DNA of 58,258 bases from Bacillota bacterium. GTDB lineage: Bacteria; Bacillota; Dethiobacteria; DTU022; UBA8154. Both the position numbers and the translations under genes were made by a program. Within the stretch, counting starts at the first letter, position 1. Every line of letters begins with the position of its first letter. Shown piece by piece: positions 1 to 58,258 of this stretch. The stretch spans positions 1 to 58,258 of the forward strand of contig JAUSPO010000132.1 in assembly GCA_030656575.1 (NCBI GenBank). The letters run 5' to 3'. The notes beneath the pieces were generated by a model. That model was not told the origin of the DNA. It saw only the letters and a program-made list of their open reading frames with translations, and did not search any database.

Positions 1-1
1 G

Positions 2-283
2 AGGGGCACGACCAAAACCTGTTCCGGTTGTGGTAATCAACAAAAAATGCCGCCAAACAAGAGGGTATATGATTGTCCAAAATGCAGCTTCAAAATAGAA
101 CGTGATCTTAATTCGGTGTTAAATTTCCTTAAGAACCATAATTATGCCATGTGGCTTGGCCTGAGCGATCAGCTCAGTATCGTCAGATACAGCTTCAATC
201 CTGTAACTGGCGCAAACCGAAGGGCCGAATACCGGTCTGTCGTCCTGAACTACCAGGATGCACGGGGTCTATTGACCCCGTGA
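2..283 (+). CDS. TnpB (IS200/IS605 OrfB) C-terminal fragment, cut by window edge
   Basis: Reading from base 2, the frame has two CxxC pairs (CSGC and CPKC) followed by ERDLNS, which is the zinc-ribbon and last RuvC-like segment of TnpB, the RNA-guided nuclease-like accessory protein of IS200/IS605 elements. The rest lies left of the window. Downstream of the ribbon the sequence loses resemblance to the usual tail and ends at 283. A perfect hairpin (261-282) overlaps the stop, as expected for the subterminal hairpin at the right end of such an element. Whether the protein is full length cannot be judged. Confidence 0.7.
   Translation, partial: RGTTKTCSGCGNQQKMPPNKRVYDCPKCSFKIERDLNSVLNFLKNHNYAMWLGLSDQLSIVRYSFNPVTGANRRAEYRSVVLNYQDARGLLTP
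261..282. repeat. 9-bp perfect hairpin, candidate IS200/IS605 right-end structure
   Basis: CACGGGGTC (261-269) and GACCCCGTG (274-282) form a perfect stem with a TATT loop. It overlaps the end of the TnpB frame and stops 3 bases before the ATG of the radical SAM gene. IS200/IS605 ends are recognised as hairpins, so this is probably the element's right end; there is no T-run to make it a good terminator. Confidence 0.5.
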
Positions 284-285
284 GG

Positions 286-1670
286 ATGTCACTGGAAGCC
301 GTATCAGTATACAATGTGCTGCCCCTTACTTCAACCTGTAATTTAAACTGTATTTTCTGCAGTCATCTACAGAACCCTCCCGGAATCAGGGCATATCATT
401 TTCCACCCCTGCCCGTGGATGAACTGAAGCAGTTAATCCCTTTCCTGGACGGCTCCAGAAAGATTATTATAGGTGAATCATCAACAAGGCTCAGTGAAGG
501 GGAACCTCTTACTCATCCCCGGTTATTAAGCGTGATCGGGGAAATTAGAAGATATTACCCTGACACACCTTTGCAGATTACCACAAACGGTGCGCTCCTG
601 AACAGAGATCTGCTGCAAAATCTGCAGAGCCTTAGTGAAGGCCAAAATGAGGGCCAGCACAGTTTTCCTCATAAAGAGCCTAAACTGGAGCTGGTTATCT
701 CCCTTAACAGCTCATCCAGGCACTGGCGTTCTGAGGTGATGGGAGACAAAAGCCCATGGATAGCACTGGAAGCTGTTAAACTCTGCAGGGAGTTGGGCAT
801 TCCTTTTCATGGGAGCATTGTCGCCCTGCCCCACATTTACGGGTGGGATTCTCTAAAAGAGACACTTTTTTTCTTGAAGAAATGGCTGCCCTTACGACAC
901 GTCTTTTTTTGCCTGGTTATACCCGCTTTTCTCCCCTCTGGGCCGATTTCGGAAAATCCCTTATGGGAGAACTATCTGAATTTCTGCAGGGGTTGAGTGA
1001 TGATTTAAAGCATCCTGTCGTCCTGGAGCCACCCTTAAAAAAGGATCTTCTTGCCCGCGTAGAGGGGGTAATAAGATCTTCACCGGCAGAGCATGCCGGG
1101 TTAAAAAAGGGGGATATCATAACTACTGTTGACGGGAAAAAGGTAATTTCCGGAGTCGAGGCTTTTTTTCAAATTCAAAAAGCACTTGACCCTCTCTTGG
1201 AAGTAAGGCGCTCTGAAAAAGATGCAGAGAATTTCCTTGATAAGTCAATTACTATTAAGCTTTCTAAAAAGGGGGGAGAGCCATCTGGAGTTGTGTTCTC
1301 TTATGATCTGGAAGCGGATTCCGTATCCAGGGTAAATACCCGGGCAAGAAACCGCAGATCTCCTTTTTTATTAACTTCACGGGCGGCGGCTCCTCTCTGG
1401 GAAGCTGCAAAAAGGGAACTCCTCCTGCCCCGGGAACTCTGCATCAGCATTGTGGAGAATGGTTTTTTCGGCGGCTCAATCTGCTGTGCTGGGCTGCTGA
1501 CGGTGTCAGATTTTGAAAAAAATCTTCAGAAATTACTGAAGTTAGAAGTAATTCCTGATCTAGTTATCGTTCCCTTAAAGCCTTTTGATGGGAAAGGCTT
1601 CGATCTTAGAGGTGATCATTTCCAAAAGCTGCCTGCTGCCTTCCCGCAGCTATCTTTTTCCTTTCTGTAA
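286..1670 (+). pseudogene. Radical SAM protein with PDZ and DUF512-like C-terminus, split by a -1 frameshift
   Basis: Frame 1 from ATG 286 gives a radical SAM domain: CNLNCIFC (Cx3Cx2C) near residue 17, then an SAM-fold stretch with a GEPLTHP motif. This frame stops at 996. Homologous continuation (LFLPGYTRFSP, then a PDZ domain with AGLKKGDIITTVDGKKV, then a tail with GFFGGSICCAGLLT resembling DUF512) is in frame 3, ending at 1670. The switch fits one base lost in, or a -1 slip on, the T7 run at 866-872; in frame 1 it reads T TTT TTC, a classic slippery heptamer. No good ribosome binding site precedes ATG 286, perhaps because of the IS end next to it. It is either a decayed gene or a frameshift-expressed one. 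The known family relative has PDZ first; here it follows the SAM domain. Confidence 0.6.
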
Positions 1671-1705
1671 ACGCCTATCTGTAACAGGATAGGCGTTTGT
1701 TTTTA
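1669..1705 (+). terminator. Rho-independent terminator of the radical SAM/PDZ gene
   Basis: Stem AAACGCCTATC (1669-1679) pairs perfectly with GATAGGCGTTT (1688-1698) and is followed by GTTTTTAT. The oppositely oriented transglutaminase-like gene ends inside it at 1675. Confidence 0.8.
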
Positions 1706-2304
1706 TAAAAGAAAAGAAATGCCGAAAAAGCAAGCCCTGACAGCAGAGCATTTTTTCTAGCGGCAGGCATGTGTACCCAGAAGGCATCCCAGAAAATATC
1801 TAAGCTTCCCTTCCAATCGATCTGCGGTATTTTTAAGACGGGCTCCCCGATGTGATCATAATAAAAAACAGCACTATCAAAGTTTTCAATTTTATTATCC
1901 ATTTTTCCTTCATAATTTATCCAGATATGAGTAGGAGAAATATAGAGTTCATAAGGAATTAAGAGGGCTTCAAACAAGGAGGCCAAAACAATAAAACGGG
2001 TTTTGCAATCACCCTTTTCGTTTTTTAAAGCTTCTTCAACGGTGGGGAAATACCATGGGAGATCATAGGCCTGCCAGTCGTAACTGTAAGGAATATTTTC
2101 AAGCACAAAGATCTCTATGGCCTCAGGGTCATTGGGATCAGCAAGAAGGGGAATAAAGGTTTCTGCAGTTTGTGCATTAACAGGAGGATTAAGAAGACGA
2201 TAAATGCTTTCTCCCAGAGCCATCGGTCGGGGGTATAGAACCAGGAAGATCCAGAATAAGGCAATCACTATGGAACATCGGCGGTAATTCCTGATTTTAT
2301 ACAC
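1675..2304 (-). CDS. Membrane-anchored transglutaminase-like protein
   Basis: A 209-residue protein with an N-terminal hydrophobic segment (about residues 10-30, signal anchor), a transglutaminase-like core with Cys in EKGDCKTRF (about residue 98), His in SPTHIW and an acidic residue in ENFDSA, and a second hydrophobic segment near the C-terminus (ALLSGLAFSAFLFFY). Cys-His-Asp triads of this fold act as proteases or cross-linking enzymes, often exported; the true substrate is unknown. It is shorter than typical members. The gene is convergent with the radical SAM/PDZ gene and shares its terminator, and is divergent from comEA. Confidence 0.6.
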   Translation of the reverse strand: MYKIRNYRRCSIVIALFWIFLVLYPRPMALGESIYRLLNPPVNAQTAETFIPLLADPNDPEAIEIFVLENIPYSYDWQAYDLPWYFPTVEEALKNEKGDCKTRFIVLASLFEALLIPYELYISPTHIWINYEGKMDNKIENFDSAVFYYDHIGEPVLKIPQIDWKGSLDIFWDAFWVHMPAARKNALLSGLAFSAFLFFYKNKRLSCYR

Positions 2305-2333
2305 TCAAAAGTTCCTTTCCGATCTCTTATTCT

Positions 2334-2353
2334 GACTCCTGACTCCTGACTCC
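2334..2353. repeat. Tandem 7-bp repeat (GACTCCT x3, last unit degenerate)
   Basis: Three head-to-tail GACTCCT units lie just upstream of the transglutaminase-like gene. No function is evident. Confidence 0.6.
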
Positions 2354-2493
2354 CCACCGTTATTATATCACGACATTGAACAGCGTAAGTTTATGCAGTA
2401 TTTACCATTTTCTAACCATTCTAGTCTTGCAGGAAATTGATAAATATTGTCGAAGTTGAAAGTAATAGGATTATTTGTATAAGGGTGGTAAAT

Positions 2494-3102
2494 TTGTTTA
2501 AACTAACACCTAAGGAACAGAAACTGGTAATTTTATTGGCTCTTCTACTGGTGCTTGGTATTGTATTACGTTTTGCCTTGCCTGCCCATGGAGAAAAAAA
2601 TACGGATATGGATATAACTTTCAACCCGGAACATAGTAATGGAAACGGGGACCTGGTGCCTGCAGAAGAAAAAATGATTATCATTCATGTTACTGGCGCC
2701 GTGGATAAGCCCGGCGTGTATATTTTAGATGAGGGGTCCAGAGTGTTTCAGGCCATAGAGAAGGCAGGGGGGCATACAGATGATGCGGATCTGGAAAGAA
2801 TAAATCTTGCTGAACCTCTCTATGACGGCCAACCAGTCTATGTTCCCCGGAAAAGCGATACAGTTTCGCCCCAGGCCGAAGGTTCTTCTTTCTCCGCGGT
2901 TCAGGGCGTCAGAGTTAACATAAACAGGGCGAATAAATCTCAACTGGAATCCCTGCCTGGTATAGGCGCTGTCAAAGCTCAAAGCATCCTGGATTACCGT
3001 GAAAAGAACGGTCCTTTTCATAGTGTTGATGAGATTGTGAAAGTTACGGGGATAGGCGACAAAACCCTTGAAGGTCTTAGGGATCTGATTACGATCTACT
3101 AG
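2494..3102 (+). CDS. comEA: ComEA family DNA-binding competence protein
   Basis: ComEA is the membrane-anchored DNA receptor of the competence machinery. The protein has one N-terminal transmembrane segment (LVILLALLLVLGIVLRF), an SLBB domain (IHVTGAVDKPGVYIL) and a C-terminal double helix-hairpin-helix DNA-binding domain (VNINRANKSQLESLPGIG and IVKVTGIGDKTLEGL). The start is uncertain. TTG 2494 has AAGGGTGG five bases upstream and places the membrane segment correctly; GTG 2485 and TTG 2437 are in frame too. No comEC follows; the next gene is unrelated, so this copy stands alone. Confidence 0.85.
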   Translation: MFKLTPKEQKLVILLALLLVLGIVLRFALPAHGEKNTDMDITFNPEHSNGNGDLVPAEEKMIIIHVTGAVDKPGVYILDEGSRVFQAIEKAGGHTDDADLERINLAEPLYDGQPVYVPRKSDTVSPQAEGSSFSAVQGVRVNINRANKSQLESLPGIGAVKAQSILDYREKNGPFHSVDEIVKVTGIGDKTLEGLRDLITIY

Positions 3103-3153
3103 ACTTAAGCGATGATGGAACTTACAAAATAATAATATATAAAGGATTCTGCA

Positions 3154-3181
3154 TTAATAAGTGTAATATTATACTTATTAA
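3154..3181. promoter_or_regulatory. 28-bp AT-rich near-perfect palindrome upstream of the UPF0182 gene
   Basis: The stretch beginning TTAATAAGTGTAAT and ending ATTATACTTATTAA has only one mismatched pair over two 14-base arms. There is no T-run, so it is not a terminator. Its place 60-90 bases before the UPF0182 start suggests an operator for an unknown dimeric repressor. Confidence 0.45.
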
Positions 3182-3203
3182 GAAGTTATTCCTTTTCCTT
3201 AGA

Positions 3204-3244
3204 AAGGAGGCATCCCTGATTTTTAGAAAGAAATCAGGGTTATG
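3204..3244 (+). promoter_or_regulatory. Ribosome binding site separated from the start codon by a perfect hairpin
   Basis: AAGGAGG (3204-3210) lies 31 bases before ATG 3242, too far for normal initiation. Between them CCCTGATTT (3214-3222) and AAATCAGGG (3231-3239) form a perfect 9-bp stem with an 8-base loop. Folding it would leave about three unpaired bases on one side and two on the other, which restores a normal spacing. This would make translation depend on the hairpin. A second in-frame ATG is at 3248. Confidence 0.6.
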
Positions 3245-5986
3245 ATTATGAGTATTAGGTCTCTTATTATTGCTTTGTTTATCATCTTAGTGGGGGCGTT
3301 CATATGGGTTTCAGGTCTTTATACGGATTTTCTCTGGTTTGATAATCTCGCTTACGGTTCCGTTTTCTTAACTGTCTTTCTCTCCCAATGGGGTGTACGT
3401 CTCGCGGCATGGTTTATCTTTTTTATTTTTCTTTTTGTTAATCTCATTTTTATGCGCGGCGTCCTTTTAAATGTCCCCAATCTGGAACTGAGGGAACGAA
3501 TTACCGGTACTTTTTTTGGCCGTATGTTAACCCCCCGAAAAATTACCTTATTTTTTCTTGTTTCCAGCCTTGTGGTTTCCTTTCTTCTTTCCTCTTATAC
3601 GGGAGGGGTTTGGCTGGAAGTGCGCCAGTTTCTGCATGGGGCGCAATTCGGGATAAATGATCCGATCTTTAACCAGGATGCTTCGTTTTATGTTTTTCAA
3701 CTTCCTTTCCTCCGTTCTCTTTATACTTTTTTACAAACGATTGTTATCCTCACAATTCTGGTTACAGGAACAATTTATTTTATTACCGACCCTCCTGTTC
3801 AGGTTGGCAGGAAGATTGTATTTCTACCAACCCGGGGGAAGGGACACCTTTCTTTGCTGCTGGTTTTTGCATTTTTATTAAAAGCCTGGGATTATCGCCT
3901 CAAAATGTATGAATTACTCCTTTCGCCCCGGGGTGCCACTTTTGGTCCCGGTTATACAGATCTTAATGCGAATCTTCCTGCGTTGTGGATCCTTTTATTT
4001 TTAACCCTGGCAATTTGCGGCCTGCTTATTTTTAATATTTACAGACGCCAGTCTCGGCTAATCTTTTTAAGTATCGTCGTTCTTCTTGGCGCTTCTATTC
4101 TTGTGGGCAGCATTTATCCCTCCCTGATTCAGCAGTTCAGGGTGGAACCCAATGAATTTTCTTTTGAACGTCCTTTTCTGGAACATAACATTGCTTTCAC
4201 CTTAAAAGCTTATGGCCTTGATGACGTGAAGACAGAAGATTATCCTGCCCTGCAGAGTCTCGAGTGGGAAGATCTGAAAGCTGCGGCGGGAACGATAGAA
4301 AACGTCCGTTTATGGGATTACCGCCCTTTGCTCCAGACCTATAATCAGCTTCAGGGCATACGCCCATATTATGAATTTCAGGATGTTGATACAGACCGCT
4401 ATATTTTGGATGGGGATTACAGGCAGGTAATGCTTTCAGTCCGGGAGATGAACCAGGCAAGGCTGGCTACCCAAGCCCAGACATGGATTAATACACGTCT
4501 GCAGTATACCCACGGTTATGGGGTGACCATGAGTCCTGTTGCTGATGTATCATCGCAGGGGTTGCCGGAATTTACCGTTGGTGATATTCCTGCGGTGCTT
4601 TCGGGGGGCCTGGAATTAACAAGGCCTGAGGTTTATTACGGCGAATTAAGCAGCAATTATGTTATTGCAAATACCAAGACCGCTGAATTCAATTATCCCA
4701 GCGGAGATACAAATGTTTATGCACATTATGAGGGCACCGGCGGTGTTCCCCTGAATAGCCTGGGGAGGAAACTTCTCTATGCCCTCAAGTTTTCTGATTA
4801 CAGAATTGCTATTTCAGCAGAGATAACAGATCAGAGCAGGATCATGTTTAACCGGCCTATCCGACAGAGAGTTTCCAAGATAGCTCCGTTTTTAAGATAT
4901 GATGCTGATCCTTACCCGGTGATCGCCGATGGAAAGATTTTCTGGATCCTGGATGCGTACACCGTTACCAGATCATTCCCATACTCCGAGCCTTTCGGAG
5001 GTGTAAACTATATGCGCAACTCTGTTAAGGTTGTAATAGACGCTTACAACGGCTCGGTTGATTTTTATATTGTTGACCCTTCTGATCCGCTGATATTGAC
5101 TTATGCTAATATATTTCCGGAGCTTTTCAAGCCAATTGAACAGATGCCCGAAGAAATTATTTCTCATATCCGCTATCCGGAAACATATTTCAGTCTGCAG
5201 GCACAGGTTTTTGCTGTCTATCATATGATAGATCCTGTTGTCTTCTATAACAGGGAAGACCTCTGGCAGATACCCATGGAAAAGTATGGGGAGAATGTTC
5301 AGGCAGTGGAGCCATATTATACTGTTCTGCAGCTTCCCGGTGAAGAGGAGCCCGAATTTCTCCTGGTCCTTCCTTATACTCCTGCCCGCAGGGACAACAT
5401 GATCGCCTGGATGGCAGGACGTTCTGACGGTGAAAACTATGGAGAACTTCTAGTCTATTTATTTCCCAAAGACAGGGTTGTTTTTGGTCCCATGCAAATT
5501 GAAACACGTATTGACCAGAACACCCTTATTTCCCAACAGTTATCTCTCTGGGACCAGAGGGGTTCACGGGTGATTCGCGGTAACTTGCTGGTACTGCCTA
5601 TTAACGATACTGTTTTATATGTTGAGCCGGTTTTCCTCGAGGCGGATCAAAGCCAGCTGCCGGAACTGGCTCGTGTGATTGTTGGTTTCGGGGACAGGGT
5701 TGTAATGGAACGTACCCTGGAAGAGGCATTAGTATCACTATTTGGCGCCAGGGGGGATACCTTGATCCCTGAAATACCCGGTGACGTTCCCGGGCCTGAA
5801 GATGAAGAACCGGACGAAACCGTAGAACCACGACCGGGAGTGCCCTCTAGCGTAGAGGAACTTGCCCGCAGGGCTCAGGAATTATTCCAAGAGGCCGACA
5901 ATAACCTTAAAGCAGGGGATTGGGCAGGTTATGGCAGAGCTTTAGAGGAACTGGAATCTGTCATAAATGAACTTGCCGGAAACTAA
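3242..5986 (+). CDS. UPF0182 family large membrane protein
   Basis: A 914-residue protein of family UPF0182, whose function is unknown. The first ~300 residues hold about seven hydrophobic membrane segments (for example ALFIILVGAFIWVSGLY and LSLLLVFAFLLKAWDY). A large extracytoplasmic domain follows (about 310-830, with WDYRPLLQTYNQLQ and the LPYTPARRDNMIAWMAGR motif typical of the family). An acidic/proline linker near 840-865 leads to a C-terminal helical segment (ELARRAQELFQEADNNLKAGDW). Length is normal for the family. The gene is monocistronic by spacing; its initiation region has the hairpin described at 3204-3244. Confidence 0.85.
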   Translation: MIMSIRSLIIALFIILVGAFIWVSGLYTDFLWFDNLAYGSVFLTVFLSQWGVRLAAWFIFFIFLFVNLIFMRGVLLNVPNLELRERITGTFFGRMLTPRKITLFFLVSSLVVSFLLSSYTGGVWLEVRQFLHGAQFGINDPIFNQDASFYVFQLPFLRSLYTFLQTIVILTILVTGTIYFITDPPVQVGRKIVFLPTRGKGHLSLLLVFAFLLKAWDYRLKMYELLLSPRGATFGPGYTDLNANLPALWILLFLTLAICGLLIFNIYRRQSRLIFLSIVVLLGASILVGSIYPSLIQQFRVEPNEFSFERPFLEHNIAFTLKAYGLDDVKTEDYPALQSLEWEDLKAAAGTIENVRLWDYRPLLQTYNQLQGIRPYYEFQDVDTDRYILDGDYRQVMLSVREMNQARLATQAQTWINTRLQYTHGYGVTMSPVADVSSQGLPEFTVGDIPAVLSGGLELTRPEVYYGELSSNYVIANTKTAEFNYPSGDTNVYAHYEGTGGVPLNSLGRKLLYALKFSDYRIAISAEITDQSRIMFNRPIRQRVSKIAPFLRYDADPYPVIADGKIFWILDAYTVTRSFPYSEPFGGVNYMRNSVKVVIDAYNGSVDFYIVDPSDPLILTYANIFPELFKPIEQMPEEIISHIRYPETYFSLQAQVFAVYHMIDPVVFYNREDLWQIPMEKYGENVQAVEPYYTVLQLPGEEEPEFLLVLPYTPARRDNMIAWMAGRSDGENYGELLVYLFPKDRVVFGPMQIETRIDQNTLISQQLSLWDQRGSRVIRGNLLVLPINDTVLYVEPVFLEADQSQLPELARVIVGFGDRVVMERTLEEALVSLFGARGDTLIPEIPGDVPGPEDEEPDETVEPRPGVPSSVEELARRAQELFQEADNNLKAGDWAGYGRALEELESVINELAGN

Positions 5987-6461
5987 GATTTGAAAATAGT
6001 TGGCAAGCGTTGTCTTAATTATAAGTTTTTGTAGATTATGATACAGATAATAGCACTGCTGTTTGCTCTGGGGAACAATTTTGTTTCTGGTCATAAAATT
6101 CGCAATGCTTTTAGGAATATTTAATATTGTTATTACATGGTTAAGCCCCCCCGCTGACGCCTTAATTCTCTTTTGGAGAGTGTTAAGCAACTGGACTACT
6201 TTTTAACTTGTCCTGGCGGTGGGGCTTATTCCTTCCTCACAGGCCGCTGAAGGATTTGGGTTTTTGGATAATTAAGTGAAGACCTTATTGTGAGATGGAA
6301 GGTGTGTTTCTCCTGTTGGATACTATTCCAGTGAGCGGTGTTCCCAACTATATTTAAAATAGGTGTTTATTACCTGCAACATATTACACCTTTCTTACGT
6401 CATAGATATTAGAATATGCTGCGGTTTGGTTTTTATATGCTTTTCAGAAAGGAAGAGAGAG
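5987..6461. other. 475-bp gap with long-range pairing; possible leader RNA or degenerate coding remnant
   Basis: AAGCCCC at about 6143 and GGGGCTT at about 6221 can pair, extended by CCGC/GCGG after one mismatch, enclosing a smaller stem (CTTAA near 6160 with TTAAG near 6184 around TCTC/GAGA). This could be a structured leader for the FN3 gene 240 bases downstream. The same bases also translate into a protein-like stretch (SPPADALILFWRVLSNW), so a decayed membrane-protein gene is an alternative. It does not match the c-di-GMP-I consensus. ATG 6462 of the next gene has GGAAGAGAG as ribosome binding site. Confidence 0.3.
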
Positions 6462-8588
6462 ATGAAGAAAAAGTTAGTTTTTATGCTGGTGTTTCTTATG
6501 TTTTTTAGCGTTACCGGTTTAGATGTAATAGAAGCTTCACCATCTGTGCCGGCTGCACCAACAGGACTTAGCGCCACAGTTGTTTCCGGAACTCAGGTTA
6601 ACCTGACGTGGGATTACAGTACCAACGGAGTGGGTTTCAAGATTGAACGCCGACAGGAGGCCGCAATCGAAGAAATCAACATTGGAGAAGGCGGCACCAG
6701 TTTTTCGGATACCGGCCTTACCCCTGACACTACCTATACCTACTGTGTGCAGGCTTACGACATTAACACCCTTGCTCATTCCGACTTTTCCGAGTTGGTT
6801 TCAGTCACAACGGTCATAGTACCTGAGTCGCCATCAAATCTCGAGGCAGCAGTTGTTACAGATACGCGGGTTAGCCTCACCTGGACGGACACATCCAACA
6901 ACGAAACGGGTTTTAAAATCGAAAGGAAAACAAGCACGGGTGCCTATTCCCAGATTGCCGCCGTGGCAGCCAATTCCACTTCGTTTCTGGATACAGGCCT
7001 GACCGCCGGCAGCACCTATACTTACCGTGTGCGGGCCTACAATGCCGCCGGGGATTCCAACTATTCAAACGAGGCCACCGTGTTCACGGGCAAGCCGACC
7101 GCACCGACAAATCTGGTCGCAACTACCGTTTCTACTTCCCGTATCGATCTCAACTGGACGGATACTGCCAACAACGAAACAGGCTTTAAAATTGAGCGCA
7201 GGACAGGAAGCACTTGGAGTCAGGTCGCCTCCGTTGGAGCCAACGCCACAACGTACTCCGATACAGGCCTTTCAGCTAATATCACTTACTATTACAGGGT
7301 AAGGGCATACAATACCGCCGGGGATTCTTCTTATTCCTCCGAGGCTAGTGCAATTACTGCAGTGATCCTTGCCCCTTCAAATCTTGCGGCAGCAACCGTT
7401 TCCAATTCCCAGATAGATCTCACGTGGACAGATAACTCCAATAATGAAACGGGTTTTAGAATTGAGAGAAAAATATCAGGCGGCAGTTACAGTCAGATCG
7501 CCACAGTTGGAGCTAATCTGACCACCTATGAAGACAAAAATCTTTCTAATAATACTACGTACTACTACAGGGTAAGGGCTTACAATTCTACCACAAACTC
7601 TACTTATAGCGGCGAGGCCATTGCCACTACAGGGGTTATCCCTGCCGCGCCTTTAAACCTTGCAGCAGAAACCGTTTCCACTTCTCAGATCAATTTGACA
7701 TGGACGGATAACTCCAATAATGAGACGGGATTCAGGATTGAAAGAAAAATTTCCGGCGGCAGCTACAGTCAGATTGCCGTTGTCGGGGCCAATGTGAAAG
7801 CATATTCGGACAAAAATCTTTCCACCAATACAACATATTATTACCGGGTTCGGGCCTACAATTCTATTGGTAATTCAACCTATTCCAATGAAGCAAGCGC
7901 CGGTACGGGTGTTCCTGCGGCCCCTACACAATTAACTGCTTCAGCAGCATCCAGCGATAAAATTGTACTGACATGGGCGAATAACTCCAACAACGAGACC
8001 GGGTTCAAAATAGAGAGAAAGCAGGGTGGTGGAAACTACGTTCAGATCGCCACGGTGGGTGCCAATACCAGGACTTACCCTGATACGAATCTCTCTTCCA
8101 GCACAACCTACTATTACCGCGTCAGGTCGTACAACTCTGCAGGAAACTCAGGGTATTCCAACGAGGCCAATGCAGCAACGCAGGCCCAGAGGATAGATAT
8201 TCGGCTCTATATCGGCAAAACCAGCTATTACGTGGGCAGTCAGAGAATGGAGATGGATACCACACCGATTATTGCGGACAACAGGACCCTTCTGCCTATC
8301 AGGTATGTGGCAGAGGCCATTGGGGCTTCAGTGGTATGGAACCCGAGCGAGCAAAAAACAACGATAATTTTAAAAGGGGATGTTATCGAACTCTGGGTTG
8401 GGAATAACACGGCCAGGGTGAACGGGCAGAACAGGCTTATAGACTCCATGAATTCAAATGTAAAGCCTCTAATAATCCCTCCGGGCAGAATAATGCTTCC
8501 TTTAAGGTTTATCAGTGAAAACCTGGGCTGCACAGTAGACTGGAATCCCAGCTTACAGGAAGCTAAGGTGACATATACTGCACCATAA
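6462..8588 (+). CDS. Secreted six-FN3-domain protein with C-terminal stalk (Cu-amine-oxidase N1) domain
   Basis: A 708-residue exported protein. ATG 6462 starts a clear signal peptide (MKKKLVFMLVFLMFF, cleavage near residue 26). Six fibronectin type III domains of about 90 residues follow, each with the marks L.WTD.SNNETGF.IER and TTYYYRVRAYN. The C-terminal ~130 residues are a stalk/Cu-amine-oxidase N1-like domain in two halves, with RTLLPIRYVAEAIGA.V.W and RIMLPLRFISENLGCTVDW. In Firmicutes such domains occur in cell-surface proteins; an adhesin or envelope-associated role is inferred. FN3 copies 4 and 5 are nearly identical in protein, which points to recent tandem duplication. Another stalk-domain protein is at 31874-32614 in this window. 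Confidence 0.85.
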   Translation: MKKKLVFMLVFLMFFSVTGLDVIEASPSVPAAPTGLSATVVSGTQVNLTWDYSTNGVGFKIERRQEAAIEEINIGEGGTSFSDTGLTPDTTYTYCVQAYDINTLAHSDFSELVSVTTVIVPESPSNLEAAVVTDTRVSLTWTDTSNNETGFKIERKTSTGAYSQIAAVAANSTSFLDTGLTAGSTYTYRVRAYNAAGDSNYSNEATVFTGKPTAPTNLVATTVSTSRIDLNWTDTANNETGFKIERRTGSTWSQVASVGANATTYSDTGLSANITYYYRVRAYNTAGDSSYSSEASAITAVILAPSNLAAATVSNSQIDLTWTDNSNNETGFRIERKISGGSYSQIATVGANLTTYEDKNLSNNTTYYYRVRAYNSTTNSTYSGEAIATTGVIPAAPLNLAAETVSTSQINLTWTDNSNNETGFRIERKISGGSYSQIAVVGANVKAYSDKNLSTNTTYYYRVRAYNSIGNSTYSNEASAGTGVPAAPTQLTASAASSDKIVLTWANNSNNETGFKIERKQGGGNYVQIATVGANTRTYPDTNLSSSTTYYYRVRSYNSAGNSGYSNEANAATQAQRIDIRLYIGKTSYYVGSQRMEMDTTPIIADNRTLLPIRYVAEAIGASVVWNPSEQKTTIILKGDVIELWVGNNTARVNGQNRLIDSMNSNVKPLIIPPGRIMLPLRFISENLGCTVDWNPSLQEAKVTYTAP

Positions 8589-8626
8589 GAAATGAGAAGA
8601 GCTTGTAAAGCCAAAATAATCTTGAT

Positions 8627-8694
8627 AGGGAACCTGGCCGGCTTCAACCGCCGATCTGGTTCCCTTCTTTTTGGATCTGGTTCCCTTCTTTTTG
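8627..8694 (+). terminator. Terminator of the FN3 gene with its 3' arm and T-tail tandemly duplicated
   Basis: AGGGAACC (8627-8634) pairs with GGTTCCCT (8658-8665), followed by TCTTTTTG. The 21-bp block carrying the 3' arm and T-tail (8653-8673) is repeated exactly at 8674-8694, so two alternative 3' arms are available. Confidence 0.65.
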
Positions 8695-8700
8695 GAGAAA

Positions 8701-8887
8701 CAAGACAAGGGGGCAAGGGGAAACAAGACAAGGGGACAGGGACTTGTCTTGAAAGAATGAATATGAATTATCTTGCCGAGGTGGTAGGATATGCCAAGAC
8801 AAGTAGAAAGAAAAAGTAAAACAGGGATTTATCATATCATGCTAAGAGAATTAACCGTCAAACAATATTTGAAGATTATTAAATTAA
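8701..8887 (+). mobile_element. REP-like repeat plus 5' remnant of a RAYT gene (MPRQVERKSKTGIYHIM...)
   Basis: GACAAGGGG-type repeats with a perfect 9-bp hairpin (CAAGACAAG 8724-8732 with CTTGTCTTG 8743-8751) are followed by ATG 8791, whose frame starts MPRQVERKSKTGIYHIMLRE. This matches the N-terminus of the intact RAYT at 21132-21905 (MPRRARKKSNSGIYHIIIRG). The match decays after about 30 codons, exactly where the insertion sequence at 8888 begins, so the IS inserted into an older RAYT copy. Confidence 0.7.
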
Positions 8888-8912
8888 TTGTTAGCATGAA
8901 AAAGCCGGGTGG

Positions 8913-10193
8913 TTATGCCGCGTTACCCCTATGCACCCAATAGCTGTCCCATTGTTTGTTCAACAGGATTGTTTTGAACGCCAAAAGGGCATCGCCCCCT
9001 CTGCGCGTCCATTGCATTGAGGTGTTTTTCTGGCGGCGTGCCACAAGGAGATCATTTGCTTTTTCAACAATACCACTGCCATTGTACAAGCACTTTTGTC
9101 GTCTCAAATCATAATTGGGGATGCTTTCTTTACGTGTATTGATATAGCCAATCAGCTCTGACAGTTTGCCTTGGTTCCGGCACTTATCGTTTAGGGCAGC
9201 CAATCGTACCAGTGCATCATCTATTTTTCCATGCCATAAATCGCGCATTAAGGAAGAAAACACTTCGTTTTTGTGGGACTTGCCATAACAGATCATGCTC
9301 AGTAGCTCTTTAGATTTCTTTTCCAGGTGATACCAGTCCAGAATCAGTGTCTTGTTTGTAAAATCGGCCAACACGCCAAGGTAAATTTGCTTTGTTATCC
9401 ATTTGGCACCATCCGCTATGACTGTAATGGATTGTGGATTGATCTTTTTGACCAAGAACCTGATCTCTTCAACAAGATTCTCTCCGCTTAAATAGTATAT
9501 CCCCGCTGTAGTGACAAGGGCGCCGGTCAGATGTTGGAGATATTTGGCTTGATCCCAGTTGTTGACCAAAATCTCATCCACGAAGATCAGCAGTTCTCCC
9601 GGCTGCGGCTTGGGGCCTAATTGCGACAATTGACTGAGAATTTCATCGTCAATAGCCGTAAACGGCTCAAAGTTTTCATTATAGTACTGCTTTGCACGTT
9701 TCCAATCATACCGGGATAAACCTTCTGGTATTTGACCTGAGTTATTCTGATGAATAAGATCGCCTACTGATTCTTTAATCTCTTCAGGCCATGCCTTCTG
9801 CTGCTTTCTGCTGTTTCTTGGTACAAAACTCGATTCAGCATCAAAGTCTTTTTGAGTTTGCTCAAGATAATTGCGGAGATCTTCTCCACATCGCATGGCA
9901 ATATTCTCAATACTGTGATCTGTGATGATGTTTTCGTCATCACAGAAAAACCCCAATAGACGTTGGGACGTTTCATAGGGGATGTCGCTTGCAACAAGGC
10001 AACATATTTCCTCAAATCCAGGAAACACAATACGCCCATTGTGTTGCGGCAGAATGGTGTCAAGGGGTACAAAATGGGTGTCGCAATCGGTACAATACAG
10101 TTTTTGTCTTGGATATTTGAGTAACCCTGAACGGCTCAACAAGGAAATATCTTTACGTCCATTTTTAATCACATGACAGGTTGCGTGCTCCAC
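8913..10193 (-). CDS. IS transposase, DDE-type main frame (OrfB)
   Basis: A 426-residue frame with two CxxC-like zinc motifs near the start (CTDCDTHF), a central LLIFVDEI (first acidic residue), VIADGAKWI (second) and GSGIVEKANDLLVARR (late Glu), in the order of a DDE transposase. Reading upstream without a stop, the frame continues through the first GTG (10193) back to the A8 run at 10246-10253, where it joins the 79-residue frame by a -1 shift. The native product is therefore probably a fusion covering 10444-8913 of about 510 residues. It appears intact, so the element may be active. Confidence 0.8.
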   Translation of the reverse strand: MEHATCHVIKNGRKDISLLSRSGLLKYPRQKLYCTDCDTHFVPLDTILPQHNGRIVFPGFEEICCLVASDIPYETSQRLLGFFCDDENIITDHSIENIAMRCGEDLRNYLEQTQKDFDAESSFVPRNSRKQQKAWPEEIKESVGDLIHQNNSGQIPEGLSRYDWKRAKQYYNENFEPFTAIDDEILSQLSQLGPKPQPGELLIFVDEILVNNWDQAKYLQHLTGALVTTAGIYYLSGENLVEEIRFLVKKINPQSITVIADGAKWITKQIYLGVLADFTNKTLILDWYHLEKKSKELLSMICYGKSHKNEVFSSLMRDLWHGKIDDALVRLAALNDKCRNQGKLSELIGYINTRKESIPNYDLRRQKCLYNGSGIVEKANDLLVARRQKNTSMQWTRRGGDALLAFKTILLNKQWDSYWVHRGNAA

Positions 10194-10204
10194 ATAGGGT
10201 TCAA

Positions 10205-10444
10205 TTATTTGCTCTTCTTGCTGCTGTATTTGTTTAATTGTAGCGTTTTTTTTAGAGTCGAAGCAGCATCTACCGCATTTTGCTCCACTTTACTTAGCCA
10301 GGCTAACTTATCGGATTCGGTTAGCTTATTGGGGGGACCAAGATCAATGGGCTCAATTTCAGAGATTATCTTATCACTTATTACCTTACCGGTTTCATCA
10401 ACTTCACGAATAAGAACTTGGATTGTCTTCTTCATTAAGCTCAC
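10205..10444 (-). CDS. IS OrfA, N-terminal part of the frameshift transposase
   Basis: A 79-residue frame (MSLMKKTIQVLIREVDETGK...) that begins inside the insertion sequence and ends 11 bases before the GTG of the main frame. It contains CTA AAA AAA ACG; a -1 slip there continues as NATIKQIQQQEEQIIEPYVEH, directly into the transposase. Taken alone it ends 14 codons later (ending SSKKSK). Two-frame organisation with a poly-A shift site is common among IS elements. Confidence 0.65.
   Translation of the reverse strand: MSLMKKTIQVLIREVDETGKVISDKIISEIEPIDLGPPNKLTESDKLAWLSKVEQNAVDAASTLKKTLQLNKYSSKKSK
10246..10253 (-). promoter_or_regulatory. Candidate -1 programmed frameshift site (A8)
   Basis: On the minus strand the OrfA frame reads CTA AAA AAA ACG, an A_AAA_AAA slippery heptamer. 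A one-base backward slip joins OrfA to the transposase frame with no intervening stop. Confidence 0.6.
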
Positions 10445-10729
10445 TTCCCATCATAGTAGTCGTGGCTATGTTTCAGATAATAGCTCACAACCATATGATA
10501 CCTGACGGCGATTCAAATGTCCAGCGTCAGTTTCGCAACATCTTATCTACGATAATCTAGAATATTTATGACTTAATGAAAGGAGTAGAAAACGCTGTAA
10601 TAAGCATTCTCTACCGTTCGATGCATAAAAACCTTTGGCCGGTTTGTTTGTCCAGCCCCAGTTTTACCGATGGATCTGCTCCACCCGGCTTTTTCATGCT
10701 AACAAATAATTTACACTCCCTGGCAAGAA

Positions 10730-10769
10730 CGACAAACATAAATCCCATCTTTTCCAGGTGGGATTAGTA
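10730..10769. repeat. ~40-bp hairpin repeat, copy 1 (second copy 12470-12508)
   Basis: Begins CGACAAACATAAATCCCATC, with a stem around TTTTCCA closing on GGTGGGATT. The copy at 12470-12508 is in the same orientation and differs by one indel and one substitution. Together they bracket the VOC/VWA/HTH segment. Confidence 0.7.
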
Positions 10770-10780
10770 ACCTTAGGAAA

Positions 10781-11061
10781 TTAATCATCGGCTTGACATG
10801 ACCTAAAGTGCTCTAACACTTGCTCCAGAGGTATGGATGTCACAAAACAAATGTCTCCCGCTCCAGGAGTTGGAGATAGGGCTTTTGGTTCAAGTTCTTT
10901 ACCAGCTTCATAAAGATTGATTTTTTGAGTTCCAAAAAACAGAGCCTTTCGGCCATTTCCAAAAGTTATTACTTGCATACCGAAAACCTTAGAATAAAAT
11001 TCACATGTTTCTTCAATGTTTGTACTGTTAGAACAATATGATCAATCCTATCAAATTTCAT
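10781..11061 (-). pseudogene. VOC (glyoxalase-fold) family protein, frameshifted and 3'-truncated
   Basis: From ATG 11061 the frame reads MKFDRIDHIVLTVQ, the start of a glyoxalase/VOC domain with its metal-binding His. The continuation, IEETCEFYSKVFGMQVITFG and then KALFFGTQKINLYEAG, lies in a second frame; one missing base near 11015 explains it. The protein then stops after EHFRSCQADD, about 35 residues short of the usual end (the second metal-binding Glu segment is missing). The repeat at 10730-10769 lies directly downstream, so insertion or recombination there probably removed the tail. Confidence 0.75.
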
Positions 11062-11199
11062 GTGTTCGCCTCATGTTATCCACCGCTGTTACATTACCAA
11101 AACGTTTTGTCAAACCATCCCAGACTACTGCCCATTCCATGATCAATGGAAGTAGTTACCAGTACAAAGACCCGAAGGATCTCCCCATCCGGCATCCTC

Positions 11200-11805
11200 C
11201 TATTTTTTACCGTTCTTCTTTGTGCCTTTTCTTTTTTCTGAAACTACATTACTTGCCAAGCAATACATGCTGTCAATACCAGCTTTCGAAGCTGAAAAGT
11301 TATGCGCATTTTCCATCGCAATTCCTATGCTGTCAGCTTCTTTTGCAGCATCGATATTTGCTCCAAGGAAGATGAAGTCCCATTTGTATTTATCCTGCTG
11401 GTGTTTTATAAGCTCTTTCACTTTTTCATAGGTAAATTCACGACTGGCATTTTCCAAACCGTCTGTTGTGATAACAAATATAACCTTGCCGGGTCTTTCC
11501 TCCTCACTGCTCATTGACAATCTTGAACCCACATCAAAAATGCTTTTCCCCACTGCATCCAATAGGGCTGTGCACCCTCTAACATAATACTCCTTACCGG
11601 TTAGCCTGGCTTTATTGATATCAATGCCATTCCATAATATCTCATACTTGTCATCGAAGAGGGCAACTGTAACAATCGTATCACCTTCTGCTTGTTTCTG
11701 CTTCTCAATAAAAGCATTAAAACCACCAATGGTATCACTTTCAAACCCTCCCATGGATCCGCTCCGGTCAAGCAGGAAAACAATTTCTGTCAGATTCATC
11801 TTCAT
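11200..11805 (-). CDS. von Willebrand factor A (VWA) domain protein
   Basis: About 200 residues forming one VWA domain: MIDAS motif DRSGSM near residue 13, TALLD (MIDAS Thr) and TTDGLEN. The basic Lys/Arg/Gly tail (KRKGTKKNGKK) is unusual. There is no signal peptide or membrane segment, so it should be cytoplasmic. ATG 11805 has AAAGGA nine bases upstream and is preferred over ATG 11814, which overlaps the ribosome binding site. It is transcribed divergently from an HTH protein across a 97-base gap with a perfect palindrome (11867-11883), suggesting a two-gene module. Function is unknown; cytoplasmic VWA proteins often act as adaptors for AAA ATPases, none of which is seen here. Confidence 0.75.
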   Translation of the reverse strand: MKMNLTEIVFLLDRSGSMGGFESDTIGGFNAFIEKQKQAEGDTIVTVALFDDKYEILWNGIDINKARLTGKEYYVRGCTALLDAVGKSIFDVGSRLSMSSEEERPGKVIFVITTDGLENASREFTYEKVKELIKHQQDKYKWDFIFLGANIDAAKEADSIGIAMENAHNFSASKAGIDSMYCLASNVVSEKRKGTKKNGKK

Positions 11806-11866
11806 GCATATCATCCTTTCGGTTTTTGTTCATGGTATAATATTACATGAAGTCTTCCTTTATTTG

Positions 11867-11883
11867 GTCGCTTAATAAGCGAC
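11867..11883. promoter_or_regulatory. 17-bp perfect palindrome between the VWA and HTH genes
   Basis: GTCGCTTAATAAGCGAC has two 8-base arms around one central base. It lies downstream of a TATAAT box (11836-11841) and 18 bases before ATG 11902, a good position for repression by the adjacent HTH protein. Confidence 0.6.
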
Positions 11884-11901
11884 ATTTCCGGGGTGGGCAA
11901 T

Positions 11902-12399
11902 ATGCTTGACAAAAAGGTCTTATTAGAATTACAGGAATATGTAGAAAGCCACTCGAACGTGGTTTTTTCTCCCATTTGTAATTATGTAGGAGGAACTCTT
12001 TCTGAAAGCATACATCATAACGAATTAGAAGATTTTATTAAAAACACCCGTCAACCAACATTCAGACAGGTTTTGTTCAGCTTTATCGATAAAAAAGGAG
12101 CCAGTGACTCAGATATTTACAAAAGGGCTGGTATAGACCGCAGGCACTTTTCTAAAACACGTTCCAACCCCGATTACCGGCCTGGTAAAAATTCCGTTAT
12201 TGCTCTAACGATGGCCCTGGAACTTAATAAAAAAGAAGGCGACAAACTATTAAGCGCTGCCGGTTACTCATTATCCGAAAGTGATACCTTCGATTTGGTA
12301 ATTCAGTTCTGCTTGGCAAAAAAGATCTACAACATACATGATGTCAACCAGGCTTTAGATTATTTCAGTTTAAAACCATTGATTGGGGTGTTAGAATAA
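11902..12399 (+). CDS. Helix-turn-helix-like protein paired with the VWA gene
   Basis: About 165 residues. The core (FRQVLFSFIDKKGASDSDIY, KRAGIDRRHFSKTRSNPDY, then KNSVIALTMALELNKKEGDK) matches a Cro/CI-like fold known as a C-terminal domain in some Firmicutes macro-domain proteins, followed by a tail with FDLVIQFCLAKKIYNIHDVN. ATG 11902 follows GGGGTGGG at a proper distance; GTG 11893 would sit within that site. It is divergent from the VWA gene with a palindrome between. DNA binding is inferred from the fold, not shown. Confidence 0.6.
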   Translation: MLDKKVLLELQEYVESHSNVVFSPICNYVGGTLSESIHHNELEDFIKNTRQPTFRQVLFSFIDKKGASDSDIYKRAGIDRRHFSKTRSNPDYRPGKNSVIALTMALELNKKEGDKLLSAAGYSLSESDTFDLVIQFCLAKKIYNIHDVNQALDYFSLKPLIGVLE

Positions 12400-12469
12400 A
12401 TAAAAATCAATGTTAATACAAGCTTGCTTATTCTTTGGCCATTGTCTTATAGTCATCAGTCCCAAAAAG

Positions 12470-12508
12470 CGACAAACATAATCCCACCTTTTCCAGGTGG
12501 GATTAGTA
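12470..12508. repeat. ~40-bp hairpin repeat, copy 2
   Basis: Direct repeat of 10730-10769; AATCCCACC and GGTGGGATT form a perfect 9-bp stem with loop TTTTCCA. No T-run follows. It lies 70 bases after the HTH gene. Confidence 0.7.
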
Positions 12509-12559
12509 TATTGCGACAAAAGGATAGATAATTTCATCCTATTGATGACTTTCTTATCA

Positions 12560-12817
12560 TTACTCCTGCACCTTGTGTTCTAAATAGAATAAATCATCAA
12601 CTAGCAACCTAGATCTTAGTCCTTGTTTTTCAAAAATAATATCGTTAATGGCTTTACATATCTTAAATGCTAATAATGTAGATGATACGTAAACACCTCT
12701 TTCGATATCACTGTAATAATTTCGTTTCACCCCAAGTTTTAATGAAATATCATCTTGAGTTATTTTAAACTTTTTTCGGTATTTTTTTAAATTATTTTTA
12801 AGCACATAGTCACTCAT
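12560..12817 (-). CDS. XRE-family helix-turn-helix protein
   Basis: 85 residues with one Cro/CI-type HTH (YRKKFKITQDDISLKLGV, then KRNYYSDIERGV, about residues 13-45). The ATG immediately follows the stop of the zinc-finger gene (TAA ATG), so the two are translated together. A zinc-ribbon followed by an XRE domain is the architecture of MqsA/YgiT-type antitoxins, here split into two proteins. It probably binds its own promoter. Confidence 0.7.
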   Translation of the reverse strand: MSDYVLKNNLKKYRKKFKITQDDISLKLGVKRNYYSDIERGVYVSSTLLAFKICKAINDIIFEKQGLRSRLLVDDLFYLEHKVQE

Positions 12818-13063
12818 TTAAATTGCTGACGTAGCAGCCTCCTCTTCAAAAACGTAACCTGGAATGTTAGTAGTTGTCGGTAAATTTCTTTCAATAATAT
12901 CATCGATCCAATCTAGTACTTTTTCGTGGTAAAAGTATTCTTTGCAATGTGGACAATATAGAACAGGTATATTGTTAAAAATAACTAGTTCTCCTTCTTT
13001 GTTTCGCCGTTCTTCATTCTTAGTCGTTCGAACCAATTCATGCACACAAAATGCACATTTCAT
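12818..13063 (-). CDS. YgiT-type (MqsA-like) zinc-finger protein
   Basis: 81 residues with CAFC near the start and CPHC about 40 residues later, separated by a conserved VIFNNIPVLY stretch; this is the YgiT/MqsA N-terminal zinc ribbon. ATG 13063 has GAGAGGTG upstream and is preferred to ATG 13087. The gene forms an operon with the XRE gene. In this family the upstream neighbour is normally a toxin, but the 300 bases upstream hold no gene, so the pair looks orphaned. Confidence 0.75.
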   Translation of the reverse strand: MKCAFCVHELVRTTKNEERRNKEGELVIFNNIPVLYCPHCKEYFYHEKVLDWIDDIIERNLPTTTNIPGYVFEEEAATSAI

Positions 13064-13317
13064 AAATAACACCTCTCTATTATTCATAAATTTAAGTTAT
13101 ATATATCAATCTTTTTTTTGAGGGTTTATCCGGGCGGCCAGTTTTCTAACCACCCGTCCCCATTATTTTCATAGTTTCTGTTTTAATAATTTTTTCATAA
13201 GAACATCCTCTCCTTTCTAAGCCTGATATAAATATAATTGTATTCATTACAAATGTCAAGCATATTTAATGAATTCCTTACATTTTGGGTCGGGATTATC
13301 AATTAAATATTTAGGTT

Positions 13318-13383
13318 CATAGCATCTTCAGGGGTAGTCTGTCTTTTACCCATCTGCGAATCGCAAGTTCCGATACTCCTAGG
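13318..13383 (-). pseudogene. Short remnant resembling a transposase HTH
   Basis: The minus frame reads LGVSELAIRRWVKDRLPL, the pattern of an IS3-type OrfA helix-turn-helix, and then stops. It is too short to classify with certainty and abuts a REP-like repeat. The wider gap 13064-13458 has no intact gene. Confidence 0.35.
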
Positions 13384-13386
13384 GAA

Positions 13387-13413
13387 GTGACAGGGGGACG
13401 GGGTTGTTGTCAC
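13387..13413. repeat. Solo REP-like repeat
   Basis: GTGACAGGGGGACGGGG... closing on TTGTTGTCAC, the same unit as at the ends of the RAYT element (21088-21130). The 6-bp ends GTGACA/TGTCAC are inverted. Confidence 0.8.
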
Positions 13414-13458
13414 CCTTGATCTTTATCAATAACTCCTTTATATCCCAGTTTAACTCTC

Positions 13459-13795
13459 TTATTTGTATGTTGATATCAAGCCTATCGCACTATACAAATA
13501 TTTATAACTTATTAATCTCTTTATATTGGACAATTTCAAGGCAAGGAAACAATAAACGGAAACTTCGCGGTCAAGTGAGCTTGTTTTAGGATAAGATGAT
13601 GCAGCTATTGCTTTGTCAATCTGATAGCACTTGATAAAGGGCAAAAAACAGAGAATGCCAGCTAACTGAGAAGTGAATTTTTCCCTTCTAAACTCTAAGG
13701 CTCTTGATTTTGCAGCCAGAAGTTGCTTTGGGATTTGTATTTTTATTTCCTGCTTGATCTGACTATCTCTTCTGGGTAAACGGGCAAAGCCTTAT
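13459..13795 (-). pseudogene. N-terminal remnant of a large IS transposase
   Basis: A minus-strand frame open from about 13795 reads GFARLPRRDSQIKQEIKIQ, then LAGILCFLPFIKC, then SVYCFLALKLSNIKR. This order is that of a large Firmicutes transposase family with a conserved LSFLALKL..VKR stretch. It then degenerates and stops; the remaining several hundred residues are absent. Confidence 0.5.
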
Positions 13796-13851
13796 AATGA
13801 AAATCTATGATAAATAATTATTTTCTATAATCCATTAGGGAATTATGTACG

Positions 13852-13926
13852 TATTTCGTTAATAAAACAAGGAGATCCTTCATTATAAGCAAAAAAATAC
13901 CATCTATCTCAATATTTTGTCACTTC
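13852..13926. repeat. ~75-bp repeat, copy 1 (copy 2 at 15947-16021)
   Basis: Begins TATTTCGTTAATAAAACAAG and includes GATCCTTCATTATAAGCAAAA; about 85% identical to 15947-16021 in the same orientation. The two copies bracket the HicBA-like genes and SDR remnants. Confidence 0.75.
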
Positions 13927-14064
13927 ATCTCATGGAAATATCGCTTAACCGATTCTTTAAGATATGTCGAGTAAATTTGGTCACAAGGCACATCCCCCTT
14001 TCTTAATTATAGTTGACGGCGGACAGGGAATAGTAAACTCATCCGGGTATCAACCAATCACGGG

Positions 14065-14271
14065 TTATCGAGGTGAGGGTCTGCTTTTGTAGCCCTGCCA
14101 AGAATGCGGACCATTTCCGGTCTCCAGAAGGGCCGCCTCTTTATTGGGTAAAATCTTGGCACCGAAATATAAAGGCAAAAACTCCGGCAGGGTAATATCA
14201 AAGCGGCTTTGCTGCAATATATTGTCCACTTCCTGCAGCTTGATTGAGACCACGGCATGGTCCCGGTTCAC
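14065..14271 (-). pseudogene. Unrecognised gene fragment
   Basis: A 68-codon frame (MNRDHAVVSIKLQEVDNILQ...) with protein-like composition up to about LLETGNG, after which it looks random. No ribosome binding site or complete domain is seen. It may be the start of a gene cut off by rearrangement. Confidence 0.3.
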
Positions 14272-14315
14272 CTTATCGCTAAGTCAAGCATATAAATCTA
14301 ATGAATGAATATAAT

Positions 14316-14354
14316 AAGACTAGATTGACTAGCAAGACTAGATTATTATAAAAT
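14316..14354 (+). promoter_or_regulatory. Promoter of the HicBA-like pair with two direct repeats
   Basis: TTGACT (14325-14330) and TATAAA (14347-14352) with a 16-bp spacer. AAGACTAGATT occurs at 14316-14326 and again at 14334-14344, 18 bp apart, overlapping the -35 and spacer, as expected for antitoxin autorepression. Confidence 0.6.
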
Positions 14355-14368
14355 AGAAGGGAGATAAT

Positions 14369-14842
14369 ATGAAAAAACGCGGGGAGGGTAAAAATATGGA
14401 AGCATCGCTTGATGAAAGATATAATGTAAGCGACACAAAAAAATACTATTCAAAGATAAATGAAACAGTCCTTGCGGGACTAATTGTTACAACTTTCAAT
14501 GCTTTCAAAGACGAAAAAAACTCTCAGGTTTCTCATATTAGAAAGGACATACTTGAACATTTAGCCTTGCAAAGCAGTAAATACGATATTGCAAAGACAT
14601 TTGACAATGAATTAAATGTTTGGACGGTAGCTGTTAATGAAATTAATTTATATGGGGAAGGCAACACTGAGAACGAAGCCGTCGAAGACTTAATCGATTC
14701 CGTTATCGAGTATGCCTCTCTTTATAAAGAAAAATCCGATCTCTTTTGTAAAGTGGAAAGCCTGGACAAGCTTGTGTTTTTTATACGAATCCTTCTTTGC
14801 CAGGGAGATAGAGAAAAGATTAAGAAACTTTTAGGGGTCTAA
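14369..14842 (+). CDS. HicB-like antitoxin
   Basis: 157 residues. The central stretch (DNELNVWTVAVNEINLYGEG, then NTENEAVEDLIDSVIEYA) has the partial RNase-H-like fold pattern of HicB-type antitoxins; the N-terminal ~45 residues are polar and probably hold a different DNA-binding segment. ATG 14369 follows AGGGAGAT. The stop is one base before the ATG of the toxin-like gene. Antitoxin role is inferred from the partner and the autoregulatory-looking promoter. Confidence 0.6.
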   Translation: MKKRGEGKNMEASLDERYNVSDTKKYYSKINETVLAGLIVTTFNAFKDEKNSQVSHIRKDILEHLALQSSKYDIAKTFDNELNVWTVAVNEINLYGEGNTENEAVEDLIDSVIEYASLYKEKSDLFCKVESLDKLVFFIRILLCQGDREKIKKLLGV

Positions 14843-14843
14843 C

Positions 14844-15086
14844 ATGCCAATAAGATTTAGTCATAAAGATATAGAACGGCTGCTAAGACATTTTCGAATG
14901 GAGCCGTTGAAAAAAGGCGGCAATTTGTATGGCGGAATAGGGCTTGACGGAATATGGAGAACATGTAAATTCGATTACCATAAAGGCCGAGACATAGTTG
15001 CGACAGGAACGGCAGGCGTAATAGCGAAATCTTTAGGCTTCACAAACGTCCAGCATATGAAAAATTATATTGAAAAAAATCGTTAG
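14844..15086 (+). CDS. HicA-family-like toxin
   Basis: 80 residues. The pattern LKKGGNLYGGIGLDGIWRTC, then HKGRDIVATGTA and IAKSLGFTNVQHMKNYI, matches a HicA-related family annotated as an mRNA interferase. The catalytic-looking HKGRD segment replaces the usual GSHH. The gene is tightly coupled to the antitoxin (one intervening base). RNase activity is known for HicA relatives, not shown here. Confidence 0.65.
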   Translation: MPIRFSHKDIERLLRHFRMEPLKKGGNLYGGIGLDGIWRTCKFDYHKGRDIVATGTAGVIAKSLGFTNVQHMKNYIEKNR

Positions 15087-15109
15087 AGAGCATTTTTATT
15101 TCTAAATGG

Positions 15110-15530
15110 CTCTAACTTCTTTTTCAAATTTGCGTTGTCCTCGTCCTGATGGATAGCACCGGTTACACATTTTGCTCAATTAACTCAATTTTAAACATTC
15201 CCCATTTATCAACAACAGCTTTCACAGCTTCATCAACATCAGAGTCTTCCGTAACATCAGTTTTACAGATAAATCATTTTCCTGAGCCATATCTTCTCCT
15301 CTAAATAACATAAACCTTACGCCCTTTCTTTCGTAAGAAAAATTTTCCTCACCAGGAAAGCATCCATTTCCGGGTGGTAAAACATACTAGCGCATGGAAA
15401 CATGTTCAGGATGTTTAGGTTCATTCCATGCTATGAGGAATTCTTCATAACAGGCTCCGGCTTCGTTTTCCGATACTGCAGATTTATATGTAATAATAGC
15501 TCACCTTTTCTTCTCTTCTTATATTTTTTT
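15110..15530 (-). pseudogene. Degenerate minus-strand coding remnant
   Basis: Protein-like pieces in changing frames: SENEAGACYEEFLIAWNEPK, a stop, GEENFSYERKGVRFMLF, and TDVTEDSDVDEAVKAVVDKWG. The last resembles the NAD(P)-binding half of a short-chain dehydrogenase. No intact frame remains. The original gene or genes cannot be named. Confidence 0.35.
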
Positions 15531-15636
15531 TCTTATTTCTTTAACATTATCTGCAATAAAGCTAATTAATAAGAAAAATGCCCAAGCTCCTATTCACTGA
15601 ATTAAAGCAACAAAACCAAGAAAAAAACCCACAGTA

Positions 15637-15945
15637 TTAGGTTCTGAATATTATCCCTTCATTTCTCTTGATCATGTCAGGAAGAAAATACTTAAGCAGT
15701 AGGACCGGTCCGCGCAGATTAACGCCGTAGCTCTGATCCCATTTTCTGATACCCACTTCATGCACAGCACCTACGGGTGCCACGATGGCGTTATTGATAA
15801 TGATATTGACATATCCTAACGCTTGAGTTACAAAGCGATGCAATTTTCTAATACTTTTTTTCCTCTACATCAGTGTGCAAAAAATACACGTTTCCATCGC
15901 CGAATTCATTCTGTAACTGTTCCTGTGCTTTAAGGTGATATGTTT
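15637..15945 (-). pseudogene. Short-chain dehydrogenase/reductase (SDR) remnant
   Basis: YVNIIINNAIVAPVGAVHEV (the SDR NNAG-type motif, here NNAI), followed by WDQSYGVNLRGPVLLLKYFL, then FLPDMIKRNEGI. Upstream, in other frames, is FGDGNVYFLHTDVEEKK. The catalytic Tyr-Lys half is missing because the frame ends at 15637. The fragment abuts the 75-bp repeat copy at 15947. Confidence 0.6.
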
Positions 15946-15946
15946 A

Positions 15947-16021
15947 TATTTCGTTAATAAAACAAGAGGATCCTTCATTATAAGCAAAAGTATACCATCT
16001 AACAAAATATTTTGTCATTTC
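15947..16021. repeat. ~75-bp repeat, copy 2
   Basis: Same orientation as 13852-13926; differs by scattered substitutions and small indels. Confidence 0.75.
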
Positions 16022-16170
16022 AATAGAAGAAGCCCATGATAAGATTTCGATATTTTTAAAAGAAGGGATTTAGCCAAAGGATAGCGAAGGTTCACATAAA
16101 AATCGTTATAAGCAAAATTTATTTTGTACATGCCAGACCACGACGGGATTGGTGGTTTTATCGATTGGGA

Positions 16171-16195
16171 GTGACACGGACGGGGTTACTGTCAC
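16171..16195. repeat. Solo REP-like repeat
   Basis: GTGACACGGACGGGG... closing on CTGTCAC, a diverged member of the REP family. The gap 16022-16236 holds nothing else recognisable. Confidence 0.7.
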
Positions 16196-16236
16196 ACTTT
16201 GAGCTGAAAAGATAAAACGAGTGGAGCACCCTGCCT

Positions 16237-17333
16237 GTGACTACTAAAAGTACAAAGTTGTCCTATAGCAATATTGATAGGCGGAGAATAAGGAAAAGGC
16301 CTAATTTTGTTTTCTGGGGAGTATGTGCTGTATTAATCGGGCTGCTTATATTTCTGTCAATTTTCAGGAAAGAGCACGGACCTTGATGTCATTGCGTCAA
16401 ATTGACGAAGTGCCGCTGTATGTGATGGAATTCCAGGGAGACTATGGGTTTGCCGAGTTCCTGAAAACGGGGGCAGAAGACGACAGTGATATTGAAAAGC
16501 ATGTCATTCGCAAAATACTGCTGGGGATGGATACGTTCAGGCTGGAAGAGTTTAACGCTGCCTGCACTGTATTCTCGGCTGTAAATCACGAAGGTGAGTC
16601 TATATTTGCGAGAAATTTCGACTTTGATTTTTCACCGGCCCTTCTTCTTTATACCAATCATCCGGACGGATACGCATCGGTATCCATGGTAAATCTGTCG
16701 TATGCGGGATTCAACGAAGAACGTCTCCCCACACCAATCTTAAACCGCTTCATGCTGCTTGGTGCGCCGTATATTCCCTTTGACGGTATCAACGAAAAGG
16801 GGGTCTCCATGGCACTTTTATCCGTACCTTTTACCGACCCTCCCTACGATGAGGACAAGGTCACCTTAAACACCACCACAGTCATTCGTTTGGTACTTGA
16901 CTACGCCAAAGACTTGGACGAAGCAATTTTTTTGCTTTCACAGTATAATATTTATTTTTCAGGAGGGATTGATTGCCATTACCTGATTGCAGACGCTAGC
17001 GGCAGATCAGCGGTGGTTGAGTACTTTAATGGTAAGATGGTGGTTGTGCCTGCAGATCAGAGATGGCAAACTGTATCGAACTTTATTATTAGCGATCCTG
17101 AAAAATCCGGCGAAGGATACTGTGAAGTAGAACGCTTTGAAACGGTCGAGCAGGGCTTGGGTGCTGCCGGGGGAATACTTTCTGAGACAAAGGCCATGTC
17201 AATTCTGAAATCTGTAAAAATACCTGGCAAAACCCAGTGGGCTGTAGTCTATAACCAGGTAACCAAAGAGTTTATACTAACGATGGGTGGAAACTACAGA
17301 ACTGTATACAATTACAATCTGCTGTCTCATTGA
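16237..17333 (+). pseudogene. Membrane-anchored linear amide C-N hydrolase (choloylglycine hydrolase type), frameshifted
   Basis: GTG 16237 (GGAG eight bases upstream) starts a frame with a membrane anchor, NFVFWGVCAVLIGLLIFL, that stops at 16386. The expected continuation (TLMSLRQIDEVPLYVMEFQG and onward) is one base out of register; one missing base near 16370 explains it. The catalytic part has the N-terminal nucleophile-type Cys in AACTVFSAVN, then ARNFDFDFSP, and GGIDCHYLIAD, as in Ntn hydrolases that cleave linear amides such as bile-salt conjugates or penicillin V. A shorter protein starting inside the second frame (16323) might still be made but would lack its anchor. The following GDPD gene begins 16 bases downstream. 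Confidence 0.7.
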
Positions 17334-17348
17334 GGTGGGGAGTGACAT

Positions 17349-18236
17349 ATGTTGTTACAGTTATTGATATTTCCCGGGAAATTGGTCTTAAGATTGTTGG
17401 CGGTCGGGGTGGGGTTGGTTGTTCTGATGGTATTGGTAGTGGCGGTACGTTATTGGAGCTGGACTCCGGAACCGGCGGCTTCTTTTTATGAGAAACGGTA
17501 TCTCTTAAATTGGGGCCATCGCGGCGCCCCGGAGGCTGCTCCGGAAAATACACTGTCTTCTTTTGAGGCAGCCGTGGAACTGGGAGCAGATGGGGTGGAG
17601 CTGGATGTTATGCTCAGCGCGGACGGCAAAATCGTGGTAATCCACGACTATAATCTTGATAAGACCACCGACGGAACCGGCCCGGTTAAGAATTACAGCC
17701 TGGCGGAACTGAAGCAGCTTGACGCCGGCTATTGGTTCTCCGGGGATTTCGCCGGAGAGTACATTCCCGAGCATATCCCTACGCTGCAGGAAGTAATTGA
17801 TGACCTTGATTCGTCGGTTTTTTTGAACATTGAGATCAAAAGCGAAAGCCCGGCAACTGACGGCCTTGAGAAAGCGGTAGTGCAAACGATCGCCCGTAAC
17901 AACCTTTACGAACGGGTTATCGTATCATCTTTCAATCCCATATCCCTGCTCAGGGTTAAGCTGGCCGATAAGCGCATCGACGTGGGATTGATTTACGCGC
18001 CCGACTTACCCAAATATTTAAGCGAAGGCTGGTTCATTTCAATTCTCAGGCCGGAGGCGCTGCATCCCCATTATGACATGGTAAATGAAGATTATATGGC
18101 ATGGGCTCGTAAGAAGGGCTTTCGGGTTAACGTTTGGACGGTTAATGAGACCGCGGAGATGGCACAAATGATCGAACTTGGCGTTGACGGTATCATTACT
18201 GATCGTCCCGACGTATTGCGGCAATTGTTGCAGTAG
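17349..18236 (+). CDS. Membrane-anchored glycerophosphodiester phosphodiesterase
   Basis: 295 residues: a membrane segment (LLAVGVGLVVLMVLVVAVRY, about 17-36) and a GDPD TIM-barrel with WGHRGAPEAAPENT (catalytic His), ELDVMLSADG (metal-binding Glu/Asp) and VIHDYNLDKTTDG (second His). It hydrolyses glycerophosphodiesters to glycerol-3-phosphate and an alcohol; the anchor suggests action at the outer membrane face. GGTGGGGAGTG precedes ATG 17349. It lies 16 bases after the amide hydrolase gene and is probably cotranscribed with it. Confidence 0.9.
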   Translation: MLLQLLIFPGKLVLRLLAVGVGLVVLMVLVVAVRYWSWTPEPAASFYEKRYLLNWGHRGAPEAAPENTLSSFEAAVELGADGVELDVMLSADGKIVVIHDYNLDKTTDGTGPVKNYSLAELKQLDAGYWFSGDFAGEYIPEHIPTLQEVIDDLDSSVFLNIEIKSESPATDGLEKAVVQTIARNNLYERVIVSSFNPISLLRVKLADKRIDVGLIYAPDLPKYLSEGWFISILRPEALHPHYDMVNEDYMAWARKKGFRVNVWTVNETAEMAQMIELGVDGIITDRPDVLRQLLQ

Positions 18237-18317
18237 AGAACCAGGGTGCCGGTTCCCTACTGGTAATCAGAAAAAGAGCTAATAAGCATTGATGGAGACA
18301 GGTCGGTTACCATCTAT

Positions 18318-19163
18318 CTAAGGCTTAAATAAGAGTTCTATGCCGTCTGGGGTAAATTTTATCTTTCTTTCTTTCAATAACCTTCCCACCGCCTTCTTAA
18401 AGGCACCCTTACTCATGTTCAATTGCTCGTTAATTTGCTCCGGTGAACTTTTATCATTAAGAGGAAGCACTCCTCCCCCTTGCTTTAACCTTTCCAAAAT
18501 GAATTCAGCGTCTGTATCCATCTGAATATACGCTTCTTCCTTTAGGCTTAAATCCAGTTTTCCATCGTCTCTTATTCTGGCCACCCTGGCCTCAATATAG
18601 TCACCTACTCTATAGTCGCCATGGAGCTCTGTAATAGGGATTAATCCGTTAAATGTATGGTCTACAGCAATTAGTGCTCCTAAGTTATAGTTTATATCAT
18701 AGATGATTCCCCGGACCCGATCGTTTTTCTCATAATTTGAGTCAGTTCTCAGGAAATCATAGATCCGCATGGTAGCACACAACCGGAGACTTTTGTCCAC
18801 ATATAAACCTACTATGTATTGCTGACCTTCTACGACTTCAACGGTCTGCTCCTTAAAGGGTAAAAGCAGGTCCTTTGGTAAACCCCAGTCTAAAAAAGCT
18901 CCAATACTTGAGACTTCTTTTACCTTAAGGGACGCTACCTGACCAACGACTATTTTAGGTGTTATGCATGTAGCTATCATTCTGTCTTCCGAATCCCGAT
19001 AGATAAACACCTTAATCTCATCCGTCTCTTCAGTCCCTGGCGGCACCTGATTATTAGGCAATAGCACCTCCTCTTCAAAATTATCTTCCTTTGATCCCAG
19101 ATACAACCCTATAGAGGACTTTCTAATTACAAAGAGGGTCTGAATCTCTCCTAACCTTATCAT
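18318..19163 (-). CDS. cvfB: CvfB family S1-domain RNA-binding protein
   Basis: 281 residues with the CvfB/YitL layout: N-terminal S1-like segments (VASLKVKEVSSIGAFLDWGL, about 85), a further S1 unit (VRGIIYDINYNLGALIAVD), and a C-terminal winged helix (MSKGAFKKAVGRLLKERKI). In staphylococci CvfB is an RNA-binding regulator of virulence genes. Length matches the family. The gene stands alone and is preceded by the tandem REP cluster. Confidence 0.88.
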   Translation of the reverse strand: MIRLGEIQTLFVIRKSSIGLYLGSKEDNFEEEVLLPNNQVPPGTEETDEIKVFIYRDSEDRMIATCITPKIVVGQVASLKVKEVSSIGAFLDWGLPKDLLLPFKEQTVEVVEGQQYIVGLYVDKSLRLCATMRIYDFLRTDSNYEKNDRVRGIIYDINYNLGALIAVDHTFNGLIPITELHGDYRVGDYIEARVARIRDDGKLDLSLKEEAYIQMDTDAEFILERLKQGGGVLPLNDKSSPEQINEQLNMSKGAFKKAVGRLLKERKIKFTPDGIELLFKP

Positions 19164-19232
19164 CTGTTTACGCTCCTATCTCTATTATATACAACCTTAT
19201 AATCTCTCCCTAATCCTTACCGTTAATGCCAT

Positions 19233-19376
19233 TCAAAATGTGACAAGGGGGTGACAAGGGGACGGGGTTGTTGTCAACCTCATGTGACAAGGGGACGGGG
19301 TTGTTGTCAACCTCATATCCACTTCGTTAATTAAAAGCGGTTTCAGTTGTATTCCAAATTCATCACGTTTGCTCAT
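19233..19376 (-). pseudogene. Gene start overrun by tandem REP repeats
   Basis: ATG 19376 has an excellent AGGAGAGG site and begins MSKRDEFGIQLKPLLINEVD. After 22 codons the frame enters two REP units, which it translates as repeated LTTTPSPCH, and stops at 19233. The original gene is not recognisable; the REP insertion removed the rest. Confidence 0.55.
19239..19316. repeat. Tandem REP-like repeats (two full units plus a partial)
   Basis: TGTGACAAGGGGACGGGG followed by TTGTTGTCAACCTCA occurs twice in direct orientation (19250-19283 and 19284-19316), after a partial unit at 19240. Confidence 0.85.
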
Positions 19377-19508
19377 TTTACCTCTCCTACTACCTTAATT
19401 GTAATTAACAGCCTTGATTGTGCTGATCAGGACCATTATTTCAACCCATTCCAAACAAATCCCGCAATGACTTGTGCTCACGATACAACAGCCAGTTTGG
19501 TGATCAAG

Positions 19509-20383
19509 TTAACTTGGGATACTGCGCAGGAGCTTTACAAGAATCCATATGGCAGCCAGACCAAGAATTACAAATCCTGCAACGTAAGCAGCTAACTCTG
19601 CGGTGGTTAAGGGCGTGCCAGCGCTTACCTGGCTCTCAATGTCATTGCCGTTAAAGCAGGAGCCAGCATTGCTAGAATAGATAGCAGTGGGATGGCAACA
19701 AGGTAGCCCGTCGGATCCCGGCGCAAGATCATTACAGCGGAAAATAATAAAGAGGGTACAATGATAGCGAGATCCAGGGAGTGGGTTGCCAGCGTGGTAT
19801 AGTGGCCTAGCGTTGCAGGCGGTCCTCCATGAATGAGCGAACTCAAAGGCGCTTCGATCCATAATATCAGGGTAAAAAAAGCAGTAATAAACATGATCGT
19901 GGCAATGACGCGGTTCGGCAGCCGCGTGGAGAGATTGACAAATAGGTCTCGAGCAGGAATGGATGTTAACAACAGCACAATGGCAAAAAAACTTGCAGAA
20001 AACAAAGCGACGTATACAAGATAAAGTTCATTATAAGCTGAACCCAGGGCAAAGCTTGCATAGATATATAAAAAAAACGCCTGTATGCCTGTTAACAATA
20101 AGGCTCCTCGTAAAGAACCGCGGCCATATAGCACAATAGAAAAAAGGAGCAGTGGAATGCCTAATGCCATCGTTACTAGATCCACCCCCCTGTTTCCCGC
20201 GCCTACAAGCAGAGAGTCATAGCGGTACAATCCCTGTCCATAGATTACTACGGGGTCGCCGCGAAGCGTCATAAAAGTGTATGTACCGCCGCCATCCTGC
20301 CAGAACAGACTAACACTAACTGCAAACAACGCTAAAACACCAACGGCTAAGGAAAGGTAAACAACGGATTTTAATGGCTTCAT
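19509..20383 (-). pseudogene. Polytopic membrane protein with a frameshift near its C-terminus
   Basis: From ATG 20383 the frame has about seven hydrophobic segments (for example VVYLSLAVGVLALFAVSVSL and FFAIVLLLTSIPARD) and stops at 19625 shortly after MLAPALTAM. Its natural end, DIESQVSAGTPLTTAELAAY and then AGFVILGLAAIWILVKLL, is in another frame to 19509; one missing base near 19640 joins them. The family is not recognised. Loss of the last membrane helix would probably spoil the protein. Confidence 0.6.
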
Positions 20384-20444
20384 GGATTAACCAACCTCCA
20401 TTCCAATTTTCAGATCATAATATATTCCAGTTGAATGCCGCGGG

Positions 20445-21062
20445 TTATGGAAACCTTATCATACAATATTGTTTTATCTCAATTTCATCCGAAGTTATAG
20501 TTTTTACCAGTTCGAACCCAAAATGTTTATGTTTATATAAACCCACGTTGTTGAAATTGTGTGTTTCTAATAGCATGGGGATATTCTGTTTTTCGCAAAA
20601 CTCAATTCTTGGTGTGATCAATCGTCTAAAAGCCCCAGTTCCACGCATATCCTTACTAATTGCAATAATTTTTACCCGATAAAACCGTCCCTTAATAAAT
20701 GATTTCTGCCAGGTAAAACTAAGCACTTTTTTTGTTTTTTTGTTGTTAGAGAGGATAGATTTTCGGTCTTTGGAATCAAGCGTAAAAATCGTATTAATAA
20801 CAATGGAAAGGTCATGGAGGGATTCGGACAGGCTGCTGGCTTATTCACTATCCACCCCAACCAGAAAAGCTTTGGGATTACCCTCCAGTAAATACAAATT
20901 CCCTGACTTTATTGCATGTTTGGTGTGTATGATGGAATGCTGATGGAGCAACTCCTTTTTCTTCTTTACCCCAGCAAGGTTATACATAATTAAGGGGTCT
21001 TCCAGGAAGCTGTCAGCCATGACTCTGGCAACTTCTATGATGGTATTCTTGTCGAAGTTCAT
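20445..21062 (-). pseudogene. GNAT-type N-acetyltransferase with an in-frame TAA stop
   Basis: ATG 21062 starts MNFDKNTIIEVARVMADSFL; the same frame runs without any shift to 20445, giving 205 codons interrupted once, by TAA at 20843-20841 (GVDSE*ASSLSESL). After the stop comes KIIAISKDMRGTGAFRRLI, the acetyl-CoA-binding loop of a GNAT, and LLETHNFNNVGLYKHKHFGF, the typical end of the fold. A single substitution of AAA, AAG, CAA or GAA to TAA would explain it. Unlike its neighbours this gene is broken by a nonsense codon, not an indel. Confidence 0.75.
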
Positions 21063-21087
21063 CTTTCCATCCCTTCTATCTCTCGAG

Positions 21088-21990
21088 CATGACAAGGGGA
21101 CGCATGACAAGGGGACGGGGTTGTTGTCACATTAAGCATTATATATAATCCCTCTATTTATCCCCGTTAACCTCTCTATTTGTCTAATTGACATGCTATA
21201 TTCTTCTTTTAGTTGCTTTATATAAGAATTTCTTTGTTGCTTGTTCATTTTTTGTAATTCAGGCGCACTCCTTATATTACACAGCTTTTTTATTATTTCT
21301 CTTGCTTCCTGATCTGTGATTCGGAAGTTGTCTTCAATATCCATACAGTTATCTTCCTGAAGTTCACCATGAAAATCTACAAATTGTTTTACTGCCTTTT
21401 TTTTGTCTTCGTTAAATATATTTAGAAGAAAATGTACATCCACTAATGCTGATTTATTCATATTTTCGCTAACATATTCACCATAACTACTCCAATCGTA
21501 ATTTGCAATGTTTTTTACTAAGCCAGCTTTATACGGATTCTGATGAATATACCTTAAGACTGTTAAAAAGTATGCGTCATCTTCTACAGGTTCGCTTTTA
21601 AACCTGTCCTGAAACAGGTTTCCAATTCTTTCATACTTCCTGTTATACCAATATACATAACTGCCACATATCCTGCGCATTACCTGCTCTAATGGCTCAT
21701 TAACTATTTTCAGTAAAAGGTGTACGTGATTTCCCATTAAGCAGTACGCATAAACCTCATATCCACTTATTTCTTTATAATGCCTTAGGGCGTGTATGAA
21801 ATTTTGGTTATCTTCTTCATCTTCAAAGATATTTTGTCGATTTATCCCTCGAATTATTATATGGTATATTCCACTATTACTTTTCTTCCTGGCTCTTCTT
21901 GGCATAACAACACCTCCTGTTCTATTTTATTATAGATTAGAAATGTTGTCAACAACCCCGTCCCCTTGTCAACCCCCCTTATCAACCCTT
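21088..21990 (-). mobile_element. RAYT element: Y1 transposase gene bounded by REP-like repeats in inverted orientation
   Basis: CATGACAAGGGGAC... repeats ending TTGTTGTCAC at 21130 lie one base from the transposase stop; at the other end, 40 bases beyond its start, GTTGTCAACAACCCCGTCCC runs to a second GTCAAC unit (21945-21976). The two ends are inverted. This is the only complete copy; derivatives are at 8701, 24388 and 25976. Confidence 0.8.
21132..21905 (-). CDS. REP-associated tyrosine transposase (RAYT, Y1_Tnp/HUH family)
   Basis: 257 residues. The HUH motif is GNHVHLLLKI (two His, about residue 57) and the catalytic Tyr region is YVYWYNRKYERIGNLFQDRF. The sequence then continues RYIHQNPYKAGLV, typical of TnpA-REP, and ends with an HTH-like tail (SMSIRQIERLTGINRGIIYN). 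RAYTs cleave single-stranded REP hairpins with a 5'-phosphotyrosine intermediate. It appears intact. The repeats at both ends and scattered through 8.7-26.2 kb are its likely substrates. Confidence 0.9.
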   Translation of the reverse strand: MPRRARKKSNSGIYHIIIRGINRQNIFEDEEDNQNFIHALRHYKEISGYEVYAYCLMGNHVHLLLKIVNEPLEQVMRRICGSYVYWYNRKYERIGNLFQDRFKSEPVEDDAYFLTVLRYIHQNPYKAGLVKNIANYDWSSYGEYVSENMNKSALVDVHFLLNIFNEDKKKAVKQFVDFHGELQEDNCMDIEDNFRITDQEAREIIKKLCNIRSAPELQKMNKQQRNSYIKQLKEEYSMSIRQIERLTGINRGIIYNA

Positions 21991-22014
21991 ACGTCCGTGG
22001 CGCACCCAAAAAAG

Positions 22015-22048
22015 GGATGCTTCCCTTTTGAGGAAGCATCCTTTTTTT
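22015..22048. terminator. Bidirectional terminator between the RAYT element and the thiolase gene
   Basis: GGATGCTTCC (22015-22024) pairs with GGAAGCATCC (22032-22041), with T7 on the plus side and A-rich bases on the other. It ends transcription of the minus-strand thiolase. Confidence 0.85.
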
Positions 22049-22107
22049 GAAAGAGTGAATTATTCAGAAGCTCAAGCAAAGTTATAAGAAAAAACACCGT
22101 ATAGCGA

Positions 22108-23304
22108 TTAGCCGGTTACCTTAACAATAAGGCCAGCACCTGTATCGCCGGCAGCGCATCCGGTAAAGAGTCCATAACCACCGCCTACCATGACCAACTC
22201 CTCGATCATCTCGGCGATGCAGCGGCCTGCAGTGGGTCCCTGCGGGTGGCCGAAAATCATGGAACTGCCGTAGTTGTTGAAGGTCATGGGATCTATGCCC
22301 ATCTTTTTAGACATATATACATCATTGGCAATAAAGGGGTTGTGCGTTTTGATCACTTTTATATCCTTAAGGGTAAGCCCCGCATTTTTCAGGGCATTCT
22401 CCGCTGCCGGCACGGGTGCTGCAGCCATAAAACCTTTATCCACTCTGGTGAAACCGTAGGAGACAATCTGTATTTCTACGTTTTTATCCGCGCTCAGTTC
22501 CTGTGCTTTTTCCCTGGTGGTAACGATAAAAGCGCAGTTGCCGTCGGCCGGATGAGTCTGGGAACCGGAACTGTGAACGCCGCCGGGAAGAAAAGATCTA
22601 AGAGCAGACAGGCCTTCCTTCGTTCTCTCCGTAACCCCTTCATCGGTTTCAAGGATGCCCGTTTCCTTTTTACTGATCTTATACTCCACGGGGAACATAT
22701 AGCGCTTCTGGAATTCCCGGTCATTGGCCAGGGCGTCCTGGTACTGCTCATAGCGCCGTAAAGCTACCTCATCACAGAGTTCTTTAGTAACCCCTTCAAT
22801 TGAAGCGGCGGCATTTTCCGCCGTCTTGATCATGGGCAACCCTACCCAGGGGTCGGCATTAAAGTTATCCATCATCCAGTTCTCCGAGATCACCTCACCA
22901 CCCGGTCCCTTAGAGTTGGGCCAGATCGTGTGCGGCCCGTTGGAGCAGCGGTCCGTCATCAGGCAAAAAGCCAGCCCTAAGTTGTCTGTTTCCACACTCA
23001 TCGCCGCCAAATTAAGGCAGGTGGTGGATGTAGAGCACGCCTGGGAGATATGCACTGCGGACACCTTGTCTGCTCCCAACAAGGCGCCAGCCCAGGTGGA
23101 TCCATAAAAGCTATGGTGCTGTCCAATCGATTTCCCAAAAACCACATAATCAATCATTTTGGGGTCAAAATTCTTTGTTGCAAGCCACCGCTTGGCCGTG
23201 TTTGCTCCCAGCTCGATGGAATTTTCATTCTGCAGGGTGCCCTGCCAGCGTGAAAACGGTGAACTGTAATAGCCACGGAATGGAATAAATGCTTTTGCAT
23301 ACAT
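22108..23304 (-). CDS. Thiolase family protein (acetyl-CoA acetyltransferase-like)
   Basis: 398 residues. Active-site residues of thiolases are present: nucleophilic Cys90 in HISQACSTSTTC, HNPF near residue 322, GHPQGPTAGR (catalytic His) and a second Cys in FTGCAAGDTGAG. The enzyme joins or cleaves acyl-CoA and acetyl-CoA; in an aromatic-degrading anaerobe it might serve ring-cleavage product or fatty-acid oxidation. AAGGAGG lies just before ATG 23304. It has no fatty-acid metabolism neighbours in the window. Confidence 0.85.
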   Translation of the reverse strand: MYAKAFIPFRGYYSSPFSRWQGTLQNENSIELGANTAKRWLATKNFDPKMIDYVVFGKSIGQHHSFYGSTWAGALLGADKVSAVHISQACSTSTTCLNLAAMSVETDNLGLAFCLMTDRCSNGPHTIWPNSKGPGGEVISENWMMDNFNADPWVGLPMIKTAENAAASIEGVTKELCDEVALRRYEQYQDALANDREFQKRYMFPVEYKISKKETGILETDEGVTERTKEGLSALRSFLPGGVHSSGSQTHPADGNCAFIVTTREKAQELSADKNVEIQIVSYGFTRVDKGFMAAAPVPAAENALKNAGLTLKDIKVIKTHNPFIANDVYMSKKMGIDPMTFNNYGSSMIFGHPQGPTAGRCIAEMIEELVMVGGGYGLFTGCAAGDTGAGLIVKVTG

Positions 23305-23826
23305 TAACTAAAAACCTCCTTGAAAAATATAAATTTAATATAAATTGTTACATCAACACCGCCGTGCGATAAAGTCCCCGCTGTAATAGTACACCTCCTA
23401 CTGCACATGTCTGGAAACATTAATACCGGCAGTCCAATAAACCGCTGTTCAAAGATCTTCTCAAATCCCTCTTTTGCAGAATTCGCCACTGAAGCATTTT
23501 TTTCCTGCTAAGTATTTTTCAAAAAACAATGCCCTTTTCTATTTGTTGTGTAAAAATGCTACCACCACAGCGACGGCAATCCAATTAATAAGAAAAATGG
23601 CTTCTCAGCTGTACCTCATCCATTCCTTACAGGAATGCTCCTTGTTCATAAATTTGTATTTGTTCTTTTAGCCCATAAAAAAATGCCACTATCCTTTTAG
23701 TTAATGACATTTTACCAAACAAATCTAATTTTATATAGACGAAAAACCTATGATTTTCCTTAAGATTTTTCAAAGATGATTGACGACGCATTTAGAAACG
23801 TAAATGGGACAGTTGCTTAAAATAAG
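23305..23826. other. Gap without an intact gene
   Basis: A 61-codon frame upstream of the thiolase (MANSAKEGFEKIFEQRFIGL...) may be an old coding remnant. Further right, AATTAATAAGAAAAATG is shared with 15567-15583 and reads as the end of a hydrophobic helix on the minus strand (FLINWIAVAVVVAFL). Nothing else is recognisable. Confidence 0.3.
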
Positions 23827-24231
23827 TTAATCTTCGTCCATTCCACTACTGTATTCATCAGCATACTGCATTACCTTTTGGATAAAGTTTCTTGTTCCTT
23901 TAAAAGGCGGTACTCCCCCATATTTTTGAACATTGTGTGGTCCGGCATTATAAGCGGCCAGGGCATCCTGCCAATTCCCAAACATATCATACATGCTCCT
24001 AAAATATTTCGCCCCTGCCTCTATCTGTAAATAAGGATCGGCTGCCAGATCAGCCGGGTCATAGCCCATCTCCCATGCTGTGGCCGGCATAACCTGCGTC
24101 AAACCGATAGCACCCTCTAGACTGATGGCATGAGGCCTCCAGTGGGATTCGGCCTTGATCAGCCCTAAAAAGATATTTTCCGGTATCCCATATTCCCTGG
24201 CCACTGCAGTGGCCTGCTCTACAAGGTCCAT
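23827..24231 (-). CDS. Lytic transglycosylase (SLT domain), no signal peptide
   Basis: 134 residues that form a complete SLT/lysozyme-like domain: catalytic Glu in IKAESHW (about residue 28), GLTQVMPATA and DALAAYNAGP. Such enzymes cleave peptidoglycan between MurNAc and GlcNAc. There is no visible export signal, so secretion may be non-classical or coupled to another machine. It acidifies at the C-terminus (YSSGMDED). AAAGGGAGATG precedes the start. Confidence 0.85.
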   Translation of the reverse strand: MDLVEQATAVAREYGIPENIFLGLIKAESHWRPHAISLEGAIGLTQVMPATAWEMGYDPADLAADPYLQIEAGAKYFRSMYDMFGNWQDALAAYNAGPHNVQKYGGVPPFKGTRNFIQKVMQYADEYSSGMDED

Positions 24232-24310
24232 GTTATTTTCATCTCCCTTTTACAAACTTTTTACCATATTATATGCTCCAAAGTAAAAAGTTGAGTTGCA
24301 TTATGATTAT

Positions 24311-24350
24311 AAAAAAAGATATCCACCCACATCGGGGTGATATCTTTTTT
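24311..24350. terminator. Bidirectional terminator
   Basis: AAAAAAGATATCCACCC pairs with GGGGTGATATCTTTTTT around a short loop, with A-run and T-run on the two sides. It would end transcription from the TraB-like gene, after the MITE that now lies between them. Confidence 0.8.
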
Positions 24351-24387
24351 GAGTCTTATACATAATTCGCCATGGGCTTAATCCCCT

Positions 24388-24529
24388 GGTTGACAAGGGG
24401 GTTGACAAGGGGACAGGGTTGCTGTCACACTTTTACCTTTTTACCCTGTTTTTCCTGTCCTGGCATAAACAACACCTGTTCTACTCAATTATAGATTTGA
24501 AGTGTTGTCAACAACGGCCTCCCCTTGTC
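24388..24529 (-). mobile_element. ~142-bp MITE derived from the RAYT element
   Basis: REP-type left end (TTGACAAGGGG repeats closing on GCTGTCAC, 24388-24427) and right end (GTTGTCAACAACGGCCTCCC to 24529) enclose only the first codons of a RAYT gene (minus strand MPGQEKQGKKVKV, then stop). Size and ends fit a non-autonomous internal-deletion copy. Confidence 0.75.
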
Positions 24530-24532
24530 TAA

Positions 24533-25697
24533 CTATATGTTTTCTATGAACAAACGGACTACATCGACTCCGCCAATAATTGTCCCTAATGTACTACCTA
24601 AATTGGTCAAAGCAACTATAAGTAGAATGCGAGTTACCTTATTTGTCCAAAAACCTTTCACAGTAAAAACATCCTCCGAAAGGTTTTCAAAGACTTCTAC
24701 ATTTGGTCGACGGATATATGCTTGAACTATTCCTGCAAACCACCCGGCTGCCATTAGCGGATTTAAAGAGCTTAATGGAGCTACAATAAAGGCAGTAAGA
24801 ATGGTTAGAGGATGTCCAAAAGCAATGGCGGCGCCAATTGCTGAAAATGTTCCATTCCATAGGACCCAACTCAATGTTTGATGAACACCGGCAGAAGGAT
24901 TTGCATAAAAGGTATAGCCAATAATCCCAAGAATGATTAGTGGAATTGCCCAGGCAATAATTTTAGGTGCTTTAGATTTGACAGGTACTTTTGATAAAGC
25001 TACTAAATCATGTTCTTTTTTTATTTCTTCTTTAATACCGGGAACATGGGCAGCTCCCAAGACAGCAACAACCTTATTTCCAGAAGCTTCTTTAATTTTC
25101 TGGGCTAAATACTGATCTCGCTCATCGATTAAAGGAGTTTTTAATTTAGGGAAAGAGGCAGTGAAATCATTAAGCATGGCGTTAAGCGTATCTTGAGACT
25201 TAATTTTTTCCAGTTCCTCTTCTGAAAAACTCTCGTCATTAAAAATACTTAAGAAAATAGCCAAGAAAAGCTTAGCTTTTCCCCATAGGCCTATTCCATA
25301 CCAAATCCGTGAAAAGGTCACTTGTATATTTCTATCGGCCAGTACTAGTGTGGCACCTATTTCTTTAGCGGATTCAATTGCCTGAATCATTTCTTGTCCA
25401 GCCTTAATACCAAATTGTTTTGCCAGTCGTTTTTGAAAAGAAGATATTACAAGATTCATTAAAAGAAAGGTAGCTTTTTTTTCTTTAATAATCTTAAAGA
25501 TATCCATTTCCTTCCATCTATTTCTATCCATGATAGCTTGGTATCTTTGCTCATCCAACTCTATACAAACGGAATCAGGCCTTTCGGCTTCGATAACTTC
25601 CTTAACTTGTTCCGCACTTTTTTCGATACGTGAGCAGTTCCAATGAGTATAAGTTCCTTGCCATCTAAGATATTCTAGTAATATTATCTTCAGACAT
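24533..25697 (-). pseudogene. TraB/PrgY family membrane protein with two frameshifts at its start
   Basis: The start ATG 25697 (MSEDNITRIS) is followed in successive frames by LDGKELILIGTAHVSKK and then SAEQVKEVIEAERPDSVCIE and the long open part to 24533. One base is missing near 25667, another in an A-run near 25628 (six As where seven would keep frame). The catalytic-type GTAHVS and the second GAAHVPG motif of the TraB family are present, and the C-terminus has four or five membrane helices. TraB proteins are membrane-bound, presumably proteolytic. A truncated product from an internal start at 25558 would lack the first motif. The stop codon lies 3 bases from the MITE. Confidence 0.75.
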
Positions 25698-25975
25698 TAA
25701 AGTACCTTCCTTTTATAAAACTCATTATTATTCAATCCTCTACCCAATTAAGCCACTTTTCTTTCTTTTCGAAGGGTCAAATGGCTTATCTCTCAAATAA
25801 AACGGGAAAAACCCAAAAAGTAATAAAACAAGGTGCACGTTTTTTAGGAAAAAGCTTCTTTCAACGCATTTATTATACCATAAAGAAATACCGTAGTATT
25901 TATAAGGTTTCTAAGAGTTCAGCAGACCCTGCTTACATCAACTAATTCATATAAAGTTAACTTGTCTCTTTTTAT
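25698..25975. other. Gap upstream of the TraB-like pseudogene
   Basis: AT-rich sequence with no recognisable gene, hairpin terminator or RNA. AAGGTACTTTA before 25697 is the ribosome binding site of the TraB-like gene. Confidence 0.4.
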
Positions 25976-26192
25976 GTCACGGGGACGGGGTTGCTGTCAC
26001 AATTGAGCTTTATAAATGCTTCCCTGGTTTATCCCTCGAATTACTATGTTACAAGGTATATTTCACTTTTACTTTCCTGCCTGGCTATTCTTGGCATAAC
26101 AACATCCCTCTTCTACTATATTATAGAATAGAAATGTTGACAACAACCCCGTCCCCGTGTCAACCCCCCTTGTCAACCCCCCTTGTCAACCC
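25976..26192 (-). mobile_element. ~215-bp MITE derived from the RAYT element, abutting trpA
   Basis: Ends: GTCACGGGGACGGGG... to 26000 and GTTGACAACAACCCCGTCCC... with two extra GTCAACCCCCCTT units to 26192. Inside, on the minus strand, is MPRIARQESKSEIYLVT, then stops, matching the first 20 codons of RAYT (identity also at the DNA level in TTTATCCCTCGAATTA). The trpA stop codon lies at its border, so any original trp terminator has been displaced or lost. Confidence 0.75.
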
Positions 26193-26978
26193 TCATTTAG
26201 CTGTTTGAATAGCTTTTTTTAGGGAGCGGATGAAGTGGGAAAGGGGTGGTTTCCACTGCTTTTGGGTGCCCATGATATGGACAATGCTGCTGCCAACAAT
26301 CACGCCGTCGACACTTTTTGATACATGTGCGGCTTGTTCTGGGGTGGATATTCCAAAGCCCATGCATAATGGCTTATCAGTATGTTTTTTGACTTTGGAA
26401 GTAAACTCGTTCAGTCCCAGAGGGGCATTCTCTCTTATTCCGGTCACCCCCGTGACAGAAATGAGATAAATAAACCCCCGCGAGCGATCTGCTACCTCTC
26501 TGATGCGGGCTTCCGAGCTGTTAGGGGCGAGAAGGTATATTAAATCCAAATTGTGATTTAAAGTGCTTTCTTCTAAGGCACCGGCCTCTTCTAAGGGTAA
26601 ATCCGGGATGATAAGACCATCGATACCTGCCCGGGAAGAGTCGGCACAAAAAAGCTCCTGGCCATAACTGAGGACGGGATTATAATAAGTCATAAAAATC
26701 AGCGGCATATTGGATTTCTTCCTGATAAAGCGGGCAGCATCCAGGCAGGCAGCCGGTGTGATGCCATTTTGCAGGGCCTCGAAGCTTGCCTGCTGGATAG
26801 TTATTCCGTCAGCCAAAGGGTCAGAGAAAGGAATACCCAGCTCCACCATATCAACGCCGCATTTCTCCAGCAGCGGTACCGCCTCAAGCGTAGCCTCAAG
26901 AGTAGGATAACCTACTGTAATAAAGGCAATCAGGGCGGCATGTTTCTTTTCGGTAAATACAGAAGCGATCCTCATCAT
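26193..26978 (-). CDS. trpA: Tryptophan synthase alpha subunit
   Basis: 261 residues. TrpA cleaves indole-3-glycerol phosphate to indole and passes it to TrpB. Seen: [17 protein letters not shown] (catalytic Glu and Asp), FMTYYNPVL, and the phosphate-binding GFGISTPEQ. Length is typical. The start overlaps the trpB stop by 4 bases (ATGA), indicating coupled translation. It is the last gene of the trpDCFBA operon. Confidence 0.95.
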
Positions 26979-28168
26979 TGATTCACCTCCAGTATGCTTC
27001 CTACGATCCCCATATCCTTATCCCCCCGGCCTGATAGATTAACAACGATGGACTGATCTTTTCCCAGCGTTGAAACCAAGTCCAGAGCATAAGCAATGGC
27101 ATGGGATGACTCCAAAGCCGGGATAATTCCCTCCGTTTTGCTGAGAATATGGAAAGCGTCAAGGGCAGGATGATCCTCCACAGTGACGTATTGAGCGCGT
27201 CCACTATTTTTAAGGTAACTGTGTTCCGGACTGACACCTGGGTAATCCAGCCCAGCTGAAATGCTGTGGGTGGATTGAATCTGACCAAACTCATCCTGCA
27301 GGAGAAAAGACTTTGCCCCGTGCAGCACGCCAATTTTCCCTGCAGCGAGAGAAGCAGCGTGCTTACCGCTTTCCAGACCACATCCGCCTGCCTCCACACC
27401 CACCAGTTTAACCTGTTCATCTTTCAAAAAAGGATAGAAAATACCGATAGCATTGGAGCCGCCGCCTACACAGGCGATGACATAATCAGGCAAAGCACCC
27501 CTTAGTGAGAGCACCTGTTCACGAGCTTCCCTTCCAATAACTGACTGGAAATCCCGAACCATTAATGGATAGGGATGAGGCCCCACAGCGGAACCCAGAA
27601 GGTAGAAAGTACTCTCTACATTGGTCACCCAGTCGCGAATAGCTTCATTAACTGCATCTTTAAGAGTTTTGCTTCCGCTTCTAACGGCTTTTATTTCTGC
27701 TCCCAGCAGCCTCATACGATTTACATTGGGAGCCTGCCTGTGTATATCCTCTTCACCCATATAGACAACACATTCCACTCCCAACAGGGCAGAAACTGCG
27801 GCGGCGGCCACACCATGCTGTCCTGCGCCTGTTTCGGCAACTATGCGTTTTTTACCCATCTTTTTGGCCAACAAACCCTGCCCTAAGGCATTGTTTATTT
27901 TGTGTGCCCCCGTATGGAGAAGATCCTCCCGTTTCAGGTAGATGCGGGCTCCACCCTTCAGCTCGCTGAGGCGTTCTGCCTCGTATAAAGGAGTGGGGCG
28001 TCCCGACCAGCACCTTGACAGGCGGAAAAGTTCTTCCTGAAAGGATGGTTCGTCTACTGCCCACCGGTATGCCTCGTTAAGCTCATTTAGGGCAGGAATT
28101 AACACCTCGGGAACAAACCGTCCACCAAATTCTCCAAAATAACCCCTTTCATCGGGTATCATGAACAT
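26975..28168 (-). CDS. trpB: Tryptophan synthase beta subunit
   Basis: 397 residues, TrpB1 type. Catalytic PLP lysine in [16 protein letters not shown], the AETGAGQHG motif, phosphate loop VGGGSNAIG, and GRGDKD near the end. It condenses indole with serine to tryptophan. The start overlaps trpF by 20 bases. Confidence 0.96.
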
Positions 28169-28835
28169 TCACTCCTGTCTTTTTTACTGCCGCAATAAAA
28201 TCCCGTACCTTTGCTCTACTGAGCTTCCCATCTGATGTGACGGATGAAAAGGCATCAACGGCATAGGGCTGAACCTTTCCAACCGCCTCCGACAGATTAC
28301 TTTCGTGCAATCCGCCGGCAAGTATAAGGGGCCTGGGCCACACAGTATCTCTTATACGGCGCGCAGCATCCCAGTCAAAAGTTCTGCCGGTAGAACCATA
28401 TTTACCTTCGCCGTAGGTATCCAGCAAAATAGCATCAGCACCGGCTTTTAAAAACTCCAGGGCAGCATCTTCAGGATTACCCCCTCCTGCAAAACAACCA
28501 TCCTGGAAATGAAGGGTTTTAATAATCCTGGTTTTAAGCTCCCTTTTCAGAAAGGCTACGTCCCCAGGAGTGTTGAACCCGTGCAGCTGCACTGCGTCAG
28601 GACAGACGTATTTCACCATCCGGCATATCTCTTCCACCCGTTCCTCTGTAAGAATCAGAACTCCGGATACCATGGGAGGGATGAGAGTGCAGAAATTCCG
28701 TGCCTCCTCAAGGGCCAGACGGCAGGAAAGTTCCTGTTTCACTTCCGTAATCAGCCCGATAGCATCAGCACCCTCATCTACCAGCAATTGGATATCTTCT
28801 GCGCTTCTGCTGCCGCAAAGCATTACCCTGGTCAT
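28149..28835 (-). CDS. trpF: Phosphoribosylanthranilate isomerase, divergent
   Basis: 228 residues. The catalytic Cys (VMLCGSR, residue 7) and Asp ([19 protein letters not shown]) of TrpF are present, as are VQLHGF and LAGGLHESN. Several other signatures are altered: KICG becomes MLCG and the usual VDVSSGVE becomes VDAFSSVT. TrpF converts phosphoribosylanthranilate to CdRP. The gene begins directly after the trpC stop (no spacer). Function as TrpF is supported by the operon and catalytic pair. Confidence 0.88.
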
Positions 28836-29585
28836 CTAAACCCCTCCCGCCCGCACAAAAGAAGAAACCATCCCGGCAGGATCAGGAGAGATCATCAGGG
28901 CAGTACCGATTAATACCGCATCAGCGCCTGCTTCTACTGCACGCCGTATATCGTTCACGTTACGGTGGGCGCTCTGGCTTATTATTACAGCATCTCCAAC
29001 GCTCTCACGGTAGTCCGCAATAATCTCCTGAGTTATTCGCAGCTGGTCTTCCCCCATTTCCAGATCGTCAATATCTTTGTTATTAATGCCAACCATCAGC
29101 GCCCTATCACCAAGAAGGCTCAGGAAATGGAGATCCTGCCGTCCCCTTGTCTCAATAAGAGCATGCATCCCGCAGGAATAAATGTACTCCAGGATCTCAG
29201 ATAGCTGTTCACCTAACATATGGACATGAAGAAGCAGGGTTACCCGTCCGGTATAACCGGCACCTAATTTCTCTGTAATGTCTTTATAAAAATCTACTCT
29301 CTCAAAGTTTAGGATGAAGTCCTTAACAAGCAGGGGCAGGGAAGTTGCCTGCAGCACTGCCGGAATATCCTTCTCGGGATCTCCACCAAAATGCTGCTGC
29401 TCGGTAACAACGGAAATTCCGGCAGCGCCGCCTGCTTCATACAGTCCTGCCAGTTGGCCGGCTTCCCGCTTATCGCGGGGCAGGCCACACTCGTCTGCCA
29501 GTTTGGGGATTATCCTCTTTATTTCAGCAAGAATGGGAAACACTTTCCTAGCTTGATTTAGTTTTATAGACTGCAGCAGGTTCAA
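28836..29585 (-). CDS. trpC: Indole-3-glycerol-phosphate synthase, divergent
   Basis: 249 residues. By comparison with TrpC, retained residues are Glu and Lys of AEIKR, Lys of LLVKDF, Glu of LIETRG and Asn of GINNKD. The normally invariant SESG is ISQSAH here, replacing a catalytic Glu by Gln, and the phosphate-binding SPS after AEIKR is IPK. Either the enzyme uses an altered catalytic arrangement or it has shifted specificity. The start overlaps the end of trpD by 38 bases. Position in the operon supports TrpC. Confidence 0.8.
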   Translation of the reverse strand: MNLLQSIKLNQARKVFPILAEIKRIIPKLADECGLPRDKREAGQLAGLYEAGGAAGISVVTEQQHFGGDPEKDIPAVLQATSLPLLVKDFILNFERVDFYKDITEKLGAGYTGRVTLLLHVHMLGEQLSEILEYIYSCGMHALIETRGRQDLHFLSLLGDRALMVGINNKDIDDLEMGEDQLRITQEIIADYRESVGDAVIISQSAHRNVNDIRRAVEAGADAVLIGTALMISPDPAGMVSSFVRAGGV

Positions 29586-30615
29586 CTTCCCTTACCCCCT
29601 TTATCTCACGGGATCTGCTGCGTATCTCCTCAAGCTTGGCCATAGCTCTCCCGGAATCCAAAATTTCCCCAGCTAATAACACTCCCTCGTGCAGGGAAGA
29701 AGCTTTACCTGCGACCATCAGCGTAGCCGCTGCATTCAACAGCAGCATATCCCGCCTGGGGCCTCTTTCTTTACCTTGAAAGATATCCAAAATGATCCTG
29801 GCATTGGTTTCCGGGCTTCCCCCCTTGACCTCATCCAGGGTACAACGTTTCATGCCGAATTCTTCCGGGGAAATAGTGTAATTTTCTATTTTTCCTTCTT
29901 TAATTTCTGCTATTTTGGTTTCTCCAAGAAGTGATATTTCGTCTACTCCATCGAGGCCGTGGACAACCATGGCATGAGTAAATCCTAGCTGAGCTGCTGC
30001 TTCGGCTACCTGTTCCACCAGTTGAGGTTTGTAAACACCTAAGAGATGTCTTTTCGCATTGGCAGGGTTTATGAGGGGACCGATGATCGTAAAGAAGATA
30101 GTTTTAATACCGAGATCATTTTCAGGAGTAAAAACTTTCATCATCACCGGGTGGAAAAGGGGAGCGTAGAGGAAGGAAAAGCCTGCTTCTTCAATCAGCG
30201 TTTTCGCCTGTTCAGGTTCTAATTCAACTTCTATTCCTAATGCCTCTAAAATATCGGCACTTCCTGAAGAAGCGGAAATGGAGCGGGAACCATGTTTGGC
30301 AATCTTCACGCCACCAGCAGCAGATAGAAGGGCATTGGCGCTGCTCACATTAAAAGTGGTAAGTCCCCCGCCTGTTCCACAGGTATCGGTCAAATCATCT
30401 TCAACTCTCGGGCTGATTGGAATACAGGCTTTGCGCATAGCCCTGGCAATAGCAACTATTTCGCCTGTGGTAGGACCTTTCATGCGGAATGCCATCAGAA
30501 ATCCTGCTATCTGTGTCTGGGAAAAACGATCTTCCTTGATACCAAATATTAAATCATCTATTTCAGATTGGACCAGTTCTTGCCCTCTGGATACTTTCTG
30601 TAAAATGTCTTTCAT
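29548..30615 (-). CDS. trpD: Anthranilate phosphoribosyltransferase
   Basis: 355 residues with DTCGTGGGLTTFNVSS (PRPP-binding GTGG), AKHGSRSISASSGSADILEA and NPANAKRHLLGVY, all normal for TrpD. It joins anthranilate to PRPP. It is the first enzyme gene of the operon; trpE and trpG are not upstream, so anthranilate must come from elsewhere in the genome or be taken up. ATG 30615 has AAGGGAG upstream and is overlapped by the small leader frame. Confidence 0.95.
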   Translation of the reverse strand: MKDILQKVSRGQELVQSEIDDLIFGIKEDRFSQTQIAGFLMAFRMKGPTTGEIVAIARAMRKACIPISPRVEDDLTDTCGTGGGLTTFNVSSANALLSAAGGVKIAKHGSRSISASSGSADILEALGIEVELEPEQAKTLIEEAGFSFLYAPLFHPVMMKVFTPENDLGIKTIFFTIIGPLINPANAKRHLLGVYKPQLVEQVAEAAAQLGFTHAMVVHGLDGVDEISLLGETKIAEIKEGKIENYTISPEEFGMKRCTLDEVKGGSPETNARIILDIFQGKERGPRRDMLLLNAAATLMVAGKASSLHEGVLLAGEILDSGRAMAKLEEIRSRSREIKGVREVEPAAVYKTKSS

Positions 30616-30739
30616 AATATGAATTCTCCCTTCTATTTTTCAGGTAAGTTTCAAAATCTCCGTGATCGGTACAATAATAAATTACTCTTAAGGCCCCTAC
30701 GGGCCAAGTCCATTGATTAATAAGTAAAAACATGATCAT
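30563..30739 (-). CDS. Small Trp-containing leader ORF overlapping trpD
   Basis: ATG 30739 follows an unusually strong AAAGGAGGGAGGA and opens a 58-codon frame starting MIMFLLINQWTWPVGALRVI. Two Trp codons (TGG ACT TGG) occur early, followed at once by a GC hairpin (GGCCC GTAG GGGCC). The frame ends at 30563, 53 bases inside trpD. It is downstream of the T-box terminator, so only read-through transcripts carry it. A regulatory leader peptide or a coupling ORF are both plausible; it is not proven to be expressed. Confidence 0.6.
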   Translation of the reverse strand: MIMFLLINQWTWPVGALRVIYYCTDHGDFETYLKNRRENSYYERHFTESIQRARTGPI

Positions 30740-30767
30740 TCCTCCCTCCTTTTTAAATTAAAAAAGC

Positions 30768-31050
30768 CTCTTGCCCATAACTATAAGGGCGAGAGGCCTG
30801 CTTCCGCGGTACCACCTTACTTGCCGGTAATAAAAATTGCCAGCATCTAATCAGGTACGGCCCTGTTTTTTTCCAAGGGCGATACCCTGAACTCTGCTAA
30901 CGGTGCTCACTCCGGCAAAAACTACTCAGATTAAACTTTTCGTCTCTGCAACTCACAAGTCCATTCACCACCTGCGCCAGGACCGGGCTCCCACCTTTCC
31001 CCGGTTCTCTGAACCCTCGCTTGGGGGCTACTACTCTCGTTCAATGTTAT
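30768..31050 (-). ncRNA. T-box riboswitch, tRNA-Trp specific
   Basis: On the minus strand: Stem I begins GAACGAGAGTAGTA (about 31044), the specifier loop has GTGAATGGACTT with codon TGG (30963-30961), the T-box is AAGGTGGTACCGCGG (about 30819-30805), and a terminator stem GCCTCTCGCCC / GGGCAAGAGGC with T6 ends at 30768. Uncharged tRNA-Trp would stabilise the antiterminator and allow trp transcription. Classic tryptophan-operon control in Firmicutes. Confidence 0.93.
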
Positions 31051-31087
31051 TATCCATCTTATGTTTTTCCCTAAATGTATACCATAT

Positions 31088-31116
31088 TTTTTACCGTACT
31101 TTTAAAGCATTGTCAA
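31088..31116 (-). promoter_or_regulatory. trp operon promoter
   Basis: TTGACA (31116-31111) and TAAAAA (31093-31088) with a 17-bp spacer, about 40 bases before the T-box Stem I. Confidence 0.6.
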
Positions 31117-31145
31117 TAGTTTTTTTGCAAAATGGTTTTTGTTCA

Positions 31146-31175
31146 TTGACGCATCTCTCAAAATTTTGATATAAT
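31146..31175 (+). promoter_or_regulatory. Promoter of the toxin-antitoxin pair
   Basis: TTGACG (31146-31151) and TATAAT (31170-31175) with an 18-bp spacer; repeated GATATA units follow (31169-31196) and may be the antitoxin operator. Confidence 0.65.
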
Positions 31176-31210
31176 ATAGATATAAATATTGATATAAGGA
31201 GCGTTTGAAT

Positions 31211-31483
31211 ATGCCAAACATTAGACCGATTTCCGATTTAAGAAACAATGCCAATGACATTTCAGAGTTCTGCCATAAATCAAGAGAGCCAGTTTTTATT
31301 ACTAAAAACGGTGTAGGTGATATGGTTGTAATGAGCGTTGAAACCTACGAGAGGCAGCAGGCACTCATAAGTCTGTATTCAAAGCTTGCTATAGCAGAAG
31401 AAGAAATAGCAAACGGAGCAGAGGGAGAGGATTTTTTTGAGGTTGCAAGACAGTTGAGGAACAGCGTAAATGGACAAGTATAA
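31211..31483 (+). CDS. Phd/YefM-family antitoxin
   Basis: About 90 residues. N-terminal Phd/YefM DNA-binding fold: IRPISDLRNNANDISEFCHK, then EPVFITKNGVGDMVVMS. A C-terminal helical tail would mask the toxin. ATG 31211 has AAGGAGCG about nine bases away and is preferred over TTG 31205. It overlaps the toxin gene by 14 bases, normal for coupled TA operons. Confidence 0.88.
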   Translation: MPNIRPISDLRNNANDISEFCHKSREPVFITKNGVGDMVVMSVETYERQQALISLYSKLAIAEEEIANGAEGEDFFEVARQLRNSVNGQV

Positions 31484-31772
31484 AATCAGGATATATCCCA
31501 ATGCAAAAACAGACTTAAAGGATATTATCAGCTACATCAATACACTGTCCCCACAGGCCGCACTAAAATACTACGATCTGGTTGTAGAAAAAATTGGCAG
31601 CCTTGTGGAAATGCCGGATAGGTGTCCTTTTGTCCGGGATATCGTCCTGAAGGCTAAAGGCTACAGATACTTGATTGTGGAAAACTATTTAGTGTTTTTT
31701 GTTATTAAGGACGATATGGTGCAGATTCGCCGCATTATTTACGGCAAGCGCAATTTTGAATGGCTTTTATAA
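31470..31772 (+). CDS. RelE/ParE-family toxin
   Basis: 100 residues with the RelE/ParE fold: YKIRIYPNAKTDLKDIISYI, then GYRYLIVENYLVFFVI and VQIRRIIYGKRNFEWLL. Whether it is a ribosome-dependent RNase (RelE) or gyrase poison (ParE) cannot be decided. Follows and overlaps its antitoxin. Confidence 0.88.
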   Translation: MDKYKIRIYPNAKTDLKDIISYINTLSPQAALKYYDLVVEKIGSLVEMPDRCPFVRDIVLKAKGYRYLIVENYLVFFVIKDDMVQIRRIIYGKRNFEWLL

Positions 31773-31873
31773 GTGAATTTGAATAGAAAGCTTAAAATAA
31801 ACGGGGACGTTTTTTGCAATAACCGCCCCCGCTAAATCATCTGGGATTTCTATGACTTACATAGTAAACCTTA

Positions 31874-32614
31874 CTAATCTAAGCTTTCTTCGTCGTCGTC
31901 GTCACATTCGTGTTCACACTCTTCGTCACAATGCTCGTCACACTCGTGCTCACATTCGGGGCAATCACAATTCGCTTCGCACTCGTCAACACATTCTTCA
32001 CAATTACAATCGTCGTCACAATCGATTATTACTTCTCCCGTTTCATCGTCATAGTCTACCTTTGCTCCAAGTGCTTCTGCGATGAAGCGAAGGGGGACAA
32101 AAGTGCGGTTGTTAATGAGATCGGGGCCTACATCAAATTGCATCTCTTCTCCATTAACATAGTAAGTCATTTCGCCCAGGTAAATGATTACTTCAACGTC
32201 CCCTTTGGTAATCGTAATTTTCCGTTCATCCGCATCCCAGTCCACAGTGGCCTTAAGACCGTTGGATATTGCTCTTAACGGTATAAGCATGCGCCCGCCT
32301 TTTAACACCGGTGGAAGCTCCGTTACAAAAGGCATGCCCCGCAGTTTAATTTTTAGCTCGTGTTTTTCCTTAACAAAAGCGGGGGGTCCAATTAATTTTT
32401 CCTTAAAGGAATGCTGTCTTCCCAACTCCGGCCCTTCTTCTTCCTCTTCTTCTCCTTCTTCCTCGCCATCCTCAACGTTAATGTCTAGATCTCCCGTTCC
32501 CTGAACCTGCTTCCAATCGGGCCCCACATTTTTCTTTGGCGCTGCTGCAGCCAATCCGCAAAGACCCAGTACCATGACAATAGTTAACAAACATGCTAAC
32601 AGCTTTCTGTGCAT
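31874..32614 (-). CDS. Secreted stalk-domain protein with a Cys/Asp/Glu/His-rich tail, under c-di-GMP riboswitch
   Basis: 246 residues from ATG 32614 (AAAGGAGGG upstream). Signal peptide (LLACLLTIVMVLGLCGLAAA), an acidic linker (EEEGEEEEEEGPE), then a Cu-amine-oxidase N1/stalk domain with RMLIPLRAISNGLKATVDWD and RTFVPLRFIAEALGAKVDYD. The last ~50 residues contain 12 Cys and 3 His among Asp and Glu (for example CNCEECVDECEANC), a composition suited to metal binding. The stalk domain suggests cell-surface anchoring. No known family covers the tail. An extracellular metal-binding role is inferred only. Confidence 0.75.
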   Translation of the reverse strand: MHRKLLACLLTIVMVLGLCGLAAAAPKKNVGPDWKQVQGTGDLDINVEDGEEEGEEEEEEGPELGRQHSFKEKLIGPPAFVKEKHELKIKLRGMPFVTELPPVLKGGRMLIPLRAISNGLKATVDWDADERKITITKGDVEVIIYLGEMTYYVNGEEMQFDVGPDLINNRTFVPLRFIAEALGAKVDYDDETGEVIIDCDDDCNCEECVDECEANCDCPECEHECDEHCDEECEHECDDDDEESLD

Positions 32615-32641
32615 AGATATACCCTCCTTTAAATTTTTGCA

Positions 32642-32760
32642 GCGCCGAAATAACACAAAAAGTGCTATTTTCGGCAGCCCGGCGATCATAGCCTCCTCAA
32701 AAAGAGGACCTTAGACCCGTGGCTTTGCGCCCCCGCCTTTCAGTCGGGTTTGCCTTTTCG
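32642..32760 (-). ncRNA. c-di-GMP-I (GEMM) riboswitch
   Basis: Minus strand from about 32758: GGCAAACCCGACTGAAAGGC, then GCGCAAAGCCACGGGTCTAA and, after a GGTCCTC/GAGGAGG stem, CTATGATCGCCGGGCTGCCG. This is the GEMM-I consensus (GGCAAACC, CGCAAAGCC, GGGUCUAAGG, GCCGGGUUGCC) nearly in full. A following hairpin (CCGAAAATAGCAC with GTGTTATTTCGG) reuses the GCCG of the aptamer's last strand and could be the switch; it lacks a clear T-run, so control may be translational. It lies directly upstream of the stalk-domain gene. Confidence 0.9.
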
Positions 32761-32913
32761 TTATGCACTTATACATTCAATAGAGCTCAGGTACCTGATT
32801 CTTATTATTAATACGTTATTCTACAAAAATTTAGGGGGGTCTTGATCAATGGACAACCATCTTTTTTGCTGATAAACTGTTTTGTGAACGAAGAAAAAGG
32901 AGGCATTCCGTAA

Positions 32914-33957
32914 ATGGCTGAAAAAACAGTGGATTTACGCAGTGATACAGTAACACTCCCGGGCAGGGAAATGCGGGAGGCAATGGCGCAGGCCATTGTG
33001 GGGGATGACGTCTTTGGCGGCGACCCTACCGTTAAGCAGTTGGAAGAAGAGGCTGCGGCGCTGACGGGAAAAGAAGCGGCCCTTTTTGTCCCATCCGGGA
33101 CGATGGGAAACCTTATCGCCGTTCTTACTCACACCACAAGGGGAGATGCAGTCCTTCTGGATCCTGAAGCACATATCTTTTATTATGAGGCAGGAGGTTC
33201 CTCTCTTGTGGGAGGCGTTCAGTTATGGCCGGTTGAGAACCTCCATTCTCCTGAAGGTATCCGAAGTTTCAACAAAGCAATACGCCCCTCAGACCAGCAT
33301 TTTGCACCGGCCACCCTCCTCTGTCTGGAAAACACACACAACCGTAAAGGAGGTACTGTTCTGAAGCCTGGCGAACAGGAACTCTTATACCAGGCCGCTA
33401 AAAGCTCAGGCCTCTCGGTCCATCTTGATGGAGCGAGAATTTTTAACGCTGCGGCTGCAGAAAACTGTGCTGTAACGGATTTTACCCGTTCATGCGACTC
33501 GATCATGTTTTGCCTTTCCAAGGGGCTTGGGGCTCCTGTGGGCTCTATCCTGGCCGGATCATCCCCATTCATTAACTCAGCCAGGCGATACCGTAAGATC
33601 CTGGGCGGTGGAATGCGGCAGTCAGGTATTCTTGCTGCAGCGGGCAGGGAAGCCTTGAAACATATCCCTCATCTGCCCGATGACCATCGCCGTGCTTTAA
33701 AACTGGCAGAAGGTATTTCCCAACTGCCGAACTTTGAAGTGACGCCTTTCCCTCCTCCTACCAATATCATTATTTTAAACACGGAAGCTTTGGCATTATC
33801 CTCACCGGAATTAGTAAACAGGCTCCTTCCTTTTGGTATAGAAGCTATCCCCTTTGGTGAAAACCTCGTCCGCATGGTTACCCACCGGGATATTAGCGAT
33901 GACGAAATCGATTACACCCTGGATGTCTTTACAAAAATATCCAAAGGATTATCTTAA
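32914..33957 (+). CDS. Low-specificity L-threonine aldolase
   Basis: 347 residues, PLP enzyme of fold type [13 protein letters not shown] (start), [23 protein letters not shown] and the PLP lysine in [12 protein letters not shown]. It cleaves threonine to glycine and acetaldehyde. AAAAGGAGG lies ten bases before ATG 32914. It stands alone between the riboswitch gene and the two-component system. Confidence 0.92.
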
Positions 33958-34030
33958 CAAAATCTTTACATCATCGGTGTTGCTTATGATCAGGGGTGAA
34001 GATACAATAAAAAGGAAGGAGTGTGCTCCC

Positions 34031-34729
34031 ATGACCGTAAGCCAGAAGATCGTTGTCATCGAAGATGAAGTAAAAATAGCACAGATGATTAAGGATTACC
34101 TGGAAAGAGAAGGGTTTTCTGTCTTTATGGCAGAAAATGGAACAAAGGGGATAGAACGAGTCCGGCAAAAGTCACCGGATCTGATCATTTTAGACCTGAT
34201 GCTGCCTGATATGAGCGGCCTTGAAGTCTGCCGTACGTTAAACCGGGAAAACAATACGCCCATTATTATGCTCACCGCCAAATCACAGGAAACAGACCGC
34301 ATTGTAGGACTGGAAATGGGAGCAGACGATTATATCACAAAGCCTTTTAGCCTCGCAGAATTAACAGCGCGCATCAGGGCGGTCTTACGCCGCGCGGGCG
34401 GGAATGACCAGCAAAAATTTTCCCAGGAAAAAATTATTGACAGGGGAGAACTGAAGATAGACATTGAAAAACACAAAGTTAGAAAGAGTAACGAGGAAAT
34501 TGTCCTCACACCTACAGAATTTAACATCTTGGCACTAATGGCCCATAATCCGGGAAGAGTCTTCAGCCGGCTGCAGCTTCTGGACGCAGCCCTTGGTGAA
34601 ACCTACAGCGGTTATGAACGTTCAATTGACACCCATATCAGCAACCTGAGAAGGAAGATTGAAGATGACCCTGCTAGCCCTTCCTATGTTGTAACAGTGT
34701 TTGGCCTGGGTTATAAATTTAACGAATAA
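34031..34729 (+). CDS. OmpR/PhoB-family response regulator
   Basis: 232 residues from ATG 34031 (AGGAAGGAG upstream). Receiver domain with acidic pair EDE, phosphoacceptor Asp55 in LIILDLMLPDMSG and Lys in ITKPFS, then a winged-helix output domain (LTPTEFNILALMAHNPGRVF, SIDTHISNLRRKIEDDP). Its histidine kinase follows 41 bases downstream. Confidence 0.93.
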   Translation: MTVSQKIVVIEDEVKIAQMIKDYLEREGFSVFMAENGTKGIERVRQKSPDLIILDLMLPDMSGLEVCRTLNRENNTPIIMLTAKSQETDRIVGLEMGADDYITKPFSLAELTARIRAVLRRAGGNDQQKFSQEKIIDRGELKIDIEKHKVRKSNEEIVLTPTEFNILALMAHNPGRVFSRLQLLDAALGETYSGYERSIDTHISNLRRKIEDDPASPSYVVTVFGLGYKFNE

Positions 34730-34770
34730 CGCATACAGGAGGACAGAGGCGAAAATTCGCTGCAGATAGT

Positions 34771-36141
34771 ATGAAACTGCGAAACAGAATTCTTGGGTCT
34801 TTCATTTTGATCATTGCCGTGGCCGTTGTGGTCATGGCTTTTACATCGCGCATCTATATTAATAATATCTTTGATCGCTATGCTGAAAGCTACCGCAGTG
34901 TCGTGGCTGAGCAATGGGAATATCTCCTTAAGTCATACTACCAGCGCCAGGGAAGCTGGGCAGGTGTGGAAAACATTTTAAATTCCAGACGTAGAAATTC
35001 GCCTGCCCTCAGGGGTCACATGGGAGGTAATATTCGAGGGATGCTCCCGGGAGAAGAATTGGTTCTTACTGACGAAAAAGGGATGGTTCTTTTTGATTCC
35101 CAGGATGAAATATGGGGAGAAGTATTGCCACAGCACTATTTGGACCGGGGGATACCGCTCGTTATTGATGGAAATAGGATAGGTACACTCATTATGCAGC
35201 CAGAGGCTTCCAGGGCAGTTCTGACCATGGAAGAGCAGTTTTCCCGTTCCGTGATACTGGCAGTTCTCTGGGGAGGATTGGCTGCTTTACTGGCAGGGAC
35301 AGTTTTAAGTTTTTTGCTTACGGGGCAGATCTCGAAACCCCTTGCCCTTTTAACATCTTCAGCAAAAAGATTCGCCCGCCGCGATTTCAAGCATCGGGTG
35401 CAAATTAACAGTAAAGATGAAGTGGGAAAGCTTGCAGATGCTTTTAATTTTATGGCCGACAGTATCGAAAAAAATGAAAGGCTGCGCCGCAACCTCACGG
35501 CGGACGTTTCCCATGAACTGCGTACTCCTTTAACCATCCTGAGGGGAAATTTTGAGTCACTTCAGGCAGGCCGGAAACCAACTATGGAGCTAATTTCATC
35601 TCTTCATGATGAAGTTCTCAGACTCAGCAGGTTGGTAAGCGACCTCGAGTCAATAAACCTCGCTGAGGCGGGTAAGCTGCCGCTTCATTACAAAGAAGTG
35701 GAGGTCAGTTCTCTATGCTCCCGGGCCTCTTTCCCATTCCAACACGAAGCTCAGGAACGGGAAATAAATTTTTCCTGGCAAGTTGAAGATAAATTAGAAA
35801 GTTGGGGCATGGATGAAGACCGTATTATGCAGGTATTGATCAATCTTTTGGCCAACGCTTTCAGGTTCACACCCGACAGGGGAAAAATTCTGCTGCAGGC
35901 TGAACAATCAAACGGGAACCTCGTCATTTATATTATTGATTCCGGGCCGGGTATATCCCAGGAGGACATTCCTTTTATTTTTGAACGCTTTTATAAAACG
36001 GGAAGAGGCAGAGGCGAGGGCAGCGGACTGGGTCTCTCCATTGCCAAAAGTTTTGTGGAGGCTCATGGGGGGACAATATCAGCTGACACTCTTCCCGATG
36101 CGGGAAGCATCTTTACCTTCAGCATCCCTCCATCCAAGTAA
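34771..36141 (+). CDS. Sensor histidine kinase
   Basis: 456 residues. Two membrane helices (FILIIAVAVVVMAF, about 11-24, and a second near 165-185), an extracytoplasmic sensor region rich in Arg, Gly and Glu, a HAMP segment (SKPLALLTSSAKRFARRDF), HisKA with His248 in ADVSHELRTPLTILRG, and HATPase with NLLANAFRFTP, DSGPGI and GSGLGLSIAKSFVEAHGG. It would phosphorylate the response regulator upstream. A Spy-like protein is convergent downstream, so an envelope or metal signal is a possible input. Confidence 0.93.
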   Translation: MKLRNRILGSFILIIAVAVVVMAFTSRIYINNIFDRYAESYRSVVAEQWEYLLKSYYQRQGSWAGVENILNSRRRNSPALRGHMGGNIRGMLPGEELVLTDEKGMVLFDSQDEIWGEVLPQHYLDRGIPLVIDGNRIGTLIMQPEASRAVLTMEEQFSRSVILAVLWGGLAALLAGTVLSFLLTGQISKPLALLTSSAKRFARRDFKHRVQINSKDEVGKLADAFNFMADSIEKNERLRRNLTADVSHELRTPLTILRGNFESLQAGRKPTMELISSLHDEVLRLSRLVSDLESINLAEAGKLPLHYKEVEVSSLCSRASFPFQHEAQEREINFSWQVEDKLESWGMDEDRIMQVLINLLANAFRFTPDRGKILLQAEQSNGNLVIYIIDSGPGISQEDIPFIFERFYKTGRGRGEGSGLGLSIAKSFVEAHGGTISADTLPDAGSIFTFSIPPSK

Positions 36142-36154
36142 AGTGTGAAAAAAA

Positions 36155-36199
36155 GCAAGGGGCGGAAGGTGTAAAAATACAACACACTTCCGCCCTGCT
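36155..36199. terminator. Bidirectional terminator between the kinase and Spy-like genes
   Basis: GCAAGGGGCGGAAGGTGT pairs with ACACTTCCGCCCTGC with a small mismatch; A-rich on the left and TTTAT on the right. Confidence 0.8.
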
Positions 36200-36232
36200 T
36201 TATATCCTGACTAAGCTATCTGGTCTTACCCC

Positions 36233-36643
36233 TTAGCGAACTCTACCTTGGAATTTGGCAAGGTTCTGATGGCGATTGGAGAACCTCTTTGCAGGTCCCA
36301 TGGAATCAAAGCGCTCCATGTATTCTTCCGGGATGTAGGGCCTTAATTCTTCTTTCATCTCTTCTTTTAAATCCCACATTTCGGTACGTATCTCCCTTGA
36401 TTCCTCAATCTGTCCCTGATCCCGTAAGCTGCGAAATTGCTCCTTTAAGACTGCGATTTTATCCATGAACTTCTCTCTGATAGCGGTTACTTCCGCCTTG
36501 GCTTCCGGGGAAATTGATTCGAGCCAACAGCCGTTCACATTATCCGGGCCACGACCATTGCCGCCACCAAATGCCAGAACTGCCTGAGATGTTCCCATTA
36601 CCAGCAGTGCAAGCGCCAGCAGCACAAAAATTGTTTTACGCAT
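36233..36643 (-). CDS. Spy/CpxP-like periplasmic-type stress protein
   Basis: 136 residues from ATG 36643 (AAAGGAGGTG upstream; GTG 36655 would sit in the site). Signal peptide (FVLLALALLVMGTSQAVLA), then a helical, charged protein (EVTAIREKFMDKIAVLKEQF, then SREIRTEMWDLKEEMKEEL) of the Spy/CpxP/ZraP shape. In Gram-negatives these are envelope chaperones or metal sensors. Here it would be secreted or wall-associated. The adjacent two-component system may regulate it. Confidence 0.6.
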   Translation of the reverse strand: MRKTIFVLLALALLVMGTSQAVLAFGGGNGRGPDNVNGCWLESISPEAKAEVTAIREKFMDKIAVLKEQFRSLRDQGQIEESREIRTEMWDLKEEMKEELRPYIPEEYMERFDSMGPAKRFSNRHQNLAKFQGRVR

Positions 36644-36732
36644 GATGGACTGCACCTCCTTTCGTTGAACTTTACGTGCAAGTATATTTTAACCAGTGGA
36701 TTTCAACATTTGGTTAAGCATTTGTGAAGAAT

Positions 36733-37395
36733 TTATGAAGATTTAGAAAGCAGATGGTTAACGGCTTCACGGTAAATGTTTAGACCGTTGGGGCAATAAC
36801 ATTTTGAATCGCAGTCCAGACAGCGGTTTATTCCCAATTCAATGGCCTGTTTGTGTCGGTTCCTGTTATCACGGGGGTCCAGGCTTAACTGGGCCAGTTT
36901 TACAAAAATGTAGGGGCCTCCAAAATCTTTATCTCCGAATATATACTGGGGACAGGAGGCAAAGCATGAAAGGCACTCTGCACAGCTGCGAAGTTTTGCC
37001 CCCTCCTCGGGCTCGAGAACAATCCCTGAATTACAGTTTTCTTCATCAACAAAGAGAAAACGCTTCTGCAAATCAAGAAAAAAGCTTTCCCTGTCAATGA
37101 CCAGATCCCTGATAACCGGAAGTTTTGACAGCGGAGAGAGACGCATTCCGTCCTTTACATAGGTATGACATGCCATACGCGGTTTCCCGTCCACTTCCAC
37201 GGCACACAACCCACATCTTTTATACCTGCACCCATAACGAAATGCCAGTGTGGGATCAAGTTCTTCCTGGATATAGAGTAAAGTGCCCAGGACCGTATTC
37301 TTTTCCTCAAAGGGGATTTCATAGCGACACCACGAAGGGGGCTGATCATTTTCAGGGTTATTTCTTAGTATGCTAACAATAATGGTTTCTGACAT
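36733..37395 (-). CDS. Succinate dehydrogenase/fumarate reductase-like iron-sulfur subunit
   Basis: 220 residues. N-terminal plant-type ferredoxin fold with YGCRYKRCGLCAVEVDG and ACHTY (2Fe-2S), then two cysteine clusters (CAECLSCFASCP and CLDCDSKCYCP) for 4Fe-4S/3Fe-4S centres. The last cluster is unusual (CxxCxxxCxCP). It moves electrons between the flavoprotein and a membrane partner. The gene follows the flavoprotein gene by 2 bases, and no membrane anchor subunit is seen. Confidence 0.82.
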   Translation of the reverse strand: MSETIIVSILRNNPENDQPPSWCRYEIPFEEKNTVLGTLLYIQEELDPTLAFRYGCRYKRCGLCAVEVDGKPRMACHTYVKDGMRLSPLSKLPVIRDLVIDRESFFLDLQKRFLFVDEENCNSGIVLEPEEGAKLRSCAECLSCFASCPQYIFGDKDFGGPYIFVKLAQLSLDPRDNRNRHKQAIELGINRCLDCDSKCYCPNGLNIYREAVNHLLSKSS

Positions 37396-37397
37396 CC

Positions 37398-38357
37398 TTA
37401 CACCGCCTCGGTATAAATCTTCATCTTATCCTCTTCTTTAAATACAACAATGTTCCGCCGCCAATTTTCTTCATCTTTATGTGGAAAGTCCAGACGAAAG
37501 TGTGCTCCTCTAGTCTCCTGACGCAGCAGTGCGGATCTTGTAATCAATTCAGCAGCAGTAAGCATGTGTTGAAGCTCCAGCGCATGCCAAATATCCCTGT
37601 TGTACAACTTATGGGGAGAGATATTCACGTCCGCGAAGTCCTTTCTCACTTCTTCTATTTCCTTCAACGCCACCTGCAGGTCTGCTTCATGCCTTGTAAT
37701 CCCTACTCTTTCCCACATTGTTTTCTGCAGCCGGCGCTGCAGTTTGAGAGGCGAAAAAGAACCTTTTCGACCGATAAGCCCGGTAATATTGTCAAACTTT
37801 TCTCTGCTAAAATGAAGAGGCACCCGGCTTTTACTCTCCCTTGCCGCAGCTTCACCAGCCGCGAATCCAAAAACAAAAAGTTCTGCCAGTGATACTGAGC
37901 CCAAACGGTTTCCGCCATGGATGCCTCCCATGGCCTGCCCTGCCGCGTATAGCCCACGGACACTGCTTTCCCCTGATGTATTGACCTTTACTCCGCCCAT
38001 AAAGTAGTGAGCTGGGGCTACATCCCACGGTTCTTCCCAGCGAAATGCAGCTTCACCATAAGCCAGGCGGACAGCGTCAAACTGTCCTCTCTTCATCCGG
38101 GCCCTCCACATGCCCATCCCCTCTTCCGAAGAAATGTTAGGCCTGAGATCCAAAAGAAGCCCGCCATAACGGGTTCCGCCTCCCTGGGAAATTTCCTTTG
38201 CCATAGCATTTGTCAATGCAGCACGAGTTAAATTGTCCATTTTTTCAAGGATAATATCACCCCTGTTATTGCGTAAAACACCTGCAGGGGCAGCCAGGTT
38301 GGATTCCCCAACAAATACTCCGCACATGGATGCCGGGTGAGTCAGTCCCTGTTCCAC
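37398..38357 (-). pseudogene. Fumarate reductase/succinate dehydrogenase-like flavoprotein lacking the N-terminal FAD domain
   Basis: A 319-residue frame from GTG 38357. It starts within the family at FLRGVEQGLTHPAS (a few more residues are open upstream, QRVYQIREFL), then has the capping and C-terminal regions (VKVNTSGESSVRGLYAAGQA, GGNRLGSVSLAELFVFGFAA, and a helical C-domain). The ~200-residue Rossmann FAD-binding start is missing; instead a hydrolase gene ends 5 bases upstream. A deletion or insertion junction near 38395 is likely. The product would not bind FAD normally. Confidence 0.75.
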
Positions 38358-38362
38358 CCCTC

Positions 38363-39151
38363 TTAAGAACTCTCTGATTTGGTAAACTCTTTGATTGCAT
38401 CAAAATACTGCTCCATGCCCACAAACATAATATCGTTATGACCCGCATCCGGGATGATGAGCAGCTGCTTGTTCACCGCCCCCAGGTTTTCATATAAATA
38501 ACGTGCTTCACCCGGGGGAACAAGGCTGTCTGCCTCCCCGTGAATAATCAGGGATTTTACAGTAATATTACCGGCTTTATCCAGACATTCGTTGTCAAGC
38601 TTGGCAAGGATGGCCTCCTCAAAGGGGAGCTCAATATACTTAATAATTCTAACGGCATTAATAAAACCACTTTCGACAATAAGCCCATTAATTTTCTCCG
38701 GATAATGGCTGGCCAGTTCCAGAGCGGAGACGCTCCCCAAAGATCTTCCCATGATCCACAGATCATACGGGAAACCTCTCAATGCAAGTTCATTCCTTAT
38801 ACCTTCAAACAGGCGATGCGCATCTTCTATCATTGCGCCAAAAGAGGGCATGCCGCCGCTGGCTCCGTAACCACGGTAGTCTGCCACTACGAGGTTCATA
38901 CCATTTTGGGTATATAAGCGAGAAATGTCGTCGTAATCGCTTACTACCTCCCCATTACCGTGAAAATACAGAATCCAGGGACGGGCTTTTTCTGACTTGT
39001 AGAAGCGGCAGGAAATGAATAGATCGCCTTCAACAGGGACAAAAAGGTCGAACGCATCAGCAGGACAGGGCGTAAAATCTTTCCGTGGATGAAAAAGATA
39101 ATTAATCAATATGGGATGGTCCACTAATTTGTAACTTGACACGATTATCAT
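38363..39151 (-). CDS. Alpha/beta hydrolase (BEM46/YfhR-like)
   Basis: 262 residues. Oxyanion region YFHGNGEV, nucleophile Ser in IMGRSLGSVSALE, Asp in HGEADSLVPP and His in DAGHNDI form a canonical hydrolase triad. Substrate unknown. Its last codons overlap sequence homologous to the flavoprotein in another frame, so the original C-terminus may have been changed when the two were joined. Confidence 0.85.
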   Translation of the reverse strand: MIIVSSYKLVDHPILINYLFHPRKDFTPCPADAFDLFVPVEGDLFISCRFYKSEKARPWILYFHGNGEVVSDYDDISRLYTQNGMNLVVADYRGYGASGGMPSFGAMIEDAHRLFEGIRNELALRGFPYDLWIMGRSLGSVSALELASHYPEKINGLIVESGFINAVRIIKYIELPFEEAILAKLDNECLDKAGNITVKSLIIHGEADSLVPPGEARYLYENLGAVNKQLLIIPDAGHNDIMFVGMEQYFDAIKEFTKSESS

Positions 39152-39272
39152 CCTCTCGAAATATATGTACTGGAGTTTTACTCAGTCCTGGACTAAAATA
39201 GATTTAAAGATAAAGATATTGATAAAATTCAACCAGGCAGGGTTAATTCCTCTAAACAAGGAGTGTTTCGTA

Positions 39273-39653
39273 ATGATAAATTTCAGAGGGCATCACCTCA
39301 TTTGTCTGCATTTTTTTAGAGGAGAGGGTTACGGTCGTGACTTTGTCAAAAACCTGGAAGATCTTGTCAGTAGAGCAGAAAACGACGAAATAATATTCGT
39401 TTGCGCAGGAGCCGATCATGTCTGCAGGTCATGCCCATCGCTTCTGAATAACATATGTACGCAAAAAAATGGAGCTGATGAAGAAATTAAAAAACTCGAT
39501 AACTCCGCTCTTGATTTTCTTAATCTTGCAGTGGGAGAAAAAGTTTTATGGAGCGAGATAAAGAAAAAAATTAATTCCGCCCCGAGGAAATGGTTTATTT
39601 CTTTTTGTGAAGGCTGTGGCTGGGAGAATGTATGTAAAAAAATCCAAACGTAA
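39273..39653 (+). CDS. DUF1284 family protein
   Basis: 126 residues from ATG 39273 (AAGGAGTG upstream). FRGHHLICLHFFRGEGYG at the start and paired cysteines (DHVCRSCPSLLNNIC, and FCEGCGWENVC at the end) match DUF1284, possibly a metal-binding family of unknown function. It stands alone. Confidence 0.8.
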   Translation: MINFRGHHLICLHFFRGEGYGRDFVKNLEDLVSRAENDEIIFVCAGADHVCRSCPSLLNNICTQKNGADEEIKKLDNSALDFLNLAVGEKVLWSEIKKKINSAPRKWFISFCEGCGWENVCKKIQT

Positions 39654-39746
39654 TCTGCAATATATTACTATTATTATATCCTATAAGATATACACAAAAC
39701 AGTACCTTTTTCCACAATACAACATACACTACAAAGTGAACCCCAA

Positions 39747-39826
39747 AGTGAACCCCTTTCAGCAAGGCTGAAACTTCGGGGAATCAGATGGAGAGGCTAC
39801 TCCACCTGATTGAAAAATTCTAAAAT
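39747..39826. repeat. Palindrome-rich element (PATE/IS200-end-like), copy 1
   Basis: Two stems: TTTCAGCAAGGCTGAAA, and ATCAGATGGAG with CTCCACCTGAT around AGGCTA (39783-39810). The same series occurs in inverted orientation at 43305-43368. It lies about 50 bases upstream of the TIR gene; the gap 39654-39746 has nothing else. Confidence 0.65.
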
Positions 39827-39873
39827 CAGGATAAATCCTTTTGAAAAATTAATATTACAAGGAGGTTACCAAG

Positions 39874-40569
39874 TTGTCCACTTCCTATGATATCTTTCTA
39901 AGCTATCATAGCCGTGATAGAGCTGCTGTCAAAGTAATTGCCGAAACTTTAATTAATCGGGGCATTAATCCTTTCTTTGATAAATGGAACTTAACGCCTG
40001 GTCAGCCCTGGTTAACGGAAATTGAAGAGGCGCTGCACAGCAGCAAAGCTTTTGCCATATTTATCGGCAGGGAAGGTATTGGCCCAGTACAGGTGGCAGA
40101 AATGCGTGCTGTCATGAACAGGAAATTCAGAGAACAGGGCTACCCCTCTATACCTGTTTTATTACCGGGAGCCAATCCCGCCGATCGTTATCATCTGCCG
40201 GCCTTTCTGGCCCAACAAACCTGGGTGGACCTACGCTCAGGCCTGGAGAATAGAGAAGAATTAGAGCGCTTCATAGCACAAATATCTATCGAAGCCAAAC
40301 CCGAAGCCACAGTCATGCTATGCTCAGCAAAGAAAAATCAAGTAGATAAAGGAATGCTGCTGCGCACTCTCGTTCACCTTGAGGAGGAAGATCTGGTCTA
40401 CCTGGGGGAAATCACCGGCATCCGCAGGGCTGAGTTACGTCACAATGGCATCAAAACAATAGCGGTAAGTCTGGTTAACCGGGCAGAAGTCCTTGGCCTT
40501 TTAGAAGTGCTTCAATCAAATCTTGTTATAGAATATCCTGCATTGTCACATCAAAAAGGGATCTCCTGA
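39874..40569 (+). CDS. TIR-domain protein with an uncharacterised C-terminal domain
   Basis: 231 residues from TTG 39874 (AAGGAGGT eight bases upstream). The first ~140 residues are a TIR domain: YDIFLSYHSRDRAAVKVIA, FFDKWNLTPGQPWLTEIEEA (putative NADase Glu at 51/52), AFAIFIGREG and SIPVLLPGA. The last ~80 (MLLRTLVHLEEEDLVYLGEI ... LVNRAEVLGLLEVLQSNLVI) match nothing I recognise. Bacterial TIR proteins cleave NAD+ or make signalling molecules in defence. An amidohydrolase gene follows 46 bases later, past a hairpin. Any defence role is inference. Confidence 0.8.
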   Translation: MSTSYDIFLSYHSRDRAAVKVIAETLINRGINPFFDKWNLTPGQPWLTEIEEALHSSKAFAIFIGREGIGPVQVAEMRAVMNRKFREQGYPSIPVLLPGANPADRYHLPAFLAQQTWVDLRSGLENREELERFIAQISIEAKPEATVMLCSAKKNQVDKGMLLRTLVHLEEEDLVYLGEITGIRRAELRHNGIKTIAVSLVNRAEVLGLLEVLQSNLVIEYPALSHQKGIS

Positions 40570-40580
40570 TCATCCCTTTT
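40554..40580 (+). terminator. Hairpin between the TIR and amidohydrolase genes
   Basis: AAAAGGGAT (40554-40562) and ATCCCTTTT (40572-40580) form a perfect 9-bp stem that overlaps the TIR stop codon. Only T4 remains outside it, so it would be a weak terminator or an mRNA processing/attenuation point. Confidence 0.5.
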
Positions 40581-40615
40581 GCCCGAAAAACTCATCTAAG
40601 AAAAGGATGTTTGTG

Positions 40616-41824
40616 ATGCGCAGATACCCCATATCCTCAAAAGACAAGCTGGTAGTTATAGCAAACGTACTCAAGCCTTTACTGCAGGACAGCCGTCGCT
40701 TCTACGGAAATAGTAAATGCACGGCGGCACTCTATATCAAAGCAGGACGGTTGTGTGAGATACAGCAAATTATTGATCCTTGGACTTATACAGCACCTGA
40801 AGGCTGGGAAGTGATCAGAATTCCAGCCCAGTGGCTGCTTGTCCCAGCTTTCGTCGATTGCCATGTTCACCTTGCCTTAGACGGGATTAGCGGTTTTAAA
40901 GGGCTTCATGGACCCGTGGATGATGGGGCCATCGCTGAAAGGCTTCGCCAGGCTGCTGATGGGGGGATAACGGCCTTACGAGACGGAGGTGACCGTTATG
41001 AAACGAGTTTTAAGGCCAGGCTGATCAGCGAAATAAATGATTATCCAAGAGTGATTTGCACAGGTAGAGCAATTTTCCGAAAGGGCCTCTATGGGACAAA
41101 CCTGGGTGGAGAGGGTATAGAGAGTATGGACGATGTAGAAAAACGGCTGCTTCAGCTCAAGGAAAAAGGAGCTGAACAGATCAAGGTGGTTCTCTCTGGG
41201 CTGATAAGCTTCAGCAATCCAGGTAAAGTTGGACCCCTGCACTTTTCTGTGGATGAAATGAAAACCATTACTGTCAGGGCAAAGGAATACGGACTGCCCG
41301 TAATGGTCCATGTTAATTCAGATCAGGCCGTACGTATTGCAGTAGAGGCCGGAGTAAGCACGGTAGAGCATGGATTTTTTCTATCAGCAGAGACACTTCA
41401 GTTGATGGCAGATAATAATGTGGGCTGGATACCTACAGCTGCTCCGGCAGCAGCAGCCATATCCCAAACAAAGAGCCGAAAAGAAGCAGTTTCAATCAAA
41501 AAAATATTAGAACAGCATCTGAATATGATCAAGCTGGGTCATGAAATGGGAGTAATAATCGGAATTGGAACTGACACCGGCTCGCCGGGAGTGGACTGGA
41601 ATAACGGCTACAGGCAGGAAATGAAGCTATTCGCCCGTGCCGGTCTATCATCCCTTGATATTTTAATGATGGCGTCAATAAATGGAGCAGGTTTTTTAGG
41701 TTTAAAAAAAGAAAGGGGTTTAATATCAATTGGGCAGAAAGCGCACTGGTTATGCCTGGAACAAGATATACTTTCCAATATGGAGAATTTTAACGGCCCC
41801 GCAGGCATTATCCTGCCCCATTAG
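40616..41824 (+). CDS. Amidohydrolase family protein
   Basis: 402 residues from ATG 40616 (AAAGGA upstream). TIM-barrel metal-dependent hydrolase: HVHLALDGI (metal-binding HxH), Lys in EQIKVVLSG (possibly carboxylated), VHVNSDQ (His), EHGFFLSAE (His) and IGTDTGSPG (Asp). This is the imidazolonepropionase/prolidase-like branch; substrate unknown. It may be cotranscribed with the TIR gene. The stop is followed by GC-rich repeats. Confidence 0.82.
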   Translation: MRRYPISSKDKLVVIANVLKPLLQDSRRFYGNSKCTAALYIKAGRLCEIQQIIDPWTYTAPEGWEVIRIPAQWLLVPAFVDCHVHLALDGISGFKGLHGPVDDGAIAERLRQAADGGITALRDGGDRYETSFKARLISEINDYPRVICTGRAIFRKGLYGTNLGGEGIESMDDVEKRLLQLKEKGAEQIKVVLSGLISFSNPGKVGPLHFSVDEMKTITVRAKEYGLPVMVHVNSDQAVRIAVEAGVSTVEHGFFLSAETLQLMADNNVGWIPTAAPAAAAISQTKSRKEAVSIKKILEQHLNMIKLGHEMGVIIGIGTDTGSPGVDWNNGYRQEMKLFARAGLSSLDILMMASINGAGFLGLKKERGLISIGQKAHWLCLEQDILSNMENFNGPAGIILPH

Positions 41825-41839
41825 CTATCTCCACATAAA

Positions 41840-41935
41840 GACAAAAGAACCGTCCCCGTGTCTGTGTCCCCGTGTCTGTGCTGAGATTTCTGAGAGTCAG
41901 GGAACCGTCCCCTGTCTCACCCCGCGTCACCCCGC
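41840..41935. repeat. GC-rich short repeats between convergent genes
   Basis: TGTCCCCGTGTCTG-type units twice (about 41853-41880) and CGTCACCCCG twice (41916-41935), in between AACCGTCCCCTGTCTCA. The end of the RNase H-like gene lies inside them. Confidence 0.55.
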
Positions 41936-42778
41936 GTAACCGTTTCTTCTCAGGCCATACTGTAACCGTTCGATTATTTCTCTTGTTGGCTTGAAGGGGA
42001 TATCTGTGATGTTGGCAGGAAGGGGAAGTTGTTCTTCTCTGAAAGGGGTAAAGGCTATGAACTGATTATATGACAGAAATGCCAGTCTCTCCAGGTTGAT
42101 GGTATCTTCCATGTTATAGGAAAGGAGAGTTTCCAGAGCCTGAACATTGCCGGAACGCTGGTATTCGCGCCACAGCAGTACTGCCATAAAACCATCGACT
42201 CCTTCTAAATCTCCCCGGTCAATCCCGAGCTGTCTTTCACAGCCTTTAAGGCCGCCCTTATAGCCAAGCCTGGCAAGAACAAAACGAAGATCGAGGTGGG
42301 CCTGGTCAAGCTTGATCCGAAACTGCCTTTCAAGGAAAGGAAGATCAAAGCATTTTCCGTTATATGTAATTAGCAGGCTGTAGTCTCTTATATCTTCCAC
42401 AAACTGCTCCAGGTTGTCCCCCCAGACATAATAACTTAGCTTCTTCCCGTCGTACAGGGATATGGTTGTAACGTGATCCTCGTAATTGCCCAACCCCGTG
42501 GTTTCAATGTCCAGGTAAGCGGCAGCGTGGTTAAAATCAGCGAAAAGCCTCCACTGTTGATTAACAGGCAGCCTCTTTGAAAAATAGCTTACTTCCGTCT
42601 TTTCAAAACTTTTTCTTGAAAGAGCAATCTGATTTTTGAGTATAGGAGAGTTTTTGGAGATAACACTGCTGCTTAAAGAGTTTTCCAAGTCATCCCAATT
42701 ATTAATTCCCCGATTCCAGTAATTGCTTTCTGTTTTTTCCCCAATTCCGGAAAGATGTAAAAAGGTTTGTTTTATCAT
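41927..42778 (-). CDS. RNase H-like (YprB-type) exonuclease domain protein
   Basis: 283 residues. DEDD-type motifs: LDIETTGLG, ITYNGKCFDLPFL, HLDLRFVL and YNMEDTINLE. It belongs with the YprB-like exonucleases; true substrate unknown. Its start overlaps the arsC stop by 4 bases, so the two are cotranscribed. Confidence 0.85.
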   Translation of the reverse strand: MIKQTFLHLSGIGEKTESNYWNRGINNWDDLENSLSSSVISKNSPILKNQIALSRKSFEKTEVSYFSKRLPVNQQWRLFADFNHAAAYLDIETTGLGNYEDHVTTISLYDGKKLSYYVWGDNLEQFVEDIRDYSLLITYNGKCFDLPFLERQFRIKLDQAHLDLRFVLARLGYKGGLKGCERQLGIDRGDLEGVDGFMAVLLWREYQRSGNVQALETLLSYNMEDTINLERLAFLSYNQFIAFTPFREEQLPLPANITDIPFKPTREIIERLQYGLRRNGYAG

Positions 42779-43227
42779 CTGACTGCTCCTTCTTGTAATT
42801 CATCCAGCAATTCATTAACCAGCTTTGAAATGCTGTCTCTGACTTCCCTGAACGCTTTTAAGACTTCTTCTTGGTCCCCGGCCGTTTTAGCAGGATCAGG
42901 CAGGGCCCAATGGCGTTTTTCTACCTTTCCCGGAACAAGGGGGCAGTTTTCCTGGGCGTCACCACAGAGTGTAATGATCAGATCGGCATCATTAAAATGA
43001 TTCATATTAATGGGGTCAGATGTCTGGGCAGATATGTCTACCCCGGATTCATCCATAACCATGATCGTAAAAGGATTTATTCCCTGAGGAGAAATCCCTG
43101 CACTAGCTTCCAACAGGTCAGCACCATAGTGATTGGCAAAACCTTCAGCCATCTGGCTCCGGCAGGAATTTCCTGTGCAAAGGAAAACCACTTTAATTTT
43201 TTTCCCCGTTGTTCTCATATTTTGCAT
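42775..43227 (-). CDS. arsC: Arsenate reductase, thioredoxin-coupled
   Basis: 150 residues of the low-molecular-weight phosphatase-like ArsC. Active-site loop FLCTGNSCRSQMAEG, plus the Cys pair in ITLCGDAQENCP that passes the disulfide to thioredoxin. It reduces arsenate to arsenite. No arsR or arsenite pump is next to it, so its role may be stand-alone or include protein-tyrosine phosphatase activity. AAAGGGGC precedes ATG 43227. Confidence 0.9.
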   Translation of the reverse strand: MQNMRTTGKKIKVVFLCTGNSCRSQMAEGFANHYGADLLEASAGISPQGINPFTIMVMDESGVDISAQTSDPINMNHFNDADLIITLCGDAQENCPLVPGKVEKRHWALPDPAKTAGDQEEVLKAFREVRDSISKLVNELLDELQEGAVR

Positions 43228-43258
43228 AAATTAGCCCCTTTTATCTTGGTTTTTCTTT

Positions 43259-43368
43259 TGGGCTTAAGACCCCACCTCTAAGCATAGCGTAGGTGGGACT
43301 TTTCGATCAGGTGGAGTAGACTCTCCACCTGATTTCTCGATGTTTCAGCTTTGCTGAAACGAGTTCAC
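43259..43368. repeat. Palindrome-rich element (PATE/IS200-end-like), copy 2
   Basis: Three stems in order: CCCACCT / AGGTGGG, ATCAGGTGGAG / CTCCACCTGAT (43306-43333, perfect 11 bp) and GTTTCAGC / GCTGAAAC. The last two match 39747-39810 in inverted orientation. It resembles the end structure of IS200/IS605 elements without any transposase. It abuts the murC stop. Confidence 0.7.
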
Positions 43369-44747
43369 TGTATTGGATGTGAATGTACATTCTCTAACAG
43401 TTTTCTTCCAACCTGCCAGATATCTCCGGCACCCATAGTAAGGACCATATCTCCTTTTCTGGCAATCATTTCCAGGGAACTTACCATTTCATCCTGGTCT
43501 CTCATAACGTGTACTTCAGCGTGGCCCCTCTCCCTGATCTCCCTCGCCAGTCTATGAGAATTTATCTCCGGGATAGGTTCCTCTCCTGCACTGTAAATAT
43601 GATCCAGAAATAGAATATCAGCACCTTCAAAGGCCTCTACAAATTCTTTCCATAAAAAGTTTGTTCGTGTGTAACGGTGAGGCTGAAAGGCGCAGATAAC
43701 GCGCCTGCCGCTTTGACGCGCGGCAGCCAGGGCTACTTTTACCTCAGTTGGATGATGGGCATAATCGTCTACGACTAAAATACCTTCCTTTTCACCAATG
43801 ATTTCAAAGCGCCGTTTAGCGCCGTCAAAGAAGAATAAAGCTTCCTTTATCACTGAAAAATCCAGTTCAAGGAGCAAAGCCACCGCTATTGCCCCCAGGG
43901 CGTTGAGAACGTTGTGAATTCCTGGCACCTTCAATTCTATCTCACCCATATGTTTTTCTTTGTAAAATACCTGAAACCGTGAGCCCAAATTCTTTAATTC
44001 AATGGCTTCGCCCCTGATATCAAGACCGTCCGACAAACCGTAAGAAAGCAGACGGGGGTGCAATTGGGGCAGTAAATCCTGCAGGATAGGGTCATCACCA
44101 CAAACTATGGCTATTCCGCTATCCTGTACATTATTAATAAAATCCCTGTATGTCTCTATCAGTTTTGTGAAACTGCCATTATAATGTTCAAGGTGATCGG
44201 CTTCGATATTAGTAACGAGGGCCACATATGGCCGGTATCTGAGAAAGGAATGATCGCTCTCGCAGGCTTCAGCAACAATATACCTGCTATTTCCCAGCCT
44301 TGCGTTCCCCTGGAAAAAAGAAACCTCTCCACCGATAATAGCTGTAGGGTCAAGCCCCCCCCTCTCCATTAACAGAGAAACCATTGCCGTTGTGGATGTC
44401 TTGCCATGTGTTCCTGCTATAGCTACTCCGTATCCTTCGTTTAGAATAGCTGCCAACAATTCTGAACGGTGCCAAAGGGGAATCCCCCTTTCCTTTGTGG
44501 CTGCCAGCTCAGAATTATCAGGTGAGATCGCTGTTGAATAAACTACAAGTTCAGCGTCCCCAAGCTGCTCAGCCTGATGACCTATGTACACTACTGCTCC
44601 CGCTTTTTTAAGGTGTTCTGTCAGTTTTGAAGGCTTTATATCAGAACCCCTAACATCATACCCGGACTGAAGCAGGATATGGGCAAGAGCGCTCATACCA
44701 TAACCGCCAATACCGATAAAATGAACTCTCCTTAACTGTTTTAACAA
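43365..44747 (-). CDS. murC: UDP-N-acetylmuramate--L-alanine ligase
   Basis: 460 residues. GTHGKTSTTAMVSLL (ATP P-loop), VHFIGIGGYGMSALAHIL (N-terminal Rossmann) and VVDDYAHHPTEVKVAL (C-terminal) define MurC. It adds L-Ala to UDP-MurNAc in peptidoglycan synthesis. No mur neighbour is in the window. GAAAGAGGGG lies upstream of the start. Confidence 0.96.
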   Translation of the reverse strand: MLKQLRRVHFIGIGGYGMSALAHILLQSGYDVRGSDIKPSKLTEHLKKAGAVVYIGHQAEQLGDAELVVYSTAISPDNSELAATKERGIPLWHRSELLAAILNEGYGVAIAGTHGKTSTTAMVSLLMERGGLDPTAIIGGEVSFFQGNARLGNSRYIVAEACESDHSFLRYRPYVALVTNIEADHLEHYNGSFTKLIETYRDFINNVQDSGIAIVCGDDPILQDLLPQLHPRLLSYGLSDGLDIRGEAIELKNLGSRFQVFYKEKHMGEIELKVPGIHNVLNALGAIAVALLLELDFSVIKEALFFFDGAKRRFEIIGEKEGILVVDDYAHHPTEVKVALAAARQSGRRVICAFQPHRYTRTNFLWKEFVEAFEGADILFLDHIYSAGEEPIPEINSHRLAREIRERGHAEVHVMRDQDEMVSSLEMIARKGDMVLTMGAGDIWQVGRKLLENVHSHPIQ

Positions 44748-44887
44748 ACTAACCCCTCTTTCCTACTTTTAAGTTTAATTTGAGGCCACAAAAAAGTAAG
44801 ATAAAACTAGCGACCTCGCTCATAATAGCATATTTTCTTTTCGTGATAGTGTGATCAATCTGTATTAAAATGTAAAAATAATTATGT

Positions 44888-45034
44888 TGTAACTACTCAG
44901 AGAAAAGATAAGTGAAGCTTGGGGACGGTTCGAGCGTCACCGTAGCGTAGCGAAGGTCCGAAGGGAAGACGATGGAACCGTCCACATGCTTTGCGTCCCG
45001 AGCGATTAAGTAACCTATTGGCTGAGTAGTTACA
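44888..45034. mobile_element. 147-bp MITE with 13-bp perfect terminal inverted repeats
   Basis: TGTAACTACTCAG at 44888-44900 and CTGAGTAGTTACA at 45022-45034 are exact inverses. The core has a second inverted pair (GGACGGTTC near 44923 with GGAACCGTCC near 44975). A matching TGAGTAGTTAC is alone at 51652-51662. No coding sequence; no transposase of this type in the window. Confidence 0.7.
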
Positions 45035-45100
45035 TTATGTTAATAAAAAAAGAGGTCTAATTTTCGCAAACAAGCATATAATGATAGGATAACTTTTTGC

Positions 45101-45139
45101 CTCCACAAGTAATCCACAGTATCCACAGAGTTATCCACA
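45101..45139. promoter_or_regulatory. DnaA-box cluster
   Basis: TAATCCACA (45110-45118), GTATCCACA (45119-45127) and the perfect TTATCCACA (45131-45139) follow each other in the same orientation, with a weaker CTCCACA at 45101. AT-rich sequence lies to the left. It is far from any dnaA gene in the window, in the gap between murC and tsaD. Confidence 0.7.
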
Positions 45140-45289
45140 GATAAAGGCCGATTTCAGGGTAACCCTTGTCTCAATATCCCCAATTTCCACATGTAGTTAC
45201 ATAATAAACAGAAGTCGTAAACTATCGGAAAAGGGCGAAATGACGGAAAATAATTATAATTGAGGAGAATTAAGGTGTTCTTATCCTTA

Positions 45290-46315
45290 TTATGTCCCTC
45301 CAAATTCTAAATTAGGCGCAGCATTTAAATCCCAGGATGCCAGACGGCCCTGACGAAGGTAATAGTACCCGGCAGATGCAATCATAGCCCCGTTATCCGT
45401 GCACAGTTCCACTGGAGGGTAGGTCAGTTCTATCTTTTCCGCACTAAGCCTTTGCCTGAGTTTTTTCCTTAATTGCCCATTTGCAGCCACACCACCTGCA
45501 AGGAGAAATTGTTTTATATCTTTCTGTCTTACGGCCAGAAGAGATTTCTCCACTAAGACATCAACAACAGCCTCTTGAAAAGCAGCAGCAAGGTCAGCAG
45601 GCTTAACCCTGTTTCCTTTTTCTGTTTCCCTGCGGATGCTGTTTAAAACAGCTGTCTTTACACCGCTAAAACTAAAATCCAACTTTCCATCCTCATTCAT
45701 GAGGGCTCTGGGAAAAGAAAAAGCTGCAGCATCACCCTGCTGTGAAAGCCTGTCAATAACAGCGCCCCCGGGGAAGCCAAGATCCATTGCCCTTGCCACC
45801 TTGTCAAAAACTTCGCCGGCAGCATCATCCCTGGTTCTACCCAATATTTCAATGTGTCCGTGATTTTTCATATAAATCAAAGAGGTATGCCCTCCCGATA
45901 CAACCATACAGATCAGAGGAAATGAAATATTGGCACCCGTTAAAAAATTAGCATAAATATGGCCCTCCAAATGGTTAACCGCAATTAAAGGCAAGTCGAA
46001 GGCAAAAGATAGAGCTTTAGCTGTAGAAATCCCCACCAGTAAAGATCCTACCAGGCCGGGACCGAAGGTAACTGCAATACCATCCAGCTCACGAAAAGTA
46101 ATGCCCGCCTTTGCAAGAGCTTCATCAATAATGGGATTAATAACTTCAAGATGACGGCGGGAAGCTATCTCCGGAACTATTCCACCAAATCGGCAGTGGA
46201 AACTATCCTGCGAAGAGACCACATTGCTCAAGAGGGTTCGACCGTTTAAAACCACAGCGGCCCCGGTATCGTCACAGCTGGTATCTATTCCGAGGATTAA
46301 TGATTGTCTGGACAT
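45290..46315 (-). CDS. tsaD: tRNA N6-threonylcarbamoyladenosine transferase
   Basis: 341 residues. NHLEGHIYANF (metal-binding His pair) and VSGGHTSLIYM are diagnostic of TsaD/Kae1. It transfers threonylcarbamoyl to A37 of ANN-decoding tRNAs, working with TsaB and TsaE, which are encoded upstream in the same operon. Start overlaps rimI by 19 bases. Confidence 0.96.
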   Translation of the reverse strand: MSRQSLILGIDTSCDDTGAAVVLNGRTLLSNVVSSQDSFHCRFGGIVPEIASRRHLEVINPIIDEALAKAGITFRELDGIAVTFGPGLVGSLLVGISTAKALSFAFDLPLIAVNHLEGHIYANFLTGANISFPLICMVVSGGHTSLIYMKNHGHIEILGRTRDDAAGEVFDKVARAMDLGFPGGAVIDRLSQQGDAAAFSFPRALMNEDGKLDFSFSGVKTAVLNSIRRETEKGNRVKPADLAAAFQEAVVDVLVEKSLLAVRQKDIKQFLLAGGVAANGQLRKKLRQRLSAEKIELTYPPVELCTDNGAMIASAGYYYLRQGRLASWDLNAAPNLEFGGT

Positions 46316-46794
46316 AGAGAAACACTCCCTTTAATATCAGTCTCAGTCTCAATAAAATCCCTCATCATAACCAGAGCATCTTCATCCAAATAATAGTTTT
46401 TACGCTTTCCTATTACTTTAAACTGTAGTTTTTCGTATAGATTTCGGGCCTCCCTGTTGGAATCCCTTACCTCCAGGAAAACCTTCTGAGCACCTTTCTG
46501 AAGAGAGTTTTTTATCAATCTGGTAATAATTAAAGTTCCTATACCTGCCTGGCGGTAGAGAGAATGCACAGCAAGAGTGGTAATGTGAGCTTCATCAAAA
46601 AGAGTCCAAATACCTCCATAACCAATAATCTTTTTACTATCCTTTAAACGGCAGACAAGATAATACGAATAACCATTTCCTGTAATCTCCGTATAAAAGG
46701 AGTTTCTAGACCAGGGAAAAGAAAAAGAATCAATCTCAATCTCCAAAACCTCTTCTAAATCCTTAACGGTCATTGGAGCGATCTCCAGTTCCAC
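46297..46794 (-). CDS. rimI: Ribosomal-protein-alanine N-acetyltransferase-like GNAT
   Basis: 165 residues with the GNAT acetyl-CoA loop (LYRQAGIGTLIITRLI) and the end LEVRDSNREARNLYEKLQF. RimI is often encoded with tsaB and tsaD. Starts directly after the tsaB stop. Confidence 0.9.
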   Translation of the reverse strand: MELEIAPMTVKDLEEVLEIEIDSFSFPWSRNSFYTEITGNGYSYYLVCRLKDSKKIIGYGGIWTLFDEAHITTLAVHSLYRQAGIGTLIITRLIKNSLQKGAQKVFLEVRDSNREARNLYEKLQFKVIGKRKNYYLDEDALVMMRDFIETETDIKGSVSLCPDNH

Positions 46795-47505
46795 TTAAGC
46801 TTCCTCCCTGGTTTTTTCCCGGAGCTTTCTTTCCGCTTCTGGAAGACGTATGTAAAAAGGCCTCAACGCATAAGATGATACAGGGCCTTCTTTCTCCCAT
46901 GTCCTTATTCCTTTTTGCAAAACAAGGGCAGCACGGTTAAAACGGGATGAATAAGGCATTTCCCTGTATTTTTCCCCCAGGGCTGTTTTTAAACCTTCTC
47001 TGAAGACATCAACTCCATCTCCAAGAAAGATAATTTCTTCATCATAAGCATCAAGCCTTGTAATTAACTCTTCCAGTGAAAGTGCAGCCGCATTCTCGAC
47101 CGCAGCAGGACCTGCAGCTCCGTTTTTATAAAGTGCAGTGTAGGTTTGCTCTCTTCTGGCATCTAAAATTGGACAAACCAAGCCGTTAAAAAAGCTGCAA
47201 GCTTCGGCCAACGCATCAAGATTCATAACTCCCAGAGCGGGAATACTAAACCCCTGACACAGACCCTGGGCAGCAGCCATACCAATACGAATACCGGTAA
47301 AAGATCCCGGCCCTACGTTAACCACGACCCCTTCAAGCAGACTTTTGTCCACTCCCGCATCTTTGAAAAGGGAAACAATCAGGGGCATGAGATGCTTGGA
47401 ATGAGTGTTTTTTATGTTTAGGGTATATTCAGCCAAAATCTTCTTACTGTCCCCGAGTGCTGCACTGCAAATTTTTGTTGTTGTATCAATTGCCAGGAGA
47501 AGCAA
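46795..47505 (-). CDS. tsaB: tRNA threonylcarbamoyladenosine biosynthesis protein TsaB
   Basis: 236 residues. LAIDTTTKICSAALG and VVNVGPGSFTGIRIGMAAAQ are typical of TsaB, the ASKHA-fold partner of TsaD. The start overlaps tsaE by 20 bases. Confidence 0.95.
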   Translation of the reverse strand: MLLLAIDTTTKICSAALGDSKKILAEYTLNIKNTHSKHLMPLIVSLFKDAGVDKSLLEGVVVNVGPGSFTGIRIGMAAAQGLCQGFSIPALGVMNLDALAEACSFFNGLVCPILDARREQTYTALYKNGAAGPAAVENAAALSLEELITRLDAYDEEIIFLGDGVDVFREGLKTALGEKYREMPYSSRFNRAALVLQKGIRTWEKEGPVSSYALRPFYIRLPEAERKLREKTREEA

Positions 47506-47962
47506 CTTTATTCAACTCCTCAAACAAGAATCCATTTTGTTTTCCAATCTGTTTAAAGTAAAGGACCCGGGAGTTATCCAGGTCCCTGGGATCTTTGACA
47601 ATATCTATCTCCAATCTTGTTGGAGGCATGACTCCCGGGAACTTGCCTGCCCATTCAACAAGTGAAATACCTTCTCCGTAAAAATATTCATCCAGGCCAA
47701 GTTCATCCAACTCTTCTTCATTTTCAAGTCGATAGAAATCAAAATGATAAAGCTCCAGCCTTCCCCTATAAATATTCATAAGCACATAAGAAGGGCTGCT
47801 GACCACCTCGTTTACCTTCAATCCTTCAGCTACCCCACGGGCAAAAACCGTTTTCCCGGCCCCCAGTTCGCCATTTAATGCAATAACAGTACCCGCCGGA
47901 GACATTTCTCCAAGAACTCTTCCGAGTTTGCGGGTTATCTCCTCTCTTACACTATTTACCAT
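47486..47962 (-). CDS. tsaE: tRNA threonylcarbamoyladenosine biosynthesis ATPase TsaE
   Basis: About 158 residues from ATG 47962 (GAGGTG upstream, distance long; a TTG 6 bases earlier is possible). LNGELGAGKTVFARGVAEG is the P-loop and LYHFDFYRLEN and LVEWAGKFP are the usual TsaE motifs. First gene of the tsaE-tsaB-rimI-tsaD operon. Confidence 0.95.
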   Translation of the reverse strand: MVNSVREEITRKLGRVLGEMSPAGTVIALNGELGAGKTVFARGVAEGLKVNEVVSSPSYVLMNIYRGRLELYHFDFYRLENEEELDELGLDEYFYGEGISLVEWAGKFPGVMPPTRLEIDIVKDPRDLDNSRVLYFKQIGKQNGFLFEELNKVASPGN

Positions 47963-48165
47963 TAGCAATAATAAACACCTCATGCCTGACAAATTATAAC
48001 ACATTTTATTATATCTTTTGCTATGATTAAAAGCAAATAACAAACTCCCCAACTGGAATTTTTTTCATTAAGTAACTATAATGAATGTATCCGGATATTT
48101 TTAAATAAGATGCGGTATAAACATAAGAAAAAAGTAAAAAATAGGAAACAAGGAGGGGTAATTAA

Positions 48166-49395
48166 ATGAAGGCAAAACTCATGAAGGGATACCCTGTAGT
48201 TGATCTTGAAAATGGTTCTATTCTAGGACGGGTAAATGATCTAATCATCGACCCTGTATTAAAAAAGGTAATCGGCATGCTGGTAGGCGAGAAGGGATTC
48301 CTTAAAGGCCGGCCGCACACAATTTTTTTTGAACAAATATTTAATATCGGAAATGATGCAATCACTGTTAAGAGCAGGGATGATATTATTCCTGATGAAG
48401 AACATCCCCATATTGACCTTTTAAAAGATTACTCATTTTTAGGAAACAGCGTGATTAGCAGCGAAGGCAACTATATTGCCAAAGTGCAGGATTTTACATT
48501 TTCGGCTCAAACAGGGGAAATTGAAAGCCTTATGCTCTTTAATATCCGGGGCAAAGAGAGAATTAATAAAAATGTATCACTTCATATAGAAGGCGTTTTA
48601 AACCTCGGAAAAGACTATGTCATCGCAAACGCTGACTTTCTATCCCATTTGAGCGAAGAAGAAAGGGAAGAAGAACCCCAAAAAGAAAAAGAGATTCCTT
48701 CCTCTTTAGAGTTAAGAGCGATTGACTTTACAATAGGTAAAGAAGCAGCACATACGGTCAGAGATATGGAAAACGAGATAATTGTAGAAAAAGGTCAAAA
48801 AATTTCCCGTGAAATCATCGAAAAGGCCCGTTCCAAAGGCAGGCTTTTCCAAGTCCTCATTGCTGCCGGAGTTGGGGAACTTCTTGAAGGAATTGACTAC
48901 ACAGTGGATAAATTGGACCAGGGAGGCGCACTTCTCATCCAGGCGTGGCAGAACTTTAAAAATAAATCCCGTTCTCTTCTTAAAGGTTCAGGTGAATCTG
49001 CAGAAAAGATAGAACAACCGGCAGAACCTGAAGTACTTAAGGAAACTGAAACAACGACAGGAAAAGAATATCACCCTCCCGTAGAGGAAATGTTCGAAAA
49101 CATGAAAGAGGTTTGGAACCATTTAGTAAAAGAAATATCCAGGGAAGGGAAAGAACTTGCTCATGAAACTAAAGAACAAATGAAAAAGTTCATCTTGAAT
49201 AAAAGGGCAAATTATCTTGTTAGAGATAATGATGGAAATGTACTGGTAGAGCCTGGAGAAAGAATAACTGAAGAAATTATTGAAATGGCAGAAGCCCTGA
49301 ATAAACTCTCCACTCTTTTCCTATCTGGGATTTCCCAGGAGGTAGAAGACAGTCTCAATATCCTTGGAGAAAAAATACGAAGGATTTTTCATTAA
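48166..49395 (+). CDS. PRC-barrel domain protein
   Basis: 409 residues. Two N-terminal PRC-barrel units (YPVVDLENGSILGRVNDLII, then GNSVISSEGNYIAKVQDFTF), a charged linker, and a helical C-terminal half with alternating repeats (VRDMENEIIVEKGQKISREI and VRDNDGNVLVEPGERITEEI). PRC barrels occur in RimM and in photosynthetic proteins; Firmicutes members of this form are uncharacterised. AAGGAGGGG precedes ATG 48166. Confidence 0.75.
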   Translation: MKAKLMKGYPVVDLENGSILGRVNDLIIDPVLKKVIGMLVGEKGFLKGRPHTIFFEQIFNIGNDAITVKSRDDIIPDEEHPHIDLLKDYSFLGNSVISSEGNYIAKVQDFTFSAQTGEIESLMLFNIRGKERINKNVSLHIEGVLNLGKDYVIANADFLSHLSEEEREEEPQKEKEIPSSLELRAIDFTIGKEAAHTVRDMENEIIVEKGQKISREIIEKARSKGRLFQVLIAAGVGELLEGIDYTVDKLDQGGALLIQAWQNFKNKSRSLLKGSGESAEKIEQPAEPEVLKETETTTGKEYHPPVEEMFENMKEVWNHLVKEISREGKELAHETKEQMKKFILNKRANYLVRDNDGNVLVEPGERITEEIIEMAEALNKLSTLFLSGISQEVEDSLNILGEKIRRIFH

Positions 49396-49405
49396 GAAAT
49401 TTAAA

Positions 49406-49436
49406 AGCACCCGGTAAAAAACTCTTACCGGGTGCT
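49406..49436. terminator. Terminator between PRC-barrel and hisC genes
   Basis: AGCACCCGGTAA (49406-49417) pairs with TTACCGGGTGCT (49425-49436). On the minus strand it is followed by TTTTAAATTT, so it mainly ends hisC. Confidence 0.85.
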
Positions 49437-49454
49437 GAAATACTAAACTTTATA

Positions 49455-50555
49455 TTAGGCCAGTTCCTTAAGACATTCTTCAAGTGCCTTGATAAAGCGG
49501 CGGTTATGATCCTCTGTATCAATAGTAACCCTGATAAACTTTGGATAACCAAAGATATCTCCTGTGCGCACGATAACTCCTTTGCGAAGCATCATCTGGA
49601 ACAGTTCCTTGGAATCCACCCCTACTTCAACAAAGATAAAATTCGCTTCCGTAGGGATGTGGAAAAGCCCCATTCTCGTAAATTCCGCGGCGAGGAATTC
49701 CTTACCCTTCCTGTTAACGTCTTTAACGGCTTCTATGTGCTCCAAGTCTTCCAGCGCAGCCCTGGCAGCAACCTGCGCCAATGAGTTCACATTAAAAGGC
49801 TCACGCACCGTGTTAAGGTCGGAAATAACTTGCTCAGCAGCCAGTCCATATCCTACTCTCAGTCCCGCAAGACCAAAAATCTTGGAAAAAGTCCGTAAAA
49901 TAAGGATATTCAAACCCTTTTTTAGAAAATCAATGCTTTTTGCATAGGTTTGATCATCAACAAATTCATAATATGCTTCATCGAAAACAATCAAAATTTC
50001 CGGAGGCATTTTTTCTAAAAATTTCTCAACTTCCTCCTGGGTCACAATAGTACCCGTTGGGTTATTGGGATTACAAATATAAATAATTTTAGTTTTTTCA
50101 GTAATTGCAGCAGCGATTGCTTGCAGATCATGGCGAAAATCTTTACACGGTACGCAAACGGGGACAGCGTCCATAAGCCGCGCTGAAAAATCGTACTCCG
50201 AAAATGAGGGCTGCGCCATAATAATCTCATCACCCGGATTTAAATATGCCACTCCCACCAGAATGATTAATTCATCCGCACCATTGCCCAGAACAATGTT
50301 TTTCTCCCCTAAACCAAGATGCTTAGCAAGGGCTTGCTTAAGGTAGTAACCATTTCCGTCAGGATAAAGGCTTATTCTATGTAAGTAATCTGTAATAGCC
50401 TTTAATGCCAGCGGTGAAGGCCCTAAGGGATTTTCATTGGAAGCCATCTTCACCACATCGGATAAGCCCAGTTCCCTCTCTACTTCTTCAATTGGCTTAC
50501 CGGGAACATAAGGATTAATATTTTCCAGGCACAGGCGTTTGGCAGTCTTTCGCAT
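49455..50555 (-). CDS. hisC: Histidinol-phosphate aminotransferase
   Basis: 366 residues. SNENPLGPSP, CNPNNPTGTIV, DEAYYEF, the PLP lysine in RTFSKIFGLAGLRVGYG and the end FIRVTIDTEDHNRRF identify HisC. Also able to act in aromatic amino acid synthesis in many bacteria. It lies apart from other his genes. Confidence 0.92.
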   Translation of the reverse strand: MRKTAKRLCLENINPYVPGKPIEEVERELGLSDVVKMASNENPLGPSPLALKAITDYLHRISLYPDGNGYYLKQALAKHLGLGEKNIVLGNGADELIILVGVAYLNPGDEIIMAQPSFSEYDFSARLMDAVPVCVPCKDFRHDLQAIAAAITEKTKIIYICNPNNPTGTIVTQEEVEKFLEKMPPEILIVFDEAYYEFVDDQTYAKSIDFLKKGLNILILRTFSKIFGLAGLRVGYGLAAEQVISDLNTVREPFNVNSLAQVAARAALEDLEHIEAVKDVNRKGKEFLAAEFTRMGLFHIPTEANFIFVEVGVDSKELFQMMLRKGVIVRTGDIFGYPKFIRVTIDTEDHNRRFIKALEECLKELA

Positions 50556-50644
50556 AAGTTCACTTCCTTATAAGATATTTTAACGCATAGAAAGGTGCAA
50601 TAAGTTTGGTTCTACAGACAGGCACTAAAGTCCTTCTCCCTATT

Positions 50645-51214
50645 TTATTTTATATTTGAAAGAAAATATGAAGCAAGAAGCAAACCGGTAATTGTCTTCC
50701 CATCCTCAATTTCCCCGCTTAATATCATCTTCAAGGCTTCGGAAAGAGGAAAGCTCTGGATTTCAAGATATTCCCCTTCGTCCCTGTCAGCCTCATGTTT
50801 TACCAGATCCCTGGCCAGGTATAAGTAAATCACTTCATCGGAAAAACCTGGGGATGAATAAAAAAAAGCGATCTGCTGCAGTTCGTTTGGCCAGAACCCT
50901 ATTTCCTCCGTCAGCTCACGCCTGGCGGAATCGGCAGGTTCTTCTCCCGCGTCCACTCTCCCTGCAGGGATTTCAAGGAGAGCTTTTCCCAGCGATTTAC
51001 GATACTGCTTTACAAAATATACCTTATCATCCACAAGAGGGACAATAGCCACTGCTCCTTTACTAGTCATCTCCACAATTTCACGATAGCTCTCTTTCCC
51101 ATCACGAAGGAGAACCTTATCCAACCTGACTTTGATAATCTTACCGTCATAAATATTCCTGCTGCTAATTGTTTTTTCATCCAGATCGCCCAATTTCCAT
51201 TCCTCCTCCACCAT
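50645..51214 (-). CDS. NUDIX hydrolase (ADP-ribose pyrophosphatase type)
   Basis: 189 residues. Nudix box: GRVDAGEEPADSARRELTEE, preceded by VKQYRKSLGKALLEIPA. This is the NudF/YjhB-like ADP-ribose hydrolase branch. GGAGGAGG lies before ATG 51214. Confidence 0.9.
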   Translation of the reverse strand: MVEEEWKLGDLDEKTISSRNIYDGKIIKVRLDKVLLRDGKESYREIVEMTSKGAVAIVPLVDDKVYFVKQYRKSLGKALLEIPAGRVDAGEEPADSARRELTEEIGFWPNELQQIAFFYSSPGFSDEVIYLYLARDLVKHEADRDEGEYLEIQSFPLSEALKMILSGEIEDGKTITGLLLASYFLSNIK

Positions 51215-51374
51215 ATCCTATCAAAAATCAGTTTTCTCCACAAGGACAAAAAAAGGAGAGCCAGTTTCCTGTACCCACCTTTAGATAATTCACGGGATAT
51301 CTGTTTATCCCTTTTTTTCAGTTTTCGGGCATACCGGCGCTCCGACTTCCTACTTCTGCATTTCGAGGTAGTTT

Positions 51375-51578
51375 CTATATTTTAGTAACATTTTCTGCCT
51401 GAGCTCCACGGTCTCCCTGAACAACATTGAATTGTACACGGTCTCCCTCATTCAGAGATTTAAAACCTTCGCCCTGGATTGCAGAAAAATGTACAAATAC
51501 ATCATCGCCTCCACCTTCAACTTCAATAAAGCCGAATCCCTTGTCTGAATTAAACCATTTGACTGTTCCTGTTTGCAT
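51375..51578 (-). CDS. Cold-shock protein (CspA family)
   Basis: 67 residues. [20 protein letters not shown] (RNP1) and VFVHFSAIQ (RNP2) form an OB-fold RNA chaperone. GGAGGTC precedes the start. The upstream 120 bases carry a CTGACTCATGAGTAGTTACTCAG-like inverted segment at 51644-51666 related to the 44888 MITE end. Confidence 0.93.
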
Positions 51579-51698
51579 TTTCTGACCTCCATAAGTATTT
51601 TTACATATCAGCCCAGTTACTATTCAGGCCTTCATTCTGATAACTGACTCATGAGTAGTTACTCAGCCTTTTAATAATATGTGACTTATGGGCCTTAT

Positions 51699-52307
51699 CT
51701 ATACAATTTTTATGCTGGCACTTTTTTTACATTGATCCTGCTCAGGAAGTTCTGAGCCTTCCCAACGGGTAAAAAGATTGTGTTCAAGATCAAATTGGTC
51801 CAAAACTTTTCCTACCGTTTGGTTAATAATATCATCTATTGTCTTGGGAAGGTTGTAATATGCCGGCATGGGCGGGAGTATTACGCCACCCATTTTTGCC
51901 ACCTTGATCATCAGCTCCAGGTGTCCCAGATGAAAAGGAGTTTCCCTGACCACGAGAATAAGTTTTCTTCGCTCCTTTAACGTTACGTCCGCAGATCTCA
52001 CCAGAAGGTTTTCGTTGTAAGAATTGGCGATGGCTGAAAGGCTTTTCATTGAACAGGGTGCAATAATCATTCCGTCGATCTTAAATGAACCGCTGGAAAT
52101 AGAGGCTCCGATATTTTTGATGTTATGCACTTCTGAAGCCAGGTTTTCAATGGCTTTTATATTATAATCAGTTTCCAGCTCAACAGTCCTTTTCCCGGCA
52201 TCTGATATAACAAGATGTGTTTCAACCTTTAAGTTATGCAGCACTTCCAAAATTCGAATACCGTAAATAGCTCCTGTGGCACCGGATATTCCAACTACAA
52301 GCTTCAA
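51699..52307 (-). CDS. ubiX: Flavin prenyltransferase UbiX
   Basis: 202 residues. VVGISGATGAIYGIRILEVL (FMN binding), MIIAPCSMKSLSAIANSYN, LLVRSADVTLKERRKLILVV and the ETPFHLGHL segment. UbiX joins dimethylallyl phosphate to FMN to make prenyl-FMN, the cofactor of UbiD enzymes, so it would supply the two UbiD-like proteins downstream. Its promoter shares its 19-bp dyad and core with the ubiD operon promoter. Confidence 0.93.
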   Translation of the reverse strand: MKLVVGISGATGAIYGIRILEVLHNLKVETHLVISDAGKRTVELETDYNIKAIENLASEVHNIKNIGASISSGSFKIDGMIIAPCSMKSLSAIANSYNENLLVRSADVTLKERRKLILVVRETPFHLGHLELMIKVAKMGGVILPPMPAYYNLPKTIDDIINQTVGKVLDQFDLEHNLFTRWEGSELPEQDQCKKSASIKIV

Positions 52308-52429
52308 AGATGCTCCCTCCTCTTAAAGAATTTCCAACTGCAAATCCGACTGCATCCATTATTGTAACTGTTACAACAATCGAAATACATCAGCCTTTTA
52401 CAACATTTAAAATATTTTGAACACCTTTA

Positions 52430-52508
52430 ATTTACCCTATCAATTTGATTAAGTCAATAGCGAAATAGGGTGAAGATCTGACCTAAATATTTGTCTACTT
52501 TGGCTAAA
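52430..52508 (-). promoter_or_regulatory. ubiX promoter with 19-bp dyad operator
   Basis: In the direction of transcription: TTTAGCCAAAGTAGACAAA (52508-52490), a 32-bp gap, TTGACT (52457-52452), then a 17-bp spacer ending AAATTGATAGGG, then TAAATT (52434-52429). The same elements stand in front of the ubiD operon (54594-54673). Confidence 0.7.
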
Positions 52509-52516
52509 GTGTTGTG

Positions 52517-54454
52517 CTATTCCCACCCTGAACAATCATAGTTAATCAATCTTATAGCCAGCTGCAGCTGCAGGTTTACCTCCGAGTTCCTCAAATCAAG
52601 CTTTGTAAGCTCCTGAATCCGGCGAAGCCTGTATTTCATTGTGCTGGGGTTTAAAAAACCATTCCGTGCAGCTTTTAAAACATTACCATTATATTTATAG
52701 TAAAGATTCAGGGTGTCAACCAACTGTGTATTATGTTTTCTATCATATTCAAGCAAAGGTCCGAGTGTCATTTTAGTGAATTCGGCAAATCGCTTTAAAT
52801 TAATTTCTAGAAGGGAGAAAATACCCAAATTATCGTTAGCAACTATCTTGTTTTTTAATCTTAATGCTTTCATTACATCCAATGTTGTAACTGCTTTATT
52901 GTAAGATAGATAACAATCGCTTAATTTGCTAAACCTTGTGCCTAATGCAATCCACCAGGTTCCGCTTCCTATTATTTGATCAAGCAGATCTTTCAGCGAA
53001 TTACAGATGTCTTTCGTTTCATGCCCATCCTTTTTACTGTTTAATGTAACCAAAATAAAAATACGGTTGTTCTTGTTGACGACTATGCTGCTTAGGAAAA
53101 ATTCTTCACAAAACTCCCTGATTTCATGATATAATTCCGGCCTGCTCTTACCCTTTTCTCCCGGTTGAATATCGACTATCACAATCTGATAAGTATTTTT
53201 TAAATTAAATCCCAGCTCCACTGTCCGATGATGAACCCATTCTTCGGATTCGTATTCCCTGTCCAAAACCTGCTCCACAAAATTTTCTCTTAGTCTTCTT
53301 CTCTGTTCAACAGCAGCCTTATGTTTTAACATCTCCAGAGCGATAATAGTTGCTCCTTGTTCTAAAGCTACCTGATCCAATCTTTTTAATGTTTTATTAA
53401 TAAAAGCAGTCGTAATGAAGCCTCTGACTATTTTTCTCCCTACGATAGGCACAAAATACTGTGTTGTATTTTCATCAATATGGATTTCCACAAAACGCCT
53501 TTCCTCTAAGAGAGTTTTGATCTGCTCTGCATAAATGCCTTTTTCGATCAGGTCCTTACCAGTCAGATAAGTTTGGGTTGCTTTCTCCATAGTCGTTGCG
53601 ATCACTTCAAAATTTTGATCCTCAACTCGAACCGGACTGTCTAAAAAAGCGGTCAGGGTGCTGCAGATTGCTTTTATTCCCTGGTCTCTCAGGGCAACTT
53701 CAGTAAGTTGTTTATGTATTTCCAGTGATTTTTCTAAAATTGTATGTTTTTCCAATAAAATCTCGTTTACCTGCTCCAGTTCATCCACTTTATCCTGCAG
53801 CTTTTCATCTATTTTCTCATAGAGTCTGGAATTTTCCAGGGCAATACCCAACTGCGAACCAAGAATCATCAAGAGCTCTTCATCATCCTGCGTAAAAGAA
53901 TCATTTCCATCCTTGTTGGCCATGAGCAAAGCGCCGATTATCTTTCCACTGGCTTTAAGAGGAATGCCTAAGAGATTCTTTTTTATGGCAGAAAACCCGT
54001 AAAGTTCCTCAGAACTAAAATGGGAGGCATCTCTTTTAATTACTGTTCCTTTGTTAAAAATTAATTCTATAGCACCCAGTGGCTTTTCTACACTTTCTTC
54101 GATTAATTCTTCCTCAGTGCTAATCCGGGGAAAATACTTGAAAACTTTCAAACCCGACCCCTTGCCCTCTTTAAGGGCTAATAGGGCCTCTTCAGCGGAA
54201 ACTAATTTTACGGCACATTTAATAAACTTCAGGGGCAGGCTTCCGGAATTTAATTGTGAGTTTAAAATAGCTGAAGCCTCGTTCAATAAGCGCCACTGGA
54301 CAACACTTTTTCGTTCCTGAATAAGTTCAGCCTGCAAGATTTCTTTTTGAATTTTATCCTGGCCGGGATATTGTGCTTTTAACATGGAACGGCCCCCATT
54401 CCTAAGAGCTTTGTTTTTGTCTTCCCCTATTCCAAGTAACTCCTTTAGTCGCAT
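52517..54454 (-). CDS. GAF-domain PucR/CdaR-family transcriptional regulator
   Basis: 645 residues. N-terminal GAF-like sensor (about 60-215: FKYFPRISTEEELIEESVEK, KIIGALLMANKDGNDSFTQD), coiled-coil (about 215-270), a PucR-type middle region, and a C-terminal PucR HTH (LNLYYKYNGNVLKAARNGFL, then NPSTMKYRLRRIQEL, about 590-625). PucR family members respond to small aromatic or purine-like ligands. Located between ubiX and the ubiD operon, reading divergently from the latter, it is the natural candidate to bind the shared dyad. The first ATG region has no unusual features. Confidence 0.88.
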   Translation of the reverse strand: MRLKELLGIGEDKNKALRNGGRSMLKAQYPGQDKIQKEILQAELIQERKSVVQWRLLNEASAILNSQLNSGSLPLKFIKCAVKLVSAEEALLALKEGKGSGLKVFKYFPRISTEEELIEESVEKPLGAIELIFNKGTVIKRDASHFSSEELYGFSAIKKNLLGIPLKASGKIIGALLMANKDGNDSFTQDDEELLMILGSQLGIALENSRLYEKIDEKLQDKVDELEQVNEILLEKHTILEKSLEIHKQLTEVALRDQGIKAICSTLTAFLDSPVRVEDQNFEVIATTMEKATQTYLTGKDLIEKGIYAEQIKTLLEERRFVEIHIDENTTQYFVPIVGRKIVRGFITTAFINKTLKRLDQVALEQGATIIALEMLKHKAAVEQRRRLRENFVEQVLDREYESEEWVHHRTVELGFNLKNTYQIVIVDIQPGEKGKSRPELYHEIREFCEEFFLSSIVVNKNNRIFILVTLNSKKDGHETKDICNSLKDLLDQIIGSGTWWIALGTRFSKLSDCYLSYNKAVTTLDVMKALRLKNKIVANDNLGIFSLLEINLKRFAEFTKMTLGPLLEYDRKHNTQLVDTLNLYYKYNGNVLKAARNGFLNPSTMKYRLRRIQELTKLDLRNSEVNLQLQLAIRLINYDCSGWE

Positions 54455-54498
54455 TCTTTCATTAACAATTGTTCCAGAAATTATTTTACTTTGGAATA

Positions 54499-54527
54499 AT
54501 ACTATCTTGCCTTATTAATGTTGTCAA
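54499..54527 (-). promoter_or_regulatory. Promoter of the PucR-type regulator gene
   Basis: TTGACA (54527-54522) and TAGTAT (54504-54499) with a 17-bp spacer, 45 bases before the start at 54454. The dyad at 54594 is 66 bp upstream of the -35, so it could also affect the regulator. Confidence 0.6.
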
Positions 54528-54593
54528 TAACAATAATAAAAAAATTTGTTCTTTCTACCCTGCTGCAATTTGGAAATGAGTGTTTTTTATCAT

Positions 54594-54673
54594 TTTGTCT
54601 AAAGTGGCTAAATATAAGGGGCATTTTTTTCCCCAAATTAGCTCTTGACACTATTAAATTGATAGTATAACTT
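54594..54673 (+). promoter_or_regulatory. ubiD operon promoter with 19-bp dyad operator
   Basis: TTTGTCTAAAGTGGCTAAA (54594-54612), a 32-bp gap, TTGACA (54645-54650), a 17-bp spacer ending AAATTGATAGTA, then TAACTT (54668-54673). The core and the distance to the dyad equal those at ubiX. A leader of about 350 bases follows before the first ubiD-like gene; no clear terminator or riboswitch was seen in it. Confidence 0.7.
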
Positions 54674-55027
54674 TAAATAAAGTGTAAATATTATAAACTT
54701 TTCCAATGGCAATAATCTTCAAAGATTGTGATGCATTTTAAAAGATTGCAGTGTTTTGTAATATTTTTAATAACAATACAATTTACTTATATAAAATGGG
54801 GATTTTTTTAAAAAATTTTACTGGAGGTGATAGTTTGTAAAGAGAGAATTAAGGCGGCTTGAGCAGTCTTTTTGTTTTGTTAGAACAAGGCTTTCCAACC
54901 AGACAGGGGATCTTTCGAAAGTAAAGACCATACTACTATCCACTGCTGCGCAATAAAAATAATGATAGTAAGCCAGGAGTTCGAAAAAATAACGCGTAAT
55001 TTCTATTTTAAAAGAGGAGGTTACAAA

Positions 55028-56449
55028 GTGATCGATTTAAGAGAGTATATCGCCCGTTGTGAAAAACTTGGTGAGTTGAAACGGATCACTGTAGAGGTTG
55101 ACTGGGATATGGAGGTCTCTCACATTTCAAAACTGAACGAAGAGAAAGGAGGTCCGGCCCTTCTCTTTGAAAACGTTAAGGGTTACAGTTCACCTATCTT
55201 CACCGGAGCTTTCGCAACTACCCAACGTCTGTCTGTGGCCATGGGTTTGAAGCCTACCACCTCTTTTGTTGAACTTTCCAAAGAATGGATGAGGCTTTCC
55301 CTGGGTACAGTAATGCCGGCCGTTGAAGTCAAGACCGGTCCGGTAATGGAAAACATTGATGATGTGGATAACGTCAGACTGGATAAGTTTCCCGTGCCGA
55401 AGTTTTTTCCTTTAGACGGAGGCCGCTATATCGGGACGACAGTTTTCCTGATTATCCGGGACCCCGAAACAGGAGATATCAACCTTGGCACCTACCGCAT
55501 GCAGATGCTGGACAACAATCGCTGTGGAGTTCAGATCCTACCCGGCAAGAAGGGTGAAAGGATTATGAAAAAATACAAGAAACTGGGCAAGAAAATGCCA
55601 GCCGCGGCTGTGATCGGTTGTGACCCGCTTCTATTTATGGCCGGAGCACTCCAGCAGGAAGGAGTTAACCAGTACGACGTGGTGGGTACTATGCGGGGAG
55701 CCCCGGCAGAGTACATCATCAGCGACTTTACAGGACTCCCTATCCCCGCTAATGCTGAAATTATTCTGGAGGGAGAGATCGATCCGGAAAACCTCCAGCC
55801 CGAAGGACCCTTTGGCGAATACACCGGTTACTATACTGATGAAATTGTAAAGGTAATTAAAAAACCCTGTCTGGAAGTCAAGCGTGTGCTGCACCGCAAC
55901 AACCCGGTTCTCTGGGCCACCTCTGTGGGAAGACCGGTTACCGATATCCACATGCTCCTGGCTTTTACCAGGAATGCCACCCTCTGGAGCGACCTGGTAA
56001 GTATGCGCATACCCGGTATCCAGTCTGTCTATACCCCCCCGGAGGCAGCAGGCCGTTTCTGGGCCATCGCTTCTGTAAAGCAGGCCTATCCTGGGCATGC
56101 CAACCAGGTGGCCACCGCCATTATTTCCACCACGACAGGCAGCTACGGTATCAAGGGAGTAATTGTGGTAGATGATGATATTCAGGCTGACGACATCGGC
56201 AGAGTAATCTGGGCCTTGTCTGTTCGCTATAACCCCATACGCGATACTGAGATTATCAAGAGAGGCCGTTCGACTCCCCTTGACCCGGCCTTGGATCCCG
56301 ATTCCGACAAGCTGATCACTTCCCGTATTCTGATAGACGCCACTACCCCCTTTGAATGGGGTGATAATAAGCCTAAGGAAGTCACCCTTGACAAGGAGAC
56401 TCAGAAAAAGGTTCTGGCCCGCTGGAAAGAGTACGGTTTTGATGCCTAA
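55028..56449 (+). CDS. UbiD-family (de)carboxylase, phenylphosphate carboxylase alpha/beta-like
   Basis: 473 residues from GTG 55028, which has GAGGAGG eight bases upstream (ATG 54962 is in frame but has no such site). LGTYRMQMLDN holds the prenyl-FMN/Mn-binding Arg, and PEGPFGEYTGYYTDE holds the catalytic Glu pair typical of UbiD. Length and context match the UbiD-like subunits of phenylphosphate carboxylase. The reaction would be carboxylation of an activated phenol (or the reverse) with prenyl-FMN made by UbiX. First gene of the operon. Confidence 0.88.
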   Translation: MIDLREYIARCEKLGELKRITVEVDWDMEVSHISKLNEEKGGPALLFENVKGYSSPIFTGAFATTQRLSVAMGLKPTTSFVELSKEWMRLSLGTVMPAVEVKTGPVMENIDDVDNVRLDKFPVPKFFPLDGGRYIGTTVFLIIRDPETGDINLGTYRMQMLDNNRCGVQILPGKKGERIMKKYKKLGKKMPAAAVIGCDPLLFMAGALQQEGVNQYDVVGTMRGAPAEYIISDFTGLPIPANAEIILEGEIDPENLQPEGPFGEYTGYYTDEIVKVIKKPCLEVKRVLHRNNPVLWATSVGRPVTDIHMLLAFTRNATLWSDLVSMRIPGIQSVYTPPEAAGRFWAIASVKQAYPGHANQVATAIISTTTGSYGIKGVIVVDDDIQADDIGRVIWALSVRYNPIRDTEIIKRGRSTPLDPALDPDSDKLITSRILIDATTPFEWGDNKPKEVTLDKETQKKVLARWKEYGFDA

Positions 56450-56529
56450 TCGGTATTAGCATTCTTTTAACGGGAACAACAGGTTATCATTATCCTAAAT
56501 GATATACATGAAAGGAGCTAAAATAAATC

Positions 56530-57069
56530 ATGCAAAAAAATGTTGCTGAAGCTGTGGAGAGGGCAAAAAAAATTAAACTCATCGTTTTTGATGTTCACGG
56601 GGTACTTACGACTAATGACGTTATCTACGATAGTGAGGGGAATAGATCGAGAGTTTTCTGCCATGAGGATGGCTTTGGCTGTAACGCCATGATGTTAATG
56701 GGAATTGAAGTGGCCGTGATAACCAGAAAGTCCAAATCAGTCGCTGCCAGGATGGAAGATATCGGAGTAAAAAGATTTTACCAGGAAAAAGAAAAGGTCC
56801 TCAAGTATGAAAGCCTGCTGGAAGAGCTTGGCATAACAGATGAAGAAGCCTGCTATGTTGGAGATGAAATCATCGATATCGGCGTAATGAAAAGAGTAGG
56901 GTTTGCCGTTGCCCCCTCAGACGCAAAAAAAATGGCTATGGAAGTTGCGCACTGGATTACTGAAAGAGCTGGTGGAAAGGGGGTAGCAAGGGAATTGGCC
57001 GAGTTTGTTCTGGAAGCCCAGGGTAAATGGCAGCCATTCTGTGAAAAGGTTATAAACAAAGGCTGGTAA
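56530..57069 (+). CDS. HAD phosphatase-like protein (KdsC/PpcD type)
   Basis: 179 residues. FDVHGVLTTND is the HAD motif I (DxxG-like, both Asp and the following His as FDVHGV), ITRKSKSV is motif II, and CYVGDEIIDIGVMKRVGFAV is motif IV. It resembles KdsC phosphatase and the delta subunit of phenylphosphate carboxylase. In the latter, a KdsC-like subunit works with two UbiD-like subunits, as here. ATG 56530 has AAGGAGC upstream. A sugar-phosphate role is unlikely from context. Confidence 0.82.
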   Translation: MQKNVAEAVERAKKIKLIVFDVHGVLTTNDVIYDSEGNRSRVFCHEDGFGCNAMMLMGIEVAVITRKSKSVAARMEDIGVKRFYQEKEKVLKYESLLEELGITDEEACYVGDEIIDIGVMKRVGFAVAPSDAKKMAMEVAHWITERAGGKGVARELAEFVLEAQGKWQPFCEKVINKGW

Positions 57070-57114
57070 TATTTTCTCATATAGAATAATTAATTCATAA
57101 AGGAGGATCATCAA

Positions 57115-58258
57115 TTGTATAAAGATAACCGTGAATACATGAAAGCCTTGGATGCTGCAGGCGAATTGGTAACCATTAACCAGGAAGTTGACTGGGATAT
57201 GGAAGCTGGGGCCATTGTACGCAAAGTTTGCGAAGAAAAGGCTCCTTCCCCGTTGATGAATAATATTAAAGAGTATCCGGGGCACCGCTACTTCGGGGCT
57301 CCCCTGGCCACTTACCGAAAGCTGGCTATCTCTTTGGGGATGGATCCTGATAGCAGCATCCCTGAAATCGCTGATGTGTATCTGTCCCGTACCAATAAAC
57401 CGCCGGTTAAGCCTGTAATAGTTGATAGAGATAAGGCTCCCTGCAAGGAAAACATTATTTTAGGTGATGACTGCGACCTCCTGTCCCTCCCCGCACCGAT
57501 GGTACACGAAGGAGACGGAGGACGTTACCTCAGCACCTGGCACTTTATTGTCACTAAAGATCCCGACAACGGTGATGTGAACTGGGGAATGTACCGCCAG
57601 ATGGTCTATGATACCAAAACCATGACCGGCCCCCTGCTGCCCTTCTCTGATGGAGGCAAGGTTTTTCACGGCAAATATGTCCCCCGGGGTAAACCCATGC
57701 CTTTTGCAACAGTCATAGGCCCTGATCCCATTTCTGCCATAGCTGCCTCCGCTCCTTCTCCCATTCCCGAACCTGAATTCGCAGGAATGCTGATGGAAAG
57801 CCCGATAGAGTTGGTCAAATGCGAGACCGTTGACCTGGAGGTGCCGGCTAATGCAGAGATAATTATTGAAGGAGAAATACTACCCGATTTCTCTCTGGAA
57901 GAAGGCCCCTTTGGCGAATATACCGGCTATCGCACTTCCCCCAGGGACTTGAGGACCGTTTACCGGGTAAAGGCCATAACTTACCGCAATAACCCCATTA
58001 CCACTATCTCCAATATGGGCATACCAACCGATGAAGGACAGCTGCTCCGCTCCTTCTCCCTCGGCCTGGAGATGGATAAACTGCTCCGCAGCCAGGGAAT
58101 ACCCATCACAGGCGTATTTATGATGCCGGAATCGACTCACCACCTTGTCATAGTAGGCGTAAAGCCCATCTATACCAACGTGGCTACCCAAATTGCACAG
58201 ACAGTTTTCGGAAGCAAACTCGGCCCCTGGTTCCATATGGTGGTAGTTGTTGATGATA
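57115..58258 (+). CDS. Second UbiD-family (de)carboxylase, incomplete at window edge
   Basis: TTG 57115 with AGGAGG eight bases upstream starts a frame open to the end of the window (381 codons seen). WGMYRQMVYD has the Arg and LEEGPFGEYTGYRTSPRD the catalytic Glu pair of UbiD. It aligns with the first ubiD-like gene over its whole length (shared VDWDMEA start region) but is clearly a different paralogue. Two UbiD-like subunits flanking a HAD protein is the order expected of phenylphosphate carboxylase. The third small subunit and phenylphosphate synthase genes, if any, would be beyond the edge. Confidence 0.88.
   Translation, partial: MYKDNREYMKALDAAGELVTINQEVDWDMEAGAIVRKVCEEKAPSPLMNNIKEYPGHRYFGAPLATYRKLAISLGMDPDSSIPEIADVYLSRTNKPPVKPVIVDRDKAPCKENIILGDDCDLLSLPAPMVHEGDGGRYLSTWHFIVTKDPDNGDVNWGMYRQMVYDTKTMTGPLLPFSDGGKVFHGKYVPRGKPMPFATVIGPDPISAIAASAPSPIPEPEFAGMLMESPIELVKCETVDLEVPANAEIIIEGEILPDFSLEEGPFGEYTGYRTSPRDLRTVYRVKAITYRNNPITTISNMGIPTDEGQLLRSFSLGLEMDKLLRSQGIPITGVFMMPESTHHLVIVGVKPIYTNVATQIAQTVFGSKLGPWFHMVVVVDD

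Follow-up and report, generated by a model that had tools for sequence, protein, structure and literature searches.

The locus analysed here raises two questions: what does a c-di-GMP riboswitch control when the gene behind it encodes an exported protein ending in a strongly acidic, cysteine-rich segment, and does that segment have a selected function? The gene is encoded on the minus strand of a 58,258-nt stretch of a Bacillota contig (JAUSPO010000132.1), and 'the window' below denotes this whole stretch of DNA.

A c-di-GMP-I aptamer directly precedes the gene for a stalk-domain protein

The Rfam family RF01051 (c-di-GMP-I, or GEMM-I, riboswitch) matches positions 32764-32670 (minus strand) with 73.9 bits (E = 1.2e-12; gathering score, 35 bits). 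The match covers model positions 1-87 of 87, i.e. the full length of the aptamer, and outscores those of the fellow clan members. This bears out the first-pass annotation, which had placed a near-consensus GEMM-I aptamer directly before the gene; as matched, the aptamer (32670-32764) reaches 4 nt beyond the end coordinate of 32760 given there. On the same strand, 55 nt separate it from the start codon.

The gene (31874-32614, minus strand) encodes a 246-residue protein. Its ATG at 32614 follows AAAGGAGGG; a Shine-Dalgarno (SD) sequence, GGAGGG, lies at 32622-32627 (minus strand), and the orthologous proteins described below begin with the same MHxKL. A 271-residue open reading frame from an upstream ATG at 32689 was rejected, since that codon falls within the aptamer and is without the conserved SD-ATG spacing.

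Residues 1-24 (32543-32614, minus strand) are predicted by inspection to form a signal peptide cleaved near AAA-AP, and the AlphaFold model has a helix at residues 2-19. A lipoprotein reading was discarded because Leu precedes Cys19, which leaves no canonical lipobox. The remainder of the protein comprises an acidic linker at about residues 42-62 (32429-32491, minus strand; predicted to be disordered from sequence and pLDDT), a stalk domain at residues 93-197 (PF07833, Cu_amine_oxidN1; 32024-32338, minus strand; 118 bits against a gathering score of 24.2) and the C-terminal tail. With nine related proteins as input, AlphaFold models the stalk domain confidently and assigns pLDDT values below 50 to residues 23-85 and 201-246. 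Foldseek matches the modelled domain to the N-terminal domain of E. coli copper amine oxidase (E = 2e-5; rmsd of 1.5 Å over 72 columns). The earlier description of a signal-peptide, stalk-domain protein behind the aptamer thus holds, and that the protein is exported is, in our judgement, close to certain.

The tail combines 12 cysteines with a high acidic content

The tail spans residues 198-246 (31877-32023, minus strand) and is predicted by AlphaFold to be disordered. Its 49 residues comprise 12 Cys, 3 His, 13 Asp and 14 Glu, i.e. 27 acidic residues (55%), which agrees exactly with the 12 Cys, 3 His and many Asp/Glu first counted in the last ~50 residues. All of the cysteines of the predicted mature protein are found here; Cys8 and Cys19 sit in the signal peptide. 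Chance composition is ruled out, because the binomial probability of at least 12 Cys in 49 residues is 2e-13 at an assumed Cys frequency of 1.1%.

Successive cysteines are spaced by 4, 2, 3, 4, 4, 2, 3, 4, 4, 4 and 4 residues: the pattern C-x3-C-x-C-x2-C-x3 occurs twice with a period of 13 and is followed by a run of C-x3. In the DNA, Tandem Repeats Finder reports a degenerate 12-nt tandem repeat of a Cys-acidic unit at 31896-31958 (minus strand; 5.2 copies, 70% matches, score 56), and therefore part of the tail has probably been enlarged by repeat expansion.

The tail matched no family in Pfam (E up to 10), NCBIfam (E up to 5) or the PDB, where the best match was a trypsin inhibitor with E = 0.83, and a search of plasmid records found nothing. 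Heme attachment, as in a multiheme c-type cytochrome segment, was considered and rejected, as the tail lacks CxxCH.

The riboswitch–stalk pairing is conserved and the cysteine tail is not

Two full-length orthologs were found, both assigned to a single further genus within the family: one in genome G001 (53% identity), on the same contig as in MAG DeMMO6_36, and one in genome G010 (49% identity), on the same contig as in Dethiobacter sp. SURF_39. In both, the gene directly follows a c-di-GMP-I aptamer (scores of 76.4 and 80.4 bits), and the leader that follows the aptamer is nearly identical in the window, G001 and G010. A more distant relative, in G005, likewise has a GEMM-type aptamer, a signal peptide, a stalk domain and an acidic tail without Cys. 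The pairing of riboswitch and stalk protein is conserved between the window and both full-length orthologs.

Two observations concern the surroundings of the orthologs. G010 carries a second, truncated copy of the stalk protein (L036, 1468-1854) that ends within the stalk domain, as a decaying paralog would, and no aptamer was found in the stretch fetched around this copy. On the G001 contig, a GGDEF + HD-GYP-type protein is encoded just upstream of the riboswitch and stalk gene, on the same strand (L042, 678-2381); the window has no such neighbour.

The tails of the G001 and G010 orthologs match that of the window in acidity (58% Asp + Glu), differ in length and contain no Cys. When the tail alone was used in tblastn-type searches, of 23 family genomes and of 98 from the class, the window was the sole match. 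When the spacing pattern of seven cysteines was searched for in 398 genomes of the phylum, the matches besides the window were mostly simple TGY repeats. One other peptide looked Cys-rich and had a different composition; this peptide, CLQACVCTQCYGSCSVLCLC (G404:C15:17459-17518), shares the seven-Cys spacing and is unrelated.

Since the ortholog tails lack Cys and no similar tail occurs in the 98 class genomes, the Cys tail is, on present evidence, a single-lineage gain, in a searched set in which this genome is the sole member of its genus. The first-pass annotation had tied a Cys-acidic tail protein to c-di-GMP. Of this claim, the riboswitch–stalk pairing stands; the Cys tail is confined to one genome and is no conserved element of the regulon, and no relative searched combines a stalk domain and a Cys-acidic tail under GEMM control.

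Metal binding, drift or disulfides

What, then, might the tail do? A selected role in metal binding is putative, and we would place it somewhat below an even chance; its mixture of thiolate, carboxylate and imidazole groups would suit soft and divalent metals. Searches of the 99%-complete genome for two thiol-oxidation families, DsbA (PF01323) and VKOR (PF07884), gave no match, and obligate anaerobes tend to keep Cys out of exported proteins (PMC12453122). Because of these two points, free or metal-bound thiols are favoured over disulfides.

The comparative data give no sign of selection on the tail cysteines, as the orthologs do without them. It is accordingly a serious, if minority, possibility that the tail is neutral or weakly selected low-complexity sequence, in which the sole constraint is to remain long, acidic and disordered and the cysteines arose through point changes and slippage. 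Such drift would agree with the wide variation of tail length and sequence among orthologs at a steady Asp + Glu content (51-58% in the three closest relatives), with the in-frame TAG that interrupts the tail of the G010 ortholog, with the 12-nt repeat that forms part of the Cys tail, and with the restriction of this tail to one genome among those searched. However, 12 Cys in 49 residues are costly in an exported protein of an anaerobe, and in the other stalk-domain proteins of the genome, which has 12 PF07833 matches, the final 60 residues contain 0-2 Cys. Furthermore, adjacent cysteines are absent from the tail, as in just 0.8% of tail shuffles, and the period-13 spacing is enriched to a degree reached in 0.3% of shuffles, although the repeat itself may account for it.

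A disulfide-rich tail had also been suggested. Its intra- or intermolecular links would tie the protein into the wall or a matrix. The even number of cysteines, all in the exported tail, would fit this reading, but we regard it as improbable given the missing DsbA and VKOR matches (the two families searched) and the avoidance of Cys in the exported proteins of obligate anaerobes (PMC12453122). The predicted disorder of the tail also argues against it, though disorder is poorly predicted where Cys is abundant.

The metal-binding reading would work as follows. A small secreted surface or matrix protein, with one stalk domain between disordered acidic segments, would be produced under an ordinary c-di-GMP-I riboswitch; its acidic C-terminal tail would have gained 12 Cys in this genome alone, partly via expansion of a four-residue repeat. 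The tail may be exported with its thiols free; at the cell surface these thiols, together with the carboxylates and His, could bind metal ions, soft or divalent ones, or sulfide minerals.

The leader offers two mutually exclusive structures

In the aptamer alignment, G, A and C occupy the equivalents of G20, A47 and C92 of Vc2 (the numbering is our own mapping), positions that contact c-di-GMP. As there is a G at the G20 equivalent, whereas a G20A change permits GEMM-I variants to bind 3',3'-cGAMP (PMC6274999), the expected ligand is c-di-GMP. The precedent of these variants notwithstanding, a loss of function or the recognition of another dinucleotide such as 3',3'-cGAMP is very improbable in view of the G and the C at the equivalents of G20 and C92, a score far over the cut-off and a leader kept in the orthologs. 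Judged from the sequence, we have very little doubt that the aptamer would act as a working c-di-GMP riboswitch.

Two structures compete for the 3' end of the aptamer. First, the P1 helix can be extended by pairing AAGUGC (32765-32770, minus strand; kept in both orthologs) with GCACUU (32660-32665, minus strand), which runs into a U-run, UUUUU (32657-32661, minus strand); 4 of 500 shuffled sequences were equally stable. Second, a competing hairpin, CCGAAAAUAGCAC-UUUUU-GUGUUAUUUCGG (32645-32674, minus strand; kept in the orthologs), pairs CCGAAAAUAGCAC with GUGUUAUUUCGG through 12 base pairs with one mismatch and has the U-run as its apical loop. Its folding energy is -12.7 kcal/mol over a 34-nt stretch, a stability that none of 500 shuffles reached. 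The hairpin consumes the aptamer 3' end and the 3' strand of the extended P1; the two structures are therefore mutually exclusive, and ligand binding should decide between them.

We compared seven leaders, from the window, G001, G010, G005, G017, G002 and G022. The last four, three of which precede signal-peptide proteins, have the same layout with another hairpin sequence (GUGGAGC with GUUCCAC, in a weaker version in G022). The U-run is at the same position in all seven, and differences in helix sequence leave the pairing intact. In each leader the competing hairpin is more stable than at least 95% of shuffled sequences, and the extended P1 more stable than at least 84%; the seven were picked by eye from all 53 aptamer matches in the family, so that the shuffles back each structure and not the choice of the subset.

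How might this leader switch? A terminator scan found no conventional terminator in the leader downstream of the aptamer, the lone terminator-like hit being in the P3 region of the aptamer, and no sigma-70-type promoter for the stalk gene was found upstream of the aptamer. Sequestration of the SD sequence was rejected as the switch, as constrained folding gave no consistent difference in SD accessibility between states. Class I c-di-GMP riboswitches in C. difficile are uniformly OFF switches (PMC6200980), and OFF switching, the simplest reading of an extended P1 that ends at a U-run, is probably the direction here. At high c-di-GMP, the bound aptamer would hold the extended P1 and block the competing hairpin, turning the gene off; at low c-di-GMP, the competing hairpin would form and the protein would be made. 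RNA polymerase reaches the 3' arm of the competing hairpin only once the U-run has been made, and hence the hairpin cannot be a classical antiterminator for a U-run terminator. Because of this late 3' arm and the inconsistent SD accessibility, the direction of switching, like the level of control, is best treated as provisional.

The c-di-GMP regulon and the neighbourhood of the gene

The genome has four c-di-GMP-I aptamers and nine GGDEF domains. The other three aptamers lie on a single contig, before genes that by inspection encode a CpaF-type ATPase, a transglutaminase-type protein and a sensor kinase; this contig also carries an EAL-HDOD-type protein and, again by inspection, pilus-type and c-di-GMP-turnover genes. 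In the family as a whole, 53 aptamer matches are spread over 22 of the 23 genomes, and the genes that follow, named by inspection, are of the tad pilus, type IV pilin-like, FlgB-like, CheX-like and other signal-peptide types. A c-di-GMP regulon would be expected to look like this.

Among the family aptamers, a tandem pair of c-di-GMP-I aptamers in G010 (L080; G010:C9:49651-49898) precedes a FlgB-like flagellar gene, with each extended P1 ending at a U-run. At three other loci (L082, L089 and L070), c-di-GMP-I aptamers stand directly before small exported proteins that look, by inspection, like CalY/TasA-type matrix proteins.

Next to the stalk gene in the window lies a trp-type operon (26193-30615, minus strand), preceded by a T-box leader (30782-31053, minus strand; 113 bits). 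A Phd/YefM antitoxin and ParE toxin pair (31205-31772, plus strand), overlapping by 14 nt, is convergent with the stalk gene. Farther off, a gene at 36233-36655 (minus strand) encodes a small exported Glu/Arg-rich protein that resembles CpxP/Spy-type chaperones by inspection, with no Pfam match above cut-off; it adjoins a two-component system (33854-36141).

DISCUSSION

Taking the evidence together, the best overall explanation is that a c-di-GMP-I riboswitch precedes the gene of a secreted stalk protein whose acidic tail gained 12 Cys and may bind metal, a reading to which we give an even chance. A bolder version, in which a polyanionic tail was converted into a c-di-GMP-controlled, metallothionein-like acidic-thiol binder of metals or metal sulfides and the extended P1 acts as a terminator stem, would be a long shot. 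The aptamer family, the stalk domain and the layout of a riboswitch before a surface gene are all known; the Cys tail appears to be particular to this genome.

These results tie c-di-GMP signalling to one class of small surface proteins with a stalk domain. The bacteria concerned belong to an anaerobic group that has received little study, and its sequenced relatives include metagenome assemblies from the deep subsurface. The results also indicate that a regulated protein can retain its riboswitch and its domain while its acidic tail is rewritten, and the design common to the seven leaders provides a testable minimal expression platform. If the thiol tail does bind metal, lifestyle switching would be coupled to extracellular metal capture.

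Metallothioneins and other Cys-rich metal-binding peptides have many cysteines, spaced as CxC and CxxC. The tail is similar in these respects; it differs from metallothioneins in being exported, strongly acidic and attached to a stalk domain, and in matching no Pfam, NCBIfam or PDB family. With the exported PF07833 proteins of Firmicutes, the protein shares its signal peptide, its PF07833 domain and the fold match to E. coli copper amine oxidase. However, most of those proteins are larger or multi-domain, whereas here a single stalk domain is flanked by acidic segments and accompanied by the Cys-rich tail. As for the riboswitch, class I switches in C. difficile belong to the same aptamer family and likewise stand directly before genes for exported or surface proteins, one of them a putative calcium-binding adhesin (PMC6200980); similarly, the Bc2 RNA of B. 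thuringiensis is a c-di-GMP-I switch before the collagen adhesion protein Cap (PMC4933901). Compared with these GEMM-I switches of Clostridia and Bacilli, the switch in the window differs in its target, a small stalk-domain protein, and in its leader, where the U-run is set between the extended P1 and a competing hairpin and no classical terminator hairpin with a separate U-run follows downstream.
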